DNA from: Oscillospiraceae bacterium
Lineage (GTDB): Bacteria > Bacillota > Clostridia > Oscillospirales > Ruminococcaceae
Assembly: GCA_017460835.1 (NCBI GenBank)
Contig: JAFUAD010000036.1
Coordinates: 1-38,033 of the forward strand
Length of the DNA stretch: 38,033 nucleotides
Direction of reading: 5' to 3'
In this document: in pieces, positions 1 to 38,033 of the stretch
How positions within the stretch are numbered: position 1 is the first letter of the stretch
How the letters are laid out: every line of letters starts with the position of its first letter
The notes under the pieces: generated by a model
What the model saw: the letters and a program-made list of their open reading frames with translations, nothing else
What the model was told of the DNA's origin: nothing
Database searches by the model: none
Position numbers and translations under genes: made by a program

Positions 1-1
1 G

Positions 2-61
2 CGCATCAAGCTTAAGCTTGATGGTATGTCGCCCATTGAGTACAGACTGGGTGCTGCATAA
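2..61 (+). CDS. IS3-family transposase (OrfB), C-terminal fragment
   Basis: This is the final 19 residues of a DDE integrase-type transposase, cut by the window edge. The tail reads RIKLKLDGMSPIEYRLGAA. The 'LDGMSPIEYR' segment is the classic C-terminus of IS3-family OrfB proteins (usually 'L.G.SPVEYR'). The TAA stop is at 59-61. The catalytic core lies outside the window. Confidence 0.8.
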   Translation, partial: RIKLKLDGMSPIEYRLGAA

Positions 62-63
62 CA

Positions 64-93
64 AAAGCGACCAAGATCACTCTTAGTCGCTTT
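64..93 (+). terminator. Hairpin terminator after the transposase
   Basis: AAAGCGAC (64-71) pairs with GTCGCTTT (86-93) over a 14-nt loop, two bases after the transposase stop. There is no long T-run, but the arms end in TTT. It probably limits readthrough from the IS into the operon at 250. Confidence 0.5.
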
Positions 94-249
94 GCATAAG
101 TTTTCTTTCAAAAGTTTGTCTAACTTTTTGGGGTCGGTTCAGATCGGGTGCATTCTTTTTATTTTTTTCATTTCCATGCACGAAACGCAGCCTTTGAATT
201 GTTTGATATACGAGGGGCAGAAGAAATCTGACCAGAAACGGAGGTAGCC

Positions 250-1842
250 ATGAACAAAAAGAATTACTGCCGCACCGTATCCGGTATTCGCTGGACGGCG
301 GCACAGCGGCAGCGCATCGAGGCACTGCTGCGGCTTCCGGCAGATTCGCCGGAATTCGAGGACGAAACCGAATTCACCGTAATATCAGAGGTAACAAAGG
401 AGGAACTGGAAATGATGGAAAGGGAAAATGAACAGAAACCGAAAAAGCATATCAAGCTGTGGCTCATTCTTGCGGCAGCGATGCTGGCAGTCGGCGGGGG
501 AGCGGCAGCAGGTGTTGCCGCGATGCGGAAGCATCAGAATGAACAGAATAATATGGACGATCAGATTCATGAAATGCTGCATCTGACGGATGACAAAACC
601 GTGACACATATTCTGGGCAATCGCGGCTGGGGCGGACTGAACGAAGCGAAAGATCTCTGTGCTGTCGAAACCGGCTGGTATTTTACTGATTTGGAATCCG
701 ATATCCCCGTAATCTGTTTTACAGACCGTGAGACCGGGCAGATTGCTCCGCTCTGTGTCCGCCCGAACTGTGAGCACAACGGAAGTGAATTCTGTACCGC
801 CTCCACAAGGGCTTATTGGAACAGCGGAATTCTCTGTTATGACGGCTATCTTTATGCCGCATCGCAAAAATATGAGTATTCCGGAGATGAGAGAGTCAAG
901 AGCAAGGCTGTTTTGCTCCGGTATGAACCGGACGGCACCGGCATTACCGAGCTGTGTGATTTTACACAGAAGGACTGCTGCAATGTCAGCGCGGCCGTTA
1001 TTTACCGCGGGTATCTCTGGGTTGCTGTCAGTACATCATACAATATAGAGGAAAACTGGCAGCACCCGAATACGGATTACTACCAAAACCGATCCGGCGG
1101 CTATGAGATATACGGCTATGAGATGGCGACCGGAAAAACGGTCAAATTGCTCAGCGCGATGGCCTCGCCTGACGAAGCGATATTTTATGAAAGTATCCGG
1201 TATCTTTATCCGGACGGCGATTATTTGTATGTCGCGACCGGATATGAGCCGTATTCGAGCAAAAAGTATCCCGAGGGGCTCAATCACTGCCTTTATCGGG
1301 TCAGCCTGCTGACCGGCGAGACTGAGGCATTCCCGGAGCTGGATGAGATGCGGAACGATTCGTTCTCGGCCTGCGGGGATGTGATTTACTGCGAGAATGA
1401 AGCCGGCACGCTTTGCAAATTTGATATTACGACAAAGGAAATCACAAAATTGCTCCCTGATATGAACGACTACTGTACGGACGGAGAATATGTCTATGCA
1501 ATCAAATATGAGGAGGTAACGCGTGGGGAAGACGATATCACATTCAAATGCACCGTTCCGATATATGACAGAAACGGAAACCAAGCCGGAACATATGATT
1601 TCGACGAGAATTATATCGACGGCGTGTATGTGAGTGAAGATAAGCTGTATATCTACATCAGGTATGCAGACTATCCGGGGTATCCGGGCGAATATCTCCA
1701 TGAAATCAAATGCTGCGATGCTGCCGCATTCCGTTCAGGGGATGCAGAGTGGGAAACTGTTTTGCAATGGGCGGAAAACGAAAACGGCGGAAGACTGATT
1801 GACAGATCGAAGGAAGGGAGCGTGGGGACTGATGCTCAGTAA
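250..1842 (+). CDS. Membrane-anchored propeller-like protein, anti-sigma-like paralogue 1
   Basis: A 530-residue protein with a cytoplasmic head of about 68 residues, one membrane helix (about 70-92) and an extracellular region of about 430 residues. That region has repeated YxxG/DGxYLY/TGE patterns typical of beta-propeller blades. The head carries SGIRWTxAQRxxIExxL, shared with the protein at 2318, and probably contacts the sigma factor encoded next door. A conserved cluster C169-x4-C-x-H-x5-C182 (LC.RPNC.H....CTA) sits early in the outer domain. A ribosome site CGGAGG lies 5 nt before ATG 250. The 3' end overlaps the sigma gene by 11 nt. No good promoter is visible between the IS end (141) and 250, so an IS-borne or replaced promoter is possible. 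The anti-sigma role is inferred from position and topology. It has no recognisable zinc-finger anti-sigma domain. Confidence 0.65.
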   Translation: MNKKNYCRTVSGIRWTAAQRQRIEALLRLPADSPEFEDETEFTVISEVTKEELEMMERENEQKPKKHIKLWLILAAAMLAVGGGAAAGVAAMRKHQNEQNNMDDQIHEMLHLTDDKTVTHILGNRGWGGLNEAKDLCAVETGWYFTDLESDIPVICFTDRETGQIAPLCVRPNCEHNGSEFCTASTRAYWNSGILCYDGYLYAASQKYEYSGDERVKSKAVLLRYEPDGTGITELCDFTQKDCCNVSAAVIYRGYLWVAVSTSYNIEENWQHPNTDYYQNRSGGYEIYGYEMATGKTVKLLSAMASPDEAIFYESIRYLYPDGDYLYVATGYEPYSSKKYPEGLNHCLYRVSLLTGETEAFPELDEMRNDSFSACGDVIYCENEAGTLCKFDITTKEITKLLPDMNDYCTDGEYVYAIKYEEVTRGEDDITFKCTVPIYDRNGNQAGTYDFDENYIDGVYVSEDKLYIYIRYADYPGYPGEYLHEIKCCDAAAFRSGDAEWETVLQWAENENGGRLIDRSKEGSVGTDAQ

Positions 1843-2314
1843 GGAGAACATCGCGCTGTATGCGTTTCAGAAATACGGCGATACGGCTTTGCAGGCGGCA
1901 TTCTGCTGCATCGGGAACCGCGCTGATGCGGAGGACGTCGCGCAGGAGGTATTCTTTTCGCTGCACAGAGAGCCCAGAGACTTCAACGATGACGAGCACC
2001 TGAAGGCATGGCTGCTGCGCTGCGTCATCAACCGCTGCAAAAACCTGCATAAAAGCATCTGGCGGCGGATGCGCGTGAACATGGACGATGTCCCGACGGC
2101 CGCCCTGACCGTTCATGACAGCAGCGAGCGCGAGGTGCTGAATCTGATCACCTCGCTGCCGCAGCCCTATTCGGAGGTCGTGTATCTGCACGATTACGAG
2201 GGCTACACGATCCGCGAGATCGCGAATATGCTCGACCGGCCGGAAAACACCGTCAGCTCACAGCTCCGGCGCGGGCACCAGAAGCTCCGCATGGAGCTTT
2301 CGGAGGAGGGATAA
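1832..2314 (+). CDS. ECF-type RNA polymerase sigma factor
   Basis: A 160-residue sigma-70 family protein of the ECF group. Region 2 spans about 9-75, with 'GNRADAEDVAQEVFFSLHR' as the region 2.2-like core. Region 4 spans about 100-155, with 'LPQPYSEVVYLHDYEGYTI' followed by a helix-turn-helix (IREIANMLDRPENTVSSQLRRG). It lacks region 3, as expected for ECF sigma factors. ATG 1832 was chosen because AGGAAGGGAG (1811-1820) is at a usable distance and the protein then begins at the family's normal N-terminus. An in-frame ATG at 1799 would add 11 unlikely residues. It overlaps the upstream membrane protein by 11 nt and is followed 3 nt later by another, so sigma and membrane regulators are translationally linked. 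It probably activates its own operon in response to an extracellular signal. Confidence 0.88.
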   Translation: MLSKENIALYAFQKYGDTALQAAFCCIGNRADAEDVAQEVFFSLHREPRDFNDDEHLKAWLLRCVINRCKNLHKSIWRRMRVNMDDVPTAALTVHDSSEREVLNLITSLPQPYSEVVYLHDYEGYTIREIANMLDRPENTVSSQLRRGHQKLRMELSEEG

Positions 2315-2317
2315 GCG

Positions 2318-4060
2318 ATGCGGATGGACAAGAACCGGTACCGCGATGCCGTGTCAGGAATCCGCTGGACGGATGCACAGCGCGGGAAAATCGAGGAAAA
2401 GCTGCGTCAGCCGGCAGAAAAGCCCTCCGGAGCAGCTTTTGAGGATGAAGATTTTGAAACATACGAGCCGCCGATGACCACAGAGGAACGGCGCAGAATG
2501 GAGGAGGAAATGGCAAAGCAGGAACGGAAGCTCAGAAGAATGGGCAGAATGGGCTGGGCGGTCGCAGCGGCGCTGCTGATCGTGATCGGCGGCGGCGTGA
2601 CCGCTGCGGTCATCCACACGAAGAAATTGCAGCAGGAATCGCTGCATTCGCCGGAGAGCAAGCTCGGGCTGCACCTGACCGATCAGAAGGACAGCGCCTC
2701 GCAGGGTCTCTTTGCGAGGAGCGAAAACGGGTATTATATCCTGTATTCCGGTTATGAGTACAATATGGGCACCTATACGATTCGCAATGAGGAAGGGGAA
2801 CTGACAGAGGTTGATGCCATTTCGCAGACGGGCGGAAGGGGATACCCGACCTTCTATGACCCGGAAACAGGGGAGTCGGCGATTCTCTGCGCCCGCCCGA
2901 ACTGCACGCATGACGGCAGTACATACTGCACCGCGACGACCAAAGCATACAGCAGCTATTACAGAAGCGACAGGTTCCCGATGGTCTATGCGGACGGCTA
3001 TCTCTATACCGTTTCGACAAAGCACAGCAAATGGACCGAAACGGATTACGGCTATGAGCAGGCTGACCCGAAGGAGGATCATGCGGTGCTGCTGCGCTAT
3101 GAGCCGGACGGCTCCGGCATCACCGAGCTGCACGATTTCGGAACCGGCACCGGCGGATTCCGCCCGACTATGCACCGCGGCTATCTGTGGTTTGCCGTTC
3201 AGACCATGAGCTACGGCGAAACGGTGCAGAATCCGATTTCCGGCGCGGACGAGGCCTTTGTCAACGGCGGATATGAGATCTGGGGCTATGAGCTGAAAAC
3301 CGGAAATCTGGTCAAAATCTATGATTCGGAGTCAAAGCCGGACATCAATCATGTGGACACGGCGCCGCAGTACCTTGCCGGAATCGGGGATTATATCTAC
3401 TTCAATACCGAGGACGGCGACTGGGCATCACCCACCGGCACAAACCGGATCAATCTGCTGACCGGCGAAATGACGCAGGCACCGGATGTATCGCTGGAAA
3501 ACGGCTTCAATGACAACTATGGGCTGTACTATGACAGCAATATGAAGGATTATTCATCGAGCGGAAGCTGGATGCTTGTCAATCTGGAGACCGGCGAAGC
3601 AAAGCCGCTTGCCAATACGCAGCATTCTACGGAATTTGCCGGGATGCCATTCCTCTCCGGGGATTATATTTACTGGTGTCAGTTCGATCAGGGCGATATT
3701 ACAACACTGCGCATTTATGACCTGAATGCAGAGACGCTGCTGGATCAGGATGTCAAGGAGTTTCATCTGCCGGAATACCCGTCAGAGTGGGGCGATGTTT
3801 TGCAGGTTCATGCATCGCTTGCAGAGGTCAGCGACGGCAGAGTTTATCTGTACCGCACGGCAGATCTTATAAATGATAAGAAGGGAATTTGGTGGAGCCT
3901 TGACCGTTCCGTTTACAGCTGCGCGGTCGAGGAGCTGATTGCCGGCAATCCGGAATGGACAAAGGAATTTGAACTGATGGACAGCGAGGAAGCGGGAAAG
4001 AAATACAACGAGCTGATTTCATATGCAGAAGAACACAATATCAGCAGCTTTTCGCAGTGA
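2318..4060 (+). CDS. Membrane-anchored propeller-like protein, anti-sigma-like paralogue 2
   Basis: A 580-residue paralogue of the protein at 250. It has a cytoplasmic head of about 78 residues containing SGIRWTDAQRGKIEEKL, a charged stretch (EERRRMEEEMAKQERKLRR), a membrane helix at about 79-99 and a large outer domain. The Cys/His cluster is C191, C196, H198 and C204 within LCARPNCTHDGSTYCTA. Motifs such as YEPDGSGITELHDFGTGTG, GGYEIWGYELKTG and GDYIYWCQ are shared almost word for word with the protein at 4136, so the two duplicated recently. ATG 2318 follows CGGAGGAGGG by 7 nt and lies 3 nt after the sigma-factor stop, the usual place for a cognate anti-sigma factor. The ligand is unknown. 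A role as sigma-factor antagonist is inference. Confidence 0.65.
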   Translation: MRMDKNRYRDAVSGIRWTDAQRGKIEEKLRQPAEKPSGAAFEDEDFETYEPPMTTEERRRMEEEMAKQERKLRRMGRMGWAVAAALLIVIGGGVTAAVIHTKKLQQESLHSPESKLGLHLTDQKDSASQGLFARSENGYYILYSGYEYNMGTYTIRNEEGELTEVDAISQTGGRGYPTFYDPETGESAILCARPNCTHDGSTYCTATTKAYSSYYRSDRFPMVYADGYLYTVSTKHSKWTETDYGYEQADPKEDHAVLLRYEPDGSGITELHDFGTGTGGFRPTMHRGYLWFAVQTMSYGETVQNPISGADEAFVNGGYEIWGYELKTGNLVKIYDSESKPDINHVDTAPQYLAGIGDYIYFNTEDGDWASPTGTNRINLLTGEMTQAPDVSLENGFNDNYGLYYDSNMKDYSSSGSWMLVNLETGEAKPLANTQHSTEFAGMPFLSGDYIYWCQFDQGDITTLRIYDLNAETLLDQDVKEFHLPEYPSEWGDVLQVHASLAEVSDGRVYLYRTADLINDKKGIWWSLDRSVYSCAVEELIAGNPEWTKEFELMDSEEAGKKYNELISYAEEHNISSFSQ

Positions 4061-4135
4061 TATCCCTTTTACTATGCAGAGCAAGAGATGATGATAAACA
4101 TGAAGCTGCCGGGAAATGCAGAATGGAGGAGGAAC

Positions 4136-5629
4136 ATGGCAGAGCAGAAACACAGGAGCAGAAAGAGGATCGTGATTGCAGCGGCACTGCTGGCCGTCAT
4201 CGGCGGTGCGGCCGCAGTGATCGGATTCTCGTTGAAATCGAAGCAGGACGCTCAGAATGCACCGGAGAGCAAGCTCGGGCTGCACCTGACTGAGCAGCAG
4301 GACATCCCCTCGCGTGCAGAGTTTGCAAAAAGTGAGAAAGGGTTTTATTTTATTAAATCCGAACGGGACTATATGATGGGGACAAGCACGGTTCAGCAGG
4401 AAACGCAGGATATTCTCCCGGTTTTCTGTGATCCGGAAACAGGGGAGTGGGCGGTACTCTGCGCCCGCCCGAACTGCATGCATGACGGCAGTACCTTCTG
4501 TACGGCGACAACCAAAGTATACGGGGAGATTTTCCCGCCCTTTCGTTTGACGTATGCAGACGGATACCTCTATGCCGTGCGAACAAAGCGCAGCAAGTGG
4601 ATACCGAACGGATACGGCGGAGAGATGCCGGATGAAAAAGAAAATCATGTTGTGCTGCTGCGCTATGAACCGGACGGCTCCGGCATTACAGAGCTGCACG
4701 ATTTCGGAACGGGCACCGGCGAGTTCAAACCGGTTCTGCACCGCGGGTATCTTTGGTTTGTCGTGCCGAAGTATTCTTACGGAGAACCGGTGAAAAATCC
4801 GATTACCGGAGAGGAAATGCAATTTACAAACGGCGGCTATGAGATCTGGGGCTATGAGCTGAAAACCGGAGATCTTGTCAGAATCTATGATTCGGAGCCA
4901 AAGCCCGATCAGAATCATGTGGATACACCGCCGAAGCAGCTTTGCGGCATCGGGGATTATATCTGCTTCAATACGGAGGAGGGCGACTGGTCTGCCCCTT
5001 TCGGAACAAACAGGATCAATCTGCTGACCGGTGAGATGACACAGGCGCCGAAGTGTTCGTTTGAATACGGATTCAGCGAAGGCTATGCGCTCTATTTTGA
5101 GACGAAACATCAGGATCATGGCATTGTCAATACATGGCAGCTTGTCAATCTGGAAACCGGCGAATCCAAGAACATTCCGGAAACTGCCAAGCCCACGCAG
5201 TACCTCGGAACGCCGTTCCTTTCCGGCGACTATATCTACTGGTGTCAGGTCGATGAGAACGGCAAATACTCTGTCCGGATTTACAATATGAACGCGGAGA
5301 TCGTAACGGAACTGGACATGAAGGACTGCGGCCTGCCGGAGTACCCTCCGGAATGGGACGGTATTTTGATTATAGACGGAGGAATCACGGAGATCAGCGG
5401 CGGTATGGCATATCTCAAGCTGGATGCAATGTTCAATGATACAGAGAACGGCATCACATGGGAGCTGCATCATGCGGTATACAGCTGTCCGGTCAATGAT
5501 TTGCTCGACGGAAAGCCGGTATGGCAGAAGGTTTATGAAGAAATGGACGGCGCAGAGGCGGAAAAGCAGTACCGCGCTCTGCTCGCAGATAAGCAATCAA
5601 CAGGAGGGAACAGGAACGATGCCGAATAA
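4136..5629 (+). CDS. Membrane-anchored propeller-like protein, paralogue 3, lacking the sigma-contact head
   Basis: A 497-residue protein very similar to the one at 2318 from the membrane helix onward (helix about 11-33; C109, C114, H116, C122). It has only about 10 residues before the helix, so the cytoplasmic SGIRWT head is absent. ATG 4136 is preceded by GGAGGAGG (4125-4132). An upstream ATG at 4088 has no comparable site. The stretch around this ribosome site matches, base for base over most of its length, coding DNA of paralogue 2 at about 2494-2518. It therefore seems to have become a start region after a partial duplication. It may act as a decoy, a co-sensor or a subunit of the outer domain rather than an anti-sigma factor. 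Its end overlaps the ABC ATPase gene by 11 nt. Confidence 0.65.
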   Translation: MAEQKHRSRKRIVIAAALLAVIGGAAAVIGFSLKSKQDAQNAPESKLGLHLTEQQDIPSRAEFAKSEKGFYFIKSERDYMMGTSTVQQETQDILPVFCDPETGEWAVLCARPNCMHDGSTFCTATTKVYGEIFPPFRLTYADGYLYAVRTKRSKWIPNGYGGEMPDEKENHVVLLRYEPDGSGITELHDFGTGTGEFKPVLHRGYLWFVVPKYSYGEPVKNPITGEEMQFTNGGYEIWGYELKTGDLVRIYDSEPKPDQNHVDTPPKQLCGIGDYICFNTEEGDWSAPFGTNRINLLTGEMTQAPKCSFEYGFSEGYALYFETKHQDHGIVNTWQLVNLETGESKNIPETAKPTQYLGTPFLSGDYIYWCQVDENGKYSVRIYNMNAEIVTELDMKDCGLPEYPPEWDGILIIDGGITEISGGMAYLKLDAMFNDTENGITWELHHAVYSCPVNDLLDGKPVWQKVYEEMDGAEAEKQYRALLADKQSTGGNRNDAE

Positions 5630-6524
5630 ACTGGAAATCAGACATCTGACAAAGGTATACGGTTCATTCCGGGCGCTTTCGGATGTGAGCTTTACGCTGG
5701 AGCCGGGCGTGACCGGGCTCCTCGGCGCAAACGGCGCGGGGAAATCGACGCTGATGAAGCTCATGACCGATCATATGAAGCGCACAGAGGGTGAGATTCT
5801 CTGGAATGACACCGATATTTTGAAAATGGGCGCAAAATGGCGTGCGCTGATCGGCTATACGCCGCAGCTTCCGGGCGTTTACGACGACTTCTCCGCAAAG
5901 CGCTTTCTGTATTACATGGGTGCGCTGAAGGGCATGAAGCGGCGGGATATCCGCGAGCAGACCGATGAAATGCTGCAAGCGGTCAATCTCTCGGACAACG
6001 CACACAAGAAGATCGGGACATTCTCCGGCGGAATGCGGCAGCGCGTGCTGCTGGCATCGAGTATGCTCGGCAGGCCGCAGGTGCTGATTCTCGATGAGCC
6101 GACCGCCGGTCTTGACCCGGAGGAGCGCATCCGCATCCGCAATGACATCGCGGAGCTCGCAAGAGACCGCATTGTGCTGCTCGCGACGCATGTTGTCAGC
6201 GATATCGCCTGTATCGCAAAGCGCGTGCTGCTGCTGCGCCGCGGCGAGCAGATCGCCTTCGAGACCCCGCAGGCGCTCCTTGCGGACGCAGAGGGGAAGA
6301 TCGGGGAATTCTCCGGAACCTACGAGGAGATCCGGGCGCTTCAGGCACAGTATCCCGGCGGCGAGCTGGCACAGCATAAGGAGGAGTTTGTGCTCCGGGT
6401 CGCGGGCGATCCGCTGCCGGAGGGCTGCCGCCCCGTTACGGATGCCCTGACGCTGGAGGATGTCTGTCATTTATACTTAAAAGGAGACAGGAAATATGGC
6501 GGAGCTGAGAAGACTGCTGATTAG
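5619..6524 (+). CDS. ABC transporter ATP-binding protein
   Basis: A 301-residue ATPase of the ABC-2/drug-export type. The Walker A is GANGAGKST (36-44), a Q-loop follows near 83, the signature is FSGGM (135-139) and Walker B is VLILDE (155-160). An H-loop follows in ATHVVSD. The C-terminal portion of about 85 residues is typical of CcmA/BcrA-like ATPases. ATG 5619 follows AGGAGGG and lies within the last codons of paralogue 3. The 3' end overlaps the permease gene by 29 nt, so the two are surely co-produced. It ends in TAG, which shows TAG is a normal stop in this organism. The substrate is unknown. Export of a peptide, lipid or antibiotic is likely by family. Confidence 0.9.
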   Translation: MPNKLEIRHLTKVYGSFRALSDVSFTLEPGVTGLLGANGAGKSTLMKLMTDHMKRTEGEILWNDTDILKMGAKWRALIGYTPQLPGVYDDFSAKRFLYYMGALKGMKRRDIREQTDEMLQAVNLSDNAHKKIGTFSGGMRQRVLLASSMLGRPQVLILDEPTAGLDPEERIRIRNDIAELARDRIVLLATHVVSDIACIAKRVLLLRRGEQIAFETPQALLADAEGKIGEFSGTYEEIRALQAQYPGGELAQHKEEFVLRVAGDPLPEGCRPVTDALTLEDVCHLYLKGDRKYGGAEKTAD

Positions 6525-8562
6525 CCCGAAGCGGCTGGTGATGCTGCTGATGATTGCGGTCATCAATCTGGCGCTCTTTTCCGGCAGATGCCGCACAGAG
6601 CGGGAGCGCTTCGATTATAACCGGCAGCAGCGCATCGACTGGGGCTATGAGGATGACTATGAACAAAAGCAGCTTGAGACCTACCTCACCGAGACATATC
6701 CGCGCTATCTCGAAACGGTGCAGATGCAGTCGCAGTCACAGTCGGTTCTGAGCAAGCTGTCGCGGGATAAGAGCCAGAACAAGTTTATCGACCGCAACCT
6801 CACAAAAACTGCGGAGGATTACCGCCGCCTCGGAACCGTGCAGCTTGAATACGGCGAAAACAGAGGCATCAAAATTCTGCTGGATTACCGCCTGACGGAT
6901 TTTCTGCTGCTGATCGCGCCGCTGCTGCTTGCACTGGAGCTCTCCGGTGAGGGTGCCTCGGCTGTCGGAGCCCTGACCCGTTCGACCAAGCGCGGCAGAG
7001 TGACGCTGACGGCATGGCGCATCTTCGCGGTCGTGCTGCTGAATGCCGCAAATGTTCTGCTGCTTTACGGCGGAAATATCGCATTTACATGGTATTATTT
7101 CGGCAATCCGGGGCTTTCCCGCGCGGTGCAGTCGATTCCGGAATTCCAGTATTGCCCGTACCGCCTGACCTTCGGCAGCTTTTTCCTCAGCGCCTCGCTG
7201 CTGAAGATCGCTGCGCTGACCGCAGCCGCCCTGTTCTTCTGGCTGCTGCTGGCAAGGCTGCATCCGGTGCTGAGCTGGGGAATCTCAGCGCTGGCCTTCG
7301 GCGGGATGTATCTCCTGTCTGAGCTGATTCTGCCGACCGCAAAGCTCAATCACCTGAAATTTATCAATCTGTTCACTGCACTCGAAGCAAATACCTTTTT
7401 CACGGAATACCTGAATCTGAACTGGTTTTCGTACCCGTCCGGATTTCTGACCGATCTGCTGATCGCGCTGACGCTCCTGCTCGTCATTCTGACGGTGCTG
7501 GTGCTCTGGCTGGTCGGCTGGTGCAAGCCGGCAAGGCTTGGAGAGAGGGCGGAGCGCCTGCGGGAGATTGCCGGAAAATTCCTGAGCCGCTTTCAGCCGG
7601 TGCATACGCGGTTCGGCGCAGAAGGCTGGAAGCTGCTGATCGCGCAGCGCGCCCTGCTGACGGCTGCCGCCGCGGGACTGCTCGGCTGGTATCTCTGGAA
7701 GGATATCTCGATGTACCGGCCGGTCTCTCTGCAAATGAACCGGATCTATACGCAATATGAGGGTGAGATCACCGCAGAGAAGATCAAGGATGCCGATGAA
7801 TACCTCGCGCTGCTGGAGGAGCGCATCGAAACAGTCAGCACGCAGCTTGAGCAGGCGGTGCTTGAGGAGAAATCCCCGCAGCTCATCGCGCAGCTTCAGC
7901 AATCGCTCTCCGAATATCAGGAGATGCATGAGCTGTATCAGAAAGTGGATAAAATTCTGCACAACAACGCGGATTACACCGCCCGGACAGGCCGGGATGC
8001 GTGGTTTGTCCGCGATGAGGCCTATCAGCTTACGTTCTTCGAGAGCGCGGCTGAGCGGCGCTGCTGTATGGTGCTGCTGCTGTTCCTGATCTTCGCGTTT
8101 TCCGGTATGGCGGCCTATGACAACCGCTACGATACCCGCATGCTGCTGCGCAGTACCAAGCACGGCAGAACCGGGCTGTATCTCCGGCAGCTTGGCTGGA
8201 TCGCGCTGCTGAGTGCCGCGGGGTCTGTCGGGCTGCATCTCATCACGCTGCTGCATATCCGGAAGGATTCGGGCTTTTCAATGCTGCATGCACCGGCGCA
8301 GAGCCTTTCCTATCTGCAATGGATTCCGGTTTCGATCTCGCTGCGTTCCGCGCTGATCTGGCTGATGATCCTGCGGTTTCTTGCGGCATTTGCGCTTTCG
8401 GCCGGCATCTTCTGCATCAGCAGGGCAAGCCGGACGCCGCAGAAGGCACTGCTCCTTTCGATGCTGGTATTCCTGCTGCCCTCTGCACTGAACGAGAGCG
8501 GCGTGCTCAGGCTCGGCGCACTGGATTTTGTGCATCTGCTGAGCTGCTGCAAACGCCTTTAA
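6496..8562 (+). CDS. ABC-2-type permease with two fused half-transporter domains
   Basis: A 688-residue polytopic membrane protein. An N-terminal helix (about 13-30) and a charged soluble loop precede a block of membrane helices to about 345. A second anchor helix follows (about 390-404), then a glutamate-rich, coiled-coil-like loop (about 415-515) and a second helix block. Both blocks contain an LxRSTKxGR motif (160-168 and 551-558), as found after the first conserved helices of ABC-2 permeases. The protein is therefore best read as two homologous halves in one chain. ATG 6496 is preceded by AAAGGAG. It is the last gene of the sigma operon, and a hairpin follows. The transport direction is probably export; the substrate is not evident. 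Confidence 0.75.
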   Translation: MAELRRLLISPKRLVMLLMIAVINLALFSGRCRTERERFDYNRQQRIDWGYEDDYEQKQLETYLTETYPRYLETVQMQSQSQSVLSKLSRDKSQNKFIDRNLTKTAEDYRRLGTVQLEYGENRGIKILLDYRLTDFLLLIAPLLLALELSGEGASAVGALTRSTKRGRVTLTAWRIFAVVLLNAANVLLLYGGNIAFTWYYFGNPGLSRAVQSIPEFQYCPYRLTFGSFFLSASLLKIAALTAAALFFWLLLARLHPVLSWGISALAFGGMYLLSELILPTAKLNHLKFINLFTALEANTFFTEYLNLNWFSYPSGFLTDLLIALTLLLVILTVLVLWLVGWCKPARLGERAERLREIAGKFLSRFQPVHTRFGAEGWKLLIAQRALLTAAAAGLLGWYLWKDISMYRPVSLQMNRIYTQYEGEITAEKIKDADEYLALLEERIETVSTQLEQAVLEEKSPQLIAQLQQSLSEYQEMHELYQKVDKILHNNADYTARTGRDAWFVRDEAYQLTFFESAAERRCCMVLLLFLIFAFSGMAAYDNRYDTRMLLRSTKHGRTGLYLRQLGWIALLSAAGSVGLHLITLLHIRKDSGFSMLHAPAQSLSYLQWIPVSISLRSALIWLMILRFLAAFALSAGIFCISRASRTPQKALLLSMLVFLLPSALNESGVLRLGALDFVHLLSCCKRL

Positions 8563-8569
8563 GGACGGT

Positions 8570-8590
8570 TCCTGACAAAAATTGTCAGGA
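8570..8590 (+). terminator. Hairpin after the sigma/ABC operon
   Basis: TCCTGACA (8570-8577) and TGTCAGGA (8583-8590) form an 8-bp stem with a 5-nt loop just after the permease stop. No T-run follows directly, although a TTTTTT occurs about 20 nt later. It may be a weak or factor-assisted terminator. Confidence 0.5.
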
Positions 8591-8665
8591 ATGCCAAAAA
8601 GTGATAGCGTTTTTTCCGTAATGCACAAAAACTTGGACAAATTTTTCTTTTTCTTTTCAAAAGTG

Positions 8666-8695
8666 TTGACAACGCACCCCGTAATGGTGTATAAT
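8666..8695 (+). promoter_or_regulatory. Consensus sigma-A promoter for the repeat-protein gene
   Basis: TTGACA (8666-8671) and TATAAT (8690-8695) are perfect consensus hexamers separated by 18 nt. They lie 44 nt upstream of the repeat-protein start. The perfect match suggests strong, constitutive housekeeping expression. Confidence 0.85.
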
Positions 8696-8738
8696 GATAT
8701 ATGTATAAAAATATCATCCGTACGGAGGTTTGTCACAT

Positions 8739-11003
8739 ATGCACGTTGACCTGATTGCAACGACCAAAGGTGCGAATAAACTGGTACACGGCACCGATAA
8801 CGGCAAAAAGACCGCTTGCGGCATCAATCTCACAAAGCCGGAAAATCTCGGCATGTATACGACCACGGGTGAGATGAAGGATATCATGGATCTCACCTGC
8901 GAAAAGTGCAAGACACTGATCGCAAAAAAGCAGATCAAGGAATCGAACAAGGAGATGGCGGCACAGCTCAAGGCTGAGCAGAAGGCCATGAGGCGCGAGC
9001 GCGCTGCCGAAAAGCACGGCCACGTCGCCGCCCCCGCACAGCCTGCAAAGGAATCGGACAAGAACGAAGCATATGTTCCGCCCTCGATGCGGAAATCGAA
9101 GGCCGCACAGGAGTCGCAGAAGCCGATTGATGCCCCGGCACCGGAGGCACCGAAGCCGGTTTCGATGCCCGCACCGAATGTCGGCGCGGCGTCTGTACCC
9201 GCTCCGGCTCCGAAGCCCGCACCGGTTGACGATGTGCTCGCACAGTTTTCTGTTCCGGCCGTTCCCGGTACGCTGCCGCCTGCACCTGCTCCGGCACCCG
9301 CACCTGCTCCGGCTCCGGCGCCCGCACCGGCTGACGATGTGCTGGCACAGTTTGCGATTCCCGCAATGCCCGGCACGCTGCCGCCTGCTCCCAATCCCGC
9401 ACCGGCTCCTGCACCCGCAGCGCCGGCTCCGGCTGATGATGTACTGGCGCAGTTTGCAATTCCGACTGTTCCGACCTCGCTGCCGGGCGCCGCACCTGCA
9501 CCCGCAGCACAGGCTCCGGCCGATGATGTACTGGCGCAGTTTGCGATTCCGACCGTTCCGACCTCGCTGCCGGGCGCCGCACCTGCACCCGCAGCACCGG
9601 CTCCGGCTGACGATGTACTGGCGCAGTTTGCGATCCCGACCGTCCCGACCTCGCTGCCGGGCGCCGCACCTGCACCCGCAGCACCTGCTCCGGCTGATGA
9701 TGTACTCGCGCAGTTTGCAATCCCGACCGTCCCGACCTCTCTGCCGGGTACGGCTCCTGCACAGAATGCATCGCTTGATTCCCTCGCAAACAGCCTGTTC
9801 GGCACGGATGATGCACCCGCAGCTCCGGCTGCTCCGACTGTTCCGGATGTACCGGCTGCTCCTGTTACGATCGAGGAGCCCGCTGTCGTACCGGAGATCA
9901 GCGCGCCCGCTCAGCCGCGGTTTGAGGGGCTCGATCTGGACGATGTTGTCGAGGTGACGCCGACGCCGGCACCGAATGACTATAATCCGTTTGAGAAGCC
10001 GAAGCAGCCTGAGGCTGCCGCTCCGGATGCACTTGATGATATTATGGTGATGCCTGCCGGCATGCAGAAGCCGGATGCACCCGCATTCCCGACGCTGGAC
10101 GCGCCGACTGTTCCGACCTCCCTGCCGGATGCGGCACAGTACCCGACGCTGAGTACGCCGACTGTCCCGACATCGCCGACGGCTGTTCCGGGCTATCCGA
10201 CCCTGAATGTTCCGACGGTTCCGACTGCCGCTGCCGGTTATCCGGTTCCCGGCGTGCCGACGGCCGTTCCGGGCTATCCGACTCTGGATGTTCCGCCCGC
10301 ACCGCCTGCTCCCGCAGCACCTGCGATGCCGGTTCCGAATCTCTCGCAGCCCGGTTATCCGAATATGGCAGCGATGCCGCAGGCTATGCCGGGTTATCCG
10401 CAGGTTCCTTACGGGCAGGCTTATGCGCAGCCGGGCTACGGTGTTCCGGGCTATCCGGGATTCGTTCCGCAGCAGGCGCCGCATAACAATCTGTTTGCAG
10501 TTCCTACTGCCGCGAAGAAGCAGGATTCCAATACAAAGCCCCCGCTTTTTGTCGGTTACAGCGCAGACGGAAGACAGCTCTTCCAGACCTATGATGAGCT
10601 GGGCAATTCCATTCCGATCAATGAGCCGGTTTACAGCGCACCGCCTGAGGAGCCGCGCAATCAGCAGTCCGCTTCGGGCGGCGGTATGCCCGCCTCCGGC
10701 GTGCCGGTCATGGACATGGATGACCTGATGGCGTCTATGGGCATTAAGGACCCGAAGAAGAAGCAGGATGAGGGCAAGGCGATCAACTATACGGAATACC
10801 ACATTCCCACAAAGAAGAAAAAGCTCGTATCGACACCGAAGCCTGCATCTGCCGTAAAGGATGAGGCGCCGACCGGTCCGGTTTCCGCTGCGGAGGCAAA
10901 ACGCCGCAAGAAGGTTGACAAGATCAACAAGGAATTTGAAAAGCAGCTTCGCGCCCGCGGTATTGACCCGAAGACAGGCGGCATTATTCTGGATGACAAA
11001 TAA
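8739..11003 (+). CDS. Pro/Ala-rich repeat protein with N-terminal zinc-site-like motif, function unknown
   Basis: A 754-residue protein with no signal peptide or membrane helix. The first 60 residues contain H17, C27-G, C54 and C57 (H...CG...CxxC), arranged like small zinc-binding motifs. A basic helical stretch (60-95) follows. Next come six DDVLAQF-containing repeats (from residues 164, 199, 233, 262, 291 and 320), a second set of PTL.VPTVPT/GYP repeats (about 450-520), and a charged C-terminus rich in KKKK and KRRKK. A GYSADGRQLFQTYDELG segment near 607-625 could be a small folded domain. ATG 8739 is preceded by ACGGAGG; a TTG at 8730 is too close to that site. It has its own strong promoter and a hairpin downstream, so it is a single-gene unit. 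It resembles a scaffold or hub with short linear binding motifs. I do not recognise the family. Confidence 0.7.
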   Translation: MHVDLIATTKGANKLVHGTDNGKKTACGINLTKPENLGMYTTTGEMKDIMDLTCEKCKTLIAKKQIKESNKEMAAQLKAEQKAMRRERAAEKHGHVAAPAQPAKESDKNEAYVPPSMRKSKAAQESQKPIDAPAPEAPKPVSMPAPNVGAASVPAPAPKPAPVDDVLAQFSVPAVPGTLPPAPAPAPAPAPAPAPAPADDVLAQFAIPAMPGTLPPAPNPAPAPAPAAPAPADDVLAQFAIPTVPTSLPGAAPAPAAQAPADDVLAQFAIPTVPTSLPGAAPAPAAPAPADDVLAQFAIPTVPTSLPGAAPAPAAPAPADDVLAQFAIPTVPTSLPGTAPAQNASLDSLANSLFGTDDAPAAPAAPTVPDVPAAPVTIEEPAVVPEISAPAQPRFEGLDLDDVVEVTPTPAPNDYNPFEKPKQPEAAAPDALDDIMVMPAGMQKPDAPAFPTLDAPTVPTSLPDAAQYPTLSTPTVPTSPTAVPGYPTLNVPTVPTAAAGYPVPGVPTAVPGYPTLDVPPAPPAPAAPAMPVPNLSQPGYPNMAAMPQAMPGYPQVPYGQAYAQPGYGVPGYPGFVPQQAPHNNLFAVPTAAKKQDSNTKPPLFVGYSADGRQLFQTYDELGNSIPINEPVYSAPPEEPRNQQSASGGGMPASGVPVMDMDDLMASMGIKDPKKKQDEGKAINYTEYHIPTKKKKLVSTPKPASAVKDEAPTGPVSAAEAKRRKKVDKINKEFEKQLRARGIDPKTGGIILDDK
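9228..9749 (+). repeat. In-frame tandem repeats encoding DDVLAQF units
   Basis: Six copies of a unit starting with codons for DDVLAQF begin at 9228, 9333, 9435, 9522, 9609 and 9696. The last four are exactly 87 bp apart and nearly identical, pointing to recent expansion by slippage or recombination. The first two have longer Pro-Ala spacers (PAPAPA runs). The array length probably varies between strains. Confidence 0.9.
10089..10298 (+). repeat. Second in-frame repeat block (PTL.VPTVPT type)
   Basis: Four or so degenerate units encoding PTLxxPTVPT and GYPTLxVP follow the first array in the same gene. Nucleotide identity between units is lower and spacing less regular than in the 87-bp array, so this block looks older. 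Confidence 0.7.
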
Positions 11004-11014
11004 TAACGGAAACG

Positions 11015-11048
11015 GAAAAGCAGCGACACTGATATGCCGCTGCTTTTC
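11015..11048 (+). terminator. Hairpin terminator of the repeat-protein gene
   Basis: GAAAAGCAGCG (11015-11025) and CGCTGCTTTTC (11038-11048) are perfect 11-bp arms around a 12-nt loop, starting 11 nt after the stop. The A-rich and T-rich ends of the stem fit an intrinsic terminator. Confidence 0.75.
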
Positions 11049-11075
11049 GTGCTGTGACTGGAAAGGAGATGTCAG

Positions 11076-12104
11076 ATGACAGCGCAATGGAATCCCGGCG
11101 CCGGGGCGGAAAATATCCCGGCGGCCCGGAAGGCTTATTCCCGGACCTGTCTCTTTCTGCTGGCCTTCGGCGGCGGATGGATGGTACTCATTCTGATTAT
11201 CAGTTTGATTATCAGAGCGGCCGGCCTTTCGGGCAAGATCTCGGAGGACTGGAACTACGGCATTACCTACGGTGTGCAGGCATTCGTCGTCCTGCCGCTG
11301 ACCATGCTGCTCGCAAAGCGATTCGGTGATCCGTGCAGGCCGGCAGAGCATAAAATGAACATCGGGCAGATCATTCTTGCGTATTTCTGCTGCGAGACAC
11401 TCGCAGTCGCCGGCAATATGATCGGCACGACCTTCAACGGGATCCTGTCCCGGATCGTCGGATTCGACACGAGCTTCAAGCAGCTTGAGGAGTCGCTGAT
11501 GGGGGATGCGGGCATCACGTTCATGCTCTGCGCCGTGCTGATCGCGCCGCTGACTGAGGAGCTCGTGTTCCGCAAAATCCTGATTGACAATACGCGGAAA
11601 TACGGCGATTTTACGGCGATCATGCTCTCGGGCGCCATGTTCGGGCTGATGCACGGAAACTTCACGCAGTTTTTCTATACGATGGCGCTCGGCTGCTTCC
11701 TCGCCTTCCTCTATATCAAAACGGGCAGGGTGCGGTATACGATCACGCTGCATGTCATGATGAATACAGTCGGGACGATTGTTCCGCTGCTGCTGAGAAA
11801 ATATCTCACCGGCCTGAATGAATGGGCTGAGAGTCTGGCAAAGTCGCTGGAGCAGATGAATCTCGCGGAGACGCTGCGGCTGCTGATCAGCAAGTATCCG
11901 CTGCTGATCTATTCCGGAATCACATGGGCGTTCGTGATCACCGGACTGGTTCTGCTGCTGGTGTTCCGCAGGCGTTTTACGCTCGAGCCGGCGATCGCGC
12001 CGATCCCGAAAAATCAGCGGCTGAAAACCGTGTGTCTCAACCCCGGCTTTCTGCTGTTTTTCGCATTCTGCATCTACCGGTTTGTCCGGCTGATGATTGC
12101 ATAA
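11076..12104 (+). CDS. CPBP-family intramembrane glutamic protease (CAAX protease-like)
   Basis: A 342-residue polytopic membrane protein of the CPBP/Abi family. The signature residues are present: E161-E162-x3-R166 (EELVFR), H193 in FGLMHGN, and H226/N230 in HVMMN. These form the glutamate-based active site in the Rce1-like fold. ATG 11076 is preceded by AAAGGAG (11062-11068). In bacteria these proteins serve in bacteriocin maturation or self-immunity and in membrane-protein processing, and the substrate cannot be told here. No bacteriocin precursor is visible nearby. It is followed by a YczE-like gene 51 nt later, probably in the same transcript. Confidence 0.85.
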   Translation: MTAQWNPGAGAENIPAARKAYSRTCLFLLAFGGGWMVLILIISLIIRAAGLSGKISEDWNYGITYGVQAFVVLPLTMLLAKRFGDPCRPAEHKMNIGQIILAYFCCETLAVAGNMIGTTFNGILSRIVGFDTSFKQLEESLMGDAGITFMLCAVLIAPLTEELVFRKILIDNTRKYGDFTAIMLSGAMFGLMHGNFTQFFYTMALGCFLAFLYIKTGRVRYTITLHVMMNTVGTIVPLLLRKYLTGLNEWAESLAKSLEQMNLAETLRLLISKYPLLIYSGITWAFVITGLVLLLVFRRRFTLEPAIAPIPKNQRLKTVCLNPGFLLFFAFCIYRFVRLMIA

Positions 12105-12155
12105 CGACCGATCTGTGCGATAATGGACCGAAAACATGCTGAAACGGAGAATCTT

Positions 12156-12827
12156 ATGCAGAAAAAATACACGCTTCCCGAGCTGCTCAGGCGCTACACG
12201 CTGTTTCTGATCGGACTGTTCATCGCGTCAATGGGCGTCGCATTCTCGACGAAGGCCGGGCTCGGCACATCGCCGGTCGCGTCCGTTCCGTATTCGGTCT
12301 CGCTTGTGAGCCCGCTGTTCACATTCGGCGGATGGTTGAATCTGCTGAGTGTGCTGCAAATTATCACGCAGGTTGTTGTGCTGAAATTCAAGTGCAATTA
12401 TGCCGAGATCGCGGTGCAGACCGTGCTCGCGTTTGTTTACGGTTATCTGACCAATCTGTCCTGCTGGCTGATTCGCGGCATAGTGCTGACCGCGTATCCG
12501 ATGCAGTTTTTGTTCATGCTGCTGGGCTGCGCGATTCTCGCGTTCGGCATCTGGATTCAGTTCAAGGGTGCAGTTGCGATGCTGCCGGGCGAGGCGATGA
12601 ACCGCGCCATCAGCAGGGTGACCGGCAAGCGCTATGAGAATATCAAAATCCTGTTTGATATTCTGTATATTGCGGTTTCTGCGGCGATCTGCCTGATTTT
12701 CCTCCGACAATTGGAGGGTGTCCGCGAGGGCAGTATCATTGCTGCGGTGCTCGTCGGGACGATTATCAAATTCTATAACCGCATTTTCGACAGGGCTACT
12801 TCACATAAGCGAAAGGAACGCATTTGA
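12156..12827 (+). CDS. YczE/YitT-like integral membrane protein
   Basis: A 223-residue protein with about five membrane helices. The N-terminal LIGLFIASMGVAFSTKAGLGTSPVASVPY motif marks the YczE/YyaS-type membrane family, which has no settled biochemical function. ATG 12156 was chosen over the in-frame ATG at 12123 because ACGGAG lies 6-8 nt upstream and the shorter protein starts where family members usually do. It follows the CPBP gene closely and ends at a strong terminator. Confidence 0.8.
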   Translation: MQKKYTLPELLRRYTLFLIGLFIASMGVAFSTKAGLGTSPVASVPYSVSLVSPLFTFGGWLNLLSVLQIITQVVVLKFKCNYAEIAVQTVLAFVYGYLTNLSCWLIRGIVLTAYPMQFLFMLLGCAILAFGIWIQFKGAVAMLPGEAMNRAISRVTGKRYENIKILFDILYIAVSAAICLIFLRQLEGVREGSIIAAVLVGTIIKFYNRIFDRATSHKRKERI

Positions 12828-12837
12828 AATGAAAACA

Positions 12838-12876
12838 GGGCTTCTCCGGATTATGTCAATCGGAGAAGCCCTTTTT
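12838..12876 (+). terminator. Strong intrinsic terminator, probably bidirectional
   Basis: GGGCTTCTCCG (12838-12848) pairs perfectly with CGGAGAAGCCC (12861-12871) and is followed by TTTTT. The upstream side is A-rich, so it can also stop the convergent methyltransferase operon ending at 12884. Confidence 0.92.
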
Positions 12877-12883
12877 GTTTGTA

Positions 12884-13513
12884 TTATCCCTTTTTTTTCG
12901 CGAGCACCGTAATCCACGGCTTTGAGGGGTGGCGGTTCGCGTTCACCTCCGAAAAGCCTGCGGCTTTCAGCGCCTTTGTGATCTCGTCAGGTGTATAGCA
13001 GCGCATGCCCTCGATGATTGCCTCAAATCTCTTGCTGGTCTTATCCGTGCCGTCGGACTCATTGCATATCATAAAATATCCGCCCGGTTTCAGGATTCCT
13101 GCTGCCTGTGCAAAGCATTTCTCAAGCCCCGGCCAGAAATAAATCGTTTCAAAGGCAGTAACAAGATCGTAGCCGCCCGCTTTCAGTCTGAGATCTGATA
13201 CATCGCCCCGAATGACCTTGCATCTTCCGGCCTCGATCATTTTCTGATTGTATTCCTTTGCTTTCTGAACGGAAAGCGCAGAGTAATCCAGTGCAGTCAC
13301 AAATGCGGTCGGATACTTTTTCAGCAGCTCGCCGGCATTTCTGCCCCCGCCGCATCCGAGATCGGCAATATGCTTCGGCGTTAGCTCCGGCAGATAGGAC
13401 ATACCCCAGTCTGCCAGCTTTGCATGGCCGGAATTCATCCCCGCGAGCATCATTTTGCCGAGTGTTCCCTCCGGCTTCCTTGTCTGATTCACATACTTTT
13501 TGAACAGTCCCAT
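12884..13513 (-). CDS. Class I SAM-dependent methyltransferase
   Basis: A 209-residue Rossmann-fold methyltransferase. The SAM-binding motif I is DLGCGGGRNA (51-60), the acidic strand-2 residue follows in ALDYS, and later motifs include RGDVSDL and LKPGGYFMICNE. ATG 13513 is preceded on the minus strand by AAGGAGG. It is the last gene of a four-gene minus-strand operon with an EamA exporter, a small membrane protein and a ZIP transporter. Its substrate could therefore be a metal-chelating small molecule or a metalloid, but nothing in the sequence proves that. It has no Cys-rich arsenite-methyltransferase signature. Confidence 0.85.
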   Translation of the reverse strand: MGLFKKYVNQTRKPEGTLGKMMLAGMNSGHAKLADWGMSYLPELTPKHIADLGCGGGRNAGELLKKYPTAFVTALDYSALSVQKAKEYNQKMIEAGRCKVIRGDVSDLRLKAGGYDLVTAFETIYFWPGLEKCFAQAAGILKPGGYFMICNESDGTDKTSKRFEAIIEGMRCYTPDEITKALKAAGFSEVNANRHPSKPWITVLAKKKG

Positions 13514-13574
13514 TTTTATCCTCCTTTTGTGTTTGTCAGCGCAGACACAGTACGTCTGTGATGTCATCTGTTTC

Positions 13575-14357
13575 CTATCCGAGTGCAACATCCAGTATCA
13601 TCATCAGCGTAAATCCGACAGAGAACATCATCACGCCGATATTGGAATGCTCGCCCTCGGACATTTCGGGAATCAGCTCCTCTACGACGACATAGATCAT
13701 AGCCCCGGCAGCAAAGCTCAGCAGATACGGCATTGCCGGCAGAAACAGTCCCGCAAACAGAATCGTCAGTGCCGCTCCGACCGGCTCGACCGCTCCCGAA
13801 AGCACGCCGTCAAAAAATGCTTTCCCCTTGCTCTTTCCCTCCGCATGAAGCGGCATGGAGATGATCGCTCCCTCCGGGAAATTCTGGATTGCAATGCCGA
13901 GTGCAAGCGCAAACGCGCCGCCTGTGCTCATCGTTTCCGAGCCGGAGCGCAGCCCCGCATACACGACGCCGACTGCCATGCCCTCCGGGATATTGTGCAG
14001 CGTCACAGCGAGTACCATCATCGTTGTCCGCGCAAGACGGGACGGCAGACCCTCCGCTTTCTCTGCGTTCATGTGCAGATGCGGAATAACACTGTCCAGA
14101 AGCAGCAGGAACAGAATGCCGCACCAGAATCCGATCACCGCGGGCAGAAACGCCAGTTTTCCTTTATCCTCCGCCATTTCCATCGCGGGAATCAGCAGGC
14201 TCCAGATCGAGGCAGCAGTCATGACGCCGGCGGCAAAGCCCGTCAGAGCGCGCTGTACCTGCTTGCTCAGGCTGCGTTTCATGAAGAATACACAGGCAGA
14301 GCCCGCTGCCGTTCCGAGAAACGGCAGGAGCAATCCTGCTGCGATCGTGTTCAGCAT
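13575..14357 (-). CDS. ZIP-family divalent metal transporter
   Basis: A 260-residue protein with eight predicted helices. It has the two ZIP metal-binding helices: HNIPEGMAVG (121-130) in helix IV and QNFPEGA (158-164) in helix V. These residues hold the binuclear zinc site in bacterial ZIPs. The loop HLHMNAEK (93-100) is a short His-containing linker. ATG 14357 follows GGGAGGG on the minus strand, while an upstream ATG at 14378 lacks a site. It probably moves Zn2+ (or Fe2+/Mn2+) into the cytoplasm. The stop is TAG. It is co-transcribed with the His-tailed exporter upstream and the methyltransferase downstream. Confidence 0.9.
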   Translation of the reverse strand: MLNTIAAGLLLPFLGTAAGSACVFFMKRSLSKQVQRALTGFAAGVMTAASIWSLLIPAMEMAEDKGKLAFLPAVIGFWCGILFLLLLDSVIPHLHMNAEKAEGLPSRLARTTMMVLAVTLHNIPEGMAVGVVYAGLRSGSETMSTGGAFALALGIAIQNFPEGAIISMPLHAEGKSKGKAFFDGVLSGAVEPVGAALTILFAGLFLPAMPYLLSFAAGAMIYVVVEELIPEMSEGEHSNIGVMMFSVGFTLMMILDVALG

Positions 14358-14400
14358 GGCGTTCTCCCTCCCGCACAAATCTCAGTCAGCTTCCTCTGCA

Positions 14401-14616
14401 TCATTTCTGAAACAGCGTGCAGATCCACGCCGCAAGCGCCGATGCAGCAGGGAAAATAATCAGCAGCTTTACGAGTTGGCTGATGATGTTGAATCCGTAT
14501 TTCCGGTTCGCGAGTGCGGGCGCCGTCTCAGGAAAATAATGCTGAAAAAAACCGGATTTCATCAGCAGCGAAATTGCCGCGCAAAAAACAACTGCAAGAA
14601 AAATGGTCAGAAGCAT
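14401..14616 (-). CDS. Small membrane protein, two helices, function unknown
   Basis: A 71-residue protein with hydrophobic segments at about 2-20 and 45-64. The connecting loop is polar (FPETAPALANRKYGFN). ATG 14616 is preceded by AGGAGGG on the minus strand; an upstream ATG (14649) has no such site. It lies 43 nt after the EamA exporter and 43 nt before the ZIP gene, so it belongs to the same operon. Its size and position suggest an accessory subunit. I do not recognise a family. Confidence 0.65.
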   Translation of the reverse strand: MLLTIFLAVVFCAAISLLMKSGFFQHYFPETAPALANRKYGFNIISQLVKLLIIFPAASALAAWICTLFQK

Positions 14617-14659
14617 ATCCGGTTCCCTCCTGTTTGCGTTTTGTGTCATTCCGACTGTC

Positions 14660-15721
14660 TTATGAATGGGCTGCGCCGCTTGTATGATGCTCAGTCAGCA
14701 GCTTTTCCAGTTCCTTCGTGCTGTGGCGGTGCGTGTGCGTCTGATCGGTCAGATAATGCGCATGCGGGTGGCTGTGCGTGACTGTGTGCGTATGGGTCTT
14801 GCCGTCATGCGTATGGGTAAAGGTGTGCGTATGTGCGTGGGTATGCGCATGGTACAGCGTATCCCGGACAACAAACACAGTTCCGGCGATCATGATGAAC
14901 AGTGCCGTCAGGTATCGCACGGAAAGCGATTCCTTTACGAGCACGAATGACAGAAACGCCCCGATGAACGGTGCGGCTGCATAGTAGGCACTGGTTTTTG
15001 CCGCGCCGAGCGTTTTCTGCGCCCGGATGTAGGTGAAAATGCTCAGGCCGTATGCGACAAATCCGAGGATCAGTGCAGCGGGAATATACCGGATTTCCGG
15101 CAGCGGCTCTTTCAGAATCAGCGCGGTGATGAGCGAGCCTGACCCGGAGCACAATCCCTTGACCGTCACGATCTGATAGGTGCTCTTTTCGGAGATTTTG
15201 CGGGTGCAGTTGTTTTCCAGCCCCCAGCAGCTTGCTGCGCCGAGTAACAGCAAAGAGCCGACCGAAAACCGAAAGCTGCCGCTGCCCTCAAAGGTCAGAA
15301 CGATGCTGGACAAAGTAATAAGCCCGATCGCTGCCCATAATCTTTTGCTGACCTTTTCGTGAAAGATCAGGAGCGCAATAATAGTCGTTGCAACGATCTC
15401 GAAATTGCCGAGCAGCGAGGCATTGGACGAGGTGCTGCTCCGGATGCCGAGCATCAGCAGAATCGGCGCGAGAATATCCAGCAGCACCATGCCGGCTGTA
15501 TAGGGCAGATCGGCTTTTGCAAGGCGCTCCTCCGGGCGCTCCTGTCTGCGGTGAAACAGATACAGGATTCCGACACCGAGCCCGGCGCCGAGATAGAGAA
15601 ACGCCGCCATCACAGTCGGCGGGATATGCACAAGCAGCAGCTTGGAGCAGGGGACATTCAGCGCGTAGAAAACGGCGGCTGCCAGCGCATAGCCGATTGC
15701 GGCAAGATTCTGATTCTTCAT
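14660..15721 (-). CDS. EamA/DMT-family exporter with histidine-rich C-terminal tail
   Basis: A 353-residue protein. Residues 1-288 form the ten-helix, two-EamA-domain fold of the drug/metabolite transporter superfamily. Residues 291-353 are a hydrophilic tail holding 19 histidines in HAHTHAHT and HSHPHAH patterns. This is a likely Zn/Ni/Co-binding segment and is unusual for the family. ATG 15721 follows GGAGGG on the minus strand. It is the first gene of the minus-strand metal operon, with its own promoter and an operator-like sequence in the leader. Some EamA proteins export metallophores (CntI in pseudopaline systems), so export of a metal chelator, or metal-regulated export, is plausible but unproven. 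Confidence 0.85.
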   Translation of the reverse strand: MKNQNLAAIGYALAAAVFYALNVPCSKLLLVHIPPTVMAAFLYLGAGLGVGILYLFHRRQERPEERLAKADLPYTAGMVLLDILAPILLMLGIRSSTSSNASLLGNFEIVATTIIALLIFHEKVSKRLWAAIGLITLSSIVLTFEGSGSFRFSVGSLLLLGAASCWGLENNCTRKISEKSTYQIVTVKGLCSGSGSLITALILKEPLPEIRYIPAALILGFVAYGLSIFTYIRAQKTLGAAKTSAYYAAAPFIGAFLSFVLVKESLSVRYLTALFIMIAGTVFVVRDTLYHAHTHAHTHTFTHTHDGKTHTHTVTHSHPHAHYLTDQTHTHRHSTKELEKLLTEHHTSGAAHS

Positions 15722-15762
15722 GTTCCCTCCTGCATGCAGCCAAACGGCCTTTTATCCAATAG

Positions 15763-15818
15763 TTAGCGAATGCAAACCTCGCTGCATTTATTATAGCACA
15801 TCCTGCGGCGCATTGCAA
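15763..15818 (-). promoter_or_regulatory. Promoter and operator-like site of the exporter/ZIP operon
   Basis: On the minus strand, TTGCAA (15818-15813) and TATAAT (15795-15790) are 17 nt apart, and TG precedes the -10. The plus-strand sequence TTAGCGAATGCAAA (15763-15776) lies just downstream of the expected start point. It matches the palindrome in the tetR promoter at 12 of 14 positions. A repressor bound here would block the operon. Confidence 0.7.
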
Positions 15819-15948
15819 GAGATTTTGATGAAAAAAACAGTTCCGGAAAAGCAGCGTATCTGTTGTCAGAATCACGCATGCGCCCGGCAATGGAGCTTTT
15901 AGAATTTGTGAAAATGGCCAAAGCCGGTCAAAAAATAAAAATCAGCAC

Positions 15949-15977
15949 TTGACAAATTGGTTAGCGTATGCTAATAT
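15949..15977 (+). promoter_or_regulatory. tetR promoter with palindromic operator
   Basis: TTGACA (15949-15954) and TAATAT (15972-15977) are separated by 17 nt. The spacer and -10 are covered by the palindrome TTAGCGTATGCTAA (15961-15974), with arms TTAGC and GCTAA. This is the normal arrangement for a TetR-family autorepressor. Confidence 0.8.
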
Positions 15978-16020
15978 ATATGTGTGACAGCGATCTGTGA
16001 TAACAGGGGAGGGAATTCGC

Positions 16021-16656
16021 TTGCCCAGAGACAAAACGGCCAGTCATATCAGAATCAGGGAAGCGATGAAGGCGGAATTTCTGGAAAAGGGCTTTTCGGA
16101 TGCATCCATCCGAAGCATCGGACGGAGAGCGGGGCTGACCTCCGCGGCGCTGTACCGGCATTTCAGCAGCAAGGAGGAAATGTTCTGTGCTGTGGTCGAG
16201 CCGCTGGTGCAGGAGATTCAGCAGCGGATGGAGCATCATAAGCAGGTCAAATACCGCATGGCGGATGCGCACGCCGGCGCGGATGTACTGTTCGGAGAAA
16301 CCGTTATCGACATTGTGAAAGAGGTCATTCTCCCGCACAGAGCGGAGTTTTATCTGCTTGTGAAATGTGCGCAGGGAACACGGTATGAAAATTATATCCA
16401 CGATTTTGTAGATGCCAACCAGGGCGATCTCGCCGATGCTATTGACAGCATGAAGGCGCAGGGATACCCTGCCGCAGATCTGGAAAAGGAGGAGCTGCAC
16501 ATGCTTTTGAGCGCTTATATGACCGCGATCATTGAGCCGATCATTCACGGATATCCGGATGAAAAGGTCACGGCATATCTCGACCGCATGGGCGATTTCT
16601 TCATGCCCGGATGGATGAAAATTATGGGAGTACCCCTGAAAGAGTCTCAGATGTAA
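16021..16656 (+). CDS. TetR/AcrR-family transcriptional repressor
   Basis: A 211-residue regulator with an N-terminal helix-turn-helix (SDASIRSIGRRAGLTSAALYRHFSSKEEMF, about 28-57) and a helical ligand-binding domain. TTG 16021 is the most likely start: AGGGGAGGG (16005-16013) is 7 nt upstream and the protein begins 'PRDKTASHIRIREA', as in relatives. A GTG at 15997 is possible but lacks a site. It probably binds the palindrome in its own promoter and the near-copy before the exporter operon, controlling both arms. An attenuator-like hairpin overlaps its stop. The inducer is unknown; a metal complex or a small molecule carried by the downstream ABC pair would fit. Confidence 0.87.
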   Translation: MPRDKTASHIRIREAMKAEFLEKGFSDASIRSIGRRAGLTSAALYRHFSSKEEMFCAVVEPLVQEIQQRMEHHKQVKYRMADAHAGADVLFGETVIDIVKEVILPHRAEFYLLVKCAQGTRYENYIHDFVDANQGDLADAIDSMKAQGYPAADLEKEELHMLLSAYMTAIIEPIIHGYPDEKVTAYLDRMGDFFMPGWMKIMGVPLKESQM

Positions 16657-16675
16657 GGTCTGGGGCTCTTTTTAT
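16639..16675 (+). terminator. Hairpin plus T-run between tetR and the ABC genes
   Basis: AAAGAGTCTCAGA (16639-16651) pairs with TCTGGGGCTCTTT (16659-16671) at 11 Watson-Crick positions of 13, and the two others are G-U. TTTTTATT overlaps and follows. It spans the tetR stop and could partly terminate transcription, lowering expression of the ABC genes relative to tetR. A lone TTAGC half-site follows at 16681. Confidence 0.65.
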
Positions 16676-16727
16676 TACGGTTAGCTATCAAAAGCGGTCT
16701 TGTGATCACTAACAAGGAGGAAGATTC

Positions 16728-18491
16728 ATGAAAACCGAAGCAAAACCCAACATCATGAAAATCATCAACGATTACGCCGGAAAACGGCGGCATCTCATCA
16801 CGCTGGGGCGCATTCTGGCGGCAATCAGTGCGCTGATGGGGCTGGTGCCGTTCTATCTGCTCTGGAGGATCATCCGCATCGCAGTAAAAGGCGAAAATCT
16901 TAGCCGGATTCCCGATCTCGGCTGGCTGGCCGTCGGCATCACGGTTGCGGCGCTTCTCGTTTACATCGCCGCGCTGTTCTGCACGCATATAGCGGCATTC
17001 CGTGTGCAGGCTAGTATGCGCAGCCGTCTGATGCGCCGCATCCTGACGCTGCCGCTCGGCGTTTTCGATGAGGACGGCACGGGCAAGATCCGCCGCACTG
17101 TCAATGAATCGACGGCTGCGACGGAAACCTTCATCGCGCACAATCTCCCGGACAAGGCCGTTGCTGCGGCAACACCGGTCGGACTGCTCGTCCTGCTGTT
17201 TGCATTCGACTGGAAGATCGGGCTGATCTGCCTGATTCCGGCGGTCATCGGCTTTGCGATCATGATGTCGATGATGGGCAAGGGCATGCAGGAGAAGATG
17301 AAGGAATACCAGAACGCGCTTGATACCATGAGCAGCGAGGCGACGGAATATGTCCGCGGCATTCCGGTTGTCAAGGTGTTCGGGCAGTCGGTGCATTCGT
17401 TCCGACGCTTCAAAAATGCGATCGACGGCTTCGGCAAATGGGCGACGGAATACACGCTGATGCTGCGGATGCCGATGACCGGCTTCATGACCGCGATCAA
17501 TGCGGTGTTTGCGTTTTTGGTCGCAGCTGCGTTTATTTTCACGCGGGACGGCATCACGCCGGATACAATTTTGAATGTGATGTATTACATCATTGTCACA
17601 CCGCTGCTGACCGTTACCCTGACGAAAATCGCGTATTCCGGTGAGCAGGAGATGGTCGTCGTCGATGCGCTCAGCCGTGTGGATACGATTCTTGCGATCG
17701 AGCCGATGCAGGATTCCGAACATCCTGCAAAGCCGCAGGACAATTCGATCACGCTGGAGCATGCTTCCTACCGCTATCAGGATGCGCAGCGTGATGCGGT
17801 GCATGACCTGAATCTGCATATTCCTGCGGGCGGGCATATCGCGCTGGTAGGGCCCTCCGGCGGCGGCAAAACGACGACTGCCGAGCTGATCGCGCGGTTC
17901 TTTGATGTGACCGGGGGCAGCATCAAAATCGGCGGCGCGGATATCCGGGATATCCCGCAGAATGCGCTGATGCAGCAGGTCTCGTTTGTGTTTCAGGACA
18001 GCAGGCTGCTGAAAACCTCCGTTCTTGAAAATGTGCGGCTCTCCAGACCGGATGCCTCGGAGGCAGAGGTCATGGATGCGCTGAAAGCGGCGCAGTGCAT
18101 GGATATCATCGAAAAGCTGCCGGACGGCATTCACACGGTCATCGGCGCAAAGGGAACGTATCTCTCCGGCGGCGAGCAGCAGCGCATTTCGATCGCGCGG
18201 GCAATTCTGAAAAACGCGCCGATTCTGATTCTCGACGAAGCGACCGCATTTGCCGACCCGGACAATGAGACAAAGGTGCAGGCGGCATTTGCAGAGCTTG
18301 CAAAGGGCAAAACTGTCATCATGATCGCGCACCGGCTCAGCACCGTTGTCAATACAGACTGCATTTATGTACTGAAGGACGGCGAAATCTGCGAGAGCGG
18401 AACACATCAGAAGCTCATGGAGCAGGGCGGCGTTTACAGGCAGATGTTTGATGATTATACCCGCTCGGTCAACTGGAAGGTAGGTGCTTAA
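16728..18491 (+). CDS. ABC transporter half, fused membrane and ATPase domains (YbtP/IrtA-like)
   Basis: A 587-residue type IV ABC protein. Six membrane helices (about 20-320) precede an ATPase domain with Walker A GPSGGGKTT (375-383), signature LSGGEQQ (479-485), Walker B ending in D503-E504 and an H-loop (AHRLST). The D-loop sequence DEATAFADPDNE is characteristic of the first subunit of YbtP/YbtQ and IrtA/IrtB-type heterodimers, which import metal-loaded siderophores despite an exporter-like fold. ATG 16728 follows AAGGAGG. Its stop overlaps the ribosome site of the second half. With the ZIP and His-tailed exporter next door, a metal-chelate substrate is a reasonable guess. A drug or peptide exporter is the alternative. 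Confidence 0.87.
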   Translation: MKTEAKPNIMKIINDYAGKRRHLITLGRILAAISALMGLVPFYLLWRIIRIAVKGENLSRIPDLGWLAVGITVAALLVYIAALFCTHIAAFRVQASMRSRLMRRILTLPLGVFDEDGTGKIRRTVNESTAATETFIAHNLPDKAVAAATPVGLLVLLFAFDWKIGLICLIPAVIGFAIMMSMMGKGMQEKMKEYQNALDTMSSEATEYVRGIPVVKVFGQSVHSFRRFKNAIDGFGKWATEYTLMLRMPMTGFMTAINAVFAFLVAAAFIFTRDGITPDTILNVMYYIIVTPLLTVTLTKIAYSGEQEMVVVDALSRVDTILAIEPMQDSEHPAKPQDNSITLEHASYRYQDAQRDAVHDLNLHIPAGGHIALVGPSGGGKTTTAELIARFFDVTGGSIKIGGADIRDIPQNALMQQVSFVFQDSRLLKTSVLENVRLSRPDASEAEVMDALKAAQCMDIIEKLPDGIHTVIGAKGTYLSGGEQQRISIARAILKNAPILILDEATAFADPDNETKVQAAFAELAKGKTVIMIAHRLSTVVNTDCIYVLKDGEICESGTHQKLMEQGGVYRQMFDDYTRSVNWKVGA

Positions 18492-18492
18492 C

Positions 18493-20235
18493 ATGAAGAT
18501 CATTCCGTATTTGCAGCACAAATTTGCGCTTTCCCGCGAGGGCGCGGTCGATATGGCAAAGGCCTGTGCGAGCGTCACCGTGACAAATATTACCCTGATG
18601 ATGCCGGCGGCGGTGCTCTATCTGCTCATCAAGGATTTGCTCGAAGATACACTGACAACAAGCAGAATCCCGTTTTATGTGATCGCTTCAATCGTCATTC
18701 TGGTGCTGATTGTGCTGACAAATTTCATTCAGTATAACGCGACATTTCTCTCGACCTACAAGGAAAGCGGCGTTCGGAGAACGGCACTTGCCGAACGTCT
18801 GCGCAAGCTGCCGCTCTCGTATTTTGGAAAGAAAAATATCGCCGATCTGACTACCACGATCATGAGCGACTGCGCACAGATCGAAACCGCATCGAGTCAC
18901 TGGATCCCGGAGCTGATCGGCGCACTGATCTCGACGGCGCTGGTCGGCGTGAGCATGTTCATCTTCTTTGACTGGCGCCTTGCGCTGGCGAGCTTCTGGG
19001 TCATCCCGGCTGCATTCCTGACGGTCTGGGGCTCGGCAAAATATCAGAAGCGGGCCGTGCAGAAGAACACGAAGGTCAAGATGGTGCTTGCCGACGGCAT
19101 TCAGGAGTGCCTGGAAGCCGTGCGTGATCTGCGTGCAAACAATGCGCAGGATGCGTATATGGAGGGGCTTGACCGGAAGATCAAAAATGTCGAAAAGCAG
19201 GCGCTTTTCACGGAGCTGAAGCTCGCGGTCTGCGTCAATGCCGGCGCGATTATCTTAAAGCTCGGCATCGCAACAACTGCGCTGGTTGGCGGCTTTTTGC
19301 TCAGCCGCGAAGAAATCACCCTGCTGACATTTTTCATGTTCCTGATGCTCGTTTCCCGCCTCTACGACCCCATGCAGATCACGCTGCAAAACTTCGCCGC
19401 GATTATCGCGACAACGGTGCAGTGCGAGCGGCTCGATGAGGTGCTGTCTCACGAGATTCAGACCGGCACCGAGCAGATGACCAATCAGGGCTACGACATC
19501 GCCTTCGATCATGTGGCATTCTCCTATCACGATGACACAGCGGTGCTCAAAGACGTATCCTTTACGGCAAAGCAGGGCGAGGTCACGGCGCTGATCGGCC
19601 CCTCCGGAGGCGGCAAAACGACGGTTTCCCGCCTTGCCGCGCGGTTCTGGGATGTGACGGGCGGTAAGATCACGCTCGGCGGCATGGATATTTCCGGCGT
19701 CGATCCGGAGACGCTGTTCTCTGCATTTTCGATTGTATTTCAGGATGTAACACTGTTCAATCAGAGCATCAAGGATAATATCCGCATCGGCAAACAGGAC
19801 GCGACCGATGAGGAGATCATGCAGGCAGCACGGCTTGCAAACTGCGATGAATTTGTCTCGCGCCTGCCCGAGGGCTACGATACGGTGATCGGCGAGAACG
19901 GCAGCGAGCTCTCCGGCGGTGAGCGGCAGCGCATTTCGATCGCAAGAGCGTTCCTCAAGGATGCGCCGATCATCCTGCTGGATGAGGCATCGGCGAGTCT
20001 GGATGTGGAGAATGAGACTGCGATTCAGACGGCACTCTCCCGCTTAATCAAGGATAAAACCGTCATTGTCATCGCGCACAGAATGCGCACGGTCTCCGGC
20101 GCCGATCATATTGTGGTGCTGGCAGACGGCGTCGTGCAGGAATCCGGAACGCCCGATGAACTGCTGAAGCAAAACGGCATCTTCGCCGGAATGGTGCGTG
20201 CGCAGAATGAAAGCGCTGCTTGGGCGATCAACTGA
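18493..20235 (+). CDS. ABC transporter half, second subunit (YbtQ/IrtB-like)
   Basis: A 580-residue partner of the protein at 16728 with the same layout: six membrane helices, Walker A GPSGGGKT (369-376), signature LSGGERQ (473-479) and D-loop DEASASLDVENE. The last of these is the usual second-subunit version. ATG 18493 lies 2 nt after the stop of the first half, using AAGGTAGG as ribosome site. An upstream GTG (18484) would overlap the first gene and is less likely. The pair forms a heterodimer. A perfect terminator follows, so the plus-strand operon is tetR plus these two genes. Confidence 0.87.
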   Translation: MKIIPYLQHKFALSREGAVDMAKACASVTVTNITLMMPAAVLYLLIKDLLEDTLTTSRIPFYVIASIVILVLIVLTNFIQYNATFLSTYKESGVRRTALAERLRKLPLSYFGKKNIADLTTTIMSDCAQIETASSHWIPELIGALISTALVGVSMFIFFDWRLALASFWVIPAAFLTVWGSAKYQKRAVQKNTKVKMVLADGIQECLEAVRDLRANNAQDAYMEGLDRKIKNVEKQALFTELKLAVCVNAGAIILKLGIATTALVGGFLLSREEITLLTFFMFLMLVSRLYDPMQITLQNFAAIIATTVQCERLDEVLSHEIQTGTEQMTNQGYDIAFDHVAFSYHDDTAVLKDVSFTAKQGEVTALIGPSGGGKTTVSRLAARFWDVTGGKITLGGMDISGVDPETLFSAFSIVFQDVTLFNQSIKDNIRIGKQDATDEEIMQAARLANCDEFVSRLPEGYDTVIGENGSELSGGERQRISIARAFLKDAPIILLDEASASLDVENETAIQTALSRLIKDKTVIVIAHRMRTVSGADHIVVLADGVVQESGTPDELLKQNGIFAGMVRAQNESAAWAIN

Positions 20236-20243
20236 ACAGAAGC

Positions 20244-20279
20244 AAAAGGCATACCGCCGGGCTTGGCGGTATGCCTTTT
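20244..20279 (+). terminator. Strong terminator after the ABC pair
   Basis: AAAAGGCATACCGCC (20244-20258) and GGCGGTATGCCTTTT (20265-20279) form a perfect 15-bp stem with a 6-nt loop. The A/T-rich base allows termination in both directions, serving the convergent gene that ends at 20314. Confidence 0.92.
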
Positions 20280-20313
20280 CTGCAATTGCACACAAATTAT
20301 AAAGCACTTCCTC

Positions 20314-21015
20314 TCATGCTTTGCCGCAGGCATATGCCGCTGCAAGGAACATTGCGCCCAGCCCCAGAGATGCACCGGAATTTGCAAGCAGGGAGAATAT
20401 CTCATTCCCTGTGAGGGCTGTCAGCAAAGCAGCGGCAGCATGAAATATAATGTAGAATCCGGCCGTGTTCAGCAGCACCGCCGCTCCCGGGAGCGGAAGG
20501 ATTCGTTTCAGAACAAAGTAAATGAACGCAGCGGATAGGCACAGCTCTGTGACAGTCACCCACAGATTTGTGGCTGCAAAGGATACCAGAAACGGCGTGC
20601 GGTACATTGTTTCAACTGTTTCGGGCGAAATCCCGCAGAGCAGTGCCTGCTTCACCGCCATCATCAGAACAGCGCATACCGAATGTGCCGCAAAGAAGGA
20701 CAGCACGCCGATGACCGCGCCGATCTGAAAGCAGCGGTACATCTTCCCTTTTCTGTCCTTCAGACGGTCCCGCAAATCGGAATCCATCGCGCATAGCCCG
20801 AGATACAGAAACGGTGCTGCGATGATACCCGTCAGCAGCGTGAAATACAACCTCCCGGCCGGCATATCCTTTACCGAGGTTCTCATGATCAGGAGTATGG
20901 TTTCTCCGCTTTTTGAAAAGCTCTGCAAGAGCACATCGCCCGCCGCGAACAGTGCCGTTCCGATGAAGCCGATCACAAGAAGCAGTTTGCGTCGTTCTTT
21001 TTTGATATACAGCAT
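20314..21015 (-). CDS. Integral membrane protein, DUF6796-like
   Basis: A 233-residue protein with six or so membrane helices. It begins with a basic N-terminus (MLYIKKERRKLLLVIGFIGTALFAAGDVLL). The 'G..LF..GD.LL' opening and the overall pattern fit DUF6796-type membrane proteins of Firmicutes, whose function is unknown. ATG 21015 is preceded on the minus strand by AAGGGGAGAA. It is the third gene after GH26 and the nitroreductase, but a GC-rich hairpin in the 56-nt gap may separate it. Confidence 0.7.
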   Translation of the reverse strand: MLYIKKERRKLLLVIGFIGTALFAAGDVLLQSFSKSGETILLIMRTSVKDMPAGRLYFTLLTGIIAAPFLYLGLCAMDSDLRDRLKDRKGKMYRCFQIGAVIGVLSFFAAHSVCAVLMMAVKQALLCGISPETVETMYRTPFLVSFAATNLWVTVTELCLSAAFIYFVLKRILPLPGAAVLLNTAGFYIIFHAAAALLTALTGNEIFSLLANSGASLGLGAMFLAAAYACGKA

Positions 21016-21036
21016 GTCAGGTTCTCCCCTTCAGAC

Positions 21037-21062
21037 GGCGCTGCCGTAACAAAAGCAGCGCC
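21037..21062. terminator. GC-rich hairpin between nitroreductase and DUF6796 genes
   Basis: GGCGCTGC (21037-21044) and GCAGCGCC (21055-21062) form an 8-bp stem with a 10-nt loop. A T-run follows only on the plus strand (ATTTTTT, 21067-21073). For the minus-strand genes it is at most a pause or partial terminator lying next to a ribosome site. Confidence 0.5.
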
Positions 21063-21071
21063 GGTTATTTT

Positions 21072-21860
21072 TTATAATGTGACGGTCGCGATATATTCCG
21101 TATCCTTCGCCGCAGCAATGTGCGGTTCTGCGACACGGAGCGTGCCGCCCGCGACTGTCATAAAATGACAGAGCGCGATGCCCAGATCAACCTTCTGCAC
21201 ATCCCATGCAGCACCGCTTCCGCCGATCGAATGCTTCTCATAGAAGTGATACGCATTCCCCTCGTTCACGATCCGCCACGGCTGCTTATTGACCGCCGAC
21301 GGCGCATGCCGGACTGCTTCGAGCGCATTCTGAATCACGGCATCATCGGTGTGCAGCGGCGCAGTAAAATCATGCGCAAAGAACAGCTCCTTGTCCTTGA
21401 TGCGCTTATCCGCACGGATTGCAGTCCGCATGCCGATTTCCTTGATCGAGCGTTTTGGTGCAGGGTATCCGAGCGGACTGACGCAGGGCATGATCTCGCC
21501 CTCTTTGACCTTTGCCTCCCGCTCAAACTGCTCCCGCTTCATCGTCCCGCCGATCCATGTGGTTCCGATTCCGAGCGACCACGCAAACAGCACCAGCTTT
21601 TCAAAGGAAAATCCAAACGCCTCGGCGCAATGCGCGCCCTTTGCGACCTTCCCGGCAATATAAAGCTGCTCTCCCTGAATCACGGGGCTCGACAGCCCGT
21701 GTTCTTTGGCATCGAGCAACACAAATTCCACGGGAATATCGAAGGGATTTGTGATCGTTTTGATATATTCCGTCAGCTTGCTTCTGTCCGCATCGGAGAG
21801 CGCTCTGCCGTCAAAAGTGCGGACGCTTTTTCTTGTTCTGATCAGCTTCATCCAATCCAT
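21072..21860 (-). CDS. Nitroreductase-family flavoprotein (TM1586-like)
   Basis: A 262-residue FMN-dependent nitroreductase-fold protein. The N-terminal RKSVRTFDGRALS provides the usual Arg-Arg/Ser FMN phosphate contacts. AWSLGIGTTWIGGTM and APSAVNKQPWRIV are conserved blocks. The length and two-part layout fit the larger nitroreductase subgroup seen in clostridia. ATG 21860 is preceded by GGGAGG on the minus strand. It starts 20 nt after the GH26 stop, so the genes are co-transcribed. The natural substrate is unknown and a link to mannan metabolism is not obvious. Confidence 0.85.
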   Translation of the reverse strand: MDWMKLIRTRKSVRTFDGRALSDADRSKLTEYIKTITNPFDIPVEFVLLDAKEHGLSSPVIQGEQLYIAGKVAKGAHCAEAFGFSFEKLVLFAWSLGIGTTWIGGTMKREQFEREAKVKEGEIMPCVSPLGYPAPKRSIKEIGMRTAIRADKRIKDKELFFAHDFTAPLHTDDAVIQNALEAVRHAPSAVNKQPWRIVNEGNAYHFYEKHSIGGSGAAWDVQKVDLGIALCHFMTVAGGTLRVAEPHIAAAKDTEYIATVTL

Positions 21861-21880
21861 TGTGATTTCCTCCCTTATAA

Positions 21881-22849
21881 TCAGTACAGTTTCGGCAATT
21901 CATCCAGCGTCACGGCATACGGGCTGTCATAGAGCTGCTTCAGATACGCCGAAGCGGTGTATTCCTCTGACAGGCAAAAATGCCCTGACCACGACATAAA
22001 GCTCGCCCAGCCGATTTTTTCGCTGTGGATCGCGCCGGCATCCGGCACGGTTCCGGTTTCGCCGATCAGCGCGATTTTCGGCTGCTCTGTGATTTGCATG
22101 AGCTCGTGATACATCGCGCTCTGGCTTGTGTGCGTGTGCGGCGCCGGGTACATATCCCGCGAAATGATATCGACCGTATCATCGCCCGGATAGCATGCCG
22201 GAACCTGTGAATTCCAGACCCAGATCAGGTTATTGAGCCGGTGCAGCTCTATGTATCGCTCAAACATGATCCGCCACAGCTTTTTGACTGTCTCTGCGCC
22301 CTTTGCGCCCCACCAGAACCAGCCGCCGTCGCCCTCGTGGAACGGCCGCCAGAGAATCGGGATGCCCTTGTCGCAGAAGGGGCGCAGCAGTCCTGCCATC
22401 ATGTCCATATCGGAGAGCAGCGCCCTGTTTTCGGGCGTTCCGTCGATCACGGCGCGGCTTGCATCAAAGTCGGTGTATTTGCTGAAAAAGGATTTGGAGC
22501 GCCCGCCGAGCGGCGAGAACCAGTGCCATGTGAATGTGATGAGCCCTTTTTTCGCCGCCCATTCCCATGCGTTTTTCAGTGTGCCGTAATTTCGCAGTAC
22601 CTCGGTCATGCATTCCTCGTCGGTATCGAGATAATTGATATTCGGCGAATAGGACAGCAGCTCAAAGCCCAGCAGGGCAGGGGACCTCCCGGTGACTGCC
22701 CGGATGTGATGCAGCTCCTCCATTTCCATAGTTTGCGTGTGCTGCCCGGTTACAATTTTATCACAGGTAATGTCCGAGAGAAATTTGAGGACATTCCGGA
22801 CACAGGGCTGTGCATCGGGATTGACCGGTGTATCCAGCTTATCGCTCAT
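21881..22849 (-). CDS. GH26 glycoside hydrolase (beta-mannanase-like), no signal peptide
   Basis: A 322-residue single-domain GH26 enzyme. The acid/base Glu is E172 in WRPFHEGDGGWFWWG and the nucleophile is E264 in LIGETG. TWHWFSPLGG (about 107-116) and VWNSQVP are other GH26 landmarks. It has no secretion signal, carbohydrate-binding module or dockerin, so it should work in the cytoplasm on imported manno-oligosaccharides. ATG 22849 follows AAAGGAG on the minus strand; an upstream ATG (22873) lacks a site. It is led by a good promoter at 22908-22935 and followed by a nitroreductase gene. Confidence 0.9.
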   Translation of the reverse strand: MSDKLDTPVNPDAQPCVRNVLKFLSDITCDKIVTGQHTQTMEMEELHHIRAVTGRSPALLGFELLSYSPNINYLDTDEECMTEVLRNYGTLKNAWEWAAKKGLITFTWHWFSPLGGRSKSFFSKYTDFDASRAVIDGTPENRALLSDMDMMAGLLRPFCDKGIPILWRPFHEGDGGWFWWGAKGAETVKKLWRIMFERYIELHRLNNLIWVWNSQVPACYPGDDTVDIISRDMYPAPHTHTSQSAMYHELMQITEQPKIALIGETGTVPDAGAIHSEKIGWASFMSWSGHFCLSEEYTASAYLKQLYDSPYAVTLDELPKLY

Positions 22850-22907
22850 GTGCAGCGCTCCTTTCTGTATCAACCTTGACTTTTATTCATTCCTGTATTA
22901 TAATATT

Positions 22908-22935
22908 ATTATATCATGAATATACAGTTTGTCAA
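22908..22935 (-). promoter_or_regulatory. Promoter of the GH26 operon
   Basis: On the minus strand, TTGACA (22935-22930) and TATAAT (22913-22908) are 16 nt apart within an AT-rich stretch. It is the only clear promoter in the divergent gap with the GNAT-RibD gene (22975). Confidence 0.8.
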
Positions 22936-22974
22936 GTGCGCACATTGTAAAACAGAAAGTGCAGGTGTCTATCT

Positions 22975-23913
22975 ATGGAATATGTAACACATGACAGCAG
23001 AATCTGCTGCATCGACGGGAACGGCAATGAGGTCGGAACGATCCTGTTCCCAAAGCGCGAGGGAAATGTCTATGAGATCACCTCGACAAAGGTTGACCCC
23101 TCCATGCAGGGAAAGGGCATCGCCGCAGGTCTCATGCGGCATTGTCTCAACGAGATCAGCCGCCGCCGCGGCACGGTGCAGGCGACCTGCTCCTATGCGC
23201 AGAACTATCTCGCAAAGCATGGGCTGCGCCCGCTTGTCATCTGCCATATGGTGACATCCATCGACGGCAGGGTGACCGGAAAATTTCTCTCAGGCAGTGC
23301 CGGGGTGCAGGCAAGCGAGGCATATTACGACTATCACCGCGCGATGCAGGGCGATGCGTTTGCCTGCGGCAGAGTGACAATGGAATCGAGCTTTACCGGC
23401 GGCTTCAAGCCCGATCTGTCGGAATTTGCAGGCGCCGATCTCCCGCATGAGGACTATATCGCAAGAAAGCACGGGTACTATGCCGTGTCCTTTGACCGGC
23501 ACGGTTCGGTCGGCTGGCAGGACGGCATACTGCATGATGAAGACCCCGGCTACGATGACTGCCATATCATCGAGGTGCTCAGTGAGGACACGCCCGCGGA
23601 AATGCTCGCATATTATCGGAAGATCGGTGTTTCGTATCTTTTCGCGGGCAGGGAGGATATTGAGATCAAAACCGCGCTGCAAAAGCTGTATGCGCTGTTC
23701 GGGATCAGGGTGCTTCTGCTGGAGGGCGGCAGCATCATCAACGGCGCATTTCTCCGCGCCGGCTGTGTGGACAAGATCAGTCAGGTCATCGCGCCCGTGA
23801 TTGCAGATCAGAACGATAAGCCGCTGTTTTCGGATGCGGGCATGACGGAATTTCGTATGACAAGCTGCGAGACGACGGAGCAAGGCGCAGTCCGGATTTG
23901 GTATGAAGCATAA
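22975..23913 (+). CDS. GNAT N-acetyltransferase fused to RibD C-terminal (reductase) domain
   Basis: A 312-residue two-domain protein. Residues 1-82 form a short GNAT domain with the acetyl-CoA loop DPSMQGKGIAAGLM (41-54) and a following Y-x3-Y/AKHG end, like NATD1/YjdJ-type mini-GNATs. Residues 84-312 form a RibD_C/dihydrofolate reductase-like domain (ICHMVTSIDGRVTG, ACGRVTMESSF, LLLEGGSIINGAFLRAGCVDKISQVIAPVI). RibD_C proteins reduce ribosylpyrimidines or related heterocycles with NADPH. Outside the riboflavin operon they are often of unknown substrate. ATG 22975 has only a weak ribosome site. An MBL-fold gene follows 36 nt later. The fusion suggests acetylation and reduction of the same or sequential small molecules. 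Confidence 0.82.
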   Translation: MEYVTHDSRICCIDGNGNEVGTILFPKREGNVYEITSTKVDPSMQGKGIAAGLMRHCLNEISRRRGTVQATCSYAQNYLAKHGLRPLVICHMVTSIDGRVTGKFLSGSAGVQASEAYYDYHRAMQGDAFACGRVTMESSFTGGFKPDLSEFAGADLPHEDYIARKHGYYAVSFDRHGSVGWQDGILHDEDPGYDDCHIIEVLSEDTPAEMLAYYRKIGVSYLFAGREDIEIKTALQKLYALFGIRVLLLEGGSIINGAFLRAGCVDKISQVIAPVIADQNDKPLFSDAGMTEFRMTSCETTEQGAVRIWYEA

Positions 23914-23949
23914 CTTCTGAATACAAAGCAAGCTGAAAGGAGCGTTTTT

Positions 23950-24579
23950 ATGCTGGATTTTATCACCGTCAACACACACAGCAGCATCCGCATCGCGGAC
24001 AAAAAGGTCATCTATATTGACCCGTTCAAAAAACCCAACGCGCCGCACGATGCAGATATCATTCTCATCACGCACAGCCATTTCGATCACCTCTCGCCGG
24101 AGGATATCCGGAGGGTGATGAAGCCGGATACGGTGCTCGTCTGCCCGAAATCTGTCACAGAGGCGGACGGTCTGGGGCTCACCGTGCAGAAGGTCAATCC
24201 GCAGGAAGCATTTGAGATCGGCGGCATCCGCTTTGAGACCGTTCCGGCGTACAACAAGCTGAAACCGTTTCACCCGAAGGCAAAGGGCTGGGTGGGCTAC
24301 ATCATCAGCAGCGAGACGAACGGGCGCATTTACATCGCCGGTGATACGGATATGACGGAGGAAAACAGCCGCGTGCAGTGCCGCATTGCCATGCTGCCGA
24401 TCGGCGGGACATACACGGTCGATGCAAAGCATGCCGCAAAGCTCGCCAATGCGCTCCGCCCGGAATTTGTCATCCCCGTTCACTACGGCAGCGTCGTCGG
24501 GAAGCCGGAGGATGCGGAGACATTTCAGAAATACACAGACAGCGGGATTCAGGTCGTTTTGAAGGTGCAGGCATTCTGA
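23950..24579 (+). CDS. MBL-fold metal-dependent hydrolase
   Basis: A 209-residue metallo-beta-lactamase-fold protein with the metal motif THSHFDHL (41-48), GDTDM as the fourth motif and a final VIPVHYG. The sequence resembles the UlaG-like small MBL group with broad or unknown hydrolase activity. ATG 23950 is preceded by AAAGGAG. It is probably transcribed with the GNAT-RibD gene and ends before a perfect terminator. Confidence 0.87.
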   Translation: MLDFITVNTHSSIRIADKKVIYIDPFKKPNAPHDADIILITHSHFDHLSPEDIRRVMKPDTVLVCPKSVTEADGLGLTVQKVNPQEAFEIGGIRFETVPAYNKLKPFHPKAKGWVGYIISSETNGRIYIAGDTDMTEENSRVQCRIAMLPIGGTYTVDAKHAAKLANALRPEFVIPVHYGSVVGKPEDAETFQKYTDSGIQVVLKVQAF

Positions 24580-24630
24580 GCGGCTCCGCTGCGGATGCCG
24601 GTTTGCACCATAGCGCCTCATTGTTACAAA

Positions 24631-24661
24631 AAAGGCTGCCGATTCCAGATCGGCAGCCTTT
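24631..24661 (+). terminator. Terminator after the MBL-fold gene
   Basis: AAAGGCTGCCGAT (24631-24643) and ATCGGCAGCCTTT (24649-24661) form a perfect 13-bp stem with a 5-nt loop, preceded by A and ending in T. It lies at the edge of a broken TetR gene read from the other strand. Confidence 0.9.
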
Positions 24662-24778
24662 ATCGCATGTGCCCTTTGCGATGCCGGCCTCTGCAATGAT
24701 CTCGTCAATGCTTGTGTTATCGTAGCCCTTTTCGATAAACAAGCGGTACGCGATCTTCAGAAGCTCTTTATTTACAAT
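24662..24778 (-). pseudogene. TetR-family regulator remnant (N-terminal helix-turn-helix only)
   Basis: Read on the minus strand, this encodes NKELLKIAYRLFIEKGYDNTSIDEIIAEAGIAKGT, an unmistakable TetR N-terminus up to the turn of the DNA-binding motif. It then runs into the terminator at 24631-24661. There is no start codon upstream in frame (a methionine occurs only inside, at the LFIEKG position) and the recognition helix and ligand domain are missing. It is a relic of a deleted regulator. Confidence 0.75.
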
Positions 24779-24781
24779 GAT

Positions 24782-24828
24782 AAAAAATACATGCCGCCGG
24801 CACCGCGCAATGCGGCGTCAGCGGCATG
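24782..24828 (-). terminator. Terminator of the 664-residue gene
   Basis: On the minus strand, CATGCCGC (24828-24821) pairs with GCGGCATG (24797-24790) around a GC-rich inner loop. TATTTTTTA follows. It lies 62 nt past the stop at 24890. Confidence 0.8.
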
Positions 24829-24889
24829 ATGATTTTATTTCACAGCTCTTTCAGCTTTTCCGTATCCGTGCCATTGGCAGATGCCATGC

Positions 24890-26884
24890 TTACTCTTTAT
24901 CAGAATCGCCCTGCTTTTTCTTTCCGAACAGCGATGATAAGCCCTTCTTTGCGGAACTTGCAGCACCGAGCAGGGTGGATTTGGTCGCTGCGATTGCCTT
25001 AGAATCCGTCAGCTCGACCGAGTTCGCAACATACTCCTCCTTCTTTAATGCTGCGATCAGTCTGTTGATCATATCTGCGGCAGGCACTGCGATTTCCTTG
25101 CTGACAGGCAGCTCGATTGCGGTTCCGTCCGTTTTATCCAGCACCAATGAAGTCACAAGCAGCTTTTTTGTCGGCTTGCAGGTTAAAATCTGATCAAACC
25201 CGGTGAATTTTTCCTTTGTTGTATAAATACGCTGATTGGTAATCAACAGGCATTTTCCGTCAGTAATGATATCCATTGCGCGGGTATAGTGGAAGTAGCC
25301 GAGGATGACTTCCCCGGATGCAAGCGTTTCTTCGCCGTAATTCTGTACTGCAAAGTTCTCGTCCCGCTCCAGCGTTTTATTGATGATCTTAAAGCATTCT
25401 TCCTCAAAAGCGAGGTAATCCTCACCCTCTTCATAGAAAGCGTAGTTCTTTTCGCCCTTTGACTGATCGTCTGTCAGTCCGAGATCACGGATGACGTCAT
25501 GATACTCCGCAGCGCAGAGATGCAGGAATCTTCTTTTGAGGATCAGGATGCAGGCATCATCTCCGACATCATTTCTCTCATCTCCGGCGAAGGTGTTGCT
25601 GCCGTCCTGAATGGACTGCCATACCGACACGATCGTATCGCGGTCCATTTCATTTGCTTTGCGGGAAAGCTCCAGAAAATGCTGGCGGTACAAAACATCT
25701 TTATATGCTTTTGAATCCTTGTAGGCATACTTTGCTTCTGCTTCCAGAATCTGCTCCTTCAGCTCAAGTGTGGATTCCAGTGTACCGATGTCGCCGTCAT
25801 CATAAATCTTATGCAGACTGCTCTCAATATGCGATGCAATATCAATCTCCACCAGATCTGCAAAATCCTGAAGCTGTCTGTTTTGATCGTAATACTTATC
25901 AAGAATTGCGTAGTAATACTTTTTGTGCAGGGGATTGCATGCAAGCGCTTCAACCATCATCGGGATTTCATCTTCCTGCGGGATATTCTTTTTCGTCCAC
26001 AGATTTATGAGCGACTCGGCACGCTCGTTTTCTTCGGATGTAATGATCTCGTATTCGGCAAGACCGTTTTCTGAAAACAGCGTCGATTTCATCTTGAAGC
26101 AACGGTACACATCATCCCCGAGAGAGTCTGTGAGGGCATCCTGGAGGTCTTCAATTGAAAACAGCAAGCCGCAGGCACGTTCTGTATATTCTCCGACATC
26201 CGACATCTGGAGTTTATATTCTGTGCTCAAAAACTTTCCGGCTGTAAGCGTATCCGCAAGTCTCAGAAAAGCGGCTGTGAGCGGTGCGATAATTGCCTCA
26301 TAAACCACGGCAGTTTCCTTTTTGCCGTGCATCATATCGCCTGACTCCAGCTTTGCTTTTTTATAGAGGTCATCGTAAACCGGAGAATGCAGCACAGGCT
26401 CGGTACCTCTTCTTTTCCGGATGACCTCGTCCACCGCATGATCCATTCGTTCCGCTAAAGGAGAATTGGAAATTGCTTCCAGAAACAGCGCATCCTGATC
26501 CACATAAATGCGCTTTGCATCCAGCTCCTCTACGATCGCATCAACACGCGCTTTCACAAGCTCAAGATATTTTGCGACATAGACATTTCTTTTCTTCTGA
26601 AAGATGTCATATTTCTGATAATCCCGCTTCACGATGTTCTCGAACAGCTCGCCGCCGAGCGCAGCGCCCAGGCTGTGCTTGAAGTTGATGCCGACGCCGG
26701 CAATCCCCGCCAGCTCCGAAAACATGCCTGTGCCCGATGTTGCAGATTTCGATTTCGGAAGGAGCCCCTTCATTTCCTTCACTGCTGCATCGCTGTGGCG
26801 CTGAAACTCATTCCGCAGCCGGATGTAATCAACCTTTTCCTGACTGATTTCCAGTGTACACCCCAGAATATCAAAACTATACAT
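24890..26884 (-). CDS. Large helical protein of unknown function with PH-like C-terminal segment
   Basis: A 664-residue, mostly helical and acidic protein with no signal peptide. A small Gly-rich stretch (ELAGIAGVGINFKHSLGAALGG, about 55-80) could associate with membranes. The centre has helical repeats with aromatic periodicity (NPLHKKYYYAILDKYYDQNRQLQDF) that look TPR-like. Near the C-terminus, ITDGKCLLITNQRIYTTKEKFTGFDQI resembles bacterial PH/GRAM-like domains. The protein ends in a Lys-rich tail (LFGKKKQGDSDKE). ATG 26884 follows GAGGAGG on the minus strand. It is a single-gene unit with its own promoter and terminator. I do not recognise the family. A role in stress response or membrane association is only a guess. 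Confidence 0.7.
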   Translation of the reverse strand: MYSFDILGCTLEISQEKVDYIRLRNEFQRHSDAAVKEMKGLLPKSKSATSGTGMFSELAGIAGVGINFKHSLGAALGGELFENIVKRDYQKYDIFQKKRNVYVAKYLELVKARVDAIVEELDAKRIYVDQDALFLEAISNSPLAERMDHAVDEVIRKRRGTEPVLHSPVYDDLYKKAKLESGDMMHGKKETAVVYEAIIAPLTAAFLRLADTLTAGKFLSTEYKLQMSDVGEYTERACGLLFSIEDLQDALTDSLGDDVYRCFKMKSTLFSENGLAEYEIITSEENERAESLINLWTKKNIPQEDEIPMMVEALACNPLHKKYYYAILDKYYDQNRQLQDFADLVEIDIASHIESSLHKIYDDGDIGTLESTLELKEQILEAEAKYAYKDSKAYKDVLYRQHFLELSRKANEMDRDTIVSVWQSIQDGSNTFAGDERNDVGDDACILILKRRFLHLCAAEYHDVIRDLGLTDDQSKGEKNYAFYEEGEDYLAFEEECFKIINKTLERDENFAVQNYGEETLASGEVILGYFHYTRAMDIITDGKCLLITNQRIYTTKEKFTGFDQILTCKPTKKLLVTSLVLDKTDGTAIELPVSKEIAVPAADMINRLIAALKKEEYVANSVELTDSKAIAATKSTLLGAASSAKKGLSSLFGKKKQGDSDKE

Positions 26885-26981
26885 GACGTTCCTCCTCAAT
26901 CTTTTCACGCGGCATCCGCGATTTCAACGCTTTTAGCCGCTGTGTTGACTGGTATTTGGTTTATTTTACCAATCCAAACCT

Positions 26982-27010
26982 ATTATAGCACACTTCCGAC
27001 AAAATTGCAA
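26982..27010 (-). promoter_or_regulatory. Promoter of the 664-residue gene
   Basis: On the minus strand, TTGCAA (27010-27005) and TATAAT (26987-26982) are 17 nt apart, with TGC just before the -10. The same TTGCAA-17-TGCTATAAT layout occurs before the EamA exporter. Confidence 0.75.
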
Positions 27011-27129
27011 GTGCTTTTGCCAGCAAGATTGCCTATATGATATTTTTTTGTTTTTTGGATTCGTGAGACGAAAGGCGAGGTGAGAGGAATCTCCCGAAGC
27101 GATCGCCGGTGTCGAAAACATTTTCCATT

Positions 27130-27261
27130 GCTCCCATTGCTTTTTCTGCCATATTATGCTATAAGGCGGCAGTGCCGCCCTCCGTTTTAACTCCAAGGCA
27201 GTCTTTTCTGAATGTATTTTTCTTACGCTCCCATTGCGCTTTTCGGCATTTTATGCTATAA
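27130..27261 (+). repeat. Two 35-bp direct repeats, 97 bp apart
   Basis: 27130-27164 and 27227-27261 match at 29 of 35 positions. Both begin GCTCCCATTGC and end in ATTTTATGCTATAA-like sequence. The conserved end is an extended -10 promoter element. Confidence 0.8.
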
Positions 27262-27262
27262 T
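27234..27262 (+). promoter_or_regulatory. Likely promoter of the sirtuin gene
   Basis: TTGCGC (27234-27239) and TATAAT (27257-27262) are 17 nt apart, and TGC before the -10 gives an extended -10. The upstream repeat copy has a weaker version (TTGCTT/TATAAG, 27137-27165), so two promoters may work in tandem. Confidence 0.65.
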
Positions 27263-27389
27263 GTTGTATGTATAATATGGAAGCTGAGCATTTATTATAA
27301 GCAATACTGATCACAACAGGGAAACCTGAATCCAATGCAGAGGACAACTGCAAGGCACTCATCGAAATGAATTGGAAAGGTGAATCAAA

Positions 27390-28247
27390 ATGAATACCGA
27401 AAGAAATAATATGACTGAGATCGAGCGACTGAAAATAGAAATTGAAAGCGCAGACTGTATCGTCATCGGTGCAGGTGCAGGGCTATCCACGGCTGCGGGC
27501 TTTACCTATTCGGGTGAACGCTTCGAGCGTCTCTTCTCGGATTTTGAAGCGAAATACGGCTTTCACGATATGTATACCGGCGGCTTCTTCCCCTTTGAAA
27601 CACCGGAGGAAATGTGGGCATACTGGTCGCGCCTTATCTGGTGCAACCGCTATACGGACATTGACAACGGCACTTACAAGACGCTGTTCGAGCTGGTGAA
27701 GGACAGGGACTATTTTGTCATCACCACAAATGTTGACCACCAGTTCCAGAAGGCAGGCTTTGATAAGGCAAGGCTGTTTTACACACAGGGCGATTACGGG
27801 CTGTTCCAATGCTCCGAGCCGTGCCACGATCAGACCTATGACAATGAAGCGATCGTCAAGGATATGATCGAGCTTCAGAAGGATATGAAGATACCCGCCG
27901 GGCTGATCCCGAAATGCCCGAAATGCGGGAAACCCATGACGATGAATTTGCGCTCCGATGATAAGTTTGTGGAGGACGAGGGCTGGCACAGAGCGTCAGA
28001 GCGATATGACGATTTTCTGCAAACACACAGGGGACAGCATATCCTGTTTCTGGAGCTCGGCGTCGGCTATAATACGCCTGCTATCATCAAATTTCCGTTC
28101 TGGAAAATGACGTCGCAGAATCCGAAAGCAGTCTATGCCTGCCTGAATTACGGGGAAGCGTATGTGCCGGACGAGATAGCGAAACAGAGCATTCTAATCA
28201 ACGGGGATATACATGAGGTGCTGTCTGACATCAAACAGATCATCTGA
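27390..28247 (+). CDS. Sirtuin-family NAD-dependent protein, class M (SirTM)-like
   Basis: A 285-residue sirtuin. The NAD-binding GAGAGLSTAAGF (27-38) and a four-cysteine zinc site (C141, C145, C176, C179) are present. The usual catalytic TQNxD/His pair is altered to TTNVDHQF (N114) and YTQGDYG (Q133), so glutamine stands where deacetylating sirtuins have histidine. This is the hallmark of class M sirtuins, which ADP-ribosylate the lipoylated GcvH-L protein in some pathogens. In that system the gene sits with a macrodomain, a lipoate ligase and gcvH-L. None of these is in the window. ATG 27390 has a modest AAAGGTG site; an ATG at 27411 is an alternative. A strong terminator follows. Confidence 0.82.
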   Translation: MNTERNNMTEIERLKIEIESADCIVIGAGAGLSTAAGFTYSGERFERLFSDFEAKYGFHDMYTGGFFPFETPEEMWAYWSRLIWCNRYTDIDNGTYKTLFELVKDRDYFVITTNVDHQFQKAGFDKARLFYTQGDYGLFQCSEPCHDQTYDNEAIVKDMIELQKDMKIPAGLIPKCPKCGKPMTMNLRSDDKFVEDEGWHRASERYDDFLQTHRGQHILFLELGVGYNTPAIIKFPFWKMTSQNPKAVYACLNYGEAYVPDEIAKQSILINGDIHEVLSDIKQII

Positions 28248-28360
28248 TTGGAGCTGTGAGCAATCTCCGGATGATTGTTTGCAATTTCTTCTTCCAAATC
28301 GGCATGCTTTGCGGCACAGATGATATACTCAGGCGTTTCGATACGGGTTTTTTCAAAACA

Positions 28361-28399
28361 AAAATTCCGCTATGACCGGATGTGTCATAGCGGAATTTT
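28361..28399. terminator. Bidirectional terminator between sirtuin and dockerin remnant
   Basis: AAAATTCCGCTATGAC (28361-28376) and GTCATAGCGGAATTTT (28384-28399) form a perfect 16-bp stem with a 7-nt loop and A/T-rich ends, suited to stopping transcription from both convergent genes. Confidence 0.92.
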
Positions 28400-28662
28400 C
28401 ATGCATAGTTGTAGAGATAGAAACTCATTCTTCTCCGAGTGGTTTCAGCAGTGCTGCTACATCGAGGATTGTCACGAGTCCGTCGCTGTCACAGTCCGGC
28501 TCGGCATCCAGAATCCTGCCGATCTGACCGTCCGTCAGCGAGGTGTCCTCTGCGACAAATCTCGCCAGCAGAACCGCATCTGCGATCGTGACCTCGCCGT
28601 CGCCGTTGCAGTCGCCATTGAGCGGGCTGAGCGGTTCGGCTGTTGTGGCGGATTCCAAAAAC

Positions 28663-28702
28663 AAAAAAGGCGGGCGCTCCTCGGTTAAACCGAAGAACGC
28701 CC
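28663..28702 (-). terminator. Terminator-like hairpin inside the dockerin remnant
   Basis: On the minus strand, CGGGCGTTCTTCGGTT-type sequence folds back on AACCGAGGAGCGCCCG and is followed by CCTTTTTTG. The stem is GC-rich and the T-run long. It lies in frame upstream of the dockerin module. Confidence 0.75.
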
Positions 28703-28741
28703 GTCCGTTCTTTGAGATATTCAGTTTTTGCAAATAGGCAC

Positions 28742-28781
28742 AAAAAAAGCGCCCCTCGATTTATTTACCGAGGAACGCTTT
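28742..28781 (-). terminator. Second terminator-like hairpin, related to the first
   Basis: On the minus strand, AAAGCG...CCTCG (28781-28769) pairs with CGAGG...GCGCTTT (28758-28746), followed by a run of seven T. Sequence and shape resemble the hairpin 79 bp downstream, so one is likely a duplicate of the other. Confidence 0.8.
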
Positions 28782-29040
28782 ACAGGATATTCTCTTTTGC
28801 AGCCATTGTCCCAATCTGTCTGCTTTTCTGCACAGATGCAGGATCGTGACCGTTTCTATGCCTGTATCCGCAAATGCATAATCGCCGATTTCGGTGAGCC
28901 CCTCCGGCAGCGTGACAAATGTCAGCACGGAAGCCCCATTGAACGCATTTTTGACGATCGACGTGACGCCGCTTTCCACCTCGAGTTCAAAAATCTCCGG
29001 GATGAACTCGCTCCACGGTGCAATCTCCGCGCCGTTTGAT

Positions 29041-29922
29041 TCATTCGTTTTTCTTTATCCATTTCCCGATCTCGTCCTCTGCCTGTCTTGCCATTTTCTC
29101 CTGTTCAGGCGATTTGCTGTCATGGAAATGGAGCTTATCATATTCAGGATTGTTTTCCTCAATAAAGCCGTGCAATGCACCGTCATAGGTGATACGCTCC
29201 GTCGGCACACCGTTCTCATCGAGTGCCGACTTGTATTCCAGCGAGCCCTTGCCGATCGGCTCATCTCCCGCAAGAATAAAAAGTGCAGGAGGGATTGTTT
29301 TCTTCTGTTCCTCGGTCAGCCCATTATACTGCTCTAAAATGTCGCTGATAAAGGGATAGCAAAGAATCTGCCCCTTTACGGTCACACCCTCTTTGTGCAG
29401 CTGCAATGCAGCCGCCATAGCGTGATAACCGCCTGCCGAATAGCCGAGAATAAAAATGTTATTGCTGTCAATTCCGTACTCGTCAGCGTTGTCACTCATG
29501 TATTTTACAGTATCCTTGACCTCATCGACCGCATACTGCTTTGTGATACCGTCCTTCATCAGCTTGTAATTTACCGTCACAACCGTGCAGCCCCAAGCCT
29601 TTGATATGCGGTCGCTCTGGGTATCGAGGGTATCGGCATCGCCTGCAATAAAAGCTCCGCCGTGGAGGTTGATCACCAGCGGCACAGGCGCGTCGCTTTC
29701 ACAGCGGTAGAGGTTTACATCAACATCATCTGCGCCGTCACGCTTGATATACAAATGCTCACCGATCAGCTCCTCATCGGATTTGACCATCAGCTTCTGA
29801 TCCTCTGCGCGGAGCTTGCTGTCATAGACAGCCTTGATAATGAAAAGAACGATCAGAACAACGATAACGCCAATTATAACAGCTAAAACCTTCAACACTT
29901 TATGCCCCTTTGATTTTTTCAT
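29041..29922 (-). CDS. Membrane-anchored alpha/beta-hydrolase (HSL-type esterase)
   Basis: A 293-residue protein with an N-terminal membrane anchor (about 10-30) and an outside-facing hydrolase domain. The oxyanion motif is HGGAF (87-91), the nucleophile elbow is GYSAGG (S162), the acid is near D220 and the histidine is H251 (ALHGF). This is the layout of the hormone-sensitive-lipase/acetyl-esterase group, which cleaves short acyl or acetyl esters. Deacetylation of plant polysaccharides would suit the organism. ATG 29922 is preceded by AGGAGG on the minus strand. It is divergent from a TetR gene whose operator-like repeats cover the shared promoter region, so repression by that TetR is likely. 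Confidence 0.85.
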   Translation of the reverse strand: MKKSKGHKVLKVLAVIIGVIVVLIVLFIIKAVYDSKLRAEDQKLMVKSDEELIGEHLYIKRDGADDVDVNLYRCESDAPVPLVINLHGGAFIAGDADTLDTQSDRISKAWGCTVVTVNYKLMKDGITKQYAVDEVKDTVKYMSDNADEYGIDSNNIFILGYSAGGYHAMAAALQLHKEGVTVKGQILCYPFISDILEQYNGLTEEQKKTIPPALFILAGDEPIGKGSLEYKSALDENGVPTERITYDGALHGFIEENNPEYDKLHFHDSKSPEQEKMARQAEDEIGKWIKKNE

Positions 29923-29941
29923 GATAGTTTCCTCCTGATAC

Positions 29942-30038
29942 TTGACAAGCGCCTCAATCTATGATACTATAATATCACAGAATCCTTGCAAAGTCAATCA
30001 TTTCGGAAAAATGATACTATTTGACGAAATCGTATCAT
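29942..30038. promoter_or_regulatory. Divergent promoter region with ATGATAC operator-like repeats
   Basis: For the TetR gene, TTGACA (29942-29947) precedes TATAAT (29968-29973) with a long 20-nt spacer. For the esterase, TTGACT (29996-29991, minus) and TATTAT (29974-29969, minus) are 17 nt apart, so both -10 boxes overlap. ATGATACTAT occurs at 29961-29970 and again at 30011-30020. The second copy faces GTATCAT (30032-30038), making an inverted repeat with 7-bp arms. A regulator bound there would affect both genes. Confidence 0.65.
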
Positions 30039-30058
30039 CGGAGGAGGAAACAGAAATT

Positions 30059-30568
30059 ATGTCAGATTATGTCGTGGCAGCTTACGGCGAAGCCCTCATG
30101 AAGCTGATGAAAAAGAAAAGTATCGAGAAGATCACCGTTGACGAGCTGTGCGAAACAGGCGGCATCGGCAGAGCGACCTATTTTCGCAATTTCAAATCAA
30201 AGGACGGGATTTTGACCGCATATATTATCATGAAGTGGCGTAAATACGAGAAGGCACATAAGCTGAAGGAGCACAGTCTCAGCGATATTTACCGTGTTGA
30301 GCGGTATTTTGAATTTTGTTATTCAATGCGGAAAATCAATGACCTGATCATTGCACAGGGACACCACGGGGCCATTCTCAGCGCCTATGAGGTAATCGTG
30401 ACGGACAGCGATACAAACAAAGTTGTTGACAATTATGAAAGCTACTATATGGCATACGGATTGTTCGGAATATTGATGAAGTGGGCAAAGAACGGGTACA
30501 AAGAAACACCGCAGGAGCTTGCGGAGATCGTGGTTGACAGGATATTTACAGACAGCAAACAAGCATAA
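30059..30568 (+). CDS. TetR-family transcriptional regulator
   Basis: A 169-residue regulator. The helix-turn-helix (KKKSIEKITVDELCETGGIGRATYFRNFKSKDGIL, about 17-51) is typical of the TetR family, with a short helical effector domain. ATG 30059 was chosen because GGAGGAGG (30040-30047) lies 11 nt upstream. Earlier ATGs (29942, 30011) have no site and would start inside the promoter/operator region. It is divergent from the membrane esterase, which it probably regulates together with itself. Confidence 0.83.
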   Translation: MSDYVVAAYGEALMKLMKKKSIEKITVDELCETGGIGRATYFRNFKSKDGILTAYIIMKWRKYEKAHKLKEHSLSDIYRVERYFEFCYSMRKINDLIIAQGHHGAILSAYEVIVTDSDTNKVVDNYESYYMAYGLFGILMKWAKNGYKETPQELAEIVVDRIFTDSKQA

Positions 30569-30612
30569 AAAATCAAGTCCTCACAACAATCGCTTTTCGT
30601 CTTCCCACGCAT

Positions 30613-30966
30613 CTATTCCGCCGTATAGATCAACGCGCCTGCCGCATCATAAACGGAGTAACCCGCCGGGCAAACCGAGATCGCGCTCTCGCTGTACTGA
30701 TATGCCCCGACCTGACTGCTCACATCCTCCCATGTGCGGCGGATGCGGAAGCACCCGGTTTCATCGGCGGCGGATTCGGATTCCGTAAGCATTTCATTGA
30801 CTGCGTGTGCCGTGTCCGAGACAAAGCCGCAGGCGTTCTCCACGATCTCCTCGGGATTGTTGACGGTTGTTTCGACATTCACGGAATCTCCGTTTCGGGT
30901 CACGTGGAATGTCACCGTGCCGCTCAGTACGGCAGCCGCTATCATAATTTTCGTAATCATTCTCAT
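30613..30966 (-). CDS. Small exported protein with a C-terminal domain seen in cell-wall proteins
   Basis: A 117-residue protein. A hydrophobic N-terminus (MRMITKIMIAAAVLSGTVTF) acts as signal or anchor. The C-terminal portion of about 45 residues reads CFRIRRTWEDVSSQVGAYQYSESAI...GYSVYDAAGALIY. This resembles the short 'RVRKSW.DA.SQ.GAF...A...C..GY.V.D..G..VY' module (SPOR-like in shape) found at the end of clostridial peptidoglycan hydrolases. Here it stands alone without a catalytic domain. ATG 30966 is preceded by GGAGGG on the minus strand. That ribosome site overlaps the -35 box of the opposite promoter at 30979. Confidence 0.6.
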   Translation of the reverse strand: MRMITKIMIAAAVLSGTVTFHVTRNGDSVNVETTVNNPEEIVENACGFVSDTAHAVNEMLTESESAADETGCFRIRRTWEDVSSQVGAYQYSESAISVCPAGYSVYDAAGALIYTAE

Positions 30967-30978
30967 CTGAATCCCTCC

Positions 30979-31008
30979 TTGACAAAGCCTGCATCCGTAT
31001 GATATACT
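30979..31008 (+). promoter_or_regulatory. Promoter of the winged-helix/TPR regulator
   Basis: TTGACA (30979-30984) and TATACT (31003-31008), 18 nt apart, lie 104 nt before the GTG start. A leader of about 95 nt follows, including a CCCC/GGGG hairpin around 31074-31089. Confidence 0.78.
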
Positions 31009-31112
31009 GAACTTGTAACTATATTATAGACCAAGCCGCCGCGGATATCAAAACCGCATCTGCGGAAACGCTTCCCCAAATCCGGGGAAAAATCAGGAGG
31101 GAGTGATCTGCC

Positions 31113-32420
31113 GTGCTGAAAAAGCTCATCCGTATCAAGGACAACATTTTCTACAGTCCGTCGCACAACACATTTTTCCGGCTCGAACCGACGGAGCAGG
31201 TGGATTTCAGCGATTTTCTGCTGGAAATCAGCGGACATGAGGAAAAAATCTTCGAGTTCCTGATCTGCAATTACAACAACTATGTCACCAAAGAGGAGCT
31301 GGAATGTGAGTTTCCGGAATGCGCCGATCCCTATGACAAAACCCTCGACCGTCTCCGCAGAGACAAAATCGAGGGCAAGCTCAAGGTATACGGTCTGATC
31401 AAAAAAGCAAACGGCAGGGCAATCCTGTATCTCTCGGAATCGCCGTTTTCCGCGGAGGATACCGGGAAAACGGCGGATACCCCGCTGCTCAGCCGCGAGA
31501 ATTATTATGTAGACTACGACACAATCCTTTCGGACTGCGCGCCGGACAACGCCGCTGCACCGCAGTCGATTCTGCATAAGTGGATCGACGAATGTGCTGC
31601 ACTCCCGCGCTTTGACGCACGCTGCATGATGCTTCTGGAGCGCATCGGATTTCTGCCGGCATTCGGCAGAAAACCGGATAAAAAATGGTTTCTGGCAGAA
31701 GCAAAAAAGCTCATTTACCGCTTCGACGAATCTGAGATTCTCGATTACGGCGGCACGGAGCTGCTGATCTTTGCGCGGAGTGTGCTGTTCGGCGTGATCG
31801 AATACATCGAAGCGCAGCTTCAAATCATCATTCCGGAGACCGGAAATGCCGATCTGCAAAAGCAGTTTGCGACCATGCTCCGCCGCTTTCAGACGATCAC
31901 TGTGCCGGAGGGGAAAGCGGTCAATCCGCTGCTGCTGGTGGTGTATTACGATTATTATGGATTGGTGTATTACCGCAATTATCTGTTCACGCGGTCGCAG
32001 GAGCATCTTGCAGCGGCGACGGATGTCACCGAAAAAGCGCTGCAAAATGCCCGCAAGGTCGATATGCACCTGCAAATCTGGGCGGCATTCCTGACCTACA
32101 ATCTCGGGCGGCTTTACTGCGAGCAGGGCGAATATGACAAATCGCTCCGAAATATTGAGACTGCCGTGATATTGCGGCAGGGTCTTGCGGACAGCCCGTT
32201 TTTCAGCGAGGCATTGAAGCACGATCTGTATTTTGAATATCTGCTGGCGAGAATCCGGCAGACGGAGATCTCGCAGCGTGCAGGTGTGCTCACACCGGAG
32301 AAAGCACAGGCGGAATACCGCATGATTTATGAGGAAGCAGACGCTGCGTACAATCAGAATGACAGCGGCGATACACAGCCGTATATCCTGCGGCTTCTGG
32401 ATGAACGAATGCCGGGATGA
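31113..32420 (+). CDS. Winged-helix and TPR-like transcriptional regulator
   Basis: A 435-residue cytoplasmic protein. Residues 1-105 look like an OmpR/PhoB-type winged-helix domain (EEKIFEFLICNYNNYVTKEELECEF, then DKTLDRLRRDKI and KVYGLIKKANGRAILYL). The rest is helical with TPR-like repeats (for example YNLGRLYCEQGEYDKSLRNIETAVILRQG, about 331-359). Such DNA-binding plus TPR proteins resemble SARP/BTAD-type activators and peptide-sensing regulators. The GTG start is supported by AGGAGGG 10 nt upstream. A long opposite-strand reading frame here is an artefact. It sits upstream of the GH5 gene and could regulate it, but that is inference. Confidence 0.7.
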   Translation: MLKKLIRIKDNIFYSPSHNTFFRLEPTEQVDFSDFLLEISGHEEKIFEFLICNYNNYVTKEELECEFPECADPYDKTLDRLRRDKIEGKLKVYGLIKKANGRAILYLSESPFSAEDTGKTADTPLLSRENYYVDYDTILSDCAPDNAAAPQSILHKWIDECAALPRFDARCMMLLERIGFLPAFGRKPDKKWFLAEAKKLIYRFDESEILDYGGTELLIFARSVLFGVIEYIEAQLQIIIPETGNADLQKQFATMLRRFQTITVPEGKAVNPLLLVVYYDYYGLVYYRNYLFTRSQEHLAAATDVTEKALQNARKVDMHLQIWAAFLTYNLGRLYCEQGEYDKSLRNIETAVILRQGLADSPFFSEALKHDLYFEYLLARIRQTEISQRAGVLTPEKAQAEYRMIYEEADAAYNQNDSGDTQPYILRLLDERMPG

Positions 32421-32422
32421 AT

Positions 32423-32650
32423 ATGAAAACAATAAAAGTAGTGGCCGCCTGCGGATTACGGGCTGGCGGAGAGAATTCGAGGCGGATTCCCGAAGCAATG
32501 ATCTCGTCCTTGCAGCCCGTCAGCAGTATTTTTCCCTTGTCGATAGAAAAACGGCAGCGCATCAAATACAACGGCGATACGCTTTTTAACCGCAGTTTCG
32601 TCCTTCACATGATCGAGTCCGAGCAGGCGGATTTGGAATCGTGTCGATAA
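32423..32650 (+). pseudogene. Short reading frame, possibly a degenerate MutT/NUDIX start
   Basis: A 75-codon frame beginning MKTIKVVAA overlaps nothing and follows the regulator stop. An ATGA start/stop overlap at 32417 is also possible. The first nine residues look like the start of many MutT-type NUDIX proteins, but the rest does not continue that family and no ribosome site is visible. The whole 32421-32752 gap otherwise shows no gene. It is most likely a decayed remnant. Confidence 0.25.
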
Positions 32651-32752
32651 GTGTTAATTATGAAGCGGGATATCATCAAAATACATGCGATCATCGGAAA
32701 AAGCAAGCAGGTGCATGCGGTCGGGCAATCTGCATAATATTCATATTTTACA

Positions 32753-32781
32753 TTGACAACTGTGTGAATATATGGTATACT
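32753..32781 (+). promoter_or_regulatory. Promoter of the GH5 dockerin enzyme
   Basis: TTGACA (32753-32758) and TATACT (32776-32781) are 17 nt apart, with TGG before the -10 (extended -10). It lies 43 nt upstream of the start codon. It is a near-consensus promoter. Confidence 0.85.
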
Positions 32782-32824
32782 ATGCTTATAGGGCTGGCTT
32801 TCGGATTCAGAAGGGGGGATTCTC

Positions 32825-34399
32825 ATGAAAAAGCGATTCATTCTGTTGACGGCGGCGGTGATGCTATGCTCTGCGGCGGTTCCGGTTTATGCAGCGGATG
32901 CCGACGCGCCTGCTGCGGAGACGGCATTCCCGACAGCACAGGAAATTGTCGATGACATTGTGATCGGCTGGAATCTCGGAAATGTGCTGGAGAGTCATTA
33001 CGATGTGTATTCGGATGACCCGTATGTCTATGAGCAGGGCTACGGGAACCCGATCACCACACAGAAAATGATTCAGGATGTGCATGCGGCGGGCTTTAAT
33101 GCCATCCGCATTCCGGTCACATGGATGCAGAAGCTCGACGAACATGACAACATCAGTGAGGCGTGGATGAACCGTGTGCAGGAGGTCGTGGACTGGGCAT
33201 ATGATGACGGGATGTATGTCATTCTGAATGTGCATCACGACACGCATGCCGATAATGGATGGCTCAAGGCAAATTATGATTCATGGAACACCTATCAGGG
33301 GCGGTTTGCGTCGATCTGGGCGCAGATCAGCGAGCGCTTCGCCGATTACGACTATCACCTGATCTTCGAGGGATTCAATGAGATCAGCGGAAACGGGACG
33401 GATCCGAACGGGAACCGGGCGCAGGTCTGGTATTTCTGGGAGGACTGGCAGAATGCGGAGCGCGAGGAATGCCTCGATGTGACCGCAAAATACAATCAGC
33501 TTTTTGTGGATACGGTGCGTGCTTCCGGCGGCAATAATGCGGAGCGCACACTGCTGTGTAATACATTCGGCGCAAGCGGAGATTCCTCGGTGATCCGTGA
33601 TTTCAAGCTGCCGGATGACACAGCGCAAGACCGCCTGATTACCGGAGCGCATCTCTATATGCCGTACTACTTTGCGGCAATGGATCAACCGGACACCAAA
33701 ACCTACAGCTCGGCCGAGCTGCAAAAGGTGTTCGACGTTTTCGATTATTACATCGACGGACCGGTGGTGATCGGAGAGTTCAATGCGACCTATAAGGACA
33801 ATGACGAGGAGCGGAACCGCTGGGCAAAGGAATACATGACGATCACAAGGGAAAAGGGGTATAAATGCTTTGTCTGGGATACCAATGCGACCCCGATGGG
33901 GCTGTATCAGCGACAGTCCGGTACATGGTTCTTCCCGGAATATGCGCAGACAATGCTGGAGGCTGCGGGTGCTGAATCTGTTTCTCTGACACCGTATCCG
34001 GATTTTTCCGGTAATCCCAATCTTGCCGCTGACCCCTATGTCTGGACGTCGTGGGCAAACCGCACCGGCATGGCGTATGTCTCCGGTTATACCGATTCCT
34101 CTGCCACGCTCAGGGTTGTGGACAGCGGCGAGCTGGAAAATGATGTAATGCTCAATTACGGCGGAGGAGATGCCATTGTCCCCTTTGAGGAAGGTAAGGA
34201 ATACCGCGTGTCGTTTGACATTGCCTGTGAGGGCATCGGCGAAATCACGGATGCCTCGGTGAATATCGGCTATACGGCTGCGGATTATACGCGGGATATC
34301 ATTGACTGTAAAGAAACGCTTCGCATCACGCCGGATTCTGCGCATTACGAATTCCTGTATTCGCCCTCAGAAACGCACGACCGCACACTGTACTTCTAG
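32825..34399 (+). CDS. Secreted GH5 endoglucanase with CBM-like domain, ending at a premature TAG
   Basis: The frame before the TAG encodes 524 residues. A signal peptide (1-23, cleavage near VYA-AD) leads to a GH5 catalytic domain (about 35-382) with GWNLGN (48-53), HH (137-138), acid/base E186 in FEGFNE and nucleophile E318 in VIGEFN. This resembles GH5 endoglucanases of the subfamily 4 type. A CBM4/9-like beta-sandwich begins near 390 and is cut by TAG (34397-34399) near its last strands, at a place where relatives have FQLG. The same frame continues without interruption for 217 more codons encoding the end of this CBM, a dockerin and another CBM. ATG 32825 follows AAGGGGGG. As written, the enzyme would be secreted but not docked to the cellulosome. 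Confidence 0.88.
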   Translation: MKKRFILLTAAVMLCSAAVPVYAADADAPAAETAFPTAQEIVDDIVIGWNLGNVLESHYDVYSDDPYVYEQGYGNPITTQKMIQDVHAAGFNAIRIPVTWMQKLDEHDNISEAWMNRVQEVVDWAYDDGMYVILNVHHDTHADNGWLKANYDSWNTYQGRFASIWAQISERFADYDYHLIFEGFNEISGNGTDPNGNRAQVWYFWEDWQNAEREECLDVTAKYNQLFVDTVRASGGNNAERTLLCNTFGASGDSSVIRDFKLPDDTAQDRLITGAHLYMPYYFAAMDQPDTKTYSSAELQKVFDVFDYYIDGPVVIGEFNATYKDNDEERNRWAKEYMTITREKGYKCFVWDTNATPMGLYQRQSGTWFFPEYAQTMLEAAGAESVSLTPYPDFSGNPNLAADPYVWTSWANRTGMAYVSGYTDSSATLRVVDSGELENDVMLNYGGGDAIVPFEEGKEYRVSFDIACEGIGEITDASVNIGYTAADYTRDIIDCKETLRITPDSAHYEFLYSPSETHDRTLYF

Positions 34400-35053
34400 C
34401 TGCACGGCGGTGAGCATGACGCCTATACGGTTACTGTCTCGAATCTCGAAATCTATGATACGGCAAATCTGCCGGAGCCGGAGCTGCTGCTTGGTGATGT
34501 GAACGGTGACGGCGCTGTTACGATTGCCGATGCGGTACTGCTGCAAAAATGGCTGATCTGCGAACCGGATGCGGTGCTTCCTGCATGGAAAAATGCTGAC
34601 ATGGATGAAAACGGCACACTGAATGCCGCCGATCTGACATGGCTGAAGCGGGTGCTGCTCTGGGCGGACTGGCGCTTCTATAATCAGGGGCTCGACAACT
34701 CCTTCTATATGCTCGGCAGCGATGCATTCCGGGCAGAGATTCGCGAGATCGGCGCCGAGCACTGGTATGCGCAGGTCTATAAGACCGGGCTGCATCTGGA
34801 AGCCGGCAAAACCTACCGGCTGACCTTCACCGCAGCGGCGGATGCCGCGCGCAAAATGGATGCCTGCATTCAGCAGGATTTCGGCGACTATAAAATGTAC
34901 CTCTACAAGGTCTATACGCTCACCGCAGAGCCGCAGACCATAACCGTTGAGGTGACCATGACAGAGGACTGCGAAAACGGAAAATTTTTATTCGATCTCG
35001 GGCATGAGACCGGAAGCTATTATTTCTATGATATCAGCTTTGAAGCGCTGTAA
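34400..35053 (+). pseudogene. Continuation of the GH5 gene after TAG: CBM end, dockerin and second CBM
   Basis: This is in frame with the GH5 gene and has no start codon of its own. It first completes the CBM (LHGGEHDAYTVTVSNLEIYD). A dockerin at protein positions 557-612 follows, with two calcium-loop segments (GDVNGDGAVTIADAVLLQKW and ADMDENGTLNAADLTWLKRV). A second CBM4/9-like domain (about 613-742) ends in YYFYDISFEAL. Placing the dockerin between two CBMs rather than at the C-terminus is typical of some Ruminococcus enzymes. The reading frame is undamaged apart from the one TAG, so the mutation must be recent or the stop is sometimes read through. A GTG at 34499 with no ribosome site cannot explain separate expression. 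Confidence 0.82.
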
Positions 35054-35094
35054 TCGGATAACCGTACATAAAAGCGATTCCCCAATGAAATGAT

Positions 35095-35147
35095 ATAACC
35101 CCCTCAGAACGGACACACGAACAACGTGTGAACTCTGAGGGGGTTAT
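35095..35147 (+). terminator. Strong terminator after the GH5 gene
   Basis: ATAACCCCCTCAGA (35095-35108) pairs perfectly with TCTGAGGGGGTTAT (35134-35147), followed by TTG. A smaller CACACG/CGTGTG hairpin sits in the loop (35114-35130). Confidence 0.88.
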
Positions 35148-35179
35148 TTGACTGACCGCCGAAATCAATTGAATCAGGC

Positions 35180-35208
35180 TTGACTTTTTCACCGGGCTGT
35201 ATGATAAT
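35180..35208 (+). promoter_or_regulatory. Promoter of the frameshifted small gene
   Basis: TTGACT (35180-35185) and GATAAT (35203-35208) are 17 nt apart, 72 nt before the ATG at 35281. The intact signals show the damage to the following gene is recent. Confidence 0.65.
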
Positions 35209-35280
35209 AATATCACAAATAAAGCCTCTGTCAAGTATGAACATTGCGGAAATATACTTACCGAAAGGAGAGTGCAAGAT

Positions 35281-35491
35281 ATGTTAGACGCTGTATCGCA
35301 GACGAGAGCATGCATGGCTCAGTAAGCCGAAGATCACGACCGTTTCCGGCCGGGACAGGCAGTACGGCGAGGACGCGGAGCAGGGGATTGCCGCAGCATC
35401 CGAGGGGCTCATGCAGCAGGCCGCCGTCTCCGACGGAATTCCTGAAATGCAGCCATCCACACATACTGAACGGATTTCGGAAGCTCCTTAA
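35281..35491 (+). pseudogene. Small gene frameshifted by a CATG duplication
   Basis: From ATG 35281, with AAAGGAGAG just upstream, the frame stops after 14 codons. Another frame is open from 35288 to a TAA at 35489-35491. CATGCATG (35309-35316) is a 4-bp tandem duplication. Removing one unit joins the two frames into a 68-residue protein (MLDAVSQTRA, then WLSKPKITTVSGRDRQYGED and so on). That protein would be hydrophilic and acidic, without a membrane helix. I do not recognise it. Its place beside phage remnants hints at a mobile-element origin. Confidence 0.5.
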
Positions 35492-35539
35492 TAGACATTG
35501 CTTGTCAAGCAAAAATACAAATTACATCTATCCGCACGA

Positions 35540-36931
35540 TCATTTGCCCGGCAGTGAGAATGTGAATTCGCTGCCTTTTCCGTATTCGCTTTCCGCTGTA
35601 ATGGTTCCGCCGTGAGCATCAATGATTGCCTTTGCAACGGCAAGCCCAACCCCTGAGCCGCCCGTACTGCGGTTCCGTGATTTGTCTGCACGGTAAAACC
35701 GCTCAAAGACATGCGGCAGATCATCAGGCATAATTCCGATCCCCGTATCCTTCACAGTCAGTCGGAAATGATCATCACTACTTTCTGCAATGATACGAAT
35801 ATGCCCGCCCTTTTCGGTATATTTTACCGCATTGGACAGCAGATTCGTTACCACCTGTGCGATCCTGTCACGGTCGGCACAGACCGAAATATCACCGCAG
35901 CTTCGCTCCACGGTCAGCCCCTTTGCAGCCGTTTCATTTTCAAACAGCGACACGATGTTCCCGATCAGCGGCCTGATATCAAATACCGTCTTGTTCAGAA
36001 TGAGCTGCTCGGCATCTATCCTGTGCAGCTTTTCCATATCGTCTACAAGCCCCGAAATGCGCTGTATTTCCTCATAACAGCTTGTGAGCCGTTCGGGTGT
36101 CGGCTCCCATATTCCCTCGCACATCATCTCTAAATGCGATGCAATGTTCGTCAGCGGAGTACGCAGCTCGTGGGCTACATCGCCCGTCAGCCGTGTGCGC
36201 AGCTTTTCCTGACGGTCAAGGGTCTGCGCCATTGCCGTGACTGCCTGCGAAAGCTCCTGCATTTCCGCTGAGCCTGCATTGTTGTCGTCATCTGCGGAAT
36301 AATCTCCTCCGGCGATCCTGCGCGTCCTGCTGATAACACGGGAAACGGGCGAGGTTATGCGTCTGGCAAATATCAGTCCCGTAATGACCGCTCCGATCAT
36401 AGAAACAATGCCGATCACCACAAGAATGAGATTCAGCGAATAAAGAAAATGAAATGCGTTCTCGTTAGCATAATAGGGCGTGTAATACATGATCTCTGCG
36501 TAACCAATCAGCGCCTGTCCCTGATACATGGGATATTCATGGGAGACAAAGCTGCCGCCCGAATTTCTCAGCCGCTCCATGTCGGAGCTGATCTTGTCCA
36601 TCATTTCCTTACAGCAGTCCATATCATGCTGCTCGATATCCCAGACAGTGCCCCGCTCAGTGTCAAGAACCTTCAGGAAATAGCCGTCATTTACCGCATA
36701 CATACCCACGCCGTGGATATAGTCGGTGTTCCATGAAGCCGCCGCCGCGTCATACTGATTTGCAAGCTCGTCAGCAAGCTCTTTGGCAAGGCGTGCCTGT
36801 TCGCTCTCCATGTATGCTTCAAAGCGGCTGCGAATCAGCAGATTTGCGCTGACGCTGATAAGAGCGATAACGATGAAAACGATCGCTGCAAAGCCTGCCG
36901 AAAGCTGTGTCCGTAAGTTCAGTTTCTTCAT
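35540..36931 (-). CDS. Sensor histidine kinase, orphaned by loss of its response regulator
   Basis: A 463-residue membrane histidine kinase. Helices at about 14-33 and 165-188 flank an extracellular sensor of about 130 residues. A HAMP domain (189-243) precedes the H-box VAHELRTPL (phosphorylated H254). The N-box NLLSNAVKYT and G-boxes DTGIGI and GGSGVGLAVAK complete the ATPase domain. All catalytic motifs are present. ATG 36931 follows GAGGTG on the minus strand and overlaps the stop of the upstream frame as ATGA, the usual coupling with a response regulator. The upstream frame keeps only the regulator's last residues, so the partner has been deleted and the kinase may now be unlinked or silent. 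Confidence 0.9.
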   Translation of the reverse strand: MKKLNLRTQLSAGFAAIVFIVIALISVSANLLIRSRFEAYMESEQARLAKELADELANQYDAAAASWNTDYIHGVGMYAVNDGYFLKVLDTERGTVWDIEQHDMDCCKEMMDKISSDMERLRNSGGSFVSHEYPMYQGQALIGYAEIMYYTPYYANENAFHFLYSLNLILVVIGIVSMIGAVITGLIFARRITSPVSRVISRTRRIAGGDYSADDDNNAGSAEMQELSQAVTAMAQTLDRQEKLRTRLTGDVAHELRTPLTNIASHLEMMCEGIWEPTPERLTSCYEEIQRISGLVDDMEKLHRIDAEQLILNKTVFDIRPLIGNIVSLFENETAAKGLTVERSCGDISVCADRDRIAQVVTNLLSNAVKYTEKGGHIRIIAESSDDHFRLTVKDTGIGIMPDDLPHVFERFYRADKSRNRSTGGSGVGLAVAKAIIDAHGGTITAESEYGKGSEFTFSLPGK

Positions 36932-37380
36932 CTGCTCACCTCGAACCGATAGCCCATACACGGGATAGAGAAATACCGAATCAGCCGTTCACCGACATCA
37001 TCCTTCTGCTCGCCGGTTCTCAGCACCTCTGCCGCATTTTTCAGCTTCAGCGGGAGCGACAGGCTTGCCGCCCAGACCATTGAACATTGCCAGTCATCCG
37101 GAGATAGCTGTGTGTCAAAGTATTTCGACAGGCAGATGCGTTCAAACTGTGCGTTCCATGCAGCTTTAATGATGCTGCTGTCGTGTATAGCATCAATGAC
37201 CTCCTGCGGGAGCTGCTCACCACAAGCAAGATCAACACACTGCACCTCATCGTCATCGAAAGCATACGCAAACAGCAGAATATGGAAGTCTCCCTCAACA
37301 TAGCGGTACACGCCGCAGGTCACGAGGTCAACATCTGAATACGTCTCAAGGTCGATGCTCAGAATTCGTCTCTGTGCCAA
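36928..37380 (-). pseudogene. Phage DNA polymerase N-terminus fused to the tail of a response regulator
   Basis: A 150-codon chimaera on the minus strand. Residues 1-141 match the start of phage family A DNA polymerases with a 3'-5' exonuclease (LSIDLETYSDVDL, CGVYRYVE, LLFAYAFDD, KAAWNAQFERICLSKY, then RLIRYFSIPC). At this point the roughly 650-residue polymerase is cut off. The last nine residues, MGYRFEVSR, are the C-terminal wing end of OmpR-type regulators (usually 'G.GYRFE'), and their stop overlaps the kinase start as ATGA. A deletion therefore joined phage polymerase DNA to the last codons of the regulator gene at about 36955. The start is TTG 37380, preceded by AAAGGACGG. The product cannot polymerise DNA. 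Confidence 0.82.
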
Positions 37381-37449
37381 GTTATCACCGTCCTTTTTTC
37401 GTGGGAATATGTACAGGGAGGACGTGCCTCCCTTGTATCGTCATATATC

Positions 37450-37875
37450 TCAGTTCAGGAAATCCATATCGTCATCCACATCGCCGAATTCGTCATCGCC
37501 ATCACCCTCGATGGTCTCAAAGTCGGATGCTGCCGTGGGCTTGCCGGAAAGACGCTCGCCGTGTCTCACGAGCTGGATGTTCTGAAGACCTGCTGCGATG
37601 CCCTTGTTGCCGGATGCCGCAAAGCCGTAGAAGTTGACCGACACATTGCAGTAGTCGCCGCTGCCGCATTCCATCGGATCGAGAATGGGCTGCACCTGAC
37701 GGTCAACGATCTGCGGTGCGTCCTTCGAGGTGGCGTTGAAGTAGTAGTGACCGGCATACGCCTCATCGTCGGGGCGCTCGATATCGCCGTCACGAAGCGG
37801 CTGCTTGAGGTTCGGGGGGATCTTTCCGCCCCACTTCTTCGACTTTGCTGCCTCCTTCGCCGCCTCGATACTCCT
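37450..37875 (-). pseudogene. Phage DUF2815-like (ssDNA-binding) protein, 5'-truncated
   Basis: The minus strand encodes the C-terminal part of about 140 residues of a DUF2815-like phage protein (IEAAKEAAKSKKWGGKIPPN, then PLRDGDIERPDDEAYAGHYYFNA, VNFYGFAASGNKGIAAGLQN and an acidic tail DDEFGDVDDDMDFLN). Such proteins precede a family A DNA polymerase in phage and prophage replication modules, and the polymerase remnant follows here after 69 nt. The N-terminal part is missing. The frame runs into unrelated sequence and the IS end at 37905. Confidence 0.75.
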
Positions 37876-37904
37876 ATGCAATAAAAAAAGACAATCCAAG
37901 GTTT

Positions 37905-38033
37905 TGAACCGCCCCATTTTGTACGGACAGCACAAAAAGCCGCCTATGGCAAAATGAATTAAGCACTGAACTGGCTCCGCAACTCAAGTGGAGTCAGTTT
38001 TGTATTCAGTTGAATACGCTGATGATTGTAGAA
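37905..38033 (-). mobile_element. 3' end of a second IS3-family element
   Basis: Read on the minus strand, this is a transposase C-terminus followed by a terminal repeat ending in GTACAAAATGGGGCGGTTCA, which closes at 37905. It differs from the left-hand element (141) but shares the GGGG-CGGTTCA end. It separates the phage remnant from DNA beyond the window. Confidence 0.72.
37959..38033 (-). CDS. IS3-family transposase, C-terminal fragment
   Basis: The last 24 residues of an IS3-type transposase, cut by the window edge. FYNHQRIQLNTKLTPLELRS matches the usual 'YN..R.Q..L...SP.E.R' C-terminal pattern of the family. The stop is TAA (37961-37959). Confidence 0.78.
   Translation of the reverse strand, partial: FYNHQRIQLNTKLTPLELRSQFSA

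Follow-up and report, generated by a model that had tools for sequence, protein, structure and literature searches.

The in-frame TAG that interrupts a dockerin-bearing GH5 gene is most simply read as an ordinary stray single-base nonsense change, from a Tyr codon to TAG, with no evolved function. We consider it the most likely explanation, by somewhat better than an even chance, that this TAG reflects an error in the consensus of a draft assembly of metagenome type. The cell itself would then translate the gene into one dockerin-bearing GH5 enzyme. The gene lies in a 38,033-nucleotide stretch of DNA, hereafter the window, from an Oscillospiraceae bacterium (assembly GCA_017460835.1, contig JAFUAD010000036.1, positions 1 to 38,033). 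The original prediction saw here either a very recent nonsense mutation that releases the enzyme from the cellulosome or a partly read-through stop that yields free and docked forms from one gene.

The frame at 32825-35053 on the plus strand comprises 741 sense codons, one in-frame TAG and a terminal TAA at 35051-35053. As originally proposed, codon 525 (34397-34399) is the only in-frame TAG, and the dockerin and second CBM beyond it are undamaged, with Pfam matches to Dockerin_1 and CBM_4_9, respectively. The parts of the gene are as follows:

32825..35053, plus strand: whole interrupted frame, GH5 - CBM - dockerin - CBM (frame reading, Pfam)
33032..33889, plus strand: GH5 catalytic domain, residues 70-355 (Pfam PF00150, E 6.7e-52)
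34163..34411, plus strand: first CBM_4_9-like module, whose match crosses the TAG if the TAG is read as a residue (Pfam)
34397..34399, plus strand: in-frame TAG, codon 525 (frame reading; Tyr in the relative)
34421..34459, plus strand: last strand of the first CBM, model residues 141-153 (AlphaFold model, mean pLDDT 61.7)
34490..34660, plus strand: type I dockerin, past the TAG (PF00404, Dockerin_1, E 5.7e-12)
34724..35002, plus strand: second CBM_4_9 module, past the dockerin (PF02018, E 1.7e-8)

Both PF00150 and PF00404 score above their cut-offs in this one TAG-interrupted frame, as expected of a cellulosomal GH5 enzyme, while the Pfam match to CBM_4_9 upstream of the TAG (residues 448-521) is sub-threshold. 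The frame beyond the TAG is not a product of chance, because its mean codon score, 0.407, is typical of the genome (653 called genes of 300 amino acids or more average 0.368, with a standard deviation of 0.082) and because homology to a relative runs across the site. The first listed start past the TAG is an internal GTG at 34499, inside the start of the dockerin; a product initiated there would have no signal peptide and is therefore unlikely to be made as a separate secreted protein.

The TAG had been placed within the first CBM, and both Pfam scores and an AlphaFold model locate it before the last strand of that module. With the site read as Tyr the module scores 25.4 bits, which falls to 18.2 bits when the sequence is cut at the TAG (cut-off 25.9). 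In the AlphaFold model (m675d38ffc3cd), which was built with two sequences only and is of moderate confidence, the site residue closes strand 129-133 and one further strand, 141-153, follows. A protein terminated at the TAG would, according to this model, carry a CBM without its last strand. Since the stop lies inside the CBM, the short product would not be a clean free enzyme, and the clean release of the enzyme that had been envisaged is not supported by either line of evidence. Had the stop evolved to free the catalytic part, a position in a linker would be expected; in this moderate-confidence model it sits inside the first CBM rather than between independently folding modules. A search of solved structures with the CBM alignment was uninformative, with one match at E 0.83.

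GH5 matches were present in all 30 of the genus genomes searched, and a close ortholog was present in one only, Ruminococcus sp. UBA4350, on contig DGSY01000039.1, the sole relative contig found in contig scans. Residues 6-374 of the two copies are 75% identical and residues 372-524 are 74% identical, compared with 45% for the next best match. The ortholog codes for Tyr at the TAG position, within RTLYFYLHGG. Thus the Gln that had been anticipated (FQLG, with CAG changed to TAG) does not agree with the one close ortholog, which reads FYLHGG, and the conservation of the stop that readthrough would predict is not seen in that ortholog. The ortholog has a lesion of its own, a 2-base deletion near the end of the catalytic part (approximately position 2957 of locus L036), upstream of the site, and its 3.5-kb contig stops before any dockerin. 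Because of this deletion and the early contig end, the UBA4350 copy serves neither as proof of a healthy gene nor as an example of damage accumulated after the site. Comparison of the window copy with UBA4350 gave a dN of 0.14 and a dS of 1.3 for the GH5 part, and a dN of 0.13 and a dS of 1.7 for the 24 codons past the TAG. The low dN relative to dS indicates that the protein has been under selection since the lineages split; these values are silent on the time since the TAG arose.

In-frame stops were surveyed in 101 stretches totaling 1,909,162 bases, or 64% of the window's 2.98 Mb genome, using our own dicodon Viterbi gene caller, which may read through stops at a penalty cost. The survey called 1685 genes, ending in TAA (667), TGA (835), TAG (60) or no stop (123). 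TAG therefore terminates 60 of 1562 stop-ended genes, and within the window it ends a gene at 6522-6524 and two further called genes, in keeping with the original prediction that TAG is a normal terminator here and that global recoding is unlikely. Low-penalty lists flagged 132 stops (64 TAA, 58 TGA, and 10 TAG). Most of these were judged by eye to be gene-gene junctions or gene ends, with L195 set aside as a junction on its translation and L196 on Pfam, and five were followed by homology; a decayed LRR-dockerin gene of the window (TAA) and some weak extensions were excluded from the five. Five of approximately 1685 genes thus have one in-frame stop at a codon that is sense in their relatives; four of these stops are TAG and one is TGA, the residues in relatives being Tyr, Lys, Gln, Trp or Gly. 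The GH5 gene and prfB were known before the survey and hence are not independent finds.

The only prfB found in the genome (G000:C71:279-1421, L189) carries one TAG, at 1173, in a frame that is otherwise intact, and its product would stop after residue 298 of the 380-codon frame. This position is Lys in all nine relatives inspected (loci returned by the genus search). A prfB above the family cut-off was found in 28 of the 30 genus genomes, and the internal stop occurs in the window's genome but in none of the 27 others. Well-studied bacteria cannot live without release factor 2, and we take the prfB of this genome to be a gene that cannot be lost. Given that presumed essentiality, and with more called genes ending in TGA than in any other stop, the TAG is either an erroneous base or read through. 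Assembly error leads as the explanation of the GH5 stop because a lesion of this type also sits in the only prfB found in that assembly.

The remaining three cases differ in character. A deaminase-like gene on contig C5 (L173 7269-7685, minus strand) has a TAG where six of six relatives have Gln; it also lacks approximately 77 internal residues, among them the HAE and PCxxC motifs seen in relatives, and remains in frame. An LRR-dockerin gene on contig C48 (G000:C48:55696; L180 15696, minus strand) has a TAG soon after the signal peptide, followed by a 748-codon frame. Of 12 relatives inspected from 13 loci (L269 was omitted), five, including the closest, have Trp at this site; a different residue is aligned with it in six, and one is unaligned there. 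This gene answers the suggestion that other dockerin genes be searched for in-frame TAGs, as the one that was found. Finally, a GmrSD_N-HNH gene on contig C36 (L220 17502) has a single TGA where both relatives compared, from two of five loci, have Gly.

Several observations favor a consensus error. The GH5 frame continues immediately past the TAG with both flanks intact, and the codon is Tyr in the one close ortholog. Four more genes in this assembly, including prfB, are similarly hit, so that lesions of this kind occur in five genes, one of which is presumably essential. The genome is assembled in 103 contigs and is 88% complete. If the five stops are random, the 1.68 Mb of coding sequence should hold approximately 145-188 single-base changes, or 0.9-1.1e-4 per base. 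In contig C58 (L113), 5969 bases duplicate part of C53 (L208), which points to redundancy or mixed strains in the assembly. The two copies show a single mismatch, 47 bases from an end of C58; the implied rate is of the same order as this mismatch, which as one event is weak evidence and possibly a strain variant. Passages of Cooley and Wright (2024, PMC11017572) describe many internal-stop pseudogenes in public genomes as assembly artefacts and low-quality reads as chiefly adding internal stops. Other observations run against a consensus error. At 3.6 kb from the end of the contig, the site is outside any terminal stretch; the deaminase-like gene on C5 resembles real decay; the window's LRR-dockerin gene is truly decayed, and hence real lesions occur here; and intact downstream frames would be expected equally under TAG suppression. 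In a control genome (G009; 400 kb, 365 genes called at high penalty) we saw no convincing in-frame stop among 36 flagged (20 TAA and 16 TGA), all judged by eye only. This control does not separate the two genomes, because approximately one case would be expected at the rate of the window's genome (P(zero) 0.34). The frame-break detector found nothing in either genome and is probably insensitive, having missed a frameshift on contig C97 even though the first 20 kb of that contig were included.

A real and recent nonsense mutation is a serious contender, if rather less probable than an erroneous base. Such a mutation would leave a GH5 domain and a CBM that has lost its last strand, without the dockerin, and the gene would be a young pseudogene or one under relaxed selection. 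The undamaged sequence past the TAG is consistent with this, as is the state of the only close ortholog, which is broken too, as if the gene were dispensable; that deletion lies in a short MAG contig and may itself be an error. The other dockerin genes of the genome also bear on this reading. There are at least 113 dockerin matches in the genome (150 of 193 candidates scored), and 12 with short or shortish frames were inspected for damage. A second dockerin gene of the window, at 28425-29036 on the minus strand, survives as an LRR_5-dockerin remnant whose middle is degraded and whose frame is interrupted by a TAA at 28761, and an LRR-dockerin gene on C97 (L109 1462-3937, minus strand) has an apparent frameshift, seen by eye, just before the dockerin. 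The broken dockerin genes seen are therefore the GH5 gene (TAG), the C48 LRR gene (TAG), the window LRR gene (TAA and decay) and the C97 LRR gene (frameshift). That the others are broken by differing lesions is compatible with a recent mutation in the GH5 gene, and the mixture fits decay or error rather than an amber switch common to these genes. The main difficulty for a real mutation is that the sole prfB found is interrupted in a similar way, and a genuine nonsense change in that gene should kill the cell. We infer that the base is wrong rather than freshly mutated. The recent nonsense mutation of the original prediction thus stands as a possibility, without the clean freeing of the enzyme attached to it, as the stop is inside the CBM.

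It is unlikely that TAG is leaky throughout the genome, through a suppressor tRNA or weak termination, such that the stops in prfB and the dockerin genes are tolerated and both short and docked forms are made. What suggests it is that TAG is the stop in four of the five interrupted genes, among them prfB and two dockerin genes, in a genome in which so few genes end in TAG, and that convincing cases make up 4 of the 10 flagged TAG compared to 1 of 58 TGA and 0 of 64 TAA. We do not take the latter ratio as a bias, because by eye the TAA and TGA flags are mostly ordinary gene ends, which is consistent with the far greater use of these codons as terminators. Codon usage in the called genes predicts that random single-base stops would be TAG in 57-64% of cases, and the probability of at least four TAG in five is 0.29-0.41. 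Four of five is therefore no amber excess over other stops of the kind that suppression would predict. An impression that all convincing stops were TAG was dropped in view of this expectation and of the TGA case, which relatives confirmed.

The check for an amber-suppressor tRNA that had been suggested gave no CUA anticodon among the 41 tRNAs typed by ARAGORN, of 42 matches in the 88% complete assembly. The typed set is without Asn-GTT and Ile-GAT, which indicates that the assembly is incomplete, and the absence of CUA is therefore no proof. A weak 100-base match to the tRNA model (G000:C46:10196-10295; L108 297-396; 30.1 bits) lies directly past a terminator-like hairpin. It was considered as a suppressor tRNA and rejected, being untyped by ARAGORN, with no Rfam match at E <= 0.01 and no CTA on either strand, and we treat it as a chance match. 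The RF1 frame is full at 360 residues, and one of the five stops is TGA; both argue against leaky TAG codons.

Gene-specific programmed readthrough, which would deliver the enzyme in free and docked forms at a fixed ratio and would account for the intact parts and the immediately continuing frame, is very improbable, as the stop lies inside a CBM and not in a linker, conservation cannot be shown with one close ortholog that lacks the stop, the other broken dockerin genes show mixed lesions, and no precedent was found in the literature searched. The partial readthrough of the original prediction accordingly finds no support in the typed tRNAs, in the frequency of TAG among the stops, or in the one close ortholog.

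If the TAG is an artefact or a fresh mutation, its meaning is one of caution only: a lone in-frame stop should be weighed against the rest of a draft assembly before regulation is inferred from it. If the TAG were truly leaky, one gene could supply both the cellulosome and a pool of free enzyme. In amber suppression and stop-codon readthrough, intact coding sequence lies on both sides of an in-frame TAG. The GH5 gene has this appearance, but differs in that no suppressor tRNA, no TAG excess and no conservation of the stop were found. A literature search returned no dockerin or cellulosome gene with an in-frame or premature stop codon or with readthrough. The closest enzymes in architecture are the GH5 enzymes of Ruminococcus flavefaciens FD-1 (PMC2930009), likewise secreted GH5 proteins with a CBM and a dockerin from a dockerin-rich Ruminococcus. 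Passages of that paper list proteins with modules past the dockerin; a GH5-CBM-Doc-CBM arrangement with an internal TAG is not among them, and a term search of the main text of the R. flavefaciens FD-1 papers gave no mention of a stop codon, frameshift or pseudogene. In the passages on spurious internal-stop pseudogenes (PMC11017572) the likeness is one of isolated in-frame stops in intact genes of a fragmented assembly, one of them here presumably essential; the difference is that in the present case we infer the wrong base.
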